Below, in pieces: positions 1-64,000 of a stretch of DNA of 64,000 bases. The DNA is from Pseudomonadota bacterium. GTDB lineage: Bacteria; Pseudomonadota; Gammaproteobacteria; Steroidobacterales; Steroidobacteraceae. The notes below the pieces were generated by a model, which was given only the letters and a program-made list of their open reading frames with translations, searched no databases and had not been told where the DNA came from. The DNA lies in NCBI GenBank assembly GCA_021816775.1, contig JAKAXA010000008.1, forward strand, positions 62,001-126,000, read 5' to 3'. A program made the translations under genes and the position numbers. The stretch's first letter is position 1; each line of letters begins with the position of its first letter.

Positions 1-368
1 AAGGTCGAGACGGACTGCGCGACGTTGATCCCGGGAATGTTCGAGGTCACCTGATCGACCGCCTGCTCCACGTTCGTCAGGCCCTGGTTCTTCAGAGTGT
101 CTGCGCTGATGATGGTGATGGCCGCCGCGGTCTCGGATGCCGGTCTGGGGATCAGAGTGCCGGTGACCACGATGGTCTGCAGCTGCATCGCCGCCGCGCT
201 CTGGCTCTTGCTCTGCGTCGGAGCCGGAACCGCCTGCGACTGCCCCTGCGGCTTGGGCGTCGGCGCCGGTTTCGCGTTCGCGACCAGCGCACCCGCGCCG
301 ATCACGGCGACGGCACCTGCTGCGAGCGCACGCCTCACAGCCTGTCTGACAGTGTAATTTCCAGTCAT
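1..368 (-). CDS. TonB-dependent outer-membrane receptor, N-terminal part
   Basis: Only the first 122 codons lie in the window; the gene continues past the left edge. The ATG at 368-366 opens a basic N-terminus followed by a hydrophobic run ending in VANA, read as a signal peptide. Next comes a Pro/Gln-rich linker, then a TonB-box-like QTIVVTGT and the start of a plug domain (AAAITIISADTLKNQG, then NIPGINV). Known family role: a beta-barrel that imports siderophores, vitamins or carbohydrates using TonB energy. The substrate cannot be told from this part. A weak Fur-like site lies about 260 bases upstream, which would fit an iron role but is not proof. Very likely a real gene because signal peptide, TonB box and plug occur in the right order in one frame. 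Confidence 0.85.
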   Translation of the reverse strand, partial: MTGNYTVRQAVRRALAAGAVAVIGAGALVANAKPAPTPKPQGQSQAVPAPTQSKSQSAAAMQLQTIVVTGTLIPRPASETAAAITIISADTLKNQGLTNVEQAVDQVTSNIPGINVAQSVST

Positions 369-844
369 GAATTCACTCCGTGGCGCCCCAGGACGGGCGC
401 CTTGTCGTTGGCATCAGTTGATCGTTGTGGTCCCGATTCCCTTGGGCTGATTCCTATGCGGCGGGGGTTTCCGTACTGGTTCGGCATCTTCCCTGTTTCG
501 GTTCGCGGTCCTCGGGGCCCAGACCGGGCCCGTCGGATACTGTGGTTGACGCTATACGACCGTCCTCGGGCGAGAAAGTTTCAACGCAACGCCCGCTCGG
601 AGCACTGAACTTATTTCGCCGATATCCATTTGATTATTATCATTTTTTTGGACACGCTCACGAATCGAAGCCGATGTTGCGCGGATGTGACGCCGGCTGC
701 GGGCGCCTGTTGCAGCCGTGCATCGGCCGGTCGAGCGGGTCGACTCCGCGGCGAATCTCGCGCGCGCGGGCACGGTCGGGACGGCCGGCTGCGCGGCGCC
801 GGGCCCGGCGCACGACGAGGCGAATCAATGCATCGAAGCGTCGA
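369..844. other. Intergenic region upstream of the TonB-dependent receptor
   Basis: This stretch of 476 bases holds no convincing gene. Its most distinct part is an AT-rich segment at about 609-650 in otherwise GC-rich DNA, probably promoter or operator sequence for the receptor gene transcribed leftward. Short open frames across it have no recognisable motif and an Arg-rich composition typical of chance frames in GC-rich DNA. Confidence 0.5.
628..642 (+). promoter_or_regulatory. Weak Fur-box-like sequence
   Basis: The sequence ATTTGATTATTATCA agrees with the Fur 15-mer TGATAATNATTATCA at 10 of 14 fixed positions, with the right half matching fully. It lies in an AT-rich island upstream of a TonB-dependent receptor, a common Fur target. 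The left half is poor and the site is about 260 bases from the start codon, so this is only a candidate. Confidence 0.25.
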
Positions 845-1348
845 TTATTTCGACTTGCCTCGGACCCAGCGGGCGAGCGAGCCGACCGTGATCCCGAGCT
901 TTTTCGCCTCGCCGCCCCGGATCTCGATCACCGCCTCGACGGGCGCGCCGGAGCTGATGGTCTTCAGCGAAAACGGCTTGGCGTTGGCGGTGATCTTCTC
1001 GATGCGCCCGCCCGGCGCCACGAACAGCATGTCCAGGGGAATGTACGTGTTGGCCATCCAGAACTGCGCGACGCGCGCCGGATGCATCGGGAAGATCATG
1101 CCCTGATCGGCCGGCAGATCGCGCACGAACATCAGCCCCTGCACCTGGCGCGAGGGGGTATTGGCGATCCACACCTTGAACCGGTACGGATGCCCCGCCG
1201 CCTCGATGGTGAGGGTGGTGCGCGGGAAGTGATCGAGGTTCTCAAGCGGCGCCGTCTGTGCGCGGACGGCCACCGGCGCGAGCACGGCAAGAAGCCCTGC
1301 GGCCAGCAGCGCGGCCCCGCCGCCCCGAGTGCTCAGACCCATCGTCAT
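845..1348 (-). CDS. DUF192 family periplasmic protein
   Basis: A protein of 167 residues. The ATG at 1348 is preceded by a purine-rich GAAGGGGG and opens MTMGLSTRGG, a hydrophobic stretch and an Ala-x-Ala-type cleavage region before QTAPLENL, so it is probably exported. The rest matches the DUF192 pattern: VWIANTPSRQVQGLMFVRDLP, then GMIFPMHPARVAQFWMANT and PLDMLFVAPGGRIEKI, ending with AVIEIRGGEAKKLGI. The family is small, widespread and of unknown biochemical function. The frame stays open upstream to about 1507, but that extension is Arg/Pro-rich and lacks a signal peptide, so the later start is preferred. A perfect 14-base palindrome lies 23 bases upstream. Confidence 0.85.
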   Translation of the reverse strand: MTMGLSTRGGGAALLAAGLLAVLAPVAVRAQTAPLENLDHFPRTTLTIEAAGHPYRFKVWIANTPSRQVQGLMFVRDLPADQGMIFPMHPARVAQFWMANTYIPLDMLFVAPGGRIEKITANAKPFSLKTISSGAPVEAVIEIRGGEAKKLGITVGSLARWVRGKSK

Positions 1349-1371
1349 GACGCGCCCCCTTCGCGTGGTTC

Positions 1372-1385
1372 GCGACAATTGTCGC
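1372..1385. promoter_or_regulatory. Perfect 14-base palindrome between divergent genes
   Basis: GCGACAATTGTCGC is identical to its reverse complement and lies in the 182-base divergent gap between the DUF192 gene and the glucan phosphorylase gene. It could be an operator for either side. A few perfect 14-base palindromes are expected by chance in 64 kb, so position is the main support. Confidence 0.3.
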
Positions 1386-1530
1386 ACAGGCGACCGGCTC
1401 TGCGCGCTCCCCCCGCGGTGAGGCCGTCCGGCCGCGCGCACGAATCTTGCTGCCCTTCGGTCCGGGCAGTCCGGGTGCGAAGCGGCTAGACTCCGCGGTC
1501 GACCCACGTTTCGCTTCCATTTCTGGTGCC

Positions 1531-4095
1531 ATGCGCAATACCCTGCTCGAAATCACCCCCGTCGTTCCCGAGGCGCTCGCGCGCCTGCCGGAGCTCGCCA
1601 GCAACCTTTTCTTCAGCTGGCATCGGCCAATCCGCGCCCTGTTCGAGGACCTGGAGCCTGAACTGTGGAAACAGTGCGGCGGCAACCCCCGGCTGATGCT
1701 GCGCTGCGTGCGCCAGTCCGCGCTGGATGAGGCGGCCGCCGACCCGCAGTACCTCGGCCGCTACGCCGCCGCGCTGCAGCTGCTCGATACGTACCTGGCC
1801 GCCCGGCCGCCGGCGGACGAGCCGCTGGTGGCGTATTTCTGCGCCGAATACGGCTTTCACGAGAGCTTCCCGATCTATTCCGGCGGGCTCGGCGTGCTGG
1901 CCGGGGACTACTGCAAGGCCGCGAGCGACGCCGGCGCGCACTTCGTGGCGGTGGGGCTGCTCTACGAGCAGGGCTACTTCACCCAGACCGTCGATGACGA
2001 CGGCGTCCAGCACGCCGAGTACAAGGCGCACGACCCCCGTGACCTGCCGGTCGAGCCGGTGCTTGACGCCGGGGGTCACTCGGTCACCGTCACGGTGCGG
2101 ATCGGCGGGCGAGACGTGGCGGCGCGCATCTGGAAGGCTCAGGCCGGGCGCGTGCCGGTCTATCTGCTCGACACCAATACCGCGGTGAACGCGCCCTCCG
2201 ATCGGGACATCACCCGACGCTTGTACGGCGGCGACGAGTCCACGCGAGTTCGCCAGGAGATGATTCTCGGCATCGGCGGGGTGCGCGCGCTGCGCGCGCT
2301 CGGGCTCGCGCCGGCGGCCTGGCATCTGAACGAAGGGCACGCGGCGTTTCTCATCCTCGAGCTGATGCGCGAGCACATGACCCAGGGGCTGGCGCTCGAG
2401 GCGGCGATCGAGGCCACCGCGGCCGCTTGCGTGTTCACCACCCATACGCCGGTGGCCGCCGGGCATGACGCGTTCGGGCACGGCCTGATCCTCGAGCACT
2501 TCCAGGACTTCATCAACGAGCTGGGCCTGCCGGTCGAGCGCTTCCTCGATCTGGGCGCCGCCCCGTCGGTGCCGGGCATATTCAACATGACCCGCCTGGC
2601 GCTGAACGGGACGCGGCACGTCAATGGCGTGAGCCGCATTCACGGGGCGGTCTCGGCGCGGCTGTGCGCGGATCACTGGCCCGAGATCCGCCCCGAGGAC
2701 AATCCGGTCGGGTTCGTCACCAACGGCGTGCACGTGCCGACGTTCCTGCACAAGCTCTGGGGCGCGTTCTTCGACGCTGAGCTCGGACCTCAGTGGCGCG
2801 AGCGCCTGAGCGACTCGGCGTTCTGGGCCGGCCTGGAGGCGGTGCCCGAGGAGCGCTTCTGGCAGACCGCGCAGGCCGTGAAGGCGAAAATGCTCGATAC
2901 GGTGCGCGAGCGGCTCGGGCGCGAGTACACGCGCAAGGGCCTGAGCCTCGCGCAGCTCGCGCGCATCACCCGGCTGCTCGATCCGGCGCGGCCCGAGGTG
3001 CTCACCATCGGCTTCGCGCGCCGCTTCGCGACTTACAAGCGCGCCACGCTCCTGCTGCGCGACCGCGCGCGCCTCGCCCGATTGCTCAACGATCCGGAGC
3101 GGCCCGTGGTGCTGCTGTTCGCCGGCAAGGCCCACCCGGCCGACGAGCCGGGCAAGCAGGTGCTGCGCGAGATCCGCCAGCTGATGACTTCCGCGGAGTT
3201 CATTGGGCGGATCATCTTCCTCGAGGACTACGATCTGCAGCTCGCCCGCTCGCTGGTCTCCGGCGTCGATGTGTGGCTCAACACCCCGATCGCGCCGCTC
3301 GAGGCAAGCGGCACCTCAGGGATCAAGGCGGCCATCAACGGGCGGCTGAACCTCAGCATCCTCGACGGCTGGTGGGCCGAGGGCTGCATGCCGGGCAACG
3401 GCTGGGGCATCCCCCCGACCGAAGTGCAGGACTGGGACCGGCGCGACTCGATCGAATCGGAGCTGATCCTGCACACGCTGCAGGAAGAGGTCATCCCGCT
3501 CTACTATCAGCGCGAGGCGGGCGGACGCTCCACGGAGTGGGTGCGGCGCGCCAAGCAGGCCATGATGACGGTGATCCCGCGCTTCAATATGGACCGGGTG
3601 CTGCGCGATTACGCGGACAAGCTCTATCGCCCGGCGGCCGAGCACTACCGGCGGCTCGCCGAGCACGACTACGCCGGCGCGCGGCAGCTGGCCGAGTGGA
3701 AGCGACGCATCCGCGATGCCTGGACCCGCGTCGATCTGCATCTGATGGAGGACGCCTCGGCGGAAATCTCCCGGGAGCAGAAGGTGCGTCTGCGCGTCGC
3801 GGCGCACCTTCACGGGCTGCAGCCCGGCGACGTGCGCATCGAGTTTCACGCCCGGCGGCTATTGCCGCAGGCCGGCACCCAGCCGCCGCCCCTGTGCTCC
3901 TTCGGCGCAGCGCCGTTGCCGGGGCTGTGGCGCGCCCCCCTGCGCGCCACCGGCGAGTGGAGCGATGGCGCGGCGGTGTTCGCGCTCGAGACCGATCCGC
4001 CCGGCTGCGGCCAATTCGCCACCGAGGTGCGCATCTACCCCTGGCACGAGATGCTCAGCCACGCGCACGGCATGGGGCTGATGAAATGGCTCTGA
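1531..4095 (+). CDS. glgP: Alpha-glucan phosphorylase (GT35, DUF3417 type)
   Basis: An 854-residue protein starting MRNTLLEITP. It should split the ends of alpha-1,4-glucans with phosphate to release glucose-1-phosphate in the cytoplasm. The N-terminus (ELASNLFFSWHRPIRALFEDLEPELW) is the DUF3417 module found in the bacterial and archaeal phosphorylase subclass that differs from the E. coli GlgP/MalP form. AYFCAEYGFHES and IYSGGLGVLAGDY follow. The PLP-binding region is EASGTSGIKAAINGRLN, with the lysine at about residue 599, followed by LDGWWAEG. The open frame extends 84 bases upstream, but this ATG fits the family start. It heads an operon with glgC 56 bases downstream, then a GH57 enzyme and a lipoprotein. 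Together these suggest glycogen turnover. Confidence 0.93.
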   Translation: MRNTLLEITPVVPEALARLPELASNLFFSWHRPIRALFEDLEPELWKQCGGNPRLMLRCVRQSALDEAAADPQYLGRYAAALQLLDTYLAARPPADEPLVAYFCAEYGFHESFPIYSGGLGVLAGDYCKAASDAGAHFVAVGLLYEQGYFTQTVDDDGVQHAEYKAHDPRDLPVEPVLDAGGHSVTVTVRIGGRDVAARIWKAQAGRVPVYLLDTNTAVNAPSDRDITRRLYGGDESTRVRQEMILGIGGVRALRALGLAPAAWHLNEGHAAFLILELMREHMTQGLALEAAIEATAAACVFTTHTPVAAGHDAFGHGLILEHFQDFINELGLPVERFLDLGAAPSVPGIFNMTRLALNGTRHVNGVSRIHGAVSARLCADHWPEIRPEDNPVGFVTNGVHVPTFLHKLWGAFFDAELGPQWRERLSDSAFWAGLEAVPEERFWQTAQAVKAKMLDTVRERLGREYTRKGLSLAQLARITRLLDPARPEVLTIGFARRFATYKRATLLLRDRARLARLLNDPERPVVLLFAGKAHPADEPGKQVLREIRQLMTSAEFIGRIIFLEDYDLQLARSLVSGVDVWLNTPIAPLEASGTSGIKAAINGRLNLSILDGWWAEGCMPGNGWGIPPTEVQDWDRRDSIESELILHTLQEEVIPLYYQREAGGRSTEWVRRAKQAMMTVIPRFNMDRVLRDYADKLYRPAAEHYRRLAEHDYAGARQLAEWKRRIRDAWTRVDLHLMEDASAEISREQKVRLRVAAHLHGLQPGDVRIEFHARRLLPQAGTQPPPLCSFGAAPLPGLWRAPLRATGEWSDGAAVFALETDPPGCGQFATEVRIYPWHEMLSHAHGMGLMKWL

Positions 4096-4151
4096 TGCCC
4101 CGGCAGGCTGATAGGATAGAACCCGCCAGAACCCCAAGGGAGCCCGGGCCC

Positions 4152-5426
4152 ATGCTGCGACAACCAGCGCGCACCTCCTCCGGACGCTACGTGAGCCGAC
4201 TCACCGGCGGCACGCTCGCGGTCATCATGGCCGGAGGGCGCGGGGAGCGCCTGAAGGGCCTCACCGCCAGTCGCTGCAAACCCGCCACTCCCTTCGGCGG
4301 CAAGTTCCGCATCGTGGACTTCGTGCTCTCGAACTGCGTCAACTCCGGCATCCGCCAGATCGCCATTCTGACGCAGTACAAGGCGCAGCCGCTGATCGCG
4401 CACGTCCAGCACGGCTGGAGCTACCTCCGGGGCGAGTTCGGCGAATTCATCGAAGTCGTGCCGGCGCAGCAGCAGACCGGCCCGAACTGGTACCAGGGGA
4501 CCGCGGATGCGGTGTACCAGAACATCGAGCTCATCCTCTCGCACCGCCCGAAGCACGTCCTGGTGCTCGCCGGCGATCACATCTACAAGATGGACTACGG
4601 TCCGATGATCGCCTATCACGTGGAGAAGGGGGCGGACGTCACCATGGGCGTGGTCGAGGTGCCGGCGAGCGAGGCGCACCACTTCGGCGTGCTCACCGCG
4701 ACGGAGTGGAACCGGGTCACGAAATTCAGCGAAAAGCCGCAGGTGCCCGATACCCTGCCGGGCCGGCCCGACACCATCCTCGCCTCGATGGGCATCTACG
4801 TCTTCAACACCCGGCTGCTCGAGATGCTGCTGCGCGAGGACGCCGAGAACCAGGACTCCTCGCACGATTTCGGCAAGGACGTCCTGCCGAAGGCGATCGC
4901 CGGCGCGCTGCAAGTGTTCGCCTATCCGTTTCAGGACGTCAAGACGCGCGCGCAGAGCTACTGGCGCGACGTCGGCACGCTCGATGCGTACTACGAGGCG
5001 AACCTCGAGCTGGTGCACGTCGAACCGGAGCTCAACATCTACGACGAGGACTGGCCGATCTGGACCTATCAGGTGCACCAGCCGCCGGCGAAATTCATCC
5101 TCGATGAGGACGGCCGGCGGGGGCTGGCGATCAACTCCATGGTGTCCGCCGGGTGCGTCATCTCCGGGGCCTACGTGCGCGAGTCGCTGCTCTTTTCCAA
5201 CGTGCGGATCGAGGAGCGCAGCGCCATCGAGCGCGCGGTGATCCTGCCCAATACACGCATCGGCTCGGGCTGCATCATCCGCGGTGCCATCATCGATGAG
5301 GGCAGCGAAGTGCCGAGCGGCATGGCGATCGGCGTCGACCGCGAAGCGGACGCGCGGCGCTTTCTGGTCACCGAGAAGGGCGTCGTGCTGGTGACCGCGG
5401 AGATGCTGCGCCGGATCTCCGGCTGA
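4152..5426 (+). CDS. glgC: Glucose-1-phosphate adenylyltransferase
   Basis: A 424-residue enzyme making ADP-glucose from ATP and glucose-1-phosphate, the committed step of bacterial glycogen synthesis. The ATG at 4152 follows AAGGGAG at good spacing. The nucleotide-binding start TLAVIMAGGRGERLKGLT and the PATPFGGKFRIVDF region are intact, followed by WYQGTADAVYQN, LVLAGDHIYKMDY, VTKFSEKP and YWRDVGTLDAYYEANL. The C-terminal left-handed beta-helix repeats (SNVRIEERSAIERAVILPNTRIG) are present. Length is normal. It sits between a phosphorylase and a GH57 enzyme, so synthesis and breakdown genes are co-transcribed. No glycogen synthase (glgA) or GH13 branching enzyme (glgB) lies in the window. 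Confidence 0.96.
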   Translation: MLRQPARTSSGRYVSRLTGGTLAVIMAGGRGERLKGLTASRCKPATPFGGKFRIVDFVLSNCVNSGIRQIAILTQYKAQPLIAHVQHGWSYLRGEFGEFIEVVPAQQQTGPNWYQGTADAVYQNIELILSHRPKHVLVLAGDHIYKMDYGPMIAYHVEKGADVTMGVVEVPASEAHHFGVLTATEWNRVTKFSEKPQVPDTLPGRPDTILASMGIYVFNTRLLEMLLREDAENQDSSHDFGKDVLPKAIAGALQVFAYPFQDVKTRAQSYWRDVGTLDAYYEANLELVHVEPELNIYDEDWPIWTYQVHQPPAKFILDEDGRRGLAINSMVSAGCVISGAYVRESLLFSNVRIEERSAIERAVILPNTRIGSGCIIRGAIIDEGSEVPSGMAIGVDREADARRFLVTEKGVVLVTAEMLRRISG

Positions 5427-5433
5427 GCAGCGT

Positions 5434-7146
5434 ATGGCCGCCGCACGCCTCCCGGTCGTACTGCTCTGGCACATGCACCAGCCGCAGTATCGCGATGCCC
5501 TCACCAGCCGCTACGTGCTGCCGTGGACGTATCTTCACTCCATCAAGGACTACACCGACATGGCGGCGCACCTGGAGGCGATCCCCGAGGCGCGCGCTGT
5601 CGTCAACTTCACGCCGGTGCTGCTCGAGCAGATCGAAGCGCTGTCGCGCTCGGTCGCCGAGCATCTGCGCGACGGCGCCCCGCTGCCCGATCCGGTGCTC
5701 GCCCTCCTCGGACCCGACCCGGTGCCGAGGGAGCCGGCCGCGCGGCTCGAGAGCCTGCGCGCATGCCTGCGCGCGCAGCGCAAGCAGATGATCGAGCGCT
5801 TCGGTCCCTACCTCGAGCTCGCCTCCATCGCCGACACGCTCGCCACGGCCGAACGCGTGAACTACGCCTCGGACCAGTTCATTCAGGACTTGGCGGTGTG
5901 GTACCACCTGGCCTGGATGGGCGAGACCGTGCGCCGCTCCGATCCGCTCGTCAGCCGCCTGACCGAGCAGGGCCGCGGCTTCACGGCCGAGCAGCGCCGC
6001 GACCTGCTGGGGCTGATCGGCTCGTTGCTCGCGAACATCGTGCCGCGTTACCGGCGCCTGAGCGAGCAGGGCCAGTGCGAGCTGTCGGTCACGCCGTACG
6101 GGCACCCGATCATGCCGCTGCTCTTTGATTTCCAGTCCGCGCGCGAGGCGATGCCCAATCTGCCGCTGCCGAAGCTGTCGGCCTACCCCGGCGGCAAGGA
6201 GCGGGCCGAGTGGCACGTGCGCGAGGGACTGCGCCTGTTCACGCAGACCTTCGGCAGCCGGCCGGTCGGCTGCTGGCCGTCCGAGGGCGCGGTGAGCCGG
6301 GCCACGCTCGAGCTGCTCGAGCGCTCGGGCTTCAAGTGGGTGGCGAGCAGCGCCAACGTGCTGCACGGCTCGCTGCAGCGCACCGCGGCCCAGGTGCCGC
6401 AGCCGCCGGGCCTCGATGTACAGGTGTTCAACCGGCCGTACCGGCTGGCCGGCAGCTCGCTGCTGCAGTTCTTCCGCGAGGACACGCTCTCGGACCTGAT
6501 CGGCTTCACGTATGCGACCTGGCACGGCGATGATGCGGCGCACAATCTGGTCGATGCCCTCGGCCAGCTCGCGCGTCAGTACGCCACCACGCCGGGCCAC
6601 GTGGTGCTGATCGCGCTCGACGGGGAAAACGCCTGGGAGCACTACCCGTTCAACGGCTACTACTTCCTGCGCGCGCTGTACACGCTGCTCGCGGCCCATC
6701 CGCAGCTCGAGCTGACGACGCTCGGCGCGTGCGTCGCGCGCGGACTCACCCCGATCACGCTGCCGCGGCTGATGGCCGGCAGCTGGGTGCACGGCACGCT
6801 CACCACCTGGATGGGCGATGCGGCCAAGAACCGCGCCTGGGATCTGCTCTGCGATGCGAAACTCGCCTTCGACGCGACGCTCGCGAGCGGTTCGCTCGAT
6901 GCCGCCGGGCAGCGCGCGGCGCAGCGGCAGCTGGCGCTGTGCGAGAGCTCGGACTGGTTCTGGTGGTTCGGCGACTACAACCCGGCGGAGGCGGTCAGTC
7001 AGTTCGACAGTCTGTACCGGCGCCAGCTCGGCCGCCTCTACGAGCGGCTCGGCCGCCCAGCCCCGGAGAGCCTCTCCCGGCCGATCGCCACCGGCAGCGG
7101 CAGTCCCGAGCACGGCGGCGTGATGCGCCGTTCGTATGCGAGCTGA
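5434..7146 (+). CDS. GH57 family alpha-glucan-acting glycoside hydrolase/transferase
   Basis: A 570-residue cytoplasmic protein with no signal peptide, starting 7 bases after glgC. GH57 conserved regions are visible: VLLWHMHQPQYRD (about residues 9-21), SVTPYGHPIMPLL (219-231), GCWPSEGAVS (279-288) with Glu284 as the probable nucleophile, and FFREDTLSDLIGFTYATWHG, which should carry the acidic partner. LIALDGENAWEHYPFNGYYFL follows. GH57 includes amylases, amylopullulanases, 4-alpha-glucanotransferases and branching enzymes, and motifs alone do not separate these. Its place beside glgP and glgC, with no glgB in view, makes a branching, debranching or transferase role in glycogen metabolism reasonable. 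It overlaps the next gene by 11 bases. Confidence 0.88.
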   Translation: MAAARLPVVLLWHMHQPQYRDALTSRYVLPWTYLHSIKDYTDMAAHLEAIPEARAVVNFTPVLLEQIEALSRSVAEHLRDGAPLPDPVLALLGPDPVPREPAARLESLRACLRAQRKQMIERFGPYLELASIADTLATAERVNYASDQFIQDLAVWYHLAWMGETVRRSDPLVSRLTEQGRGFTAEQRRDLLGLIGSLLANIVPRYRRLSEQGQCELSVTPYGHPIMPLLFDFQSAREAMPNLPLPKLSAYPGGKERAEWHVREGLRLFTQTFGSRPVGCWPSEGAVSRATLELLERSGFKWVASSANVLHGSLQRTAAQVPQPPGLDVQVFNRPYRLAGSSLLQFFREDTLSDLIGFTYATWHGDDAAHNLVDALGQLARQYATTPGHVVLIALDGENAWEHYPFNGYYFLRALYTLLAAHPQLELTTLGACVARGLTPITLPRLMAGSWVHGTLTTWMGDAAKNRAWDLLCDAKLAFDATLASGSLDAAGQRAAQRQLALCESSDWFWWFGDYNPAEAVSQFDSLYRRQLGRLYERLGRPAPESLSRPIATGSGSPEHGGVMRRSYAS

Positions 7147-7609
7147 CCGCCCCAGCGCGCTGCGCGCGCGCTGGCTGGCCCCTGCGCTGCTGCTCACCGC
7201 CCTCGGCGGCTGCGCCTGGCTGGTGCCGCATCTCGAGGCGCCGCGCCTCGCCGTAATCGGCGTGCGGGTGCGCCGCGCAGACTTCTGGCAGCAGCAGCTC
7301 GAGGTGCGCCTGCGCGTGCGCAATCCCAACCCCGTCAGTCTGCCGATCGAGGCGCTCAATTACACGCTGACGCTGAACGGCCAGCGCATAGCCGACGGCC
7401 GGGCAGCGCAGCGCTTCACGGTGCCGGCGCACGGCACCGCGGAATTCAACACGGAGGTCACGGCCAACATGGCGGGCGCGCTGCTCGGCATCCTCGGCGA
7501 CGGCCGTCATCGCCTGGTGCACTACCGGCTGCGCGGCAAGGTCGAGCTGGCTTACGGCCTGCTGCGCGAGCTGCGGTTCGATGAGCGCGGGCAGTTCCGG
7601 CTCAAGTAG
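7136..7609 (+). CDS. LEA type 2 / WHy-domain lipoprotein
   Basis: A 157-residue protein that begins inside the end of the GH57 gene. A basic N-terminus, a hydrophobic run and the lipobox LGGC indicate a lipoprotein signal. The body has the LEA14/WHy pattern: VRVRRADFWQQQLEVRLRVRNPNPVSLPIEALNYTLTLNG, then a polar TVPAHGTAEFNTEV strand and a closing beta-rich part. Such domains occur in desiccation- and stress-related proteins and in many proteobacterial lipoproteins of unknown role. Its coupling to glycogen genes may be only positional. Confidence 0.82.
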   Translation: MRADRPSALRARWLAPALLLTALGGCAWLVPHLEAPRLAVIGVRVRRADFWQQQLEVRLRVRNPNPVSLPIEALNYTLTLNGQRIADGRAAQRFTVPAHGTAEFNTEVTANMAGALLGILGDGRHRLVHYRLRGKVELAYGLLRELRFDERGQFRLK

Positions 7610-7612
7610 CGG

Positions 7613-7631
7613 GCCGGGGCGCCCGCCCGGC
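7613..7631. terminator. Hairpin between convergent genes
   Basis: GCCGGG at 7613-7618 pairs with CCCGGC at 7626-7631 around a 7-base loop, between the stop codons of two converging genes. There is no T-run on either side, so factor-independent termination is uncertain. Confidence 0.35.
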
Positions 7632-9673
7632 TAGTCTTCCTCCGCCCGCGGCCGGAAGGCCTGCACCAGCTCCTGTTGGCGCCGCGACGGCACCGGGTCG
7701 TAATGGCTGAGCGCCATGACGTAAGTGCCCTGCCCTCCGGTGAGCGCCTTCAGGCGCGACTGGTACTCGGTGATCTCCGCGAGCGGCACCAGTGCCGAGA
7801 CGGTCGCGAGCCTCCCCGGCAGCGCCTGATTCCCGTTGATGCGTGCGCGCTTGGTCGCCAGATCGCCGGTGATGTCCCCGATGGCGCTTGCCGGCGCCGT
7901 GATCTGCAGGTGCACGATCGGCTCGAGCACGATCGGGTTGGCCTTGCCGAGCGCATCGAGGAAGGCCTTGCGCCCCGCCGACACGAATGCCACTTCCTTC
8001 GAGTCCACCGGATGATGCTTGCCGTCGTAGACGGTGACGCGGATGTCCTGCAGCGGGAAGCCGGCGAGCGCCCCTTCGGCGAGCACCTGCCGCACGCCTT
8101 TCTCCACCGCCGGGATGAACTGCCCGGGAATCGCCCCGCCGGCGACCTCGTCGACGAACTCGAAGCCCGCGCCGCGCTCGAGCGCCTCGATGCGCAGAAA
8201 CACCTCGCCGAACTGGCCGGCCCCGCCGGTCTGCTTCTTGTGGCGGCTGTGGCCCTCGGCCGCACGCGTGACGGTCTCCCGATACGGAATGCTGGGCGGA
8301 TGCGTGTGCACCTCGACGCCGTAGCGCTGATTCATGCGCTCCAGCAGCACGCGCAGATGCAGCTCGCCGGTGCCGTAGAGCACCGTCTCGTTGAGCGCGG
8401 CATGCTGCTCGATGCGCACGCCCGGATCCTCGGCAGTGAGCTTGTGCAGCGCATCCGCCAGGCGCTGCTCGTCGCCGCGCCGCTGCGGCGCGATCGCCAG
8501 TCCCAGCATCGAGGGCGGCAGCGCGACCGGCGCGAGATGGTAGTGGTCCTCCTCGTGGGAATCGTGCAGCACGGCATCGCGGTGCAGCTCATCCACTTTG
8601 GCGAGCGCGCAGATATCCCCGGGGATCGCCTCGGGAATCTCCACGGTCTCCTTGCCCATGAGGCGGTACAGATGCGCCACTTTGAACGGCTTGCGCGCAT
8701 CGCCGACGTACAGCTGGCTGCCCGGCCGTACCGTGCCCTGATGCACGCGCAGCGCCGCGAGCTTGCCGACGTACGGATCGATCGTGATGCGAAACACGTG
8801 CGCCACGACGTGCCGATCGGGGTCCGGCGTCACTTCGACACGCCGCGCCGAGCTGCCCGTGCCGGCGAGAAAGGGCGGCGGGTTGCCTTCGGCTGGATTC
8901 GGCATCAGCCGCTCGATGATCTTCAGCAGCGCGCCGATCCCGGCGCCGGTTTCAGCCGAGGCGAAGCACACCGGCACGAGGTGCCCCTCGCGCAGCGCCT
9001 GCTCGAAGGGCGCGTGCAGCTGCTCGCTCGTGAGCGCCTCGCCCTGCTCCAGGTACAGCGACATCAGCCGCTCGTCGAGCTCGACGACCTGATCGACGAT
9101 GGCAGTGTGCGCCGCCGCGACGCTCGAGAAATCGACCGGACCGGGCTGTGGATCGAAGAAGCAGTCCCGGACCGCAGCGCCGCGATCGGCCGGCAGATTG
9201 ATCGGCAGACATTCCGGCCCGAACGCGGCGCGCAGCCGTTCCAACACGCCGGCGCAGTCGGCCTCGCGGCTGTCGATCTTGTTGACGATCAGCAGCCGGT
9301 CGAGGCCGCGCTCGCGCGCAAACGCCATGAGCCTCTGCGTCACCGCGTCGGGACCGGTCACGCCGCTCACCACCACGGCCACCGCTTCCACGGCCTCGAG
9401 CACCGCGAGCGTGCGCGCAAGGAAATCCGCGTAGCCCGGCGTATCGAGCAGATGGATGCGCGTGCTGTCGTGCTCGAACGTGAGCACCGCGGGCTCGAGC
9501 GAGTGATGGAGCATGCGCTCCTGCGGATCGAAATCCGACGCGCTCGAGCCGCGCTCGATGCTCCCCTTGGCGCGGATCGCGCCGGCCTCGAACAGCAGGG
9601 CCTCCGCGAGCAGCGTCTTGCCGGCGCCGGCGGCGCCGGCCAGCGCGATGTTACGAATGCCCGTGTGGTCCAT
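7631..9673 (-). CDS. Elongation factor G-like GTPase (EF-G paralogue)
   Basis: A 680-residue translational-GTPase-family protein from the ATG at 9673; a GTG three codons earlier is also possible. The P-loop is AGAAGAGKT (residues 12-20), which differs from the AHVDHGKT form of canonical EF-G. DTPGYADF (G3) and IVNKIDSREAD (G4) follow. Switch I lacks the canonical RGITI and has instead IERGSSASDFDPQERM. Domains II-V are represented by DPYVGKLAALRVHQGTV, LHLRVLLERMNQRYGVEV and a C-terminal NQALPGRLATVSALVPL segment. This subclass occurs as a second, EF-G-like gene in many bacteria and its role in translation is not settled. It lies 84 bases downstream of spoVR on the same strand and may be part of that operon. 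Confidence 0.88.
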   Translation of the reverse strand: MDHTGIRNIALAGAAGAGKTLLAEALLFEAGAIRAKGSIERGSSASDFDPQERMLHHSLEPAVLTFEHDSTRIHLLDTPGYADFLARTLAVLEAVEAVAVVVSGVTGPDAVTQRLMAFARERGLDRLLIVNKIDSREADCAGVLERLRAAFGPECLPINLPADRGAAVRDCFFDPQPGPVDFSSVAAAHTAIVDQVVELDERLMSLYLEQGEALTSEQLHAPFEQALREGHLVPVCFASAETGAGIGALLKIIERLMPNPAEGNPPPFLAGTGSSARRVEVTPDPDRHVVAHVFRITIDPYVGKLAALRVHQGTVRPGSQLYVGDARKPFKVAHLYRLMGKETVEIPEAIPGDICALAKVDELHRDAVLHDSHEEDHYHLAPVALPPSMLGLAIAPQRRGDEQRLADALHKLTAEDPGVRIEQHAALNETVLYGTGELHLRVLLERMNQRYGVEVHTHPPSIPYRETVTRAAEGHSRHKKQTGGAGQFGEVFLRIEALERGAGFEFVDEVAGGAIPGQFIPAVEKGVRQVLAEGALAGFPLQDIRVTVYDGKHHPVDSKEVAFVSAGRKAFLDALGKANPIVLEPIVHLQITAPASAIGDITGDLATKRARINGNQALPGRLATVSALVPLAEITEYQSRLKALTGGQGTYVMALSHYDPVPSRRQQELVQAFRPRAEED

Positions 9674-9757
9674 GCCGCACACCCCGCCGCAGCATCGAGG
9701 GAGCTGGCAGGGTACTCCGGCGCATCGCGCGGCGCAAAATGCGCGCGCGCGAGCGCC

Positions 9758-11119
9758 TCACGGCGCGGCAATCTCCAGCTCCGCGCCGTCCTGATCGACA
9801 GTGCCCAGGCGCACCGGCCGGCGCCACACGCGCTGCAGATACTCGAGCACTTTACGGCTGCGCTCGAGGTCAAGTCCGCGCCGGTCGAGCGCGTGGTCGT
9901 GTGCGAGCTCGAGCGTCCCGTCGGTGTGCACGCGCCGCACCAACACCGTGGGTGCGCCGAAGTTGTATTTGGGCGCGAGGATGGCCTCGTGCAGCGCATC
10001 CACGTCCTGCTCGAGCACCCGGATCTTGCCGTCGCGGGCCCGGTAGCGGAACAAGCCGAGCTCCGCGGCGAGCTCGCGCGTGAGATGATTGCGGATGAAG
10101 GCGAAGTCATCATCCTGCGCGCGGATCGCGAAGGCCGCCTCGAGTCCTTCGTCCGCCACGATGCGCTCCCACAGCGCGAAGCCGAGGTGGTAGGGATTGA
10201 GGCTGAGCGTCACCTCCTGGTCGGCCGCCACCGGCCGCACCACGTCGGAGTGGCATTTGATCGCATCGAGATATGCCTGCTGCGCGATGAAGTCCGCCTC
10301 GCGCAGCAGCCGGGCATGCCAGTACGATGCCCACCCCTCGTTCATGATCTGCGTGGCGAACACCGGATAGAAGTAGAACGACTCCTCGCGCACCGCGAGA
10401 AAGATGTCCCGCTCCCAGCTTTCCATCTCGGGCGCGTACTGCGCCACGAACCACAGCAGATCGCGCTCGGGGTGCGGCGGCAGCGGCGCGCGCTGCCGGG
10501 GGGCGATCGCGGCGCCGGCCGTGGCGGGCTCGAGGGCCGCGAAGCGCCGGCGGAACTCGTCGTCGGCGAGCGCCTTCGGCGGCTCGGCGTACTCGGGGAA
10601 GCGCAGCCGGCGCAGCGGCTGATCCACGTCGATGTGCTGCTCGAGCGCGAGCGCCGCATCGAGCACCGCCTCCACGCGCTCGAGGCCGTGCGTCTCGATG
10701 GCCTGCTGGATCTGGCGCGCATGCTGCGCCGCGTGCTCGACGATCCGCTCGCTCACCTGCCTCTGACAGCGCTGAAACAGCAGATTGTTGCGCGAGAAAT
10801 CCGCATGCCCGAGCACGTGGGCGGTCACCAGGATGTTCTCCGCCAGCCCGTTGCCCGCGGCGAGATAGGCGTGACCGGGATTGCCGGGGAAGACCACCTC
10901 GAACAGCCGCGAATGCCCCATGTGGCGCTGGATCAGCTGATAGATGTAGCGCACGCCGAAGGACCAGTGCGGCATGCGCACCGGCAGGCCGTACACGGCG
11001 ATCTCCATCATGAACGTGTCCGGCACGGCCTCGAATTCGACCGGGTGAAACTCGAGCCCGAGCCCGCGGGCGAGCTGCTCGATGCGCGGGATGTAGCTTT
11101 GCCAGTCTCCCGCGCTCAC
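9758..11119 (-). CDS. SpoVR family protein (YcgB-like)
   Basis: A 453-residue protein of the SpoVR/YcgB family. Recognisable parts are EFEAVPDTFMMEIAVYGLP, MPHWSFGVRYIYQLIQRHM and GHSRLFEVVFPGNPGHAYLA, then GHADFSRNNLLFQR, and later IMNEGWASYWHARLL and NPYHLGFALWERI. In Bacillus the namesake affects spore cortex formation; in non-sporing proteobacteria the gene travels with prkA/yeaG and yeaH and is linked to stress and stationary phase. That is the arrangement here. It begins with GTG in a GTGA overlap with the stop codon of the upstream yeaH-like gene, so translation is probably coupled. The length is typical for the family. Confidence 0.94.
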   Translation of the reverse strand: MSAGDWQSYIPRIEQLARGLGLEFHPVEFEAVPDTFMMEIAVYGLPVRMPHWSFGVRYIYQLIQRHMGHSRLFEVVFPGNPGHAYLAAGNGLAENILVTAHVLGHADFSRNNLLFQRCQRQVSERIVEHAAQHARQIQQAIETHGLERVEAVLDAALALEQHIDVDQPLRRLRFPEYAEPPKALADDEFRRRFAALEPATAGAAIAPRQRAPLPPHPERDLLWFVAQYAPEMESWERDIFLAVREESFYFYPVFATQIMNEGWASYWHARLLREADFIAQQAYLDAIKCHSDVVRPVAADQEVTLSLNPYHLGFALWERIVADEGLEAAFAIRAQDDDFAFIRNHLTRELAAELGLFRYRARDGKIRVLEQDVDALHEAILAPKYNFGAPTVLVRRVHTDGTLELAHDHALDRRGLDLERSRKVLEYLQRVWRRPVRLGTVDQDGAELEIAAP

Positions 11120-12285
11120 GCACCCTCCGCGGCGCGCTGCTGCGCGGTGAAGAATCGCCGGATCGCGCCCCAGACATCATCGAATTCCGCGAGCACGCAG
11201 CTCTCGACGGGTGCCCCCGCGGAGGCGAGCTCCGCGAAGAGCCTGCCGGTCTCGGTCTCGAGGTGGCGCGAGAGCCCCGCGGCGACTTCGACGTAGCCGC
11301 AGAAGCATGCCTCGGCGGCCAGCGCCGCGAGCGCCTCGCGCGCCGCGGAGGCATCGCTCGCGGCGTTGTCGCCGTCGGTGGCGTAGAACAGGTACACGTT
11401 GTACTGCTCGGCCTCGAAGCGTTCCCGGATGATCTCGCTCACCTTGTTCAAGCCGCTCGAGGCCACGGTGCCCCCCGTGCCGCTCACCTGGAAGAATTCC
11501 GGCTCGGTGAACTCCCAGGCGTCGGTCGTGTGCGCGACGAACACCGTCTCGAGCATGCGGTACTGGCGGCGCAGCCCCTGCACCGTCCAGAAGAAGAACG
11601 TCTTCGCGAGCTGCCGGTCCCGTTCGGACATGCTGCCGGAGACATCGAGGAGGAAGAACACCACTGCGCGCACCGCCGGCCGGCGCCGGCGCGCGAGCTG
11701 ACGAAAGCGCAGATCCTCGTCGGTGAACGTCGGCAGCGCGCCCGGAGCGCCGCGCCGCTTCACCAGCTCCTTGAAGGAGCGGCGCCGATCGAGGCGCGAG
11801 CGCGCGCCGCGCCGGTCCCAGCCCTCGCGCACCCACTCGCTCTCCTGCGACGGGCCGGCGCGCGGCACCAGGTTCGGCAGCTGCATCTCCTCCCAGAGCC
11901 ACTCGACGATGTCATCGATCTTCAGCTCGAGGAGCAGCTGCACCTCGCCCTCCTCCTCACCGCCGGGCCCCTTGCCGCCCGGGGCGCCGCCCTGCGTCGG
12001 ATCGACGAACACGTCGCCGGGCTTGACCTGCCCCTGGCCCACGCCCTGGCGCTCCTCGGCGCGGCGCAGGCGGAAGTGGTAGTGCTCCAGCAGCTTCACC
12101 GGCACGCGCACCGTGCGCGCCCCGCCGCCGATCAGCTCCCCGCCGGAGACCAGCTCCGGCAGGTGCCGGCGCACCGCCTCGCGCACCTTCGCATCGTGGC
12201 GCAGCCAGTCGCGCGCGCCGCGGGAGAACAGCTCGTACCACTTGGCCGCGCTGGCCGGCGGCTCGCGGGTGATCTGCTCGCTCAT
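11116..12285 (-). CDS. DUF444 family protein (YeaH/YhbH-like, vWA type)
   Basis: A 389-residue protein of the DUF444 family. The N-terminal half is charged and carries the glycine-rich GGAPGGKGPGGEEEGE segment typical of the family. The C-terminal half is a von Willebrand A-like domain with a metal-site motif DVSGSMSERDR, followed by FVAHTTDAWEFTEPEFF and FYATDGDNA. YeaH is partner to the YeaG/PrkA kinase in E. coli and affects survival under nitrogen limitation; the same role is inferred here from family and gene order. It starts 7 bases after prkA and ends in a GTGA overlap with spoVR. Confidence 0.93.
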   Translation of the reverse strand: MSEQITREPPASAAKWYELFSRGARDWLRHDAKVREAVRRHLPELVSGGELIGGGARTVRVPVKLLEHYHFRLRRAEERQGVGQGQVKPGDVFVDPTQGGAPGGKGPGGEEEGEVQLLLELKIDDIVEWLWEEMQLPNLVPRAGPSQESEWVREGWDRRGARSRLDRRRSFKELVKRRGAPGALPTFTDEDLRFRQLARRRRPAVRAVVFFLLDVSGSMSERDRQLAKTFFFWTVQGLRRQYRMLETVFVAHTTDAWEFTEPEFFQVSGTGGTVASSGLNKVSEIIRERFEAEQYNVYLFYATDGDNAASDASAAREALAALAAEACFCGYVEVAAGLSRHLETETGRLFAELASAGAPVESCVLAEFDDVWGAIRRFFTAQQRAAEGA

Positions 12286-12291
12286 GGCGGG

Positions 12292-14388
12292 CTACTCCTG
12301 CGCCAGCAGCGTCGTGACGTAGCTCAGCGCTTCCTTCGCGCTGTGCTCGTCGTAACCGTACTCGCTGATCAGCCGCTGCTGCACCACGGAGATCTTCTGT
12401 TTCGCCTCATCATCCGGGCGTGCCGCGGAGGTAACCAGGCGCAGCACGTCGCGCCGCTCCTCGAACAGATACTGCTCGATGGCCTCGCGCATGCGCGCAT
12501 GGCTCGCGAGCTTGAACTTCTCGCCGGCTTTGAACGCGACCATGGCCTTGCGCACCACTTCCTGGCGGAACGAGAGTTTCCCCGAGTCGGACACCTTGAT
12601 CTTCTCCTCGACCGAGCGCAGGAAGCGCTCGTCCGCCGGGCGGCTCTCGCCGGTGATCGGATCGCTCACCTGGCGGTGATCGAGCGAGGCCTCCACCTCA
12701 TCGAGGTATTTCTCGAGCAGCTGCTGCGCCTCCTCCTCGAACGAGGCGAACATGGCGCGATGCACGTCCTCCTTCACCCAGCGGTTGTAAAACTCCTTGC
12801 GGGCCGTGACCAGGTGGTCGATCCAGATCTTCTTGTGCTTGGCCTCGAGGCGCGCGTCGCTCTCGATCGCGTCCTTCAGCGCCAGCAGCAGATCCATGCT
12901 GGTGAGGCTGCGGGTGGTGCCGCGGGTGATGGCCGTGGAAATCGCGTTGATGACGAAGCGGGGGCTGACGCCCGTCAGTCCCTCGTCGGGCGCCTCGGCG
13001 CGCAACCGCGCCGCCTCGCTCTCCGGCGCCCCTTCGATCGCCTCGCCGGCGTACAGGCGCAATTTCTTCGGCAGATCGAGACCCTCGCGCTCGGGGCGCG
13101 TCAGGCGTGTCAGGATCGCGAACACGGCCGCGAGGTTGAGCACGTGCGGATCGAGATGCACGTTGCGGAAAGCCGCCGCCGCGCACACCAGCTTGTGATA
13201 GATGCGCGCCTCGTCCTTGTAGGACAGGGCATAGGGCACCTTGATGATCACCATGCGATCCAGCAGCGCCTCGTTCTCCTTCTCCTGGAGAAATCGATGG
13301 AACTCGGCGAGGTTGGTGTGCGCGAGCACCGTCTCGTCGAGGTGAATGAGCGGGAAGCGCGAGACTTTGACGTTCTTCTCCTGCGTGAGCGTGAGCAGCA
13401 GATAGAGAAACTCGCGCTTGACCTTGAGGATTTCGATCATCTCGAGCAGGCCGCGGCTCGCGGAGTAGACCGCGCCCGACCACGACCAGGCGCGCGGGTC
13501 GCCCTCGTCGCCGATCTGCGCCACTTTCGCCAGATCAACCGATCCGACCAGGTCGGCGATGTCCGCGGTGGTGGGATCGTGCGGCGCATAGGTGCCGATG
13601 CCGAGGCGCGCGGCCTCCGAGAGGAAGATGCGCTCGACCGGCATGTTGAGAAAATCCCCGTCGAACTCGCGCTCCAGACAATCGCGCGCCCAGGGCGAGA
13701 GCTCGCCCGGAACGCTGACGCCGTAGCGCTCGCGAAACTCCGCCCGCAGGCTCGCGGGAACGAGGTTCAGCGGGTTCTCGTGCAGTGGCGAGCCCTTGAT
13801 CGCATACAGCGCCCCTTCGTCGGTGCGGCTGTACTCCTCAAGCCCGCGCTTCAGCAGTATGGCGAGCGTCGACTTGCCGCCCGAGGGCGGCCCCAGCAGC
13901 AGCAGCAGCCGGCGCCCGACATCCGACCCGCCGGCGGCCGCCTTGAAATACTCGGCCACGCGCGCGAGCGGCCCGTCGATGCCGAACAGCTCGCGCCTGA
14001 ACAGCTCCCCGGCGCGCTCGTCCTCCGGGAGCTCCTCCTGCCCTTCGCGGACGGCGGACCCGGAGCGGCCCTCGCCGAGCGGCTCCTGCTCGGTGCCTTC
14101 CCGCGCGGCACGCTCCGCGGGGCGGACCTCCAGGGGCGCTCCGGCGCGCCGCTGCGCGGCTCGGCCGTGCCAGCGCAGCATGTCCCAGATGTACTCGTGG
14201 CTGGTGCGCACGAGCGCCGCGGGGTCCGCCGGCAGAATGTCGGCGAGGAACTGTCCGAAGGTGCCCTCCCAGCGCTGCGCGCGGTGCGCGCGGCTGAAGG
14301 AGCTCAGAGACTCGATGAACGCCGTGTGATCGATACAGGCGCCAAGCCGGGCCTGATCCGCATGGATGTCACGTGATCGCATCGCCAT
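12292..14388 (-). CDS. prkA: PrkA/YeaG family serine protein kinase
   Basis: A 698-residue protein. The start at 14388 is set by a strong AAACGGGAGG ribosome site; the frame is open further upstream but that part is not family-like. The N-terminus (SFSRAHRAQRWEGTFGQFLADI, RTSHEYIWDML) matches PrkA. The AAA domain has Walker A GPPSGGKSTL at about residues 166-175 and later NLAEFHRFLQEKENEALLDR. The C-terminal PrkA kinase region follows. Between residues about 78 and 128 there is a low-complexity, Arg/Glu/Gly-rich stretch that seems to be an insertion ahead of the AAA domain. PrkA kinases act in the cytoplasm in stress and starvation responses, here with yeaH and spoVR as an operon. Confidence 0.94.
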   Translation of the reverse strand: MAMRSRDIHADQARLGACIDHTAFIESLSSFSRAHRAQRWEGTFGQFLADILPADPAALVRTSHEYIWDMLRWHGRAAQRRAGAPLEVRPAERAAREGTEQEPLGEGRSGSAVREGQEELPEDERAGELFRRELFGIDGPLARVAEYFKAAAGGSDVGRRLLLLLGPPSGGKSTLAILLKRGLEEYSRTDEGALYAIKGSPLHENPLNLVPASLRAEFRERYGVSVPGELSPWARDCLEREFDGDFLNMPVERIFLSEAARLGIGTYAPHDPTTADIADLVGSVDLAKVAQIGDEGDPRAWSWSGAVYSASRGLLEMIEILKVKREFLYLLLTLTQEKNVKVSRFPLIHLDETVLAHTNLAEFHRFLQEKENEALLDRMVIIKVPYALSYKDEARIYHKLVCAAAAFRNVHLDPHVLNLAAVFAILTRLTRPEREGLDLPKKLRLYAGEAIEGAPESEAARLRAEAPDEGLTGVSPRFVINAISTAITRGTTRSLTSMDLLLALKDAIESDARLEAKHKKIWIDHLVTARKEFYNRWVKEDVHRAMFASFEEEAQQLLEKYLDEVEASLDHRQVSDPITGESRPADERFLRSVEEKIKVSDSGKLSFRQEVVRKAMVAFKAGEKFKLASHARMREAIEQYLFEERRDVLRLVTSAARPDDEAKQKISVVQQRLISEYGYDEHSAKEALSYVTTLLAQE

Positions 14389-14897
14389 GACCTCCCGTTT
14401 GACAACGGCAGTGGCGGCCGAGAGAGGCGGCTGACGCGCCTGCTGCGCAGACCGGATGGAGCACCTCGCCCTGCGCGAAAGCTGCCGAACTCGCGATCCT
14501 GCTGCCCGATAACCATTATGAGGGCCGCGGCGGTAAATCGTTCCAGCGCCGCGGCGCGATTGTGCCTCCGTGCTCACGCCCATCATCGGTCGCTCGCGGC
14601 CCGATGTCGAGACGACTGTCACCGCTTGCGCAAGCTGGCGCGCGCTGCCTCAGGGCCCGCGTGCCCTGCGGTGGCGCGCTTGCGAGCGGTTTCCGGCGGC
14701 GAACGGGGCCGAACCGCAGGCATCGCTCGAATAGTGTGAACGGCGACACTGCACCGGGGCGGCACTGCGGGTTTGATGCTCAGCGCACGTCGCGTCCGGG
14801 CGTCTGCGGCCGTCTTCGCCAACCTGCGCCGGGTCCGGACCGGCGCGGGACGGCGGTATGCCGCTGGTTGCGCTCATAATAATGAGGGAGACGGGTT
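14389..14897. other. Divergent intergenic region between prkA and the TonB gene
   Basis: This gap of 509 bases separates the leftward prkA operon from the rightward TonB/CheA-like operon. It should contain both promoters. Small AT-richer spots occur near 14510-14520 (ATAACCATTATGAGG) and 14873-14886 (CATAATAATGAGGGAG), the latter forming the ribosome-binding region of the TonB gene. No promoter pair good enough to call was found. Open frames inside it are Arg/Pro/Ala-rich without motifs and are not reported as genes. Confidence 0.5.
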
Positions 14898-16997
14898 GTG
14901 GCCCATCCAGCTCCGAGTGAGTCTCGCGAATCCGCCAGTGATGCCGCCCCCAGCGGCGCGCGGGCGGCGGTCGGCCTGACGGCACTCACCTGTCACGACG
15001 ATTTCCTGCTCGAGCTCGGCGAGGTCCTCGGCGGCCGCGCCAGCGTCCACCCGGCCGATTCGCTCGACGCCGCGCTCGATCAGGTCGGCGCCGGCCGGGG
15101 CGGACAGATCCTGGCGATCGATGCCCGCGGGATCGCGGACGTACGCGCCGACGTCGAGCGTGCCAGCAGGCAGGTCCCTCACGCCGTCATTCTGGTCTTC
15201 ACCGATGCCGGCGCGGAAAAGACCATTGCCGCGGCAGTGAAGGGAACGAAGGTCTTTGCGGTGCTGCCTCTGCCGATGGAGCCCGGCAAGACCTCCGCAG
15301 TCCTCGAGGCCGCGTTGACGGATGCGCTTCGCCAGCACGCGCCATCGGGCTCGGCTTCCGCCCGCACGTCCCGCGAAGACGCGCCGGCGCCCCGCCATTC
15401 GCCGCCCGCCGCACCCGAGCCGGCGGCTGCAGAGCCCCCGCCGAGCGGCGCCGGCAAACGCCTTTGGCTCGCCATCGGGGCCGGCGTGCTCGCCCTCGGG
15501 GTCGGCGCCGGCATATACCTGATGCGCCAGCCGCCCCACGCCGCGCCGCCGCTCACGGCGACACCGCAGTCCCCCGCCGCGCACGCGCAAGGCGCGCCGC
15601 AGGGACGGCTCGCGCCCCACCTGCCCGCGCCGGCGGTGGATACGTCCATCGTGCGAGGGCACGTCGAGGACCTGCTCGAGAAAGCCAGCCGCGCGATGTT
15701 TGAGCGGCGCTTCACCGCGCCGAGGGGCGCCAATGCGCTCGTCTACTACCGTTCCGTGCTGGCGGTCGATCCGACCAACGGCGAGGCCCTCGACGGCCTG
15801 CGGCGGGTCGGTCACGTGTTGATCTCGCGATTCAACGACGACATCGCCCAGCAGCATTACAACCGCGCCTCGCTCGCGCTCGCCACGCTGCGCCTCGCCG
15901 AGCCGACCAACGCGCACGTGCGCCCGTTCGGCATCGAACTGTCCGAGGCCCTCGTCAATCAGGCCCTGGCGAACGGGCCGCTCGGCACGGTGCCGGCGCT
16001 CATCGCCCAGGCGGCGCGCCGCGGCGTGCCGGCCGCGCAGCTGGCGACTTGGCAGAGCGCGCTCACGGGCCAGCAGCACAAGCGGCAGATCCAGAAGATC
16101 GCCGGGCAGATTGCCCGACGCATCGATGCCAATCGGCTGACCGGCCCCGCCAGCGCGCAAACCGCGCTCGCGCGGCTGCGCACGCTCGCGCCGACCGCGC
16201 CCGCCACGCAAAACGCCGCACAGGCGCTGACCCGCGCGTTGCTGCGTCAGGCGCGCGAGGCAGGCATGGCCGGCCGCAGCGCAGCGGAGAACGAGTGGCT
16301 CGCCGCCGCCCGCGAAAACGGCGCGACCGCCGAGGCGCTCGCCGCCCTGCGTACACAGGTCGCCGCGGCGCGCACGAGCGCCGCGAACTCCAGGCTCGAG
16401 CAGCTGCTCGCCGCGGCCCGCGCCCGTCTCGACGCCGGGCGGCTGCTGCAGCCGGCAAATGACAGCGCCGCGTACTACCTGAGCACCGTCGACGCGAACC
16501 ACCCCGACGCGGGGGAAGCGGCCGCGGCGCGCCGATTGCGCAGCGCGCTGGCCGCAGCGCTCGTGGCGCGCGCCGAGTCGGCGTCCCGCGCCGGACAGCA
16601 TGCCGCAGCGCTGGCGGACCTGGCCGCCGCGCGCCGCTGGGGCGCGAGCGCCGCTTCACTGCACACCGCGGCAGCGCTCGCCGCCAAGCCGCTGCCGCCC
16701 ACGCCGGCACAGCTATCCGAGGTGGCCGAGAATCTGCGCCGCACCCACTACGTTGCGCCGGTCTACCCGCAACGGGCGCTCGATGAGCGCATTGCCGGTC
16801 AGGTGACGGTGCAGTACATCGTCGACAAGAGCGGCCACACGCGCAGCCTGCAGGTGATCGCGGCCGCTCCGGCGGGCGTGTTCAACCGCGCCGCGCTCGA
16901 TGCCATCCGCCGCTGGCGCTATGCGCCGCCGAGATTCCACGGCGAACCGGTGGCAGTGCCGGTCCGCACCATGATCCGCTTCGTACTGCCGAACTGA
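14898..16997 (+). CDS. TonB-family energy transducer with N-terminal receiver-like domain
   Basis: A 699-residue protein starting at GTG, 7 bases after AGGGAG. Residues about 25-145 resemble a degenerate two-component receiver: an acidic CHDD (32-35), a central LAIDARG (Asp75) and a VILVFTDAG strand, but LPLPM stands where receivers have Lys-Pro. A Pro/Ala-rich linker leads to one membrane segment (about 189-209). Then comes a long, Ala-rich helical region with repeat-like units of TPR character (about 235-600). The C-terminal 90 residues form a TonB domain: HYVAPVYPQRALDERIAGQV, TVQYIVDKSGHT, FNRAALDAIRRWRYAPPRF. This predicts the receiver-like head in the cytoplasm and the TonB end in the periplasm. 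The gene is 13 bases upstream of a CheA-like kinase, so a signalling link is inferred. Confidence 0.85.
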   Translation: MAHPAPSESRESASDAAPSGARAAVGLTALTCHDDFLLELGEVLGGRASVHPADSLDAALDQVGAGRGGQILAIDARGIADVRADVERASRQVPHAVILVFTDAGAEKTIAAAVKGTKVFAVLPLPMEPGKTSAVLEAALTDALRQHAPSGSASARTSREDAPAPRHSPPAAPEPAAAEPPPSGAGKRLWLAIGAGVLALGVGAGIYLMRQPPHAAPPLTATPQSPAAHAQGAPQGRLAPHLPAPAVDTSIVRGHVEDLLEKASRAMFERRFTAPRGANALVYYRSVLAVDPTNGEALDGLRRVGHVLISRFNDDIAQQHYNRASLALATLRLAEPTNAHVRPFGIELSEALVNQALANGPLGTVPALIAQAARRGVPAAQLATWQSALTGQQHKRQIQKIAGQIARRIDANRLTGPASAQTALARLRTLAPTAPATQNAAQALTRALLRQAREAGMAGRSAAENEWLAAARENGATAEALAALRTQVAAARTSAANSRLEQLLAAARARLDAGRLLQPANDSAAYYLSTVDANHPDAGEAAAARRLRSALAAALVARAESASRAGQHAAALADLAAARRWGASAASLHTAAALAAKPLPPTPAQLSEVAENLRRTHYVAPVYPQRALDERIAGQVTVQYIVDKSGHTRSLQVIAAAPAGVFNRAALDAIRRWRYAPPRFHGEPVAVPVRTMIRFVLPN

Positions 16998-17010
16998 CCG
17001 GGAACCACGC

Positions 17011-19119
17011 ATGCGACTGTCAGGCACTGATCGAAGCCGCCGGCTGCTCACCGCGGGCGCCGGCATCGTGTTCGCCGCGGTGATGAGTCTGGTGCTGATC
17101 ATCGGCTTCAGGCTCGCCACGGAAATCCGCGCCAGCGTCGGCGCCTTGCAGCGGGCGAGCGAGCTGGAGACCTATCCGTCGGTGGTCTCCGAGCAGCTCA
17201 CGGCGCTGCGCGAGCGGCTCGATACGCTCGAGTACACCGGCCACGTGCACGCCGAGCTCGCCGGCAGCATACGGGGCTTCAACCGGGACCTCGCCGCGCT
17301 CGAGCGTCAGCCCGGCCTCGATCCCGCGGCGATGCACGCCGCCGCCGCACTGTGGCGCAGCTACGCCGGCGTGCTCACGCCCGTGCTCGCCTATGACGGG
17401 GAGCCGTATTCCGATACCGCCACCACCAGCTCGCTCTCGCGCAGCGGGCGGGTGTTCTATGCGCACGTGCGGCGCGCCGAACTGTTCGCCCAGACCCACG
17501 CCGCGGCGTTGCACCGGCAGCTGGCCACGGTCAGCGCCTCCCTGCAGGCGGGCACCGCCGCGGCGGCGGCGCGGCTGCGCCTGCTGCTCTCCGGCGGCGT
17601 GCTCGCGGTGCTGCTGCTCGGGCTCGCGGCCGCCTACCTGCAGCTGGCGCGCTCCCGCGGGGAGCGGGCGGCGCGCGAGGCCCAGGAACAGACACGCGAC
17701 ATCCTGGCCACGGTGCGCGAGGGCTTCTTTCTGCTCGATGCCGACTACCGCATCGGCGCGGTGTGGTCCCAGGCGCTGACCCACATGTTCGCCCGCCAGG
17801 ACTTCGCCGGCCTGTCGTTCGAGGAGCTGCTGCGCGACAAGGTGCCGCCCGAGACCCTCGCCACCGCCACGAAGTTCATCAAGCTGCTGTGGGGCGAGCG
17901 CGCACACGAGAACCTCATGAAGAGCATCAACCCGCTGGGCCAGCTCGAAGTGAGCATGGACAACGGCCGCGGCGGCAAGGAAACCCGCTACCTGCAGTTC
18001 GATTTCCACCGCGTGATGGGCCCGAAGGGCATCAAGCACGTGCTGTGCGCGGTCGGTGACATCACCTCGAGCGTGCTGCTCTCGCGTGAGCTGCACGAGG
18101 CCCAGGAGAACGCCCACTCCCAGCTCGACATGATGGTCGGCATGCTGCATTCCGACCCGCTGCAGATCGGGGCCTTCCTCGACAGCGCCTCGGCGGGTCT
18201 GAAGCACATCAACGCGATCCTGAAGGAGCCTGCGCGCAACCACGCGGAGTTCAGCAAGAAGCTCGCCGGCCTCGCGCGCGAGCTGCACTCGCTGAAGGGC
18301 GAGGCCTCGGCGCTGAACCTGATGAGCATCGCCCAGCGCGTCCATCACCTCGAGGACATGGTGGCGGAGCTGAAAGGCCGCAGCGAGCTCACCGGCAACG
18401 ACTTCCTGCCGCTGGTGCTGAAGCTCGATGAGCTGCTCGCCCATCTGCGCGGCGTGCGCGAGATGACGCTGCGCCTCTCGAGCCTGAAGGGAGGCACGCC
18501 CGCCCCGGAGGGCACCTTGAGCACGCCGATTCTGCGCCTCGGCGCGAACGGCCCGGAGGAGCTCGCCTCGACGCTGCACTCCCTCGCGCGCAAGCTGGCG
18601 CAGGATCACGGCAAGGACTTCATGCTCACGCTGAACGGGCTCGCGGACTGCCCGCGGGCGTACCTGCCGACCGTCAAGGACTGCCTCATCCAGATGCTGC
18701 GCAACGCCGCCGTGCACGGTATCGAGCCGGACGCGGTGCGCCGCGCCGGCGCAAAATCAGGCACCGGCCAGGTGCGGGTGGATTTCCGCCGGGTGGAGTC
18801 CGGCTACGAGATGCTGTTCGAGGACGACGGCGCGGGGCTCTTGCCCGAGGCGCTGAAGGAGGCGGCCGTGCGCAGGAACATCCTGACCCCGCAGCAGGCG
18901 GCGCAGCTCGACAACCGCGCGACGCTGGCGCTGATCTTCAAGCCCGGATTCTCCACGCGCACCGAGGTGTCGATGGATGCCGGACGCGGCGCGGGCATGG
19001 ACGTGGTGGCCAAGGCGGTCTACGGCCTCGGCGGCAAGATCGGCGTCAGCACCAACCCCGGCCGCTACACGCGCTTCAAGATCGCACTGCCCGCGGCCAG
19101 CGAGACCGCGGTCGCGTAG
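17011..19119 (+). CDS. Membrane CheA-like histidine kinase (PAS, HPt, ATPase; no CheW domain)
   Basis: A 702-residue protein. Two membrane helices (about 12-34 and 191-211) flank a periplasmic, mostly helical sensor region. A PAS-like domain follows (about 228-350: ILATVREGFFLLDADYRIG). Then comes an HPt-type helix with LHSLKGEASALNL, where His426 is the likely phosphorylation site. The ATPase is CheA-type: CLIQMLRNAAVHGIE (Asn565), EDDGAGL (605-610), FKPGFSTR and GRGAGMDVVAKAVYGLGG (658-675). The protein ends right after the ATPase, so the CheW-like P5 domain of true CheA is absent and coupling to chemoreceptor arrays is unlikely. It is probably a self-contained sensor for the CheY and CheX genes downstream, 21 and 444 bases away. 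Confidence 0.88.
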   Translation: MRLSGTDRSRRLLTAGAGIVFAAVMSLVLIIGFRLATEIRASVGALQRASELETYPSVVSEQLTALRERLDTLEYTGHVHAELAGSIRGFNRDLAALERQPGLDPAAMHAAAALWRSYAGVLTPVLAYDGEPYSDTATTSSLSRSGRVFYAHVRRAELFAQTHAAALHRQLATVSASLQAGTAAAAARLRLLLSGGVLAVLLLGLAAAYLQLARSRGERAAREAQEQTRDILATVREGFFLLDADYRIGAVWSQALTHMFARQDFAGLSFEELLRDKVPPETLATATKFIKLLWGERAHENLMKSINPLGQLEVSMDNGRGGKETRYLQFDFHRVMGPKGIKHVLCAVGDITSSVLLSRELHEAQENAHSQLDMMVGMLHSDPLQIGAFLDSASAGLKHINAILKEPARNHAEFSKKLAGLARELHSLKGEASALNLMSIAQRVHHLEDMVAELKGRSELTGNDFLPLVLKLDELLAHLRGVREMTLRLSSLKGGTPAPEGTLSTPILRLGANGPEELASTLHSLARKLAQDHGKDFMLTLNGLADCPRAYLPTVKDCLIQMLRNAAVHGIEPDAVRRAGAKSGTGQVRVDFRRVESGYEMLFEDDGAGLLPEALKEAAVRRNILTPQQAAQLDNRATLALIFKPGFSTRTEVSMDAGRGAGMDVVAKAVYGLGGKIGVSTNPGRYTRFKIALPAASETAVA

Positions 19120-19140
19120 GCGCGCCGAGGACAACGGCTC

Positions 19141-19533
19141 ATGGGCACGGCACAGGAGGCTGTTGCACGGCGGACCATCAGACTGCTGATCGTCGACGAC
19201 TCGAACATCGTGCGACGGCGCATCGAGCGCTCGCAGCAGTTCGATGAGCTCGAGGTGGTCGGCACCGCCGCCAACGGCCTGGAGGCGCTGGAGCTGGCGC
19301 GCAGGACCGACCCGGACCTGGTCACCATGGATCTGACCATGCCGCAGATGGACGGCATCGAGTGCATCACGCAGCTGGTCCGGTTCAAGCCCGCGATCCG
19401 GATCCTGGTCATCTCCGCGCTCGCCGACAAGGCCACCGCGGTGGAGGCCATGGAGCGCGGCGCGAACGGCTTCCTCAACAAGCCGTTCACCGACCGGCAG
19501 CTGAACGACGCGATCGCCGAGCTGATGTACTGA
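19141..19533 (+). CDS. Single-domain CheY-like response regulator
   Basis: A 130-residue receiver with no output domain. All key residues are present: Asp19 and Asp20 in LLIVDDSN, phospho-acceptor Asp64 in VTMDLTMPQMDG, Ser92 in VISAL and Lys114 in FLNKPF. It should take phosphate from the upstream CheA-like kinase and pass the signal through a protein contact. The flagellar motor is possible, but no flagellar or chemoreceptor gene is near; the receiver-like TonB protein of the same operon or another partner is equally possible. The next gene encodes a CheX-type phosphatase, which would reset it. Confidence 0.93.
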   Translation: MGTAQEAVARRTIRLLIVDDSNIVRRRIERSQQFDELEVVGTAANGLEALELARRTDPDLVTMDLTMPQMDGIECITQLVRFKPAIRILVISALADKATAVEAMERGANGFLNKPFTDRQLNDAIAELMY

Positions 19534-19563
19534 TCCGGCAGGCACGGCACCGAGAGCACGCAC

Positions 19564-20010
19564 ATGTTGCGCGAAGAGGAACTGAAAACTTTCGTCGACG
19601 GCACCACCCGTTACTTCGAGGTGGCCGCGCAGCAGCCGGCGACCATCGGCTCGCCCTACCTGCTCGAGGGCGAGCCGGCCATGCACGATTACACCGGCAT
19701 GATCAACATCTCCGGCAAACGCGAGGGGGTGGTTTACTTCACCGCGCCGCGCGCCATGCTGACGGTGCTGCTGATGAAGATGCAGGAGAGCGACTTCAGC
19801 CACGAGAGCATGCGCGATCTGGTCGGCGAGGTGGCCAACACCATCTCAGGCAACGCGCGGCGCGACTTCGGACATGATTTCGTGATTTCCGTGCCGAGCG
19901 TGTTCGCCGGCGAGAAACCGCAGCTCGCGCAGCCCTCCGGCGCGCGCGCCTTCGTCATTCCCATCCACTGGCGCAGCCACTCGGCGAAACTGGTCGTGTC
20001 GCTGACCTGA
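19564..20010 (+). CDS. CheX-type CheY-P phosphatase
   Basis: A 148-residue protein of the CheC/CheX/FliY phosphatase superfamily. The catalytic helix has the CheX-form motif DLVGEVANTISGNAR, with Glu89 and Asn92 as the expected active pair. The TGMINISGKREGVVYFT and FVIPIHWRSHSAKLVVSL strands match CheX-like alpha/beta folds. Only one catalytic motif is present, as in CheX and unlike CheC, which has two. It directly follows the single-domain receiver on the same strand, so dephosphorylation of that receiver is the natural inference. This is the last gene of the operon before a convergent junction. Confidence 0.88.
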   Translation: MLREEELKTFVDGTTRYFEVAAQQPATIGSPYLLEGEPAMHDYTGMINISGKREGVVYFTAPRAMLTVLLMKMQESDFSHESMRDLVGEVANTISGNARRDFGHDFVISVPSVFAGEKPQLAQPSGARAFVIPIHWRSHSAKLVVSLT

Positions 20011-20038
20011 GCGGCGCGCACCGGCCGTGCCGCCGCCC

Positions 20039-20060
20039 GCGCAGCCGTTCGCTGCTGCGC
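20039..20060. terminator. Hairpin between convergent CheX and kdpE genes
   Basis: GCGCAGC (20039-20045) pairs perfectly with GCTGCGC (20054-20060) around an 8-base loop in the 53-base gap between converging genes. There is no T-tract, so this may be a bidirectional transcript end rather than a classic intrinsic terminator. Confidence 0.4.
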
Positions 20061-20063
20061 AGC

Positions 20064-20762
20064 TCAGCCGTCCTCGGTGCGCAGCCGGTAGCCGAGGCCC
20101 GCCTCGGTGAGCAGATAGCGCGGCTTGTGCGGATCGGACTCCACCTTGCCGCGCAGATTCATGATGCACACGCGCAGTCCGCGCGAGTCCCCGAGGCGCT
20201 CCGGCCCCCAGACCTCGCGGATCAGCTGCTGCTGCGTGACGATGGCGCCGAGATGGCGCGCCAGGGACTCGATCACGCGGTACTCGAGCGGGGTGAGGTG
20301 AATCTCCCCGTCCGCGCCGCTCGCCGCGCGCTTCTCCAGATCGATGCGAACCGCCCCGAGCGTCAGGACGCCGCGCTGGTCCGCGCCGCGCACATTGCGG
20401 CGCAATGCCGCGCGAACCCGCGCGAGCAGTTCCGGCGCACTGAACGGCTTGGTCACGTAATCGTCCGCGCCCGCATCGAGCGCCGCAATCTTCTGTTGCT
20501 CCTGCGCGCGAGCCGACAGCACGATGATCGGCACGGGCGACCAGGCGCGCACCCGGCGGATGATCGCCAGCCCGTCCCCATCCGGCAGCCCGAGGTCGAG
20601 CAGCAGCAGATCGGGCTTGTGGCTGCGGCTCTCGATTTCCGCGCGCAGCGCGCTTTGCGCCTCGATGACCCGGTAACGCTCGGCCTCGAGCAGCACCTTC
20701 AGCACGCTGCGGATCGCCGGCTCGTCCTCGATCACCAGCACCTGGTGCATCGCCTCGGTCAC
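20064..20762 (-). CDS. kdpE: KdpE response regulator (OmpR family)
   Basis: A 232-residue regulator. The receiver has VLVIEDEPAI, phospho-acceptor Asp56 in LLLLDLGLPDGDG and YVTKPFSAPEL. The C-terminal winged helix is OmpR-type (HLTPLEYRVIESLARHLGAIVTQQQLI, then YLLTEAGLGYRL). It should activate the kdpFABC promoter when phosphorylated by KdpD at low potassium or high osmolarity. It starts at GTG in a GTGA overlap with the kdpD stop; an in-frame ATG at 20750 is the alternative. It is the last gene of the kdp operon. Confidence 0.96.
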   Translation of the reverse strand: MTEAMHQVLVIEDEPAIRSVLKVLLEAERYRVIEAQSALRAEIESRSHKPDLLLLDLGLPDGDGLAIIRRVRAWSPVPIIVLSARAQEQQKIAALDAGADDYVTKPFSAPELLARVRAALRRNVRGADQRGVLTLGAVRIDLEKRAASGADGEIHLTPLEYRVIESLARHLGAIVTQQQLIREVWGPERLGDSRGLRVCIMNLRGKVESDPHKPRYLLTEAGLGYRLRTEDG

Positions 20763-23467
20763 GCGCCCGGCTCCCGCGTCGGCAGCGTGAACTCGAAGCG
20801 CGCGCCGCCCTGCTCGCGCCGGCGCGCCACGATCTCCCCGCCATGCGCGCGCACGATGGCGCGGCAGATCGCCAGGCCCAGACCCGCCCCGGCCACCGCC
20901 CCCTCGCCGCTGCCGCGCTGGAATTTCTCGAACAGCCGCTGCGGATCTCCCTCGGGCAGTCCCGGACCGTCGTCCTCGACCACCACGCGCACGCTCGCGC
21001 CCTCGTTGATCGCGCTCACGACGGCATGCGTGCCGGCCGGCGTGTATTTGGCGATGTTATCGAACAGGTTGGCGAACACCTGCACCACGAGTCCCGCATC
21101 CACGTGCACCGGTGGCAGCTCGCCCGGCAATCGCAGCTCGACCGGGTGCTCGCGCAGCCGATCCTCGAGGCGCTGCAGCGCCGCGCCCGCGAGGTCCTCG
21201 ACGCTCTGCCAGTCGCGCAGCAGCGGGACCTGGCCGGACTGGAAGCGCATCAGATCGAGCACATTGGATATCAGCTCGGACATCTCGCGCGCCTTCTGCT
21301 CGATCGAACCGGCGAGCTGGCGGCGCTGGCGGGCATCGAGCGCCTCGCCGCGCTCGGTGAGCGTGCTGGCCGCGCCCACCATGACCGCAAGGGGCGTGCG
21401 CAGGTCGTGGGAGATCGAGGCGAGCAGCGTGTTGCGCAGACTCTCCCGCTCGGCGGCCAGGCTCGAGGCCTGCGCCGCATCGGCGAACCGCGCCCGCTCG
21501 AGCGCAAGCCCGATCTGCCCGGCGAAGGTGTCGAGCAGCTGGCTCTGCTCCGGCAGCAGCACGCGCCGCGCATTGGTCGGCAGCACGGCCAGCACGCCGA
21601 TCGGGTGCGGCTCGTCGCCGAGCGGCACATACAGCGCCGGGGTCGCCGGCAGCGTATCGGAGCCGAGCCCGGCGCGCCGGCCGTGATCATTCACCCACTG
21701 CGCCACGGCGAGGTCGGCGCCGCGCAGCGAGTCGGGCTGCGGCTCGCCGTCCGGCAGACGCAGCTCGCCCGCCTCATCCGGCAGCAGCACCACCGCGCGG
21801 CAGTCGAACACTTCCGCCACGTGACGGACCGCCACTCGCGCCATGTTCTCGATGCCGCGCGTGACCGCCAGCTCCCGGCTCATCGCGTACAGCGCCGCGG
21901 TCCGCCGCTCGCGCGCGCCTGCCACCCGGGTCTGCTGACGCACGTTCGCGGTCAGCGTTGCGATGACGAGGCCGATCGTCAACATGGCGGCGAAGGTGAC
22001 GAAGTACTGGACGTCGGATACGGCGATCGTGAAGCGCGGCGGCACGAAGAAGAAATCGAAGGCCATGACATTGAGCACGGCGGTGAGCGCCGAGGGCCCG
22101 CGCCCGAGGCGCAGGCCCGCCACGGTCACCCCGAGCAGGTAGACCATGGCGAGGTTGGAGAGCTCGAAACGCGGATACATGATGAAGGCGAGCGCCGTGG
22201 AGAGCACGCTCACGCCCGCTGCCCAGCCGTATCGGCTCCAGGGGATCTCCGCCTGCGTGCCGCCCGCGGGCAGCCTCATCCCCGGCGGGCGCACCGCCGT
22301 CAGTGCGGTCGGCGCGACCACGATCACGTCGAAGGCATGCGCCTGCTTCACCAACAGGTTCGAAGTGGAGGCACGCAGCAACGCGCGCCAGCCGCGCCGC
22401 TTCGGCGCTCCGACCAATACCCGCGTCGCGCGTCGCGTCTCGGCGTACTCGAGCAGCGCCGCCGCCGCCGACGGGCCATCGAGGGTCACGGTCTCGGCGC
22501 CGAGCGACTCGGCGAGGCGCAGCACGGCGATGCGCCGGTTGCGCTGCTCATCGGAGAGGCGCAGCAGCGCCAGCGTCTCCACGTACACGACAGTCCAGCT
22601 GGCCGCGAGCGCATCGGCCATGCGCTTGCCGGTGCGCACCAGCTGCTCGGCCTGCGCATCCGGTCCGACCGCCACCAGGATGCGCTCCCCGGCGATGCGT
22701 CCTCGCGCCCGCTCGGGCTGCAGCTCGCGCGCCGCGGCCTCGACGCGCTCGGCGACCCGGCGCAGCGCAATCTCGCGCAGCGCCATCAGGTTGGTACGGC
22801 GGAAAAACCGCTCGGCGGCGGTCGCCACCGCATCGGACACGTACACCTTGCCGGCGTGCAGGCGCGCGAGCAGATCGTCGGCGGGCAGATCGATCAGCTC
22901 GATGGCATCCGCCTCATCGAACACGTGATCCGGCAGCGTCTCGCTCTGGCGCACGCCGGTGGTCTGATAGATCAGGTCGTTGAGGCTCTCGAGGTGCTGG
23001 ACGTTCACCGTGGTCCACACGTTGATGCCCGCCGAGAGCAGCTCCTCGATGTCCTGCCAGCGCTTGGGATGGCGCGGCTGGGGAACGCCGCCGATCAGGT
23101 TGGAGTGTGCGAGCTCATCGACCAGCAGGATCTGCGGGTGCCGCGCGAGCGCCGCGTCGAGATCGAACTCCTGACGCACGATGCCGCGATAGCTGACCCC
23201 GAGGGTGGGCAGCCGCTCGAGCCCCTCGGCGAGCTGCTCGGTATCGCTGCGCCCGTGGGGCTCGAGGTAGCCGATGAGCACATCGGTGCCCGCGGCCCGC
23301 TCGGTGCGCGCGGCCTGCAGCATCGAGTAGGTCTTGCCGACGCCGGCCGAGGCGCCGAAGAAGATGCGCAGCCGCCCTCGCCCGGCCCGCGCTTCCTCGG
23401 CCTGCACGCGGGCGAGGAGTTCTTGCGGGTCGGGCCGGCGCTCGGCCGTCGGCGTCGGTCGGTTCAT
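20759..23467 (-). CDS. kdpD: KdpD osmosensitive potassium sensor kinase
   Basis: A 902-residue sensor kinase with the usual KdpD layout. The N-terminal KdpD domain has Walker A GASAGVGKT (residues 38-46), QEFDLDAALARHPQILLVDELAHSN and the WQDIEELLSAGINVWTTVN segment. A universal-stress-protein-like domain follows. A four-helix membrane region lies around residues 420-515, then a GAF-like domain. The kinase core has SISHDLRTPL with His687 as the phosphorylated residue and the ATP-binding boxes FDNIAKYTP, EDDGPGLP and GAGLGLAI. It senses potassium limitation or turgor and phosphorylates KdpE. It lies 7 bases after kdpC and overlaps kdpE. Confidence 0.97.
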   Translation of the reverse strand: MNRPTPTAERRPDPQELLARVQAEEARAGRGRLRIFFGASAGVGKTYSMLQAARTERAAGTDVLIGYLEPHGRSDTEQLAEGLERLPTLGVSYRGIVRQEFDLDAALARHPQILLVDELAHSNLIGGVPQPRHPKRWQDIEELLSAGINVWTTVNVQHLESLNDLIYQTTGVRQSETLPDHVFDEADAIELIDLPADDLLARLHAGKVYVSDAVATAAERFFRRTNLMALREIALRRVAERVEAAARELQPERARGRIAGERILVAVGPDAQAEQLVRTGKRMADALAASWTVVYVETLALLRLSDEQRNRRIAVLRLAESLGAETVTLDGPSAAAALLEYAETRRATRVLVGAPKRRGWRALLRASTSNLLVKQAHAFDVIVVAPTALTAVRPPGMRLPAGGTQAEIPWSRYGWAAGVSVLSTALAFIMYPRFELSNLAMVYLLGVTVAGLRLGRGPSALTAVLNVMAFDFFFVPPRFTIAVSDVQYFVTFAAMLTIGLVIATLTANVRQQTRVAGARERRTAALYAMSRELAVTRGIENMARVAVRHVAEVFDCRAVVLLPDEAGELRLPDGEPQPDSLRGADLAVAQWVNDHGRRAGLGSDTLPATPALYVPLGDEPHPIGVLAVLPTNARRVLLPEQSQLLDTFAGQIGLALERARFADAAQASSLAAERESLRNTLLASISHDLRTPLAVMVGAASTLTERGEALDARQRRQLAGSIEQKAREMSELISNVLDLMRFQSGQVPLLRDWQSVEDLAGAALQRLEDRLREHPVELRLPGELPPVHVDAGLVVQVFANLFDNIAKYTPAGTHAVVSAINEGASVRVVVEDDGPGLPEGDPQRLFEKFQRGSGEGAVAGAGLGLAICRAIVRAHGGEIVARRREQGGARFEFTLPTREPGA

Positions 23468-23474
23468 CGGGCCA

Positions 23475-24047
23475 TTATTTCATGGCATCGAGCGCCAGGT
23501 TCAGCTCCAGCACGTTGACCCGCGGATCGCCCAGCACGCCGAGCTCCCCGCCGCGCGCGTGCGCCGCGATCAGGGCCCGCACCTGCGCCACGCTCAAGCC
23601 ACGGGCCCGCGCGATGCGGTCGGCCTGGTAGTAGGCGGCCGCCAGACTGATGTCCGGATCAAGCCCGCTGCCCGAGGCGGTCACGAGGTCCACGGGAATG
23701 GGGGCATCGTTGCCCGGGTCAGCGGCCCTCAGCGCGGCGATCCGCGCCTTGACCTCGGCAATGAGCGCCGGGTTCAGCGGCCCGAGGTTCGAGCCGCCCG
23801 AATCCAGCCCATTGTAGGGTTGGGGACTGCTCGCCGACGGCCTGCTCCAGAAGTAGCGCGGGGCGCTGAAAGGTTGCCCGATGAGCCGCGAGCCGATGAG
23901 CCTGCCGTCGCGCATGATCAGGCTGCCGTTCGCCTGGACTGGAAAGGCGACCTGGGCCACCCCGGTGATGATCAGCGGGTAGATCACGCCGGTAATCACC
24001 GTCAGCGCGAGCAGCAGCGTCAGGGCGGGTCGGAGGATGGTCTTCAT
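23475..24047 (-). CDS. kdpC: Potassium-transporting ATPase subunit C
   Basis: A 190-residue subunit with one N-terminal membrane helix ([24 protein letters not shown]) and a soluble periplasmic domain. The conserved [21 protein letters not shown] and [18 protein letters not shown] segments and the C-terminal [11 protein letters not shown] are present. KdpC assists K+ binding and stabilises the KdpFABC complex. It starts 12 bases after the kdpB stop and precedes kdpD directly, so the sensor genes are in one transcription unit with the pump. Confidence 0.97.
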
Positions 24048-24059
24048 GGTGCGCCTCGG

Positions 24060-26123
24060 TCAGGCCAGGTGCAGCAGCGTCAGTCCCATGTCGATCAGCT
24101 TGATGCCGATGAAGGGCACGATGATGCCGCCGAGGCCGTACAGGAGCAGATTGCGCCGCAGCAGCGTCCCGGCCCCGAGCGGCCGGTAGCGCACGCCCTT
24201 CAGGGCGAGCGGGACGAGCACGATGATGATGAGCGCGTTGAAGATAACGGCCGAGAGGATCGCCGAGAACGGGCTCCTCAGGTGCATGATGTTGAGCGCA
24301 TTCAACTGCGGATAGGTCGTGGCGAAGGCCGCCGGGATGATCGCGAAGTACTTGGCGATGTCGTTGGCGATGCTGAAGGTCGTGAGCGAGCCGCGCGTCA
24401 TCAGCATCTGCTTGCCGGTCTCGACCACCTCGATGAGCTTGGTCGGATTGGAGTCCAGGTCGACCATATTGCCGGCCTCCTTGGCCGCCTGGGTGCCGGA
24501 GTTCATCGCCACGGCGACATCGGCCTGCGCGAGCGCCGGCGCGTCGTTGGTCCCGTCGCCGGTCATCGCCACCAGGCGCCCCTCGGCCTGGTGGGCGCGG
24601 ATCAGGTTCAGTTTCGCCTCCGGGGTGGCCTCCGCGAGGAAGTCATCGACGCCGGCCTCGGCGGCGATGGCCGCCGCGGTGAGCGGATTGTCGCCGGTGA
24701 TCATGATGGTCTTGATGCCCATGCGGCGCAGCTCGCCGAAGCGCTCCTTGATGCCTCCCTTGACGATGTCCTTCAGCTCGATCACCCCGAGCACGCGCGG
24801 CCCGTCGCTCACCAGCAGCGGCGTGCTGCCGCGGCGCGCCACCTCCTGCACGGTGGTGAGCAGCGCTTTCGGAAAGCTCTGGCCGTGGGACTCGATGTGC
24901 TTGCGGATGGCGTCCACGGCGCCCTTGCGGATCTGCCGATCACCGATGTCGACGCCGCTCATGCGCGTGTGCGCGGAGAACGGCACGAACGTGCCAGCGA
25001 GCGCCGTCAGATCCCGCTCGCGCAGCCGAAAGCGCTGCTTGGCGAGCACCACGATGCTGCGCCCCTCGGGCGTTTCATCGGCGAGCGAAGCCAGCTGCGC
25101 CGCCCCGGCGAGTTCCTCCTCGCTCACCTGCGCGGCGGGCAGGAACGCGGCGGCCTGCCGATTGCCGAGCGTGATGGTGCCGGTCTTGTCGAGCAGCAGC
25201 ACATCGACGTCGCCGGCCGCCTCGACCGCCCGCCCCGAGGTCGCGATCACGTTGGCCTGCATCATGCGGCTCATGCCCGCCACGCCGATCGCCGAGAGCA
25301 GTCCGCCGATGGTGGTCGGGATCAGGCACACGAGGAGCGCGATCAGGGCGGTGATCGTGACGGGGGCGCCGAGCCTGGTGACCGCGACGCTGTAGAGCGA
25401 GAACGGCAGCAGCGTCGCGGTGGCGAGCAGGAACACGAGAGTCAGGGCGACCAGCAGGATGGTGAGGGCGATCTCGTTCGGGGTCTTCTGCCGCCGGGCG
25501 CTCTCGACCATGGCGATCATGCGGTCGATGAACGTCTCGCCCGGATTGACCGAGATGCGCACCACGATCCAGTCAGACAGCACGCGGGTGCCGCCGGTCA
25601 CGGAGGAGAAGTCTCCACCGGACTCGCGGATGACCGGAGCGGACTCCCCGGTGATGGCGCTCTCGTCGACCGAGGCGGCCCCCTCGATGACCTCCCCGTC
25701 CCCGGGGATGTAGTCCCCCGCCTCGACCAGCACGACATCGCCCTTGCGCAGCTCATCGGCGCGCGCCGGCCTCACCCGCGTGCGGTCGGCCGGATCGGTG
25801 AGGCGCTTGGCCTCGACGGCCTGCTTCAGCCCCTTCAGGCTCGCCGCCTGCGCCTTGCTGCGCCCTTCGGCGAGCGCCTCGGCGAAGTTCGCGAACAGCA
25901 CCGTGAACCACAGCCACACCGCGACGCTGAAAATGAACCAGGCGGGTGCCTCGCCGTGTCCGGCGAGCGCCTGGATCCAAAGGCTCGTGGTGAGGATGCT
26001 CCCGAGGTACACCACGAACATGACCGGGTTGCGCCACTGCACGCGCGGATCGAGCTTGCGCAGCGCATCGAGGATCGCGGGGGCGAGCAGCGAGCGGTCG
26101 AACATCGAGAGCCTGCGACGCAT
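24060..26123 (-). CDS. kdpB: Potassium-transporting P-type ATPase subunit B
   Basis: A 687-residue catalytic subunit. The P-type ATPase signatures are intact: TGES (residues 158-161) in the actuator domain, [10 protein letters not shown] with phosphorylated Asp312, and [23 protein letters not shown] in the hinge region. The membrane segment [20 protein letters not shown] is typical of KdpB. Together with KdpA it drives high-affinity K+ uptake with ATP. The ATG at 26123 follows the kdpA stop by one base. The length is normal. Confidence 0.98.
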
Positions 26124-26124
26124 A

Positions 26125-27930
26125 TCAGTGACTCCAGAGCATCAGGTGCTCGACGATCGGTCCGAGCGCCAGCGCCGGCACGAATGTCAGGGCCCCGACC
26201 AGCAGCACAGTGCCGATGAGCAGCACGACGAACGTCGGGCCGTGCGTCGGCATGGTGCCCGCCGAAACGGGTATGCGCCTCTTGGCGGCGAGCGAGCCGG
26301 CGATGGCGAGCACCGCCACGATCGGCCAGAAGCGCCCGAGCCACATGACGATGGCAAGGGAAGTGTTGTAGAAGGTCGTATCGGCGCTGATGCCGGCGAA
26401 CGCGCTGCCGTTGTTGTTGCCGGCGGAGGTGAACGCGTAGAGGATCTCGGAGAACCCGTGCGCGCCGGGATTGGCGGTGCCGGCCCGGCCGGCCGCGACG
26501 CTCACCGCCACCGCCGTGCCCGTGAGCACGATGAAGGGCATGACGAGGATCGCGATCGCGCTCATCTTCATCTCGAACGCCTCGATCTTCTTGCCGAGGT
26601 ACTCGGGCGTGCGCCCGATCATCAGCCCGGCGATGAACACCCCGATGATGGCGAAGATCAGCATCGAGTACAGGCCCGAGCCCACGCCGCCGAACACGAC
26701 CTCGCCGAGCATCATGTCAAAGAGCGGCACCATCCCGCCGAGCGGCATGTACGAATCGTGCATGGAGTCGACCGCGCCGGTCGACGTCACGGTCGCGACC
26801 GTCGCGAACAGCGTCGAGCCGGCGATGCCGAAGCGCACCTCCTTGCCTTCCATGTTGCCGCCGCTCTGCTCGGAGCTCGGCGTCTGATTCACCCCGAGCG
26901 CGGCGAGCTGCGGATTGCCGCGCTGCTCGCTGTGATTGCACACGGCATAGAGGCCGACGAACATGATCACCATGGCCGCGAGCACCGCCCATCCCTGGCG
27001 CGTGTCGCCCACCATGTAGCCGAACGCGTAGGTGAGCGCGGCCGGGATGAGGGCGATCGCCAGCATCTCGAGCAGATTCGTCAATGCCGTGGGATTCTCG
27101 AACGGATGCGCCGAGTTGGCATTGAAGAAGCCGCCGCCGTTGGTGCCGAGCTCCTTGATCGCCTCCTGCGAGGCCACCGGCCCCATCGGCAGAGTCTGCG
27201 TGCGCGTGGTCACGGTCTGCATCAGAGGCTCGCCGGCGGCATTCGTGAGCGGCTTGCCCGCGGAGTTCAGGGCCGGCTGCTGGTCGGTCACGGGCTGCAG
27301 CAGCGTCGCGCGCCTGTAGGCGCTGAAGTTCTGGATCACCCCCTGGCTGACGAGTACGAGCGCCAGCACGGCGGCGATCGGCAGCAGCACGTAGAGCGTC
27401 ACGCGCGTGAGGTCCACCCAGAAGTTGCCGATGGTCCGCGCGCTGTGGCGCGCAAGCCCGCGGATCAGGGCGATGGCCACCACGATGCCGGTCGCGGCCG
27501 AGAGGAAGTTCTGCACCGCAAGACCCGCCATCTGCGTCAGATAGCTCATGGTGGTCTCGGGCAGGTAGCTCTGCCAGTTGGTGTTGGTGCTGAAGCTCAC
27601 CGCCGTGTTGAACGCCGAGTCGGGCGCGGGCCCGGCGAGGTGCTGCGGATTGAGCGGCAGCCAGTATTGCAGGCGCTGCAGCGCGTAGAGCAGCAGCGCG
27701 CCGAGCGCGTTGCATACGAGGAGCGCGAGCGCATAGCGCTTCCAGCCCATCTGCGCGGCCGGGTCGATGCCGCAGAGCCGGTAGATCAGCGCCTCGAGGC
27801 GCGCCCCCGCGCCGAGGCCTGCGATCGGCTCGCCTTCCATGACGCGCGCCAGGTACAGCCCGAGCGGCTTGACGGCGAGCAGCGTGACCGCGAGGAACAG
27901 GGCGAGCAGCCCCCAGGATTGGGCGGTCAT
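26125..27930 (-). CDS. kdpA: Potassium-transporting ATPase subunit A
   Basis: A 601-residue membrane protein that forms the K+ channel-like subunit of KdpFABC. The four selectivity-filter-like regions include [31 protein letters not shown] and [14 protein letters not shown], with [16 protein letters not shown] for the third repeat. The start at 27930 shares one base with the kdpF stop (TGATG). It is slightly longer than E. coli KdpA because of a loop after the second transmembrane repeat ([20 protein letters not shown]). Similar insertions are common in the family. Confidence 0.98.
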
Positions 27931-28019
27931 CAGAATTTCTCCGGCTTGAACAGCGCGTAGAGCAGGTAGACCATCAGGGCGAGCGCCAGCAGGCCGCTGA
28001 GGAGATAGACGGGGGTCAC
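27930..28019 (-). CDS. kdpF: KdpF small membrane subunit
   Basis: A 29-residue peptide starting at GTG: MTPVYLLSGLLALALMVY then LLYALFKPEKF. The single hydrophobic helix and the KPEKF ending are the KdpF signature. It stabilises the KdpABC complex in the membrane. It lies at the expected place, overlapping the kdpA start by one base and overlapping the upstream small frame by GTGA. Confidence 0.9.
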   Translation of the reverse strand: MTPVYLLSGLLALALMVYLLYALFKPEKF

Positions 28020-28111
28020 TCCAGGGCTCCGAGCCGCGCGATCGCCCAGATGATGGCGTGGGTCAGGCCGTAGAGCAGCGCGAGCAGCAGTAGAAATTCC
28101 AGGTCCGCCAT
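28016..28111 (-). CDS. Small hydrophobic peptide upstream of kdpF
   Basis: A 31-residue frame starting at ATG 28111: MADLEFLLLLALLYG then LTHAIIWAIARLGALE. It is preceded by CGGAGG at ideal spacing. Nearly the whole peptide would form one membrane helix. Its stop overlaps the kdpF start in GTGA form, the same coupling used elsewhere in the operon. This arrangement makes it likely to be translated and to be the first gene of the kdp operon. I do not recognise a named family; function unknown, perhaps an accessory KdpF-like subunit or a leader peptide. Confidence 0.7.
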   Translation of the reverse strand: MADLEFLLLLALLYGLTHAIIWAIARLGALE

Positions 28112-28267
28112 CTGAGTGCCTCCGATCCGCCGGGCCCGACAGCCCGCTCAGCCGCGCACGTTAGCGCCGCCGATGTGAGCGTCCGGTGAAAAAAGGCCGC
28201 TTCACTGGTGTCGCCCCGAACACTGACGGACAATGCGCGCTGCGCCCCCGCTGCAGGCATCCGCTGC

Positions 28268-29173
28268 ATGTCCATCGCTTCATACCGCCCTTTCCCGGCG
28301 CTGCGCCCGGGCGACCGCGTCGCAGCCGTTGCGCCGGCCGGCCCGTTCGAGCGGCCCGCGCTCGAGGCGGGGCTCGCGGTGCTTGCCGCGCGCTATTCGG
28401 TGCATTGCGAGCCCGGCATCTTCTCTCGGCACCGCTATCTCGCCGGAGACGATGCGCGCCGCCTGGCCGAGCTCAGCGCCGCCCTGACCGACCCGCAGGT
28501 GAAGGCCGTGTTCTGCGCCCGCGGCGGCTACGGCACGCTGCGGCTGCTCCAGGGGCTCGAGGGCGTCGCGCCGTTGCCCAAGCCCGTCGTCGGTTTTTCG
28601 GACATCACTGCGCTGCATGCCTGGCTGCAGTGCGCCGGGCTCGTCAGCCTCCACGGGCCGGTGCTGACTCAACTCGGCAGACTCGACCGCCGCACTCACG
28701 AGCGGCTGTTCACGCTGCTCGAGGGCGATTCGCCCGCCGCGCCGCTGCACGGCACCGAGACGTACGTGGCGGGTGTTGCGGAAGGTGCGCTGCTCGGCGG
28801 CACGCTGGCCGTGCTCTCGCGGCTGCTCGGGACGCCTTTTCTGCCGCCGCTCGAGGGCGCGGTGCTGCTGCTCGAGGATGTGGGCGAGCGCCCCTACCGG
28901 CTCGATCGGATGTGGACGCATCTGGCGCTCGCCGGGGTGTTCCGCCGGATCCGGGGCATCGTGCTCGGCTCGTTCACCGGCTGCGAGGAGCGCGACGCCG
29001 CTTACGGCAGCGCTGAGGTGCTGCGGGACCTCGCGACCGCGACCGGCCTGCCCTGCGCGGCGGGCTTTCCGGTGGGCCACGGCGAGCGCAACGAGCCGGT
29101 GCCCCTCGGCACGCGCGTGCGGCTGGATGCCGCGGCGCAGACGCTGACTTTCCTCGAGAGCGCGGCCCGATAA
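28268..29173 (+). CDS. LD-carboxypeptidase (peptidase S66, LdcA/MccF family)
   Basis: A 301-residue enzyme in the family that removes the terminal D-alanine from tetrapeptides of murein during recycling, or cleaves microcin C-like compounds. LRPGDRVAAVAPAG opens the N-terminal domain. The proposed catalytic triad is complete: Ser111 in VGFSDITALH, Glu203 in LLLEDVGERPYRLDRM and His271 in FPVGHGERNEPVPLG. No signal peptide is seen, in line with a cytoplasmic recycling role. A GTG at 28208 would add 20 residues; the ATG is preferred because families begin close to LRPGD. It is divergent from the kdp operon. Confidence 0.9.
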   Translation: MSIASYRPFPALRPGDRVAAVAPAGPFERPALEAGLAVLAARYSVHCEPGIFSRHRYLAGDDARRLAELSAALTDPQVKAVFCARGGYGTLRLLQGLEGVAPLPKPVVGFSDITALHAWLQCAGLVSLHGPVLTQLGRLDRRTHERLFTLLEGDSPAAPLHGTETYVAGVAEGALLGGTLAVLSRLLGTPFLPPLEGAVLLLEDVGERPYRLDRMWTHLALAGVFRRIRGIVLGSFTGCEERDAAYGSAEVLRDLATATGLPCAAGFPVGHGERNEPVPLGTRVRLDAAAQTLTFLESAAR

Positions 29174-29249
29174 TCCCCGCCGGTCCCTATCGCAATCGCC
29201 CCGATTGCTGCACGATACGCGCCCGACCCAGCGCGCCCGAGCCCGACCT

Positions 29250-29885
29250 ATGCCCTCGCTTGCCGATATCGAACGGATCCTGAGACTCTCCCCGGTGATG
29301 CCGGTCGTGGTCATCGAGGAGCCGGCGATTGCGCCGGACCTGGCCCGGGCGCTGCTGCGCGGCGGACTGCGCACCATCGAGGTCACCCTGCGGACCGCGC
29401 GGGCGCTGAGCGCCATCGAAGCGATCGCGCACGATGTCCCGGACATTGCCGTCGGCGCCGGCACGGTGCTGTCGGTCGAGGATCTGCGCGCCGTGGCCAA
29501 TGCGGGGGCCACGTTCGCCATCTCCCCCGGGGCGACCCCGGCGCTGCTCGAGGCGGGTGTGCACGCGCCCATCCCCTATCTGCCGGCCATCGCGAGCGCC
29601 TCCGAGCTCATGCAGGGCCTGGCCCGCGGCTACCATTGCTTCAAGGTCTTTCCCGCCGCACCCGCCGGCGGCACCGCGCTGCTCAAGGCGTTCGCCGGGC
29701 CGTTCCCGCAGGCCCGCTTCTGTCCCACCGGCGGGATCACCCAGGAGACGGTCGGCTCGTACCTGGCTCTGCCCAATGTGCTGTGCGCGGGCGGCTCCTG
29801 GTTCTCGCCGGCGGAGGCGCTGGCGGCGCGCGACTGGCGGCGGATCGAGACCCTGGCGGCGCAGGCGGCGGCATCGAGAACCTGA
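29250..29885 (+). CDS. eda: 2-keto-3-deoxy-6-phosphogluconate aldolase
   Basis: A 211-residue class I aldolase. Active-site parts are GLRTIEVTLRT with Glu44, VGAGTVLSVEDL, FAISPGATPALLEA, and the Schiff-base lysine Lys132 in HCFKVFPA; CPTGGIT closes the phosphate site. It splits KDPG into pyruvate and glyceraldehyde-3-phosphate in the Entner-Doudoroff pathway and may also act on 4-hydroxy-2-oxoglutarate. No edd or glucose-6-phosphate dehydrogenase gene is in the window, so the rest of the pathway must be elsewhere. The ATG at 29250 fits the family start. Confidence 0.94.
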   Translation: MPSLADIERILRLSPVMPVVVIEEPAIAPDLARALLRGGLRTIEVTLRTARALSAIEAIAHDVPDIAVGAGTVLSVEDLRAVANAGATFAISPGATPALLEAGVHAPIPYLPAIASASELMQGLARGYHCFKVFPAAPAGGTALLKAFAGPFPQARFCPTGGITQETVGSYLALPNVLCAGGSWFSPAEALAARDWRRIETLAAQAAASRT

Positions 29886-29929
29886 GGGCGGCGGGGACGG
29901 TCGAATCCCCAGCCCCAGGGTCCGCCTCT

Positions 29930-30679
29930 ATGCCCATCCACCCCTCCCGTGTGCTGTGCCTGTGCGCGGCAGCGATCGCCACAAGCTTGAGCGGATGCGG
30001 GACAGTTCAGCTGAAGGCCGTCCCGCCGCGCAACCCGCCGCAGCTCGCCGGCAACTGGACGCTCGATCCGGCGAACAGCGAGCACGTCGATGCCGCCGTG
30101 AACAGCCTGGAGGCACAGCTGCGCGCACTCGTGGCACGGGCTCGCCAGGCGGCCGGCCGGGCCGCGCAGCAGCCCCCCGAGCCCCAGCGCCGCAAGCGGC
30201 AGCGGCCGGCGCAGGACGGTGGCCAGAACCTGCCCCCCCCGCCGGCCGGCGCCGGCGAAGCGAATGCGGTGCAGGAGCCGAGTGTCGAAGTGAGCGCACC
30301 GCTGCTCGGTGCAGCCTGGGTGCGCGAATTCATCGGGCACGTGCCGGTGGGCGATTACCTCGGCATCGGCATGACGCCCGGCCGGGTCACGGTGCGCACC
30401 GCCGCCGGCGCGCAGCAGTGCAGTCTCGGCGTGCCCACCGCCATGACCTTCGGCAAGAGCCCCGCGAACGAGACCTGCGGCTGGGACGGACAGGCCTTCC
30501 TCATCGAGATCCTGCCGCTGATCGGCCCGCGGCTCACGGAGCGCTTCGCGCTCGCGCCGGACGGGGAGCTCGCGATGACGCTGCACCTGAGCGGCCACGG
30601 CATCGACGTACGCCTGATTCGCCGATACCGGCGCAACCCGCACGCCGCCCCGCCGGTCCTGCTGCCGACCAGCGATTGA
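29930..30679 (+). CDS. Hypothetical lipoprotein
   Basis: A 249-residue protein starting MPIHPSRVLCLC, with a hydrophobic signal and lipobox LSGC, so it is probably anchored to the inner or outer membrane. After the lipid-attached cysteine comes QLAGNWTLDPANSEHVDAAV, which resembles small lipocalin-like openings. Next are an Ala/Arg-rich helix and a Pro/Gln/Arg-rich low-complexity stretch, then a beta-rich C-terminal half with two cysteines (QQCSLGVP and NETCGWDG) that could form a disulfide. It lies 44 bases after eda. I do not recognise the family and propose no function. Confidence 0.75.
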   Translation: MPIHPSRVLCLCAAAIATSLSGCGTVQLKAVPPRNPPQLAGNWTLDPANSEHVDAAVNSLEAQLRALVARARQAAGRAAQQPPEPQRRKRQRPAQDGGQNLPPPPAGAGEANAVQEPSVEVSAPLLGAAWVREFIGHVPVGDYLGIGMTPGRVTVRTAAGAQQCSLGVPTAMTFGKSPANETCGWDGQAFLIEILPLIGPRLTERFALAPDGELAMTLHLSGHGIDVRLIRRYRRNPHAAPPVLLPTSD

Positions 30680-30694
30680 GCGCTAGGCGAGCGC
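30680..30694. terminator. Short hairpin at a convergent junction
   Basis: GCGCT (30680-30684) pairs with AGCGC (30690-30694) around a 5-base loop, exactly where the lipoprotein gene and the rhomboid gene converge. The stem is short and has no T-run, so it is only a weak terminator candidate. Confidence 0.25.
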
Positions 30695-31615
30695 CCGGGC
30701 CCAGGCGAGGGTCATGATGAGCATCGCCGCGAGTCCGGGCAACCACTGCGGCACGCGCTCGAGCCGCCGATCGACGAACGGCCAGGCCGCGCCCCAGCCC
30801 AGGAGGACCCCGAAGCTGAAGCCCAGCACGTGCGCCATGGTGTCGGTGTGCCGACCGCCCGACCCGAGCCAGCCGAGCAGCATCACGCCCGCGCCGAGTG
30901 GAATCCACTCACGCAGCCAGCTCTGACGCGTGCCGCGGTGCGTCCACCACGTGTGCGCGGCCATCATCCCGAGTGCGGTGAACACCGCGGTCGAGGCGCC
31001 CGCTGAGCGATACCCCGGCGGGCCGATCAGCCCCTCGAACAGGTTGGCGAGTCCGCCGCCGAGCACGATCAGCACCCAGGCGGTGCCGGCGCCGAACTGA
31101 CGGCCGGCGAGATAACCGAACCACAGCCCGACGAGCAGGTTCCCAGCGAGGTGCGGCCCGCTGAGGTGCAGCGTCAGCGACGTCCATGCCCGCCACCACT
31201 GGCCGGCGCGGACGGCCGCTCCGGACATCTCGCCGCGGTTGAAGGCATCGAGGCGAACCCATCCGTTGGACAGCGCGTAGGCAACGCCCAGCAGCCACGC
31301 GGCGTAGCCAACGCAGCCGACCCATGCGTGCGGAAACAGCCGTGGCGCGAGGGGCTGCGGCTCGGTCCGCCGCAGCGGATTTTCGCGATCGTACTGATCA
31401 AGGTGCGCGGCCGCCTGCGCGGCGTCGCGCGTGGCGACCTGCAGCAGGAACCGCCCCTGGAACGGCACGACCTGACTCGGTATGCCCACCGCGGCGAGCA
31501 CGAACGCCCGCTCGTCGCACACGCGGCGACGCCGGGAGCGATAGACCTCGACGTCCGGCTCGCCCAAGCCCTCCATCGCGGCAGGTGCCCGCGCACCCGC
31601 GTCATGCTCAGCCAT
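30683..31615 (-). CDS. Rhomboid-family intramembrane serine protease
   Basis: A 310-residue protein from the ATG at 31615; a start at 31573 is also possible. The C-terminal 215 residues form the rhomboid core: SLTLHLSGPHLAGNL (His150, His155, Asn159), the nucleophile Ser208 in SAGASTAVFTALG, and the catalytic His262 in MAHVLGFSFG. About six membrane helices are visible. The soluble N-terminus (about residues 20-65, VYRSRRRRVCDERAFVLAAVGIPSQVV) looks like a DUF2007-type small domain. Rhomboids cut single-pass membrane proteins within the bilayer; the substrate is unknown. The upstream gap is shared with divergent hemN. Confidence 0.88.
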   Translation of the reverse strand: MAEHDAGARAPAAMEGLGEPDVEVYRSRRRRVCDERAFVLAAVGIPSQVVPFQGRFLLQVATRDAAQAAAHLDQYDRENPLRRTEPQPLAPRLFPHAWVGCVGYAAWLLGVAYALSNGWVRLDAFNRGEMSGAAVRAGQWWRAWTSLTLHLSGPHLAGNLLVGLWFGYLAGRQFGAGTAWVLIVLGGGLANLFEGLIGPPGYRSAGASTAVFTALGMMAAHTWWTHRGTRQSWLREWIPLGAGVMLLGWLGSGGRHTDTMAHVLGFSFGVLLGWGAAWPFVDRRLERVPQWLPGLAAMLIMTLAWARALA

Positions 31616-31793
31616 CGGCCAATGATCGCACAACCGTCCGCCGCCGCACGCGGCGCGCTGCGCAAGCCCGGGCGGCCCCGCACCACAGGCGGCAACCGTA
31701 AGCCTGGCCGCGGCGCACTTATACGTATGGCTGTCGGCGGGCGCTTGCTTCATCATGTTTTGGGCTGCGCCCGGCGGCCGACGGACGGATGGC

Positions 31794-33188
31794 ATGACGA
31801 GCCCACTGACTTTCGACCCCGAACTGCTGCGCCGCTACGACCGCCCCGGGCCGCGCTACACCTCCTACCCGACCGCCCCGCAGTTCACCGCCTCGTTCGG
31901 CGCGGCGCAGCTGCGCGAGTATCTGCGCCGCAGCAATGCCGGCGGGCGCGCGCTGTCGATCTACGCGCACATGCCGTTCTGCGTCAGCCCCTGCTTTTAT
32001 TGCGGCTGCAACCGTGTGATCACGCGCGATGCGGCGCGCGGGGAGCGCTATCTCGAGCGGCTGCTCAGCGAGGTCGCTGCAGTGGCGCCGCTCATCGACC
32101 GCCAGCGCGAGGTGCTGCAAGTGCACCTCGGCGGCGGCACCCCCAACTTCTTCCGTCCGGCCCAGATCGGTGCGCTGCTCGAGGCGCTGCGGCGGCAGTT
32201 CCACCTGAGCGCCCGGCCCGAGCGGGATTTCTCCATCGAGCTCGATCCGCGCACCGTGCGCCCCGCGGACATCGCCGAGCTCGCAGCGCTCGGCTTCAAC
32301 CGCGCCAGCCTCGGCGTGCAGGATTTCGATCCGCAGGTGCAGCGGGCCGTCAACCGCATGCAGAGCGTGGAGGAGACCCTGGCGGTGATCGAAGCGTGCC
32401 GCGCGAGCGGCTTGCGCTCGGTCAACGTCGATCTGATCTACGGTCTGCCGCTGCAGACGCTCGAGGGCTTCGCGCACACCCTGCACACGGTGATCGCGGC
32501 GCGGCCGGACCGTCTGGCGGTGTACGGCTATGCGCATCTGCCCGAGCTGTTCAAACCGCAGCGCCAGCTCGACACGACGTTCCTGCCGCATCCGGCCACC
32601 CGCATCGCGCTGCTGCGCCTGGCGATCGAGTCGCTGACCGCCGCCGGCTATCAGTACATCGGCATGGACCACTTCGCCCTGCCGGAGGACGACCTGGCGC
32701 GGGCGCGCGCCGCCGGCGGGCTGCAGCGCAACTTCATGGGCTACACCACCCACGCCGATTGCGACCTGCTCGGGCTCGGGGTGAGCGCCATCAGTCACAT
32801 CGGCGCGAGCTTCAGCCAGAACCACCGCGACCTGCCCGGCTGGGAGGCGGCCATCGACTCAGGAGAGCTGCCGCTGTGGCGGGGCCTGGCGCTCGATGCC
32901 GATGACGTGCTGCGCGCGGATGTCATCCAGCGGATGATGTGTCAGGGGCAGATCGACATCACCGCGATCGAGTCGCGTCACGGCGTCGACTTCGAATCCT
33001 ACTTTGCCGATGCGCTTGGCGAGCTGCGCGCACTCGCGGACGACGGGCTGGTCGAGATCGGCCGCACGGCAATCCGGGCCACCGCGCGCGGCCAGCTGCT
33101 GCTGCGGCTGATCGCGATGTGCTTCGACCGCTATCTGCGCGCTGCCCCATCTCCCGCCGCAGCGCCGCGCTATTCCAAGGTCGTCTGA
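31794..33188 (+). CDS. hemN: Oxygen-independent coproporphyrinogen III oxidase
   Basis: A 464-residue radical SAM enzyme that converts coproporphyrinogen III to protoporphyrinogen IX without oxygen. The 4Fe-4S motif is Cys63-x3-Cys67-x2-Cys70 within YAHMPFCVSPCFYCGC, with the extra cysteine at 72 typical of true HemN. VHLGGGTPNFF, ELDPRTVRP, ASLGVQDFDPQVQ and VNVDLIYGLPLQT follow, and the C-terminal HemN domain (QRNFMGYTTHADCDLLGLGVSAIS) is present. This separates it from HemW, which lacks that domain. No clear Fnr/Anr site was found upstream, although oxygen control would be expected. Confidence 0.97.
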   Translation: MTSPLTFDPELLRRYDRPGPRYTSYPTAPQFTASFGAAQLREYLRRSNAGGRALSIYAHMPFCVSPCFYCGCNRVITRDAARGERYLERLLSEVAAVAPLIDRQREVLQVHLGGGTPNFFRPAQIGALLEALRRQFHLSARPERDFSIELDPRTVRPADIAELAALGFNRASLGVQDFDPQVQRAVNRMQSVEETLAVIEACRASGLRSVNVDLIYGLPLQTLEGFAHTLHTVIAARPDRLAVYGYAHLPELFKPQRQLDTTFLPHPATRIALLRLAIESLTAAGYQYIGMDHFALPEDDLARARAAGGLQRNFMGYTTHADCDLLGLGVSAISHIGASFSQNHRDLPGWEAAIDSGELPLWRGLALDADDVLRADVIQRMMCQGQIDITAIESRHGVDFESYFADALGELRALADDGLVEIGRTAIRATARGQLLLRLIAMCFDRYLRAAPSPAAAPRYSKVV

Positions 33189-33339
33189 CCCGGGGCCGAT
33201 GGCGCGCCGGAGGATGCGAGTCGGCGCGCTGCGAAGCGCGAGCGGCGGCGCCCACCCAACTCGCGCCGCGCGCTGATTGACAGCGTTGAGTGTTCATCGT
33301 CCGCGGCGCGATCGGTCCGTCGCCGCCGAGTGCGCTCTG

Positions 33340-33354
33340 CGCTGCATTGCAGCG
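33340..33354. terminator. Hairpin between convergent hemN and AGE genes
   Basis: CGCTGC (33340-33345) and GCAGCG (33349-33354) form a perfect 6-base stem with a 3-base loop inside the 182-base convergent gap. No T-run follows on either strand. Nothing else of note was seen in 33189-33370. Confidence 0.3.
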
Positions 33355-33370
33355 GTGCGCGAGGCGCTGT

Positions 33371-34513
33371 TCAGTAGCCCCCGAGCGCCTCGCCGAGCGT
33401 GCCGATCGCACCGACGAGGTGATAGAAGCTGCTCGCCGGAGAGGGCTCGGAAACGAACGTGCCGTCGGGCCTGCGCCGGTCGAACCACAACCCCGGCGTG
33501 ACGGCAAGGTAGGCGCGCAGCGCCTCGGCCGCCTCCGCCACGCTCGACCATGCGTCTGAGTCCGCGCCCGAGGCGGCCAGCCGCGCCAGCGTCTTGATCC
33601 GCTCGGTCTGCGGCCAGAGGCGTGCCTCGGGATCCTGGACCGTCAGATTCTCGGCGAGCGCGTTCACTGCGAAACCGTCCCGCAGGCCGTGAGCTTCCCC
33701 GATCTGCACCAGCCGCAGCGCCGCTTCGCGCAGCGGCGGGGAAGCGGCATCGAAGCGCAGCAACAGCCCGGCCCACTCGAACTGATGTCCGGGCTCAATG
33801 AGACCGGTGCGCCGCGGCGCCCCCGCGCCCCGGGACTCGTACCGCTCACGCAGCGCACCGCTCGCCGGATCGATCCAGCGCTCGAGCGCGAGCCGGGCGA
33901 GCCCCTCGGCGAGGCGCCGCCAGCGCGGCGCGCCGTCCACCTCGAGCCAGGCGAGCGCCGCCTCGAGCAGATGCATGTGCGGGTTGGCGAGCAGCGCCGC
34001 GTCCGCCGCGCACTCGGTGTTGGCCCGAAACCCATCGCCGCCGCCGAGGCGCTGCGCGATGCAATCGAGGAGCTCGGCGGCGCGCGCCGGGCAACCGGCC
34101 GCCGGTCCCAACAGGCGGTGCGCCTCGGCGAGCGCAAGCAGCGCGAACGCCTGGTCGTAGAGCAGCGCCCGCTCCTCACGCACCGCGCCATCGGGCCCGA
34201 GCAGCGCGCGAAACAGCCCGTCGGCGCGGCGATAGCGCGCATACACGTGATCGAGCCCGCCGGTGACGAGCGGGCGCGGGTCGCCGCTCCAGCCCAGAGG
34301 CGCGGCGCGCGCGAAGCTGTAGATCTGGCGCAGCTGCACCCGGGCGCGGCGCTCATCGGTCAGGACGGGACCGGCCGGCGCGAGTCGCTCGTGAAACCCT
34401 CCGCCGGTGTGATCCCAACCCACCGCCGCCCACAGGGGGTAGGCGTCCTGCAGCAGCCAGCGGCGCAGCGCTTGGTACGCCCTGCGGGCAGCTGCATGCG
34501 ACTCGGCGCTCAT
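33371..34513 (-). CDS. AGE family epimerase/isomerase
   Basis: A 380-residue (alpha/alpha)6-barrel sugar isomerase of the N-acylglucosamine 2-epimerase family. Seen are LWAAVGWDHTGGGFHERL, RVQLRQIYSFARAA, NPHMHLLEAALAWLE, EPGHQFEWAGLLLRF and LWPQTERIKTLARLA, which supply the conserved His and Arg residues. Family members include GlcNAc 2-epimerase, mannose isomerase, cellobiose 2-epimerase and mannose-6-phosphate-isomerase-like enzymes; the exact substrate is not clear. No signal peptide. The ATG at 34513 is chosen because the sequence before it, though open, is not family-like. No operon partner is on its strand within 400 bases. Confidence 0.88.
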   Translation of the reverse strand: MSAESHAAARRAYQALRRWLLQDAYPLWAAVGWDHTGGGFHERLAPAGPVLTDERRARVQLRQIYSFARAAPLGWSGDPRPLVTGGLDHVYARYRRADGLFRALLGPDGAVREERALLYDQAFALLALAEAHRLLGPAAGCPARAAELLDCIAQRLGGGDGFRANTECAADAALLANPHMHLLEAALAWLEVDGAPRWRRLAEGLARLALERWIDPASGALRERYESRGAGAPRRTGLIEPGHQFEWAGLLLRFDAASPPLREAALRLVQIGEAHGLRDGFAVNALAENLTVQDPEARLWPQTERIKTLARLAASGADSDAWSSVAEAAEALRAYLAVTPGLWFDRRRPDGTFVSEPSPASSFYHLVGAIGTLGEALGGY

Positions 34514-34962
34514 GCGCCCGCGCGATCGGGCGCCGGCTGAGCGTCCGGCGTGCGGCGGAAGATGGATGAGGACACGACTGCCTCCGCGCCATGTAGCCAG
34601 CGCGGGTCCGACGCGCCGGTAGCCGCGAGGATATCGAGCAGGGTGCGGCGCTTCAACAACCCCGACGGTGCTGGAGAAAAGCCGGCGCCGCGGCACCGGC
34701 AGGCGAGCCCTGCGCGCCCGTGAGTGCCCCGAGGCGATGGCACCGCCGGTATGCGAGTCGATACGGATGTCGGCGAGTGCGAGGGCGAGCCGGCCCGCGG
34801 TGCGCACCGCGAGCGGCCGCGCGCCGCACCGCCCCGTCCCGATTTCAGCCCTGTCCTGGTGAATCGGCCCCTGCCCCATCGCTGCCCGCATGCCCACATT
34901 ACCGGGCACGACAGCGCCGTTAATCCGGCTTGGGCCGGACGGGGCTGCAGTCCGCCTCGGGG
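34514..34962. other. Intergenic region between AGE and MATE genes
   Basis: This stretch of 449 bases is open in several frames because of high GC content, but none of the predicted peptides has a recognisable motif, signal peptide or good ribosome site. It may hold the terminator of the MATE gene and the promoter of the AGE gene, both read leftward. I see no repeat or RNA gene in it. Confidence 0.45.
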
Positions 34963-36396
34963 TTACAGGCGGATGCGCTGCCAGGCGCGCGAGCGCCAGC
35001 GCAGAAACAGCGACGCCCCGAGCAGCACCACGTAAATGATCACCGCGCTCCAGCCGCCGCGGGCGCCCCAGCCGAACTGCGGTAGAAAGTGAAACCAGCC
35101 CTGCCCCGGCGCGAACGTGAAGGCATGCGCGAGCGGCAGGAAGACGAGCCAGCACATCGGGAAAATCAGCGCCGCGGGCACCCGCACGTCCCCAGCCCCA
35201 CGCAGGCACATGCTGCTGCCGAGATTGAGGCCGTCGAAGAACTGGTACGCCGCCGCGAGCCACAGCAGCCCGATGCCGAGGCGCACCGCCGCCGCCGCGC
35301 TCGGGTCACGGGCCGCGGCGAACAGCGGCAGCAGCCAGGGACCGGCCGCGGCGAGCGCGAGGCCGATGCCGCCCATCACCAGTGCCGCGAGCAGGATCAC
35401 CCGCGTGCCCAGGCGCAGCGCCCAGGCCCGATCGCCGGCGCCGATGGACTGGCCGACGAGCGTCGCCGCGGCGGTGGCGATGCCGATCCCGGGCATGTAG
35501 GCCATGGAGGTGAGCACCGTGACCATCTGCGTCGCGGCGCCGGCCACCATGCCGTAGCGCACCTGCATCATCTGGAAGACGGAAAAGCCGAGGACATCCG
35601 CCGCCGGCATCAGCCCCATCGGAAAACCAAGACGGAGCTGGCGGCGCACGTGGTGCCACCGCGGCCGCCAGGTCAGATGCGAGTTGAAGGCAATGCGGAT
35701 CGGCGCGCGCAGAAACAGGGCGAAGCCGAGCAGGAAGCCCACCGCCTGCGCCACGTTGCTCGCCCAGGCCGATCCGGCCACCCCCCAGCCGAAGTGGAAG
35801 ATGAACAGCTCGTTGAAGATGCCGTTGGCGAGCGCCGCCGCCGCGGCCACCATGAAACTCACGCGCGTGCGGCCGATGCCGTTGAAGAAGCCCATCATCG
35901 CCCAGGCGGCCACCGCGAACGACGCGCCGCCGATGCGCGGCAGCCAGAACTGCCCGGCGAGCTCGGCGATGCGCGGCGCGAAGCCGAACGGCATGAGGAT
36001 CCAGCGCCCGGCGAGCCCCAGAGCGATGCACACCGGGGCGATCCACAGCGTCACCCACAGTGCCGTCCACGCAGCCTGCGCGGCCCGCCGGAAGCGGCGA
36101 GCGCCATGCGCGTGCGCGGCGAGCGTCTGCACCGCCATGCTGCAACCGCCCAGCACGAACAGCACCCCGAGAATCAGCCACTGCACCGCGCCGACGGCGG
36201 CGAGCGCCGCGGTGGAGATGTGCCCGATGAACCACATGTCGGTGAGATTGAGGACCACCTGCACCGCGCTGTTGGCCATCAGCGGCAGGGCCAGCGCCCA
36301 GACGGCGCGCAGATCGATGTGCGCGCGGCCGCCGGCGTCGAGGCGCTGCGCCGGCAGGCGCGGCGGATCTCGGGCCAGAGGGGGAGCGATATCCAT
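34963..36396 (-). CDS. MATE family efflux transporter
   Basis: A 477-residue inner-membrane protein with about twelve helices in two similar halves. The first helix region (VWALALPLMANSAVQVVLNLTDMWFIGHISTAALAAVG) is typical of MATE/NorM proteins, as are SMAVQTLAAHAHGA in the N-terminal half and GIGIATAAATLVGQSIGAGD in the second half. It exports cationic or neutral compounds in exchange for Na+ or H+; the substrate is unknown. An upstream in-frame ATG at 36432 exists but lacks a ribosome site. It is divergent from the ParB-like gene. Confidence 0.92.
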   Translation of the reverse strand: MDIAPPLARDPPRLPAQRLDAGGRAHIDLRAVWALALPLMANSAVQVVLNLTDMWFIGHISTAALAAVGAVQWLILGVLFVLGGCSMAVQTLAAHAHGARRFRRAAQAAWTALWVTLWIAPVCIALGLAGRWILMPFGFAPRIAELAGQFWLPRIGGASFAVAAWAMMGFFNGIGRTRVSFMVAAAAALANGIFNELFIFHFGWGVAGSAWASNVAQAVGFLLGFALFLRAPIRIAFNSHLTWRPRWHHVRRQLRLGFPMGLMPAADVLGFSVFQMMQVRYGMVAGAATQMVTVLTSMAYMPGIGIATAAATLVGQSIGAGDRAWALRLGTRVILLAALVMGGIGLALAAAGPWLLPLFAAARDPSAAAAVRLGIGLLWLAAAYQFFDGLNLGSSMCLRGAGDVRVPAALIFPMCWLVFLPLAHAFTFAPGQGWFHFLPQFGWGARGGWSAVIIYVVLLGASLFLRWRSRAWQRIRL

Positions 36397-36475
36397 GCCG
36401 GGGCTCGCTGGGGCGGGCGCGCATTTTGGCATAACACACTTTACGGGGCCGGCCGCGCGGTGCACCGTAGCGCCC

Positions 36476-37507
36476 ATGGCTGCTCGTCGGAAAACCGCGG
36501 CGCCGCGTGCCCGGGCGGCACGCCGCGCCAAACGCCCCGCCCGCCGCTCGCGGGGCACACTCGCGCCCGGGGCGCGCAAGCAGGGCCTCACGGCGGCCGA
36601 AACGGCGCTGACCCTGGAGAGCCCGGAGGTCGCCGCGCTGGTCAGCGAAGTGCGCGAGGCGGGGGGAGCGCCGCTCGGCGCTTACCGGGAGCCCCTGAAC
36701 GGCGGCCCCCTGCTGCTGGCCACCATGCCGCTCGCGGCGCTGCAGCCGACCCCGTTCCAGCGCGACCTGTCCCCGACCCACACGCAGCGTCTGGCGCAGC
36801 GCATCGCGGAGACGGGCGCGTTCCTGGATCCGCTGATCGTCGTGCGCGGCGAGGACGGACGGTTGTGGACGCCGAACGGCCGGCACCGGCTGGCGGCGGC
36901 CAAGGTGCTCGGCCTGCGCCAGATCACCGCGCTCATCTGTCCGGACCCCGCGCTCGCCTACCGCATCCTCGCCCTGAACACCGAGAAGGCGCACAACCTG
37001 CGCGATCGAAGCCTCGAGGTGATCCGCATGGCGCGCAGCCTGGCGCGCGAGCGCGGGCGGGCGAGCGAGCGCACCTGGGCCGAGCAGTTCGAGGCGCCCG
37101 AGCTGCTCACCCTCGGACTGCTGTACGAGGCCTCCGGGCGATTTGCCGGCGGCGCCTACAGCCCCTTCCTGCGCAAGGTGGACCGCTTCAGCGATCAGCC
37201 GCTCGCCAAGAGCCTGAGCCAGCGGCAGGATTACGCCGCACGGCTGCTCGGCATCGACGCCGAGGTCAAACGCATCGTCGCCGGCCTGCAGGAGCGCGGC
37301 TTCCGCTCCCCGTACCTGCGCAACTACGTCGTCGCCCGCATCAACCCGGTGCGCTGGCTGAAGCCGCGCAAGGCGAGCGACGCGCCGTTGATGCCCATGG
37401 GCCAGGCGCTGACGCGCATGGGCGCCGCCGCCCGCGCCTTCAAGCTCGAGTCGGTCTCGCACCGCGACCTGGCCTGGGTGGCCGTCGGAGCGGGCGCCGA
37501 GGAGTGA
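36476..37507 (+). CDS. ParB-like nuclease-domain protein, stand-alone
   Basis: A 343-residue protein. The first 40 residues are very basic (Arg/Lys/Ala), a likely nucleic-acid-binding tail. The ParB/sulfiredoxin-like domain is visible: LAALQPTPFQRDLSPTHTQRLAQRIAETGAFLDPLIVV, then WTPNGRHRLAAAKVLGLRQI. Beyond it lies a helical region (AHNLRDRSLEVIRMARSLARE, AEQFEAPELLTLGLLYEA) as in transcription- or plasmid-type ParB relatives. No parA lies next to it, and the window has no replication genes, so it is unlikely to be the chromosome-partition ParB. Function unknown. Confidence 0.85.
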   Translation: MAARRKTAAPRARAARRAKRPARRSRGTLAPGARKQGLTAAETALTLESPEVAALVSEVREAGGAPLGAYREPLNGGPLLLATMPLAALQPTPFQRDLSPTHTQRLAQRIAETGAFLDPLIVVRGEDGRLWTPNGRHRLAAAKVLGLRQITALICPDPALAYRILALNTEKAHNLRDRSLEVIRMARSLARERGRASERTWAEQFEAPELLTLGLLYEASGRFAGGAYSPFLRKVDRFSDQPLAKSLSQRQDYAARLLGIDAEVKRIVAGLQERGFRSPYLRNYVVARINPVRWLKPRKASDAPLMPMGQALTRMGAAARAFKLESVSHRDLAWVAVGAGAEE

Positions 37508-37515
37508 GCCCCTTG

Positions 37516-37529
37516 GGGCCGGGCGGCCC
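37516..37529. terminator. Short hairpin at a convergent junction
   Basis: GGGCC (37516-37520) pairs with GGCCC (37525-37529) around GGGC, between the ParB-like gene and the converging ABC transporter operon. The stem is GC-only with no T-run, and it overlaps the stop codon of the leftward gene by one base. Weak candidate. Confidence 0.25.
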
Positions 37530-39079
37530 TAGCGCAGGTGCGCCGCGTGCGCGAGCCACTCGGCCGCCTGGCGCGGGGAGCGTTTGTGCCGCGGGCGATC
37601 CACCCTGTAGTTGGCCCGGCGCATGAGCGCGATCGGGATGGCCCCGATCAGCGGCTCGAGCGCGCGGCGCAGGAGAGGATCGTGCGCCCGATGCGGGGAG
37701 AGCAGCAGCACCGCATCGTACGGGGGGATGACGTGCAGCGGATCCTGCAGCACCACCAGGTGATCGGCGCGGATGCGTCCGTCGCTCGAGAACGCCGCGA
37801 TGACATCGACCTCGCGGCTCATGAGCGCGTGGTACATGAAGGTCGGCTCATATTGACGCAGTGCGCGAAAGTGCAGCCCGTAGCGGCGCTCGAGCGCCTT
37901 CCAGACCGGGCGCGCGAAGAACTCCAGGTCGGCGCCGAGGGTGAGGTGCGGCGCGGCGCGGGCCAGTTGGGCGATGGTATGGATGTCGAGCGCGTCGGCC
38001 TCACCGCGCCGCATCGCCAGCACGTAGGCGTTCTCGTAGCCGAGGGCCCCCAGCAGCTCGACGCCGTAGCGCCGGCGAAGCGACGTGCGCAGCTCGCGCA
38101 GCATCCGCTGCCGCGAGGGCCTGCTGGTCCGGTGCAGGACGTCGTCCCACAGCGTACCGCTGTAATCGACGTACACGTCGAGTTCGTTGGCCGCGAGCGC
38201 CTGAAAGGCGAGGCTCGAGCCCAGGCCGGTGCGCTCGGTCACCGGATGGCCCGTGGCGCGGATGCGCCGCGCGATCAGCGAGGCGAGAATGTACTGCTCG
38301 GAGAAGTTCTTCGCCCCGACGACATAACCGCCGCGCGACTGCGCGTGCAGCGGCGCGGCGGCCGCCCCCACTCCCGCGAGCAGCACCGCAAGGCCCAGCC
38401 AGGCGAGCGCGGGGCGCCGCCGCGCCAGGCCGAACTCGATCAGCGCCAGCAGCTGATCGGTCGCGAGCGCCAGCGCCACCGCCGCGCCGCAGCCGAACAG
38501 CACCCACACCCAGTCCTCCATCTGCAGGCCGGTGAAGATGTAGTTGCCGAGACTGGTCTGCCCGACGGGCGTCGCGAGCGTCGCCGTGCCGATCACCCAG
38601 ACCGCCGAGGTGCGCACGCCGGCCATCAGCATCGGCGCGCTCAGCGGCAGCTCCACGCGCAGCAGGCGCTGGCGGCTCGTCATGCCGACGCCGCGGGCGG
38701 CCTGCAGGATCGCCGGCTCCAGGTTGAGGATGGCGGTGATGCCGTTGCGCAGGATCGGCAGGATCGAGTAGAGCGTCAGCGCCAGCAGCGAGGGCAGAAA
38801 TCCGAGCGCCGGGAGGCGCCATCCGAGCAGGCGATGGGTGAGCGCGGACAGGCCGAGCAGCAGCGGGTAGAAGAGCGCGAGCAGCGCGATGCCCGGCACC
38901 GTCTGGATGAGGCTCGCCGCCGCGAGCACCGGCCAGCGCACCTGCGCGCTGCGCCGCGCGGCGATCAGCAGCGGCAGGCTGAGCGCGATGCCGAGTGCGA
39001 GGGCCGCGGCGCTGAGCAGCACGTGATCACCCAGATACTGCGGCAGCAGGCGCAGCGCCGAGCGCAGGCGCGAGTTCAC
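37529..39079 (-). CDS. Betaine/choline-type ABC transporter, fused permease and binding protein
   Basis: A 516-residue fusion. Residues about 1-225 are a ProW/OpuCB-type permease with several helices and the EAA-like loop GVGMTSRQRLLRVELPLSAPMLMAG. After a hydrophobic segment around 225-245 comes an OpuAC-type substrate-binding domain: VVGAKNFSEQYILASLIARRI, RTGLGSSLAFQALAANELDVYVDYSGTLW, YGLHFRALRQYEPTFMYHALMSREVDV. This resembles the fused EgtU and choline/betaine/carnitine importers. The ligand cannot be assigned by eye; quaternary amines are most usual but ergothioneine is another known ligand. It starts at GTG in a GTGA overlap with its ATPase gene. Confidence 0.9.
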   Translation of the reverse strand: MNSRLRSALRLLPQYLGDHVLLSAAALALGIALSLPLLIAARRSAQVRWPVLAAASLIQTVPGIALLALFYPLLLGLSALTHRLLGWRLPALGFLPSLLALTLYSILPILRNGITAILNLEPAILQAARGVGMTSRQRLLRVELPLSAPMLMAGVRTSAVWVIGTATLATPVGQTSLGNYIFTGLQMEDWVWVLFGCGAAVALALATDQLLALIEFGLARRRPALAWLGLAVLLAGVGAAAAPLHAQSRGGYVVGAKNFSEQYILASLIARRIRATGHPVTERTGLGSSLAFQALAANELDVYVDYSGTLWDDVLHRTSRPSRQRMLRELRTSLRRRYGVELLGALGYENAYVLAMRRGEADALDIHTIAQLARAAPHLTLGADLEFFARPVWKALERRYGLHFRALRQYEPTFMYHALMSREVDVIAAFSSDGRIRADHLVVLQDPLHVIPPYDAVLLLSPHRAHDPLLRRALEPLIGAIPIALMRRANYRVDRPRHKRSPRQAAEWLAHAAHLR

Positions 39080-39846
39080 GCACTGCGCTCCTCGAGCAGG
39101 GCCCGCACGCGTGCCGCCTGCCGCCGCGGCATGTCCATCAGCGCGCGCACCGCCGGATCGTCATGACCGCAAAGCAGCGCGTGCGGCTCGCCGTCGGCGA
39201 CGATCCGCCCGTGGCGCATCACCACGATCCGCTCGGCGAGCAGCACCCCTTCGAGAATGTCGTGCGTCACCATGACGGTGGTGAGGCGCATGCTCTCGTG
39301 CAGCCGCCGGCACTCGCTGCCGAGCGCCTCGCGCGTCACCGGATCGAGCGCGCCGAAGGGCTCGTCCATCAGCAGGATGTTCGGCCGGGCCGCGAGCGCG
39401 CGCGCGATCCCGACCCGCTGGCGCTCACCTCCGGAGAGCTCGGCCGGCCGCCGTGTCAGGTACGCGCGGGGCAGCGACACCAGATCGATCAGCTCCTCGA
39501 CGCGCGCGCGAACGGCCTTCTCCGGCCAGCCGATCAGCCGCGGCGTGATGCCGATGTTCTCCGCGATGCTCGTGTGCGGAAACAGCCCGACGCCCTGGAA
39601 CACGTAGCCGATGCGCCGGCGCAGGCTGTGCGCCGGGGTCGCGTGCACCGGCTTGCCGTCGATGAACACCTCGCCGGCCTCGGGCTCGATCAGGCGATTG
39701 ATGGTCTTCAGCAGCGTGGTCTTGCCGGAGCCGGAGTCGCCGACCACGGCGAGAAAGGTTTCCGAGGGCACCTCGAGAGTGATGTCCCGGACCGCGTAGG
39801 TCGCGCCCCCGTCGAAGGACTTCGAGACGCCCTGCAGCGCGATCAC
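39076..39846 (-). CDS. Betaine/choline-type ABC transporter ATP-binding protein
   Basis: A 256-residue ATPase of the ProV/OpuCA/EgtV kind. Walker A is GDSGSGKT (36-43), the signature is LSGGERQRVGIARAL (137-151), Walker B is NILLMDEPFGALD with Asp161 and Glu162, and the switch histidine is in VTHD. It lacks the C-terminal CBS pair found in longer OpuCA proteins, so ionic-strength gating through CBS domains is not expected. It begins with GTG in a GTGA overlap with the methyltransferase gene and ends in a GTGA overlap with the permease gene, so the three proteins should be made together. Confidence 0.94.
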   Translation of the reverse strand: MIALQGVSKSFDGGATYAVRDITLEVPSETFLAVVGDSGSGKTTLLKTINRLIEPEAGEVFIDGKPVHATPAHSLRRRIGYVFQGVGLFPHTSIAENIGITPRLIGWPEKAVRARVEELIDLVSLPRAYLTRRPAELSGGERQRVGIARALAARPNILLMDEPFGALDPVTREALGSECRRLHESMRLTTVMVTHDILEGVLLAERIVVMRHGRIVADGEPHALLCGHDDPAVRALMDMPRRQAARVRALLEERSA

Positions 39847-40781
39847 GAGGGCACGCGCAACACCTGCGCGTCGGGGCCGCGCCCGACCCGCACGTAGCGC
39901 GTGCCGACGGTTCGATTGCGGCCGCTCACCACCGTCACGATCCTGCCGAGCGGCGCGGCGAGCGCGTCCTCGCGCGGCCGCGACACGAACAGCTCCGCCT
40001 GGAAGCGCCCCTCGGCCTCGAGGCCGTTGGTGTCGATGCCGAGCTTCTCGAGCGTCGCCAGGCAGTTGCCGAATTCCTCCAGGTCGCGGAATCGCCGCTG
40101 CACGAAGGTCGCGCCCGCAAGCTTCTCGGTCACCAGGCCCCGCTCGGCGAGCGCCGCGGCGATGGCGTCATAGGGAAACATGCGCAGCACGAATGACACG
40201 ACCCACGGCGGGCGCTCGGTCGCATTCAGGATGGCCGCGAACGTCCGCTCGGTGACATAACCCACGCATCCCGTCGAGAGCACGACGTCGGCGCGCCCCA
40301 GGCACTGGCGGTCCTCGGGGCGCGGCTCGCCGCTTTCTAGATTGGCGATCACGCCGGCCTCGAGCAGCCCGACCGAGACCGCATAGCGCACGGCGGGCGC
40401 CGAGACGTCCAGTCCGATGAAGCGCGCCGTGCCGATCTGCGGCCAGCTGCCGTAGTAGCTGCGATCGAGCCGTGCGAGCTGCTCGGGATCGACCGCCGCC
40501 ATGTCAGGATTGGCGTAACGCAGGCGCAGCCGGCGGAAGCTGAGCGGGAAGCGGTGCACGGCGGCGTTGATGCCGTATGAGCAGCCGACATCGAGCACGG
40601 TCGGCGGCCGGTCGAGGCGCTTCTCGCGCGCGCGCAGGATCTGGCGGATGATCGGATCGGCGACGTCCGGGATCATGTAATCGAGCGCGCCGAGCACCGA
40701 AAAATAGCCGCGCGGGTCCGGCCGATCGTAAATGTTGTCGAAGTTCGCCTTCGACGCGTTGAGCGTGGCGTACTGCTGCAT
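39843..40781 (-). CDS. Class I SAM-dependent methyltransferase
   Basis: A 312-residue protein. The ATG at 40781 follows AAGGAG at ideal spacing; the frame is open further upstream without support. It opens MQQYATLNASKANFDNIYDR and has motif I TVLDVGCSYGINAAV, followed by FIGLDVSAPAVRYAVSVGL and an acidic ADVVLSTGCVGYV strand. The C-terminal third (VSFVLRMFPYDAIAAALAERGL) completes the Rossmann fold. The substrate is unknown. Tight coupling with a quaternary-amine-type importer makes an N-methylated or sulfur-containing small molecule a fair guess but no more. A palindromic site and AT-rich promoter-like DNA lie about 100 bases upstream. Confidence 0.82.
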   Translation of the reverse strand: MQQYATLNASKANFDNIYDRPDPRGYFSVLGALDYMIPDVADPIIRQILRAREKRLDRPPTVLDVGCSYGINAAVHRFPLSFRRLRLRYANPDMAAVDPEQLARLDRSYYGSWPQIGTARFIGLDVSAPAVRYAVSVGLLEAGVIANLESGEPRPEDRQCLGRADVVLSTGCVGYVTERTFAAILNATERPPWVVSFVLRMFPYDAIAAALAERGLVTEKLAGATFVQRRFRDLEEFGNCLATLEKLGIDTNGLEAEGRFQAELFVSRPREDALAAPLGRIVTVVSGRNRTVGTRYVRVGRGPDAQVLRVPS

Positions 40782-40877
40782 GCGGGTCTCCTTGAGAGCG
40801 ACCGTGCGGCGCCGTCGCCGGTCGTTTGTCTGGTTGCGCAACGGCCGCTCCTTCTGGCCGCCCGAGACCGTATGATA

Positions 40878-40897
40878 ATATATTTGTCCGAATATAT
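40878..40897. promoter_or_regulatory. Inverted repeat, probable MarR-type operator
   Basis: ATATATT (40878-40884) and AATATAT (40891-40897) are perfect inverted copies separated by 6 bases. The site sits in the only AT-rich part of the 163-base gap between the MarR-type gene and the methyltransferase operon, and overlaps TATATT-like -10 sequences on the minus strand. Size and place fit an operator for the adjacent MarR regulator. Confidence 0.5.
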
Positions 40898-40944
40898 GAG
40901 GATATAGAGCCGCGCGCGCGAGCGCAACCCGGAGCGCGGCGGAG

Positions 40945-41487
40945 TTATTCGCCGAGGAGAATCTCGCCGGCGGCCGCAGGTGCCGCCTGACGCATCGCCC
41001 CGAGCAGAACCGCGAGGCTGTGGGCGAGCTTGTTGAGGTCGCGCGCGCCGATCCGGCGCAGCGCATCGACCAGCAGGCCGCTGCACGGCTGCGGCGAGTG
41101 CGCCAGCAGCCGCGCCCCTTCGGGCGTGACGTGCAGATGCACCACGCGCTGATCGCGGTGGTCGCGCGAGCGGCGGATCAGGTGCCGCTCGGCCAGCGCG
41201 TTGATGAGGTTGCTCGCGGTCGTCTGGTGCAGTGCAAGGCGGCGGGCAAGCGCATTGACGGTGATGCCGGCGGCGTGCGCGACTTCATCGAGCGCCCACA
41301 GCTGCGAGCCGGAGATGCCGGTGGCGCGCCTGACGCGCGCGTCGTGCCGCCGGGCCGAGCCGACCACCGTGCGCAGATCCTGCAGCGTGTGCAATTCGAT
41401 CGCGGCACGGCGGGCGCCGGCTGCGGGCGCGCGCGGTGCGGCGTTCAGGCGGGGGCGGACTGGCAATGGCGTGACCCAACTTCGCAC
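40945..41487 (-). CDS. MarR family transcriptional regulator
   Basis: A protein of about 180 residues. The winged helix-turn-helix core is clear: SGSQLWALDEVAHAAGITVNALARRLALHQTTASNLINALAERHLIRR, then DHRDQRVVHLHVTPEGARLL for the wing. The flanking helices would form the dimer interface. The start is unsure: the GTG at 41487 is proposed because there is no internal Met near the N-terminus; a TTG at 41514 also fits, and neither has a good ribosome site. It stands upstream of the methyltransferase/ABC operon on the same strand and most likely controls it through the inverted repeat at 40878-40897. Confidence 0.85.
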   Translation of the reverse strand: MRSWVTPLPVRPRLNAAPRAPAAGARRAAIELHTLQDLRTVVGSARRHDARVRRATGISGSQLWALDEVAHAAGITVNALARRLALHQTTASNLINALAERHLIRRSRDHRDQRVVHLHVTPEGARLLAHSPQPCSGLLVDALRRIGARDLNKLAHSLAVLLGAMRQAAPAAAGEILLGE

Positions 41488-41585
41488 GGCGCAACGCGCG
41501 CCCGATGCGCACAAGGGTAGCCGGACGGCGCGCGGTGCACAACGCGCCGCGCGCGGGGGTTTGCGGATTGCGATAATCTTGCGCC

Positions 41586-42683
41586 GTGAAACATCTGCAT
41601 CTGCTCATTCTGCTGCCCATTCTGCGCAGCGCGCCGCTCGATCTGCTGCAGGGCACCGGCGCGGCGATCGTGCTGCTCGGCGCGGCGCTGCTCGCGCGGC
41701 GCATCGCGGGCCACTACTACCGGCGCGCCCGGGAGGCGGGCCGCCCCGAGCTGATGGAGCTGCCGCTCGATCTGGCGCGGCGCACCAAGGCGGTGTTCCT
41801 CGCGGCCGCGGCGGTGTTTGTCGGCCTGCAGTTCCTGCATCTGCCGCCGCGCGGGCGCGAGCTCATCGACTCGGCGCTCACCCTGGTGTCGTTCTGGCAG
41901 GTCGGGGTATGGGCGAGCGTGGCGGTGAGCTGGTGGCTCGAGCACAACCGCCAGATCCGTCATGCCGGGGATCGCGTCGCGGCGAGCTCCTTTGCGGTGA
42001 TCGGCTTCATCGCCAAGGCGCTCGTGTGGGTGCTGATCGTGCTGATGGCGCTCGAGAACCTGGGCGTGAACATCACGACCCTGGTAGCGGGCCTCGGCGT
42101 CGGCGGCATCGCGGTGGCACTGGCGCTGCAGAGCATTCTCGGGGATCTGTTCGCCTCGCTCTCGATCACATTCGATCAACCGTTCTTCGTCGGCGACTTC
42201 GTCGCGGTGGATGCCTTCTCCGGCACGGTCGAGCACATCGGCATCAAGAGCACTCGCCTGCGCAGCATCAGCGGCGAGCAGATCATCCTGGCGAATGCCG
42301 ATCTGCTGAAGACCCGCCTGCGCAACTACGGGCGCATGACCGAGCGGCGGGTGCTGTTCACCGTCGGGGTGACCTACGAGACGCCGGTGGAGCAGATCGA
42401 GCAGATCCCCGCCATCGTGCGGGGCATCATCGAGGCGATCCCGGACACCCGCTTCGACCGCAGCCACTTCAGCGCGCACGGCGCCGTCTCGCTCGATTTC
42501 GAGACGGTGTACTACGTCCTCATCGCGGACTATGCCCGCCACATGGACATCCAGCAGGAGATTCACCTGAAGCTGCACCGCGAGTTCGCCCGGCGGGGGA
42601 TCGAGTTCGCCTACCCGACGCAGCGGCTGCTCCTGGAGCGGGCCGGTGCGGCGCGGCCCGGGCCGTCCCCGGCGGGTGCCTAG
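41586..42683 (+). CDS. Small-conductance mechanosensitive channel (MscS family)
   Basis: A 365-residue membrane protein with about four to five helices. The pore helix and the following beta domain match MscS: LVAGLGVGGIAVALALQSILGDLFASLSITFDQPFFVGDFV, then GTVEHIGIKSTRLRSISGEQIILANADLL and the C-terminal PYPTQ-like FAYPTQRLLL. It releases solutes at hypo-osmotic shock. The GTG start at 41586 has a poor ribosome site. It is divergent from the MarR-type gene; with Kdp and a betaine-type importer nearby, this part of the chromosome is rich in osmotic-balance functions. Confidence 0.92.
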   Translation: MKHLHLLILLPILRSAPLDLLQGTGAAIVLLGAALLARRIAGHYYRRAREAGRPELMELPLDLARRTKAVFLAAAAVFVGLQFLHLPPRGRELIDSALTLVSFWQVGVWASVAVSWWLEHNRQIRHAGDRVAASSFAVIGFIAKALVWVLIVLMALENLGVNITTLVAGLGVGGIAVALALQSILGDLFASLSITFDQPFFVGDFVAVDAFSGTVEHIGIKSTRLRSISGEQIILANADLLKTRLRNYGRMTERRVLFTVGVTYETPVEQIEQIPAIVRGIIEAIPDTRFDRSHFSAHGAVSLDFETVYYVLIADYARHMDIQQEIHLKLHREFARRGIEFAYPTQRLLLERAGAARPGPSPAGA

Positions 42684-42729
42684 CGCCGCACCGATTAAAT
42701 TTTTCTGAATCCCCCGAAAACCGCCCCGC

Positions 42730-42787
42730 CGGCATTGACCCGTCGGCGCAGACGGATATGATCGGGGTCATATCGGCGGCATTGACC
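42730..42787. repeat. Pair of 11-base direct repeats flanking an inverted repeat
   Basis: CGGCATTGACC occurs at 42730-42740 and again at 42777-42787, 47 bases apart start to start, one on each side of the inverted repeat at 42755-42774. The symmetric grouping upstream of gltB suggests a regulator-binding array. Confidence 0.5.
42755..42774. promoter_or_regulatory. Inverted repeat upstream of gltB
   Basis: GATATGA (42755-42761) and TCATATC (42768-42774) are perfect inverted copies with a 6-base spacer TCGGGG. It lies about 300 bases before the gltB start and is bracketed by the direct repeats. Likely an operator for a dimeric regulator; the regulator is unknown. Confidence 0.45.
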
Positions 42788-43069
42788 GCTTCCGCCGCCC
42801 GGCTCCCATCGAGTGAGAGCGACAGGGCGCGGCGCGATCCGCCTCATTCAACTTGAGTCATGCGGGAGCCACCGGCGGCTGCCACCGGTGCCAGGGAGCG
42901 CGCGCAACCGCAAGCGTTGCCCAGCAGCTCGCCATGCCGGCGGGCGGCCGGCGCGGCGGGCCCGGCCCGCCGCGCGGACCGTCCTGCCGTCGGGGCGGGC
43001 GATGGGACACTCCGGCGAGAGGCCGTTTCGGGCGGCTTTGGCCGGATCCACCAACCAATGAGGCCGATC

Positions 43070-47725
<4,656 letters not shown>

Positions 47726-47744
47726 CAGCCATACCGAGTAACCG

Positions 47745-49229
47745 ATGGGCAAGCCGACTGGATTCATCGAATATCTGCGGGAGCTCCCGGTGGACCGCGC
47801 GCCGCTCGAGCGCGTGCGGGACTGGAGCGAGTTCCATCACCACATGGACGAGAAGCGGCTGCGCAATCAGGCCGCCCGCTGCATGGACTGCGGCGTACCC
47901 TTCTGCCACACCGGCACGCTCGTCTCGGGCATGGCATCGGGGTGCCCGCTGCACAACCTGATTCCCGAGTGGAACGACCTCGTCTACCGCGGCCTGTGGC
48001 GCGAGGCGCTCGCGCGGCTGCTCAAGACCAACAACTTCCCGGAGTTCACCGGCCGGGTCTGCCCGGCGCCCTGCGAGGGCTCGTGCGTGCTCGGCATCAG
48101 CGACCCGCCGGTCGCCATCAAGACCATCGAGGCCGCGCTCGCCGATGAGGGCTGGGACCAGGGCTGGATCGCGCCGGAGCCTCCGGCGAGCCGCACCGGC
48201 AAGCGCGTGGTGGTCATCGGCTCGGGACCGGCGGGACTCTCGGCGGCGGCGCAGCTCAATGCCGCGGGGCACAGCGTCACGGTGCTCGAGCGCGAGAACC
48301 GGCCGGGCGGCCTGCTGATGTACGGCATTCCGAACATGAAGCTCGACAAGAAGGATGTCGTGCTGCGGCGCATCGGGCTGATGGAGCGGGAAGGCGTCAA
48401 GTTCGTGTGCAACGCCCACGTCGGCGAGAACGTCGAGGCGCAGCTTCTGCGCAAGGATTTCGACGCCATCGTGCTGTGCACGGGCGCGACGCAGCCCCGC
48501 GATCTGGCCGTTCCGAACCGCAAGCTGAAGGGTGTGCACTTTGCGATGGAGTACCTCACGGCGAGCACCAAGGCGCTGCTCGATGGCGGTCCCGAGCGCA
48601 GCCCCGTGCACGCCGCGGGCAGGCACGTCGTGGTCATCGGCGGCGGCGACACGGGCACCGACTGCGTCGCCACCGCGATGCGCCAGGGCTGCAAGAGCCT
48701 CACGCAGCTCGAGATTCTGCCGCAGCCGCCGGTGGATCGCGCCCCCGACAACCCCTGGCCCGAGTGGCCCAAGGTCTATCGGCTCGATTACGGCCAGGAG
48801 GAGGCCGCCGCGGTGTTCGGCGCCGATCCGCGCGCCTACGTCACGACCGTCAAGCGCGTGAACGGCGATGCCGAGCGGGGTGTGCACTCGCTCACCACGG
48901 TGCGCATCGCCTGGCAGCGTCAGGCCGACGGCCGCCTGGCGCCGGCCGAGGTGGCCGGGAGCGAGGCGGAGATCCCCGCCGATCTGGTGCTGCTCGCGCT
49001 CGGGTTCACGGGCCCCGAACAGCCGCTGCTCGCGGAACTCGGCATCGCGACCGACCCGCGTACCAATGTCGACGCCGCGCACGGCGCGTTCGCGACCAAC
49101 GTCCCGGGCATCTTCGCCGCCGGCGACTGCCGGCGCGGGCAGAGCCTGGTGGTCTGGGCCATCAACGAGGGCCGCGCGGCGGCGCGCGAGTGCGACCGCT
49201 ATCTGATGGGCAGCACCGCCTTGCCTTGA
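47745..49229 (+). CDS. gltD: Glutamate synthase (NADPH) small subunit
   Basis: A 494-residue flavoprotein that passes electrons from NADPH to GltB. The N-terminal 4Fe-4S cysteines appear in [28 protein letters not shown] and [15 protein letters not shown]. The FAD-binding motif is [17 protein letters not shown] and the NADPH-binding motif is [17 protein letters not shown]. The C-terminal [19 protein letters not shown] region is the second FAD contact. Length is normal. It follows gltB by 19 bases and is followed by a large FAD/Fe-S oxidoreductase after 26 bases, suggesting one transcript of three. Confidence 0.97.
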
Positions 49230-49255
49230 GGCATCGAAGCACCGCAGGATGGGGC

Positions 49256-52200
49256 ATGAACGCTGAAACGAGCACCGTGCCGTCGGGCGCCGGCGAGGCG
49301 CGCGCCGACGCGCCGGCTCGGCTGCGCGAGATCCCCTACAACTACACCTCGTTCTCGGATCGCGAGATCGTGGCGCGGCTGCTCGGGGAGAGATACTGGA
49401 CCATCATCGAGGAGCTGCGCGCGGAGCGGCGCACCGGCCGTTCGGCGCGCATGCTCTACGAGGTGCTCGGGGACATCTGGGTCGTGCGGCGCAATCCGTA
49501 TCTGCAGGACGATCTGCTCGAGAACACCCGGCGCCGGCGCCTGCTGGCCCAGGCGCTGCATCACCGGCTGAACGCGATCGACCACCGGCGCGACAGCGCA
49601 GATGGCGAGCGCTATGAGCTCGTCGGGGAGCTGCTCGCGGCCGCGCGCGGTGCGGTGGGCAGCTTCGAGAGCGATTTCGACGAGTGGACGGCGCTCAGGC
49701 GCCGCACGCTGCGCGCGCTGCGCCGCCACACCCGCGCGGACAACATCCGCTTCGACGCCTATGCGCGCGTGTCGCATGTCACGGATGCGACCGACTGGCG
49801 CGTCGAGTATCCGTTCGTCGTGCTCATGCCCGACTCCGAGGGCGAGATTCCCGCGCTGGTGCGCGAGTGCATCGAGCTCGGGCTCACCCTCATTCCGCGC
49901 GGCGGCGGCACCGGATACACCGGCGGCGCGGTGCCGCTGACGCCGCTCTCGGCGGTCATCAACACCGAGAAACTCGAGCGGCTCGGGCCCATCGAGGCCC
50001 TGACACTGCCCGGGCTCGAGGCGCCGATTGCGACGATTCTCACCGAGGCCGGCGTGGTGACGCGCCGCGTGGCGAATGCCGCCGCGCAGGGCGGCCTCGT
50101 GTTCGCGGTCGATCCGACCTCGGCCGATGCGTCGTGCATCGGCGGCAACATCGCCATGAACGCCGGCGGCAAGAAGGCGGTGCTGTGGGGCACGGCCGTG
50201 GACAATCTCGCCTGGTGGCGCATGGTGGACTGCGATGGCAACTGGATCGAGGTCAGCCGCCTCGCGCACAACCGCGGCAAGATCCACGATGTCGAGACCG
50301 CCGAGTTCGATCTGATCTGGAAGGATGGCCGCCATCGGCCCGAGGAGGCCCCCGAGCTGCGGCGCGAGCGCCTCGCCATCCCCGGGCGCAGGTTCCGCAA
50401 GGTCGGCCTCGGCAAGGACGTCACCGACAAGTTTCTCGGCGGCCTGCCCGGTGTGCAGAAGGAAGGCTGCGACGGCATCATCACCTGCGCACGCTGGGTG
50501 CTGCACCGCAGCCCGGCCTTCACGCGCACCGTGTGCCTGGAGTTCTTCGGCCAGCCGCGCGAGGCCGTGCCGGCCATCGTGGAGATCAAGCAGTACCTGG
50601 AGAGCCGGATCCCCCGCGGCGTGCGGCTCGCGGGACTGGAGCACCTCGATGAGCGCTACCTGCGCGCGGTCGGCTACACCACCAAGTCCAGGCGCGGCTC
50701 GCTGCCGAAGATGGCGCTGTTCGGGGACATCGTCGGCGATGACGAGGCCGAGGTCGCCGCGGCCGCCTCGGCGGTCGTGCGCCTCGCCAACGCGCGCAGC
50801 GGCGAAGGTTTCATCGCCGTCAGCGAGGACGCCCGGCGCAAATTCTGGCTGGACCGCGCCCGCACTGCGGCCATCGCCCGGCACACCAACGCCTTCAAGA
50901 TCAACGAGGACGTGGTGCTGCCGCTCGAGCGCATGGGCGAGTACACGGACGAGATCGAGCGCATCAACATCGAGTTTTCGATCGCCAACAAGCTGAAGCT
51001 GGCGCAGGAGCTGCAACGGCTGCTCGCCTCGCCGCTGCCGCTGGCGCGCGCCGATGATCCCGAGCTGACGAACGTGCCCTACGAGGAGGTGATCGGCGAG
51101 CGGATCGAGCAGGCGCGCCAGCTGCTCGAGAAATCGAGCGCGCGCTGGCGCTGGCTCGCAGCGAACATGGACGTCGCGCTCGGCGAAGGGGTCGATGAGC
51201 TCGTGCGCCTCGGCACCGAGGTGCCGCCCGATGAGCTGCGCGCGCGCGCCGCACAGGCTCCGCAGACACGCATCTTCGAGCTGCTGCAGGACCGCACGAT
51301 CCGCATCTCCTGGAAACGCGAGTTGCGCGCGCCGCTGCGGCAGATCTTCGGCGGCGGTGTGTTCGCACCGGTTCTGGCCGCCTGCGAGCAGGTCCACAAG
51401 CAGGTGCTGCGCGGCCGCCTGTTCGTCGCGCTGCACATGCATGCCGGTGACGGCAACGTGCACACCAACATTCCGGTGAATTCCGACGATTACGCGATGC
51501 TGCACTCGGCCACCGCGGCGGTGGCGCGCATCATGGCCATCGCGCGCCGGCTCGACGGCGTGATATCCGGGGAGCACGGCATCGGCATCACCAAGCTGGA
51601 GTTTCTGCGCGAGGAGGAGACCCGGGAGTTTCGCGCCTACAAGCAGCGCATCGATCCGCAGGGACACTTCAATCGCGGCAAGCTGATGCCGGGCGCGGAC
51701 CTGTCGAACGCGTACACCCCGAGCTTCAACCTGCTCGGGCACGAATCGCTGATCATGCAGCAGTCGGCGATCGGCACGATCGCCGATTCGGTCAAGGACT
51801 GCCTGCGCTGCGGCAAGTGCAAACCGGTGTGCGCCACGCACGTGCCGCGCGCCAATCTGCTCTACAGCCCACGCAACAAGATCCTCGCCACCTCGCTGCT
51901 GATCGAGGCGTTCCTCTACGAGGAGCAGACGCGCCGCGGCGTCAGCATCCGGCACTGGGACGAGTTTGCCGACGTCGGCGACCATTGCACGGTGTGCCAC
52001 AAGTGCCTCACGCCCTGTCCGGTCGACATCGACTTCGGCGATGTCTCCATGGCCATGCGCGACCTGCTGCGGCGCATGGGCAAGCGGCGCTTCAACCCGG
52101 GCACGGCCGCCTCGATGTTCTTCCTCAATGCCACCTCGCCGGAGACCATCCGCCTGACCCGCAAGGTGATGATTGAGTGGGGCTACAAGGCGCAGCGCGC

Positions 52201-53209
52201 CGGCAACCGGCTGCTGAAGGGGCTCGCGCGCGCGCAGACCGAGCGCCCGCCGGCGAGCACCGGCCGGCCCGCAATGCGCGAGCAGGTGGTGCATTTCGTC
52301 AACAAGAAGATGCCGGGCGGGCTGCCGAAGAAGACCGCGCGGGCGCTGCTTGATATCGAGAACGCCGCCTACGTGCCGGTGATCCGCGATCCGGCGACGA
52401 CGAGCACGGACACCGAGGCCGTGTTCTATTTCCCCGGCTGCGGCTCGGAGCGGCTGTTCTCGCAGGTGGGGCTCGCCACCCAGGCGATGCTCTGGCACGT
52501 GGGCGTGCAGACCGTGCTGCCTCCCGGTTACCTGTGCTGCGGCTATCCGCAGCGGGGTGCCGGCCAGTTCGACCGGGCCGAGAAGATCACCACAGACAAC
52601 CGGGTGCTGTTTCACCGCGTGGCGAACACGCTCAACTACCTCGACATCCGCACCGTGGTGGTCAGCTGCGGCACGTGCTACGATCAGCTGCAAGGCTACA
52701 AGTTCGAGGAGATCTTCCCCGGCTCGCGCATCATCGACATTCACGAATACCTGATGGAGAAAGGCGTGCGGCTCGAGGGGGTGACCGGCACGCGCTACAT
52801 GTATCACGACCCGTGCCACTCTCCGATGAAGCGCCATGATCCGCTGCAGGTGGTCAACGCACTGATGAACGATGCGCGCAACGGCCGCATCGAGAGGAAC
52901 GACCGCTGCTGCGGGGAGTCCGGCACGCTCGCCCTCACGCGCCCCGACGTGTCGACGCAGGTCCGCTTCCGCAAGGAAGAGGAAGTGCGCCTCGGCGCCG
53001 AGAAGCTGCGCGCCGCCGGTGCCGGGCGCGTGAAGATCCTCACCTCCTGCCCTTCGTGTCTGCAGGGCCTGAAGCGCTACAACGAGGATGCGGATCTCGA
53101 CGCCGATTACATCGTCGTCGAGATCGCCCGGCACATCCTCGGCGAGAACTGGATGGCCGACTACGTGGCGCGCGCCAACAGCGGCGGCATCGAGCGCGTG
53201 CTGGTCTGA
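49256..53209 (+). CDS. Giant FAD-linked oxidase / Fe-S oxidoreductase fusion (DUF3683 type)
   Basis: A protein of 1317 residues starting [11 protein letters not shown]. After an N-terminal DUF3683-like region ([19 protein letters not shown]) comes a VAO/PCMH-type FAD-binding domain with [19 protein letters not shown] at about residue 214 onward. The FAD-oxidase C-terminal domain has [16 protein letters not shown] and [13 protein letters not shown]. Two 4Fe-4S motifs follow: [11 protein letters not shown] (849-859) and [14 protein letters not shown]. The last third holds two CCG domains ([36 protein letters not shown]), as in GlpC, GlcF and HdrB-type proteins. So it combines GlcD/D-lactate-dehydrogenase and GlcF-like parts. 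The substrate is probably a 2-hydroxy acid; which one is unknown. Neighbouring gltBD hints at, but does not prove, 2-hydroxyglutarate. Confidence 0.9.
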
Positions 53210-53225
53210 GCCGGCGCTGCGCTGC

Positions 53226-53780
53226 TCAGGCTCCCGGCGGCCGGATGGTCACCGGCACGTCGAAGCGCGAATACTGCACCACACGGGTGCCCTTGCTGTC
53301 GTGAATCACCGCGCGCACGGGAAGGTCCTTGCCGTTGACGTACCACGTCTCGGTTGTTCCATTGAGCACGTACCGAAAGACGCGCACCGGCTGGCCGTCG
53401 AGGGTCTGCGTTGCGAGAGCGCGCACCGAGCGGCGCACCGCGGCGCGCTCGGCGCCGACGAACAGGTGAATGTGGACCGTGCGCGCGATCATCGCCGCGT
53501 ATGTGGGCGGCAGCTTCATGACACGCCCGGCGGTCACCATGTAGACATCGGTGCCGATGATGACCTCGGTGATATTCGGCGCGGGCTCGATCCGCCAGCG
53601 ATTCGGCGCGGAATAGTCCATGACGAGGGTCTTGCCGCCGGGCATCTGCTCCGTCAGGTGCCACGAGGTCGCGTGTTTCAGCGCGAGCTCGGCGTGCATG
53701 AGACTGCCGAACGCACCGGCGAATGCAGGGCCCGCGCCGAGCAGCGCGGCGCCGGCCAGGACCGAGCTGAGCCGTTTCAT
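53226..53780 (-). CDS. Secreted protein with LolA-like features
   Basis: A 184-residue protein with a clear signal peptide (MKRLSSVLAGAALLGAGPAFA, cleavage after AFA). The mature part is beta-rich with charged, amphipathic strands (SWHLTEQMPGGKTLVMDYSAP, NRWRIEPAPNITEVIIGTDVYMV), a pattern like LolA/LppX-type lipoprotein-sorting folds. QTLDGQPVRVFRYVLNGTTETWYVNGKDLPVRAV fits the typical second half. The role is unknown; possible periplasmic carrier of a lipid or hydrophobic ligand. It converges on the large oxidoreductase gene, and no partner gene shares its strand closely. Confidence 0.7.
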   Translation of the reverse strand: MKRLSSVLAGAALLGAGPAFAGAFGSLMHAELALKHATSWHLTEQMPGGKTLVMDYSAPNRWRIEPAPNITEVIIGTDVYMVTAGRVMKLPPTYAAMIARTVHIHLFVGAERAAVRRSVRALATQTLDGQPVRVFRYVLNGTTETWYVNGKDLPVRAVIHDSKGTRVVQYSRFDVPVTIRPPGA

Positions 53781-53916
53781 GCGTGATCCTCCCGCTGCGG
53801 CCTGGTTGTCGATTTCCCCAAGCCTTGGGCGCGAGCATAGTCGCGGCAGGACGGCCGCTCAATGTCGGGCCGCGCAGCGCGCGCGGCAGGTCGCAGGGGC
53901 GGTGCGGACGGGCGAG

Positions 53917-54939
53917 TCAAAGAGTGGCGCCGCTCGGATCGGCGCACTGGCTCTCGCCGCGAGGCCGGGCGCGGGGAATGAGCCGCCCCGAGAGCCACAG
54001 CATCATCAGCGTCCAATAGCTCAGCCCGACGGCAAGGCGCACCGGAATCGAGATCCCCGGGTGCGGCGAGATGAATCCCTCGATCAGCCCCGAGCCCAGC
54101 AGCAGCAGCGCGCAGGCCACGAGCAGCGGACCGAGCTCGGCGGCCCGCCGGCGCAACGACTCGGCACGGCCGCCCTCCCCGGGGCGGATCACCGCGTCCC
54201 CGAGCGCCGTGCCCGCCGCCGCCGCCAGGCACATCACCGACAGCTCCACCGGGCCGTGCGCCAGGGTGAATTTCAACAGCCCGAGGCCGAGGCCGTGTTG
54301 ATGGGTGAAGGCGAGCAGTCCGCCCAGCATCAGCCCGTTGATCGCGATCATGTAGAACGCGCCGAGCCCGAACAGTATGCCGAAGCAGAACGCCCCGAGC
54401 GTCACCACCACGTTGTTGGAGAAGATCCGTGCCGAGAGCAGCGCCGGCGGCGCCAGATTGAGCACCTGATAGGTCCACAGGTGCCCGTGCTCGACGCCGT
54501 CGATCATCGCGGGGCTGGCGATCAGGCTGACCAGTTCCGGATAAGTGTTGATCAACCACCAGCCTGCGCAGGCGCTCGCCACCAGCAGCACCGCGATCCA
54601 CAGCGCAAGGGCGCGCACGGACGCGGCTGCCGCCGGGATGTCGTCGCGAACGAGGCCGATCCAGCGCGCCCGGGTCAACCTTGGAGAGCGGTTGACGGCC
54701 GCATGCAGTGCGGCGCTCGTCTGCGCCAGTGTGGTGGCGAGGACGCTTCCCGGAAGGATCTCGCGCGCGCTTGCCAGATGCCGGCTCAAGGCGCGGTAGG
54801 CACTCAGCGTATGCAGAGCCTCGTCCACTGTCGCGCGCGAACGCCGCGACGCCGCGGCGCTCTCGGCCGCGAGCGTCCGCCACTGCGGCGCGTGGCGCCG
54901 GATCCAGATAGCGGCGTCAGGATCGGTGTTGGCGGACAA
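53917..54939 (-). CDS. SpoIIM-family (stage II sporulation protein M-like) membrane protein
   Basis: A 340-residue membrane protein. It starts at TTG 54939, supported by GGAGG six bases upstream, and overlaps the RDD gene by 23 bases. A cytoplasmic N-terminal helical region is followed by about five to six membrane helices with IFSNNVVVTLGAFCFGILFGLGAFYMIAINGLMLGGLLAFT and HGPVELSVMCLAAAAGTALGDAVIRPG, the core pattern of the SpoIIM family. In non-sporing bacteria such genes sit with RDD, DUF4129, MoxR and DUF58 genes, as here. The biochemical role is unknown. Confidence 0.9.
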   Translation of the reverse strand: MSANTDPDAAIWIRRHAPQWRTLAAESAAASRRSRATVDEALHTLSAYRALSRHLASAREILPGSVLATTLAQTSAALHAAVNRSPRLTRARWIGLVRDDIPAAAASVRALALWIAVLLVASACAGWWLINTYPELVSLIASPAMIDGVEHGHLWTYQVLNLAPPALLSARIFSNNVVVTLGAFCFGILFGLGAFYMIAINGLMLGGLLAFTHQHGLGLGLLKFTLAHGPVELSVMCLAAAAGTALGDAVIRPGEGGRAESLRRRAAELGPLLVACALLLLGSGLIEGFISPHPGISIPVRLAVGLSYWTLMMLWLSGRLIPRARPRGESQCADPSGATL

Positions 54940-55651
54940 GCAAGGCCTCCAGCCGCTCGCGCAGAGCCGTACCGTCGGGGCCGGCGCGCCCCGCGCCGGC
55001 CTGCGGGTCGAGCTTGGCGAGCAGCTCGCGCGCGAGACGGATCCGCTGCGCGCCGGCCAGCAGCTCCCAGCGATCGAGCAGGTCGTGGATCAGCTGCAGC
55101 GCCTCGGCCGACAGGCCCGTGTGCTGCATCTGCTCTCCGAGGCGCACCAGCGATTCGCCGGCTGCGCTCTCGTCGATCACCAACAGGGTGCCGGCGGCAA
55201 GATCACCCAGGCGCACGCGCCGGGCCGTCACCATGCAGCTGGCGAGTCCGACCAGATACAGCAGCGGCAGGCAATCGATCAGACGGAACAGATTGCGCAT
55301 CAACAGCGCGCCCACTCCGGGCGTTGCGCCCTCGAGCGTCACGATGCGAGCGCCTGCCTTGATCTTGCCCGGCGTGCGCCCACGCATCGCCACCTCGATG
55401 ACCGGGTGATAGAGGAAGTACGTGAGCAGCGCGAGGATCCACCCGGCGAGCATCACATCATGCGCGATCGGCGCTCGGGACAGCGGCGGCAGCCGCCGCA
55501 GCAACAGCGCGACGAGCAGCCAGGCGAGGGCGCCGAGCAGGCGGATCTGCCAGTCGATGAGAAACGCATAGCTGCGCGTGCCGGGACCGGCGATCCGGAG
55601 CGTCAGGTCGACGCCCGTCAGACCCCTGACGTTGAGTTCTTCCTCGGCCAT
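54917..55651 (-). CDS. RDD family membrane protein
   Basis: A 244-residue protein from the ATG at 55651 (MAEEELNVRGLTGVDLTLRIAG). The RDD domain has GPGTRSYAFLIDWQIRLLGALAWLL in the first helix, with the conserved Arg/Asp residues, then VIEVAMRGRTPGKIKAGARIVTLEG and LMRNLFRLIDCLPLLYLVGLASCMVTARRVRLGDLAAGTLLV. The C-terminal 70 residues are a soluble helical tail. RDD proteins are thought to act in transport or membrane maintenance. It is the first gene of a leftward pair with SpoIIM and is divergent from the MoxR operon. Confidence 0.9.
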   Translation of the reverse strand: MAEEELNVRGLTGVDLTLRIAGPGTRSYAFLIDWQIRLLGALAWLLVALLLRRLPPLSRAPIAHDVMLAGWILALLTYFLYHPVIEVAMRGRTPGKIKAGARIVTLEGATPGVGALLMRNLFRLIDCLPLLYLVGLASCMVTARRVRLGDLAAGTLLVIDESAAGESLVRLGEQMQHTGLSAEALQLIHDLLDRWELLAGAQRIRLARELLAKLDPQAGAGRAGPDGTALRERLEALLVRQHRS

Positions 55652-55666
55652 CCGCTGCGAAAATAG

Positions 55667-55695
55667 TTGCCGGTCAAGATCCAGCTTAGCTATTC
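55667..55695 (+). promoter_or_regulatory. Weak sigma-70-like promoter of the MoxR operon
   Basis: TTGCCG at 55667-55672 and CTATTC at 55690-55695 are separated by 17 bases in the 110-base divergent gap, 66 bases before the first plus-strand start codon. The -10 match is poor, so this is a low-confidence call. Confidence 0.2.
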
Positions 55696-55761
55696 TGCCG
55701 GGCGGCGGCAAGAAGCCGACCGGGCCGCCGCCCCGCACCTGAGCGCAATTTGGGAGCGATC

Positions 55762-56667
55762 ATGTCCTACGTGGCACCTGGCGCACCGCAGAGCATCGGG
55801 GGAGTTCTCGACGACTGGCTGCGCCTGTTCCGGGAGTCGTTCCGCAGCTGCTGGCTCCTGGCGTTGATCGCCGCCGTCGGCAACGCCTATCAGTCGTTCC
55901 TGCTCGTGCCCCGCCTGCCGCACAACCCGGGCGTCTCGCTGATGCAGTATTTCACGCAGCTCGGCAGTGCCTATCGGGCGCCGAACGTGTTCCTCACCGA
56001 TGTCGTGTTCTGGCTGCTGCTGCTGGTGGTGTATGGGGCGCTGATCGTGCAGCAGTTGAGCCTGGTGCGGGGGCGCCCGAGCGCATCGCTCGGCGCGGCG
56101 TTGAGCGCGAGCCTCGCGCGGTTGCTCCCGATGCTGCTCGGCGTGGCGCTGCTGGTGCTCATCGAAGGGAGCCTGGGCGGGCTGCTCGTCTTCTGCTCGA
56201 TGGCGCTGGTACCGCTTCACCGCAGCCCGCCCGCGGTCACCGTGATCGTCCTCGCGGTCCTCGTGCTCGCGATCGTGATGATCTACGTGTCCGTGCGGAT
56301 CCAGTTCTGGCTGGTCGCGCTGTTCGACACGGACTGCGGCGGTGCGACGGCGATCGGGCGCAGCTGGCGCCTGGTCGGCGGTCACTGGTGGCGCACCACG
56401 AGCATCGGCTTCGTCGCCGGCATCGTCATCTGGATCCTCGGTCTGGCGGTGGGCGCCGTCGCAGGCGTCCTCGCCGGCTGGTTCTCCATCAGCGGCGGGG
56501 CGCTGTCGCTGCTGTCACATCTGCGCCTGATCGCGATGATCGGCGCCTTGTCGCGAGTGCTGACGATGCCGCTGCTGACTGCGGTGTGGCTCGCGATCTA
56601 TCACGACCTGAAGCTGCGGCGCGAAGGCGCGGATCTCGCCGCCCGCACGGAGGCATTGGGCGGCTGA
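55762..56667 (+). CDS. Polytopic membrane protein, first gene of the MoxR operon
   Basis: A 301-residue membrane protein with about six helices; the ATG at 55762 follows GGGAG. The order of helices and the cytoplasmic RSWRLVGGHWWRTTSIGFVAGIVIWILGL segment are like membrane proteins of the glycerophosphodiester-phosphodiesterase-membrane-domain or DUF975 kind, which often stand before DUF4129 genes. No catalytic motif is seen. It lies 3 bases before the DUF4129 gene. Its function is unknown, but the steady gene order with MoxR/DUF58 suggests one membrane-associated system. Confidence 0.75.
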   Translation: MSYVAPGAPQSIGGVLDDWLRLFRESFRSCWLLALIAAVGNAYQSFLLVPRLPHNPGVSLMQYFTQLGSAYRAPNVFLTDVVFWLLLLVVYGALIVQQLSLVRGRPSASLGAALSASLARLLPMLLGVALLVLIEGSLGGLLVFCSMALVPLHRSPPAVTVIVLAVLVLAIVMIYVSVRIQFWLVALFDTDCGGATAIGRSWRLVGGHWWRTTSIGFVAGIVIWILGLAVGAVAGVLAGWFSISGGALSLLSHLRLIAMIGALSRVLTMPLLTAVWLAIYHDLKLRREGADLAARTEALGG

Positions 56668-56670
56668 GCC

Positions 56671-57597
56671 ATGCCGGCCCGATGGACCGCGGGACTGGCG
56701 CTTGCGGCGCTCGCGCTCGGCGCCCACGCCCGAGCGGCGCCGCGCGCACAAACCGTCCTCGCCCATTGCGCCGCCCAGTCCGCGAAATCCGTGGGCCTGT
56801 CCGCGCTGCGCACGGCATGTCCCGGAGTCGGCCGGGCGCTGCAACGGCTGCATCTGACGAGCCGCCTGCCCGCCGGCTGGCGCCACGCCATCACACCCGC
56901 AGACCTGAGCGGCCTGGCGCAACTGACGCAACGCTATGCCGGCACGCCGGCGCGCTGGCTGCCGGACGCCCCGCTGCGCCACATCGCCCGCGACCTGAAG
57001 CCGCCGCGTCCGCCGCCGGACGCGTGGAGCCGCTTCGTCAGGTGGGTACGTCATCGCCTCAGCCTGCTGCTGCACCGGGTTCGCCGCTGGCTGGACTCGC
57101 TCGCACTCGGCGCCCGACACTCGGGCCTCGCGCCCGGTTTGGTCTTTGCGCTGGCGGCCGCCGTGCTCCTGGCGATCGTGACGGCAGCGCTCCTCCAACT
57201 GCGCGCCGTCCGCAGATCGCGCCGCACCGCCCGGGCTCAGGCCGGCAGCGGCGAGGCGCCGATCATTCCGTCCGCGGGCCTGCCTGAGGGGGAAGCGGAC
57301 TGGGGCGGGCTCGGGCATCATCCGGCCGCCTGGCTGCGTGCGCTCGTCGCGGCCCTCTCCGTGAGCCGCCGCCTGGAGGTGCAGCGCGCTTTGACCTGCC
57401 GCGAGCTCGCGCTGCGGGCGCACTTCGACAGCGAGGCGCAGCGTGCGGATTTTCAACGCATCGCCGAGCTTGCGGAGCGCGAGTTGTACGGCCCTGGCGG
57501 AACAGGCGCTGTCCCCGAAGAGTCCCTGCACCGCGCGCGAGCGCTGCATGCCGAGCTGAGCCTGCCTGCGCGGGCCGCCGGGACGCGCCGCTCATGA
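56671..57597 (+). CDS. DUF4129 domain membrane protein
   Basis: A 308-residue protein. A signal-peptide-like N-terminus (LALAALALGAHARAA) is followed by a periplasmic, Arg/Pro-rich region and one membrane helix near residues 155-175 (GLVFALAAAVLLAIVTAALLQ). The C-terminal cytoplasmic part matches DUF4129: WLRALVAALSVSRRLEVQRALTCRELALRA, then IAELAERELYG. Such proteins accompany MoxR ATPases and DUF58 proteins; some DUF4129 relatives are transglutaminase-linked. The stop overlaps the DUF4350 start as ATGA. Confidence 0.82.
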   Translation: MPARWTAGLALAALALGAHARAAPRAQTVLAHCAAQSAKSVGLSALRTACPGVGRALQRLHLTSRLPAGWRHAITPADLSGLAQLTQRYAGTPARWLPDAPLRHIARDLKPPRPPPDAWSRFVRWVRHRLSLLLHRVRRWLDSLALGARHSGLAPGLVFALAAAVLLAIVTAALLQLRAVRRSRRTARAQAGSGEAPIIPSAGLPEGEADWGGLGHHPAAWLRALVAALSVSRRLEVQRALTCRELALRAHFDSEAQRADFQRIAELAERELYGPGGTGAVPEESLHRARALHAELSLPARAAGTRRS

Positions 57598-58811
57598 GAG
57601 AGCGGATGCCGACGGTGCTACTCGCCCTCGGAGCGCTGCTGCTGTTCTACCTGCTGTTCATACCGAAGCCGCATCGCACCGAAGTACCCGAGGGGCTGCC
57701 GCTCTCGAGCGACGCTCGGCCCGACGGCTATCTGGCCATCTGGCGCTGGCTCGGCGCGCAGCACATCCCTCGCCTCAGCCTGCGTTACCGCTATGCCCGC
57801 CTGCCCGCGCTCCTGCGCCATCCGACCGGCAATCTGCTGCTGCTGACGCTGCCGCAGCGTGTGCCGATGCACCGGGCCGAGCTCACCGCGCTCAAACGCT
57901 GGATCGGGCGCGGCAATACGGTACTGATCATCGCCGCGCTCGATGACACGCCCCTCTGGAGCCTCGGCACCGGGCGCACACTCGAGATCGAGGACCTGCG
58001 CCGGCTGACGGGACTGCAGTTCACGCCCATGCCCGCCGCCCCCCTGCTGCGCGAGCTACGCGAGCGCCCGCTCAACTTCGTCAGCGCCGGCGCACAGCCA
58101 CTGCTCGCCGACGTGTCGGATCTGCGCGCCATCGGGTCGCTGCCCGCGCGCCAGTGGCTGGAGCGGCCGCTGCCGGGGGCCCCCTTGCCGCTGACGCTCG
58201 CCAGGCGGCCGGACGGCGGCAAGCCGACGCTCTGGCTGCAGTCATCCGGCGCCGGGCAAATCATTCTGTGCGCGGCCGCGAGCCCCTTTTCCAACGCCGG
58301 CATCCTCCTCGCCGACAACGCACGCTTCCTCGCCAACGTCGTGGACTGGTCGGTACGTCGCGGCGGGACGGTCGTGTTCGATGACGCGCACGAAGGACTC
58401 GCCGCGTTCTACGATGCGCAGGCGTTCTACGCCGACCCGCGGCTGCACGCGACGCTGGCGTGGATCGCCCTGATGTGGCTGGTGTTCGTGCTCGGCTCAC
58501 GGCCGCTGCGCAATCAAAGCCGTGCGTGGCGGCCTGCCTCGGAAGTGACGGACCTGGAGGGCAGCGCGCGCTACCTGGCCGCCGTCGTGCGCCCGGCGGC
58601 GGTTGCGCGCCGTCTGATCGAGGATTTCCTCGCCGAGCTGCGCACTGCGGCGCAACCGGATCCGTGGCTGCGGCTCGCTCACGAGCCGCGCGTGACGCCG
58701 CAGCAGCTGCGCGCGCTGCGCGCGCTGTATCAGCGCGCCTGCGCCGATGAGCGAGTCAACCTGACCCGGCTGCAGACCCTTTTGGCATGGTTGAGAAGGC
58801 AAATGACATGA
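57594..58811 (+). CDS. DUF4350 domain membrane protein
   Basis: A 405-residue protein. It has one N-terminal helix (TVLLALGALLLFYLLFIP) and then the DUF4350 region, which resembles an alpha/beta gatekeeper domain: LPLSSDARPDGYLAIWRWLGAQ, NLLLLTLPQRVPMHRAELTALKRWIGRGNTVLII. A second helix (ATLAWIALMWLVFVLG) precedes a helical C-terminus. The family is always linked with MoxR/DUF58 operons and its role is unknown. Its stop codon overlaps the MoxR start as ATGA, so translation is probably coupled. Confidence 0.82.
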   Translation: MRERMPTVLLALGALLLFYLLFIPKPHRTEVPEGLPLSSDARPDGYLAIWRWLGAQHIPRLSLRYRYARLPALLRHPTGNLLLLTLPQRVPMHRAELTALKRWIGRGNTVLIIAALDDTPLWSLGTGRTLEIEDLRRLTGLQFTPMPAAPLLRELRERPLNFVSAGAQPLLADVSDLRAIGSLPARQWLERPLPGAPLPLTLARRPDGGKPTLWLQSSGAGQIILCAAASPFSNAGILLADNARFLANVVDWSVRRGGTVVFDDAHEGLAAFYDAQAFYADPRLHATLAWIALMWLVFVLGSRPLRNQSRAWRPASEVTDLEGSARYLAAVVRPAAVARRLIEDFLAELRTAAQPDPWLRLAHEPRVTPQQLRALRALYQRACADERVNLTRLQTLLAWLRRQMT

Positions 58812-59758
58812 ACGCGCTCGAGGAACTCGAACATCACATCCAGGACCGGCTTGCCGGCACGGTCATCGGTCTTCAGGAACTGATCCGTGCGGTGCTGATC
58901 GCGGTGGTCGCGCGCGGCCATGTGCTCGTCGAGGGACCACCCGGTCTCGGCAAGACGCTGCTCGGCAAGGCGCTCGCCTCGAGCCTCGCGGGGCGTTTCA
59001 CGCGGGTGCAAGGCACGGCGGATCTGATGCCTGCGGACATCACCGGCGCGCACGTGTTCGACGAGGCCAGCCGCAAGTTCGTGCTGCATCCCGGGCCGGT
59101 GTTCACCGACGTGCTGCTGGTCGATGAGATCAACCGGGCCAGCCCCAAGACGCAGTCGGCGCTGCTGCAGGCCATGCAGGAGCGGCAGGTGTCGATCGAC
59201 CGGCAGACCTACCGCCTGCCGCCGGCGTTCCTGGTGATCGCCACGCAGAACCCGCATGAGTTCGAAGGCACCTTTCCCCTGCCGGAGTCGCAGCTCGACC
59301 GGTTCATGATGCGCATCGAAGTGAGCTATCCGGGCGGACAGGACGAGGTCCACGTGCTCGAGCGCTACGGCACCATCGCCGCAGCCGACGCAGCGCCCGC
59401 GGCGCTCGAGAGCCAGACGGTAAGCGCCGAGTCGATCGCGGCGGCGCGCGAGTGCGCCGACCGCGTGCATGTCTCGAAGGAGGTTCTCGAGTATGTGCTG
59501 GCGCTCGCGCAGGCGACCCGCGAGGATGCTCAGATCGGCTTGGGACTGTCCACCCGCGGCGCCCTGGCGGTGCTGCGCGCGGCGCGCGTGGCGGCCGGTC
59601 TGCGCGGCGCGCAATTCGTCACGCCCGACGATGTGAAGTGGATCGCGCCCTGGGTGATACCGCATCGTCTGACCCTGACACCCGAGGCGCTCCTCGAGGC
59701 GGTGCAGGCGCGGGCGATGACGCTGTCGCTCCTCGAGCGCGTGCCGGTACCGCGCTGA
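58808..59758 (+). CDS. MoxR family AAA+ ATPase
   Basis: A 316-residue ATPase. Walker A is GPPGLGKT (43-50), Walker B is VLLVDEIN with Asp106 and Glu107, and sensor 1 falls in VIATQNPHEFEGTFPLPESQLDRFMMR. The C-terminal helical lid (GLSTRGALAVLRAARVAAGLRG) is typical of MoxR/RavA-like ATPases. These proteins are thought to act as chaperones in assembly or activation of vWA-containing partners; the DUF58 protein next door is the likely partner. The ATG at 58808 is chosen because it begins at the conserved ALEELEHHI helix and overlaps the previous stop. Confidence 0.94.
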   Translation: MNALEELEHHIQDRLAGTVIGLQELIRAVLIAVVARGHVLVEGPPGLGKTLLGKALASSLAGRFTRVQGTADLMPADITGAHVFDEASRKFVLHPGPVFTDVLLVDEINRASPKTQSALLQAMQERQVSIDRQTYRLPPAFLVIATQNPHEFEGTFPLPESQLDRFMMRIEVSYPGGQDEVHVLERYGTIAAADAAPAALESQTVSAESIAAARECADRVHVSKEVLEYVLALAQATREDAQIGLGLSTRGALAVLRAARVAAGLRGAQFVTPDDVKWIAPWVIPHRLTLTPEALLEAVQARAMTLSLLERVPVPR

Positions 59759-59773
59759 GCCGCGCGAGGCGCG

Positions 59774-61063
59774 ATGAGTCTGCAGCGCAATGCCCTGCTG
59801 CTGGTCCTGCTGACGGGAGTGCTCGGCATTCTCGGACAATGGGACACGGCGCTCGCTCGCCTGTGGTGCCTGCCCGCCGCTGTGCTGCTGCTCGGCCTCG
59901 CCTACGAGCGCGCGGCGGTGCGCGGCTGGAAAGTGCGCGTGCGCCTCACGGGCCCGCAGCGCTGGCCGCTCGCCGGCGAGCGGCCGGTCGGGTTCGAGCT
60001 TGCACAGGAGGGAGCGCAGCAGATGAAGGTGCAGGCGGCCCTCTCGGCACCCGAGACGTTCGCCGCCGAGCCCCGCATCGCCACGCTCTCACTGCCCCGC
60101 GGGCAGGCAATAACGCTCGAGCTGCGCGCCACGGCGCGGCGCCTGGGCCGCTTTCGCTGGCCCGCTGCGCGGCTGCGGCTCTGCGGGCCGCTGCGCCTGG
60201 CCTGGTGGCCGCAGCAGGCGGCGGCCGACTACACCGCGACGGTCATTCCCGACCTGAGCGTCCGACCGGCCGGCCTGTTCGCAGAGGCGCGCGGCGGCCG
60301 CTCCGCAACGCGGCAGGCCGGCGGCGGAGCGGACATCGTGCAGCTGCGTGAGTATCGCCATGGCGATGCACTGCGCGCGATCGACTGGAAAGCAAGCGCC
60401 CGGCGCGGCCACCTCATCAGCCGAGAGCTGTCCGAGGAGCGGCGCCTGGAGATCCTCGTTGCGCTCGATGTGGGTCGCGCGAGCGCACTCGAGGCCGGCG
60501 AGGTCGACCGCCTGGGCCTGTACGTCAACGTCGCGGCACGGCTCGCGCAGCGGGCCGCGGAATTCGACGATGCGGTCGGTTTGCTGCTGTTCGCGGAACG
60601 GCCCGTGACGCTGCTGACGCCGGCGCGCGGCCCCGCCGCCGTGGCCCGCATCCGCGCCGCGCTGGCCGAGTGCAGCGTGCGCCCAGGTCAGGCCAATCCC
60701 ACGCTGGCCGCGGCGCGCATCCGCGCCTCGAGCCCGAGGCGCATGCTCGTGGTCATGCTGACGGATCTGCTCGATGCCGCGACCGAGGAGCTCGGCGAGG
60801 CGGTCAAGCTGCTGCGGCCGAAGCATTTCGCGCTCGTCTGCGGCCTGGAGAATCCGCGCATCACGGCGCTGCCGGCCGCGCCGGCGCGCGATGCGCTCGA
60901 TCCCTTTCGCGCCCTGGCCGCCGCCGAGTACCATCGGACCCTGGCCGGCAACGTCCGGGCGCTGCGCGCCCTCGGGGCGGCCGCCCTCACGGCCCGCCCC
61001 GAGCAGCTCGACCGGGCGGTGCTCGCGGCCTATCAGCGATTCCGCCGGGAGCGACGGGTTTGA
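59774..61063 (+). CDS. DUF58 domain protein, probable MoxR partner
   Basis: A 429-residue protein. Two short hydrophobic segments at the N-terminus (NALLLVLLTGVLGIL, LWCLPAAVLLLGLAYE) anchor it. The DUF58 signature is LREYRHGDALRAIDWKASAR, followed by a vWA-like domain with ILVALDVGRA and later RRMLVVMLTDLLDA. The metal-site DxSxS motif is changed to DVGRA, as in many DUF58 proteins. It follows the MoxR gene by 15 bases. Such pairs are thought to work on cell-envelope or enzyme maturation; the precise task is unknown. Confidence 0.92.
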   Translation: MSLQRNALLLVLLTGVLGILGQWDTALARLWCLPAAVLLLGLAYERAAVRGWKVRVRLTGPQRWPLAGERPVGFELAQEGAQQMKVQAALSAPETFAAEPRIATLSLPRGQAITLELRATARRLGRFRWPAARLRLCGPLRLAWWPQQAAADYTATVIPDLSVRPAGLFAEARGGRSATRQAGGGADIVQLREYRHGDALRAIDWKASARRGHLISRELSEERRLEILVALDVGRASALEAGEVDRLGLYVNVAARLAQRAAEFDDAVGLLLFAERPVTLLTPARGPAAVARIRAALAECSVRPGQANPTLAAARIRASSPRRMLVVMLTDLLDAATEELGEAVKLLRPKHFALVCGLENPRITALPAAPARDALDPFRALAAAEYHRTLAGNVRALRALGAAALTARPEQLDRAVLAAYQRFRRERRV

Positions 61064-61089
61064 CCGGCAAGCACGACAGGGGAGACTCC

Positions 61090-61497
61090 ATGATCCGCAT
61101 CACTCGACGATTGAGCGCGCTCTGGGCGGGCTTCGCGCTGGCGCTCTTGGCGCCGCTGGCGCTTGCCGCCTCGCCAGCCTCGACGCACGTCAACTACCGT
61201 GCCGAGGCCACCGCCTTCATTCACGCGCTCGCGGCCGGCCAGTTCAAGCAGGCCGAGGCCCACTTCAATGCACAGATGCGCCGGCACGCCTCCCCGGCGA
61301 AGCTGAAGAAACTCTGGAAGTTCATGCAGAAGCAATTTGGGGTGTACGCGAAGACCGAGGGCAGCGACACGATGAGCTACCACGGAAATCCCATGGTGAT
61401 CGTGCACACCATGTTCAAGCATCAGACGGTCGGCCTCGCCGTGTTCTTCAATCGCTCCCACGAAATCGCCGGCCTGCGGGTCGTGCCCATCCGATGA
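61090..61497 (+). CDS. Secreted DUF3887-like small protein
   Basis: A 135-residue protein starting at ATG 61090 after CAGGGGAGA. A signal peptide (ALWAGFALALLAPLALAAS) precedes a helical domain with FIHALAAGQFKQAEAHFNAQMRRHASPAKLKKLWKFMQKQFG, then a beta part ending in AGLRVVPIR. The helix-then-sheet pattern fits DUF3887, a cystatin-like/NTF2-like fold. It lies 26 bases after the DUF58 gene and is probably the last gene of that operon. Function unknown. Confidence 0.8.
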   Translation: MIRITRRLSALWAGFALALLAPLALAASPASTHVNYRAEATAFIHALAAGQFKQAEAHFNAQMRRHASPAKLKKLWKFMQKQFGVYAKTEGSDTMSYHGNPMVIVHTMFKHQTVGLAVFFNRSHEIAGLRVVPIR

Positions 61498-61501
61498 GGG
61501 C

Positions 61502-61520
61502 GCTCGCGCGCGGCGCGAGC
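61502..61520. terminator. Strong hairpin at a convergent junction
   Basis: GCTCGCGC (61502-61509) pairs perfectly with GCGCGAGC (61513-61520) around a 3-base loop. It lies in the 22-base gap between converging genes, 4 bases after one stop codon and touching the other. TAATA follows on the plus strand. It is the best terminator-like structure in the window, although a true T-run is missing. Confidence 0.5.
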
Positions 61521-62257
61521 TAATACGCGAGCGTCGCGGCGAGGAGCGCGAGCAGCGATTGCCAGTGCCGCTCGGCGCCCGCCGCGTCGTACACCGGCGT
61601 GTCGCGGAACACCCAGCCGTGCCTGGCCGGATAGGTCTCGATCTTGTGCTCGACGCCCGCCTCGGTGAGCGCCTGCGCGAGGCGCGCCTTCATGTCGTCG
61701 GGAAACGAGGCATCCTCGCTCGCGCCGGCCACATACACCCGTGCCCTGATCTTCGCGGCCAGCCGGTGCGGACTGTCGGGCGCATCGGTGGCGAGACCCC
61801 CGCCGTGGAATGAGGCGGCCGCCGCGATGCGCTCGGGGAACGTGCCCGCCGCGGAAAGCGAGAGCATTCCGCCCCAGCAGTAGCCGGTGACGCCGATCGG
61901 GCCAGGCTTGACGTCCGGCTGCGCGGCGATGAAATCGAGGAACGAGGCGGTGTCGGACATGATGTTCGCCGTCGTGGCCGGGGCCCGGAATTTCTCCATC
62001 AGGATCCGCCGCTGCTCAGGATCCGAGAATACCTTCTTCGGGTCCATCGGCTCGTACGGCCCGGAGCGATAGAACAGATCCGGCAGCAGCGTGAAGTAGC
62101 CGTTCGCGCTCAGGCGCTCGCCGATCTCGAGCATCGCCGGGCGGATGGCGAGCGCATCCATGAACACCAGCACCGCGGGCCACGGGCCGCGACCCGACGG
62201 ACGATACACATAGCTCGGGCACTGCCCGTCGCGAGTCTGAATGGTGATCCGCTGCAC
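61520..62257 (-). CDS. Dienelactone hydrolase family protein
   Basis: A 245-residue alpha/beta hydrolase. The catalytic triad of the family is visible: nucleophile Cys127 in VTGYCWGGMLS, Asp182 in AGASEDASFP and His213 in YPARHGWVFRD. The N-terminus (GQCPSYVYRPSGRGPWPAVLVFMDALAIRP) is typical. The name family opens dienelactones in chlorocatechol breakdown, but most chromosomal members outside such clusters act on unknown esters or lactones. No aromatic-degradation genes are nearby, so that role is not implied. Confidence 0.9.
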   Translation of the reverse strand: MQRITIQTRDGQCPSYVYRPSGRGPWPAVLVFMDALAIRPAMLEIGERLSANGYFTLLPDLFYRSGPYEPMDPKKVFSDPEQRRILMEKFRAPATTANIMSDTASFLDFIAAQPDVKPGPIGVTGYCWGGMLSLSAAGTFPERIAAAASFHGGGLATDAPDSPHRLAAKIRARVYVAGASEDASFPDDMKARLAQALTEAGVEHKIETYPARHGWVFRDTPVYDAAGAERHWQSLLALLAATLAY

Positions 62258-62414
62258 GGCGTTGCCTCCAATGACATGATGGCTCGGATATCGGGCAAGC
62301 GCGGTCCGCGGGCCCGGGCGGCGCCGTGCGCGCGCGTGGCCGCACCGCGGGCGCTATGTTACCGTACGCGCCCGCTCCCTTGAACCGGCGCACCGCCGTG
62401 GGTTGGGAACCGCC

Positions 62415-63035
62415 GTGCAACTGATCGGCATGCTCGATTCTCCCTATGTCCGGCGCGTCGCCGTATCGCTGCACGCGCTCGGCGTGCCGTTCACGCAGCG
62501 CTGCGTCTCAGTCTTCCGCACCTACGAGCAGTTCAAGGCCATCAATCCGGTGGTCAAGGCGCCGACGCTCGTGTGCCGCGACGGCACCGTGCTGATGGAC
62601 TCGACGCTGATTCTGGACTACGCCGAGGCACTGGCGCGGCCGCGCTCGCTGCTGCCCGCCCCGGCGAGCGAGCGGGCCGTGGCGCTGCGCGGCGTGGGAC
62701 TCGCGCTCGCCGCGTGCGAGAAGAGCGTGCAGATCGTCTACGAGCGCGAGCTGCGGCCGGCCGAGAAACAACACGAGCCGTGGCTGAGGCGGGTGAGCGA
62801 ACAGCTGCACTCGGCCTATCGCGAGCTCGAGATCGAGCTCACCGCGCGGCCCGCGCCCTTTGCGCTCACCGCCCCGACCATCGCGACCGCGGTCGCCTGG
62901 CGGTTCACGCACGAGAAGCTTCCGGGCGCGATCGACGCCTCGAGCCATCCGCGACTGCAGGCCCTCTCGCAGTGGGCCGAGGCGCAGCCGGCATTCCTTG
63001 CCGCGCCCTACGACGAGACGACGCTGCACGTCTGA
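62415..63035 (+). CDS. Glutathione S-transferase family protein
   Basis: A 206-residue protein starting at GTG (MQLIGMLDSPYVRRVAVSLHALGVPF), close to GGGAAC. The thioredoxin-like N-terminal domain has the serine-type site near SPYVRR, and KAPTLVCRDGTVLMDSTLILDYAEAL holds the cis-proline and the Ser that binds glutathione. The all-helical C-terminal half is complete. It may conjugate or reduce electrophilic compounds; the substrate is unknown. A TTG four codons upstream is a less likely start. It is divergent from the dienelactone-hydrolase-like gene, with which it could share a detoxification role. Confidence 0.9.
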   Translation: MQLIGMLDSPYVRRVAVSLHALGVPFTQRCVSVFRTYEQFKAINPVVKAPTLVCRDGTVLMDSTLILDYAEALARPRSLLPAPASERAVALRGVGLALAACEKSVQIVYERELRPAEKQHEPWLRRVSEQLHSAYRELEIELTARPAPFALTAPTIATAVAWRFTHEKLPGAIDASSHPRLQALSQWAEAQPAFLAAPYDETTLHV

Positions 63036-63073
63036 CGGACACGGCCCGCCCTGCGGCCGGCCGGCCCGGCGCG

Positions 63074-63919
63074 TCACCCGGAATTCGGCTCGGTCCGATA
63101 GCCGCCGCGGGTGGCGGCCATCCTGCGCGCCGCGGCGCGCAGCACCCAGGGGAAGAAGCGCTCCAGGATGACGAAGAGCTTCCCGTGGCCGGTGATGATG
63201 ACTTCGCGCTGGCCGCGCGCGATCGCGCGCAGCATGTGCTCCACTGCGCTGCTGCGCGCCACCACCAGCCAGCGCGGAATGGGCTCGGCGGCGTCGGCGT
63301 GCAGCCGCCCGTGATTGTCGGTGCGACGAATGTCGCTCTCGACGAACCCAGGGCTGATCAGCGTGACGCGCACCCCCAACAGCGCCAACTCCGGAGTGAT
63401 CGAGTTCGCGAGGGCCCGCACCGCGAACTTGCTCATGGCGTAGGGCGAGGCGCCCGGAGAGGCGGTCCAGCCGGCCACGCTGCCGAGAATCACCAGCTGC
63501 CCGTGCGATTTGACGACTTCGGCCAGCGCCGCGTGCAGGGTGCGCAGCACGCCGAACACATTGGTCTCGAACTGGCGCCGATAGTCCGCCACCGAGAGCT
63601 TCGCGAACGATCCGACCACGCCGAACCCGGCGTTGGCGATCACGATGTCGAGCCGGCCCCAGCGCGCGAGCGTCTCGGCCACCACGCGCGGCGGGTCTTC
63701 GTCACGGGTCACATCGCAGGCCACGATCAGCGGCTCGGGGCCGCCGATCGCGCCGATCCGCCCGCGCACCTGCTCGAGCCGCTCGATGCGGCGCGCCGCC
63801 AGCACCAGGCGTGCGCCGGCGCGGGCCAGCTGCACCGCCATCTCCTCGCCGATCCCGGAGGACGCTCCGGTGATCAGCACCACCTTGTCGTGGAAGCGTT
63901 GTGCAGCGCCTGCGCCCAT
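63074..63919 (-). CDS. Short-chain dehydrogenase/reductase
   Basis: A 281-residue oxidoreductase. Cofactor binding is TGASSGIG (18-25), followed by ARRIERLE, CDVTRDED and IANAGFG. The active-site serine is in VILGSVAGWT and the YxxxK pair is in SPYAMSKFAVRAL. SPGFVESDIRR follows. The C-terminal 50 residues (AIARGQREVIITGHGKLFVILERFFPWVL) form a hydrophobic tail that suggests membrane attachment, as in lipid- or steroid-type SDRs. The ATG at 63919 is favoured by GGGGGGC upstream; an in-frame ATG at 63931 is the alternative. The substrate is unknown. The last 69 bases of the window hold nothing that can be called. Confidence 0.9.
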   Translation of the reverse strand: MGAGAAQRFHDKVVLITGASSGIGEEMAVQLARAGARLVLAARRIERLEQVRGRIGAIGGPEPLIVACDVTRDEDPPRVVAETLARWGRLDIVIANAGFGVVGSFAKLSVADYRRQFETNVFGVLRTLHAALAEVVKSHGQLVILGSVAGWTASPGASPYAMSKFAVRALANSITPELALLGVRVTLISPGFVESDIRRTDNHGRLHADAAEPIPRWLVVARSSAVEHMLRAIARGQREVIITGHGKLFVILERFFPWVLRAAARRMAATRGGYRTEPNSG

Positions 63920-64000
63920 GATGCCCCCCATCGGCTTGCCAGGAATCCGCCCGGGCCGAATACGGCCGCTCGCCGAGCCCGCGCCGCGGGCGTGACGTCT

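What the first reader, a model, noticed from the sequence alone, without database searches (positions are those of the whole stretch)
14898..20010. Four-gene signalling group joining a CheA-like kinase, CheY and CheX phosphatase to a TonB protein
Seen: four closely spaced plus-strand genes (gaps 13, 21 and 30 bases) encode a TonB-domain protein with a receiver-like head, a two-helix membrane CheA-like kinase, a lone receiver and a CheX-type phosphatase. Known: CheA, CheY and CheX form phosphorelays in chemotaxis, while TonB powers outer-membrane receptors. Inference: this could be a sensor system in which phosphorylation changes the activity or placement of a TonB-type transducer. No chemoreceptor, CheW, CheR/B or flagellar gene is nearby, so it is not a normal chemotaxis set. 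I know of no described system of exactly this form, but I could not search for one.
Basis: partly seen in the sequence, partly recalled or inferred. Interest (0 to 1): 0.75.

Follow-up and report, generated by a model that had tools for sequence, protein, structure and literature searches.

The report
Sensor phosphorelay paired with envelope-spanning TonB protein
Bacteria of one family keep a membrane sensor kinase, its messenger protein and its off-switch beside a protein that appears to run from the cell interior through the inner membrane towards the outer membrane, which suggests an undescribed way of signalling to the cell envelope; no function has been tested.

Summary
The four genes are real at the stated coordinates and gaps, and the group is not unique to this genome. 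Kinase-CheY-CheX is a standalone module found patchily in Gammaproteobacteria (12 of 369 class genomes, own included, have the kinase). In the window's family (probably Steroidobacteraceae) it sits beside the TonB-domain protein in 57 of 57 testable near-group loci and in 27 of 27 triad loci from 14 further genera, in two gene orders (the sets overlap). In 25 loci outside it, 0 have the TonB protein in the fetched flanks. The TonB-protein tree needs at least three changes of linkage.

The kinase is not a CheA: Hpt and CheA-type ATPase, but no CheW and no detectable P3. The TonB protein has a degenerate receiver head, one membrane helix, helical repeats and TonB_C. It lacks TonB's SxxxH motif (0 of 35), so it is probably not a receptor energiser. 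FliM is absent from 8 of 27 triad genomes, so CheY cannot act only on flagella.

Best reading, inferred: CheY~P acts through the receiver-like head. Eight paper searches aimed at it showed no description in their listings.

The parts
14898..16997 (+). Gene A: TonB_C-domain protein, 699 aa (receiver-like head - membrane helix - helical repeats - TonB_C)
14967..15338 (+). Degenerate receiver head (residues 24-147); Asp75 invariant in 35 of 35, Asp34 in 32 of 35; Thr at 102 in 10 of 35; the KP lysine is lost in this clade
   Evidence: AF2 model; VIA-align; column counts; head alignment
15459..15524 (+). Single predicted membrane helix (residues 188-209), no SxxxH motif
15663..16697 (+). Helical (TPR-like) repeats, residues 256-600, presumed periplasmic
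   Evidence: weak matches to solved TPR proteins
16755..16988 (+). TonB_C domain (residues 620-697)
   Evidence: Pfam PF03544; Foldseek to TonB C-terminal domains
17011..19119 (+). Gene B: membrane sensor kinase, 702 aa: four-helix sensor region, PAS-like domain, Hpt, CheA-type ATPase; no CheW, no detectable P3
18172..18447 (+). Hpt domain; His426 at 18286-18288 is invariant in 34 of 34 aligned kinases
18553..19107 (+). CheA-type HATPase (P4), residues 515-699
19141..19533 (+). Gene C: stand-alone CheY-type receiver, 130 aa; Asp64 at 19330-19332, Asp19/20 and Lys114 invariant in 6 of 6 aligned
19564..20010 (+). Gene D: CheX-type phosphatase, 148 aa; Glu89 and Asn92 (19828-19839) invariant in 7 of 7 aligned; the only CheX match in this genome

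Best explanation
A self-contained sensor phosphorelay that signals to a trans-envelope protein. The membrane kinase senses a periplasmic cue through its four-helix region and phosphorylates its own Hpt His426 with a CheA-type ATPase. It passes the phosphoryl group to the lone CheY, and CheX removes it. CheY~P binds the cytoplasmic receiver-like head of the TonB_C protein (receiver to degenerate-receiver pairing) and changes the state or position of a rod whose TPR-like repeats and TonB_C domain reach across the periplasm to peptidoglycan or an outer-membrane partner. Shown here: the genes, domains, predicted folds, motif states, conserved linkage in two gene orders, and absence of the linkage in the loci sampled outside the family. 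Inferred: the sensed cue, the phosphotransfer path, the CheY-head contact and what the rod does.
For: Linkage: 57 of 57 near-group loci with at least 1.2 kb upstream carry the TonB protein beside the triad (56 upstream, 1 downstream), and CheY and CheX follow in 59 of 59 with at least 1.1 kb downstream (near group = 70 loci). 27 of 27 triad loci from 14 other genera have it, 17 upstream and 10 downstream (partly the same genomes). In 9 of 19 near-group loci checked, PrkA is not in the flank while the block stays. The TonB tree (53 selected proteins) needs 4 changes of linkage state, at least 3 forced by well supported branches. Signalling parts recur on or beside this TonB family: receiver fold; a separate complete receiver gene beside a head-less TonB gene in L183-L185, with a histidine kinase in front (Pfam run on L184); a Ser/Thr-kinase domain fused to TonB_C in L186; a Ser/Thr kinase with a receiver-like front part between TonB gene and sensor kinase in L217, L224, L235, L236. 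Of family genomes tested, 10 of 10 kinase-positive ones have a TonB-family match and 8 of 20 kinase-negative ones (chosen from 84 positive and 66 negative). CheX and CheY keep their active-site residues.
Against: No interaction, phosphotransfer or phenotype data. The triad occurs without the TonB protein in the fetched flanks of 25 of 25 loci outside the near group (21 of 25 with both CheY and CheX; flanks short in L135, L138 and L149), so CheY must have other outputs there. The head has lost the Lys and mostly the Thr of a working receiver and could be a relic. Gene A is the least conserved of the four in the genus. The linked genomes share one family and much ancestry, and the changes in the tree may be gains or losses. 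Some kinase-negative family genomes (such as G838, G845) keep TonB members, and unlinked members sit beside a Ser/Thr kinase, so the TonB protein is not tied only to the triad. The AF2 model has pTM 0.52, so how its domains are arranged is unsure.
Confidence: 0.5

Rival explanations
1. The TonB protein is the input or scaffold, not the output: it reports outer-membrane or peptidoglycan status and its receiver-like head holds or gates the kinase's Hpt domain or CheY, while CheY~P acts on another target.
For: The gene is usually first in the group (17 of 27 loci; 56 of 57). The triad exists without it (25 of 25 outer loci), so CheY has other targets. A head without switch residues suits a binding role.
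Against: The kinase already has its own sensor region and PAS-like domain. In L183-L185 the receiver is complete and follows a histidine kinase gene, which is an output layout.
Confidence: 0.2
2. CheY acts on type IV pili, flagella or another distributed machine, and the TonB protein is only co-expressed or is controlled separately, for example by the Ser/Thr kinase found next to relatives.
For: One relative of the kinase has a PilJ-type sensor match just under the cut-off (L143, 26.2 bits, cut-off 26.6). All 27 triad genomes searched have a PilT-family gene. A Ser/Thr kinase of this kind accompanies unlinked TonB members and exists in this genome.
Against: PilT-family genes are in 121 of 143 class genomes, so 27 of 27 says little. 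FliM is absent from 8 of 27. Repeated changes that bring the two together are unexpected for a bystander.
Confidence: 0.2
3. One reading: an ordinary TonB-type transducer for outer-membrane receptors whose activity or placement is set by phosphorylation.
For: A true TonB_C domain.
Against: SxxxH motif in 0 of 35 membrane segments; structured repeats instead of an extended linker. ExbB/ExbD was not among the neighbours identified and was not searched genome-wide.
Confidence: 0.1

Closest known systems
GltG (PglI) of the Myxococcus xanthus gliding machinery
   Same: Cytosolic domain of a signalling kind, one membrane protein with a periplasmic part and C-terminal TonB_C (PMC3169522 Table 1 and passages)
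   Different: The cytosolic domain is FHA, not a receiver; GltG binds the AglR motor protein; Glt and Agl genes were not searched for here; no homology test was made
CheA-CheY-CheX chemotaxis phosphorelay
   Same: CheA-type P4 ATPase, Hpt, lone CheY, CheX with conserved active-site residues
   Different: Kinase is itself a membrane sensor, without CheW and without detectable P3; no receptor, CheW, CheR or CheB among the neighbours identified
TonB of the TonB-ExbB-ExbD energy-transducing complex
   Same: C-terminal domain
   Different: Receiver head, helical repeats, no SxxxH motif
SjdR of Anabaena (TonB-named protein not serving transport)
   Same: An envelope protein with a cytosolic part and a cell-wall role (PMC8262864, passages seen)
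   Different: Short, said there to have no TonB-like periplasmic domain, not tied to a phosphorelay

Membership tests
CheA histidine kinase | CheA-type HATPase_c (P4) | tested here: met
   NCBIfam CheA_Halo is the best match (132 bits, 523-696), though far below its whole-protein cut-off of 950; phmmer to CheA P4 E 2.8e-22; Foldseek TMt about 0.8-0.88 to CheA P4 chains
CheA histidine kinase | Hpt domain with phospho-accepting His | tested here: met
   PF01627 30.8 bits; His426 invariant in 34 of 34
CheA histidine kinase | CheW (P5) domain, said to be in every CheA (PMC10782961, passages) | tested here: not met
   No CheW hit at E<=1; the protein ends with the ATPase
CheA histidine kinase | P3 dimerisation domain | tested here: not met
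   No H-kinase_dim hit at E<=1; only a low-confidence stretch (495-512) lies between the Hpt helices and the ATPase in the model. PMC10782961 warns that HMMER often misses P3
CheX phosphatase | CheX sequence family | tested here: met
   PF13690 71.9 bits, cut-off 27; phmmer to solved CheX E 2.5e-9. NCBIfam's Thermotogales CheX equivalog is not reached (24.3 bits, cut-off 280)
CheX phosphatase | Catalytic Glu-x-x-Asn (role recalled, not from a call) | tested here: met
   E89/N92 invariant in 7 of 7
CheX phosphatase | CheY~P dephosphorylation | not testable with these tools
   Needs purified proteins
TonB energy transducer | TonB_C domain | tested here: met
   PF03544 67.9 bits; Foldseek to TonB C-terminal domains
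TonB energy transducer | SxxxH motif in the membrane helix (recalled) | tested here: not met
   0 of 35 membrane segments
TonB energy transducer | Partnership with ExbB/ExbD | not tested
   Not among the neighbours identified; not searched genome-wide
Receiver domain (gene A head) | Receiver fold | tested here: met
Receiver domain (gene A head) | Asp, Thr/Ser and Lys of a working receiver (recalled) | tested here: not met
   Asp75 35 of 35, but Thr at 102 in 10 of 35 and the KP lysine lost in this clade
GltG-type gliding protein | FHA head | tested here: not met
   Head is a receiver fold; no FHA hit at E<=1

The most novel reading that the evidence does not exclude
A new class of envelope signalling in which chemotaxis-type phosphorelays (and in relatives Ser/Thr kinases or classical histidine kinases) directly control a family of trans-envelope TonB_C rods through interchangeable cytoplasmic heads (degenerate receiver, separate receiver, Ser/Thr kinase), to operate an outer-membrane or cell-wall machine independent of flagella and of TonB-dependent uptake.
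Probability: 0.35. Interest if true: 0.82.

Novelty: new variant of a known kind. Interest (0 to 1): 0.62.

Why it matters
If right, phosphorelays can act mechanically across the envelope rather than only on genes, flagella or pili, and a TonB_C protein family seen in many families of this order would gain a signalling role. The kinase also shows a CheA-type ATPase in a self-sensing membrane kinase without CheW, which bears on how chemosensory kinases arose or were reduced.

Tried and rejected
Rejected: a canonical chemotaxis set (no CheW domain; no such neighbours among those identified; FliM missing from 8 of 27 triad genomes; three of the eight, G202, G314 and G410, are one genus, and all are drafts in many contigs). 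Rejected as uninformative: PilT in 27 of 27 triad genomes, because the class baseline is 121 of 143. Led nowhere: promoter/terminator scan (one promoter-like site on the minus strand, terminator-like sites near the chance number). A kinase search at phylum level matched 2 of 398 genomes, the own genome and G145, which were both known; the listing shows too few genomes to say how many other classes were sampled. Paper searches aimed at this system: 0 papers; 60, 20 listed; 3; 20, 19 listed; 77, 15 listed; 9; 118, 10 listed; 33, 12 listed; no listed title or abstract start describes it. Searches were aimed at Glt proteins. Subscription papers and preprints are not covered. VIA-align covered mainly residues 22-155 of gene A; I make no claim about fold novelty of the repeats. 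The tree used a selection (22 upstream-linked with the window, 9 downstream-linked, 22 unlinked). Gene calls in fetched loci are my own ORF heuristics plus profile matches.

Full report
WHAT IS THERE. Pfam finds TonB_C in gene A, Hpt and HATPase_c in gene B, Response_reg in gene C and CheX in gene D. The genome is a 3.94 Mb draft in 90 contigs. Its family is probably Steroidobacteraceae: contigs of its relatives reappear, by length, among named records titled Steroidobacteraceae (for example G031:C35 and L087); this is my inference. The flanks are PrkA and DUF444 on one side and KdpE and KdpD on the other (Pfam), all on the opposite strand; SpoVR, an EF-G-like protein and KdpC/B/A are named by eye.

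THE KINASE. The best sequence and structure matches of its C-terminal part are CheA P4 domains. The predicted model has a long four-helix region with the membrane segments, a PAS-like domain, an Hpt bundle and a P4 domain, with only a low-confidence linker where P3 would lie. No CheW and no H-kinase_dim were found at E<=1. A genomic survey states that CheW, P3, P4 and Hpt are core to CheA proteins (PMC10782961; I saw passages). So the kinase may work like CheA at the chemistry level but is not a CheA by that definition. One relative has a PilJ-type match just under the cut-off (L143).

THE CHEY AND CHEX. Site residues of CheY and the Glu-x-x-Asn of CheX are invariant in small alignments (6 and 7 sequences; the meaning of these residues is recalled). 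The CheX is the only match to PF13690 in this genome.

THE TONB PROTEIN. The AF2 model from 35 sequences (mean pLDDT 86.9, pTM 0.52) gives a receiver fold at 24-147, a membrane helix at 188-209, helical repeats at about 256-600 and TonB_C at the end. The best Foldseek hits are TonB C-terminal domains and receivers; VIA-align gives Z 14.5-16.1 for the head against receivers in the 50 rows shown. Asp75 is invariant (35 of 35) and Asp34 nearly so (32 of 35), but Thr at 102 is in 10 of 35, and the KP lysine, present in several relatives, is lost in this clade. The SxxxH motif (recalled) is in 0 of 35 membrane segments.

CONSERVATION OF THE GROUP. Of 36 other genomes of the genus searched, 32 have the kinase at E 1e-188 or better; G008, G009, G017 and G025 do not, all four being under 80% complete. 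Loci that reach far enough show the four genes together. Among loci ordered by kinase similarity, the near group (70 loci) has the TonB protein beside the triad in 57 of 57 loci with at least 1.2 kb upstream, 56 upstream and one (L142) downstream; CheY and CheX follow in 59 of 59 with at least 1.1 kb downstream. The 25 further loci have no TonB protein in the fetched flanks (0 of 25; flanks short in L135, L138 and L149), while 21 of 25 have both CheY and CheX, L139 has CheX only, L138 is cut off, and L155 and L156 have neither. PrkA is missing from the flank in 9 of 19 near-group loci checked. A family survey matched the kinase profile in 84 of 150 genomes and 17 of 25 genera at E<=1e-20, a count that includes some genomes with only a shorter, divergent kinase. 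I fetched 34 places: 27 triad loci from 14 genera other than the window's all have the TonB protein next to the triad, 17 upstream and 10 downstream, with CheX in 27 of 27 and CheY in 26 of 27; seven places with the divergent kinase have neither CheY, CheX nor TonB.

REPEATED CHANGES OF LINKAGE. A tree of 53 selected TonB-family proteins puts the 22 upstream-linked ones in one clade (98/98), the 9 downstream-linked ones in three places, and needs four changes between linked and unlinked, at least three forced by well supported branches. These may be gains or losses. Of family genomes tested, 10 of 10 kinase-positive ones and 8 of 20 kinase-negative ones have a TonB-family match at E<=1e-15 (one of the eight, G830, only a 75-residue frame); the 30 were picked from 84 positive and 66 negative.

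THE WIDER TONB FAMILY. Homologues, some without the head, occur in at least eight other families of the order. In L183, L184 and L185 a head-less TonB protein follows a protein with a complete receiver; in L184 Pfam identifies the gene before these as a histidine kinase, and a similar gene by eye precedes in L183 and L185. In five genomes of the genus a second TonB protein sits beside a Ser/Thr kinase with a receiver-like front part (L175-L179); in the four of these whose contig is long enough, GspA- and GspB-like genes are there too (Pfam run on L176; the rest by eye). In L186 a Ser/Thr-kinase domain is fused to a TonB_C protein. In four loci of three genera a Ser/Thr kinase of this kind lies between the TonB gene and the sensor kinase; Pfam gave a Response_reg hit for L143, L176, L178, L179 and L254, but not for L217, L224, L235, L236, L240 or L246, whose front part looks receiver-like only by eye. 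Six of the seven divergent kinases also lie by such a kinase. The window's own genome has one full-length match to this kinase, next to a GspB-like gene (by eye), with no TonB-family ORF among those called there. This makes a signalling role of the TonB family likely whatever the exact partner.

OUTPUT. FliM is absent from 8 of 27 triad genomes, three in the window's genus (G002, G016, G033; completeness 98, 92 and 94%) and five elsewhere (98-100%). CheY therefore cannot act only on FliM across this system; this genome itself has FliM. PilT does not discriminate.

MECHANISM AND COMPARISON. The most likely mechanism is a phosphorelay whose CheY acts through the receiver-like head of an envelope-spanning protein. 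The closest architecture that I could document is GltG of Myxococcus gliding: a bitopic membrane protein with a cytosolic FHA domain and a TonB_C match (PMC3169522; passages). It is an analogue in layout; no homology test was made. Nothing here shows phosphotransfer, binding or phenotype. I put the mechanism at 0.5 and the rivals at 0.2, 0.2 and 0.1; the mended counts did not change these odds.

NOVELTY. Eight paper searches aimed at this system (lists capped in several) gave no description of it in the listings. I call it a new variant of a known kind: a phosphorelay of chemotaxis type with an unusual envelope partner.

Noticed in passing
L175-L179 (sister genomes); L267:6639-8978 (window's own genome): A second TonB-family protein beside a Ser/Thr kinase with a receiver-like front part; GspA/GspB-like genes beside them in L175, L176, L178 and L179. 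In the window's genome a GspB-like gene (by eye) and the kinase are there but no second TonB ORF was called.
   Followed up: partly
L186:6590-9091: Natural fusion of a Ser/Thr-kinase domain with a TonB_C protein.
   Followed up: partly
L183, L184, L185: Three-gene set: membrane histidine kinase (Pfam shown for L184), receiver protein with a long unidentified C-terminal part, head-less TonB protein.
   Followed up: partly
L143, L144: Triads without a TonB gene: one is followed by a receiver-Ser/Thr kinase, the other lies convergent to a PP2C-Ser/Thr-kinase fusion.
   Followed up: partly
L148: Two kinase-CheY-CheX sets near each other with an extra CheX in one genome.
   Followed up: no
L240-L246: Shorter kinases related to gene B, without CheY, CheX or TonB; six of seven lie beside a Ser/Thr kinase.
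   Followed up: partly
L033, L130: A triad directly downstream of a gene that looks like rho (named by eye) in another family of the order.
   Followed up: no
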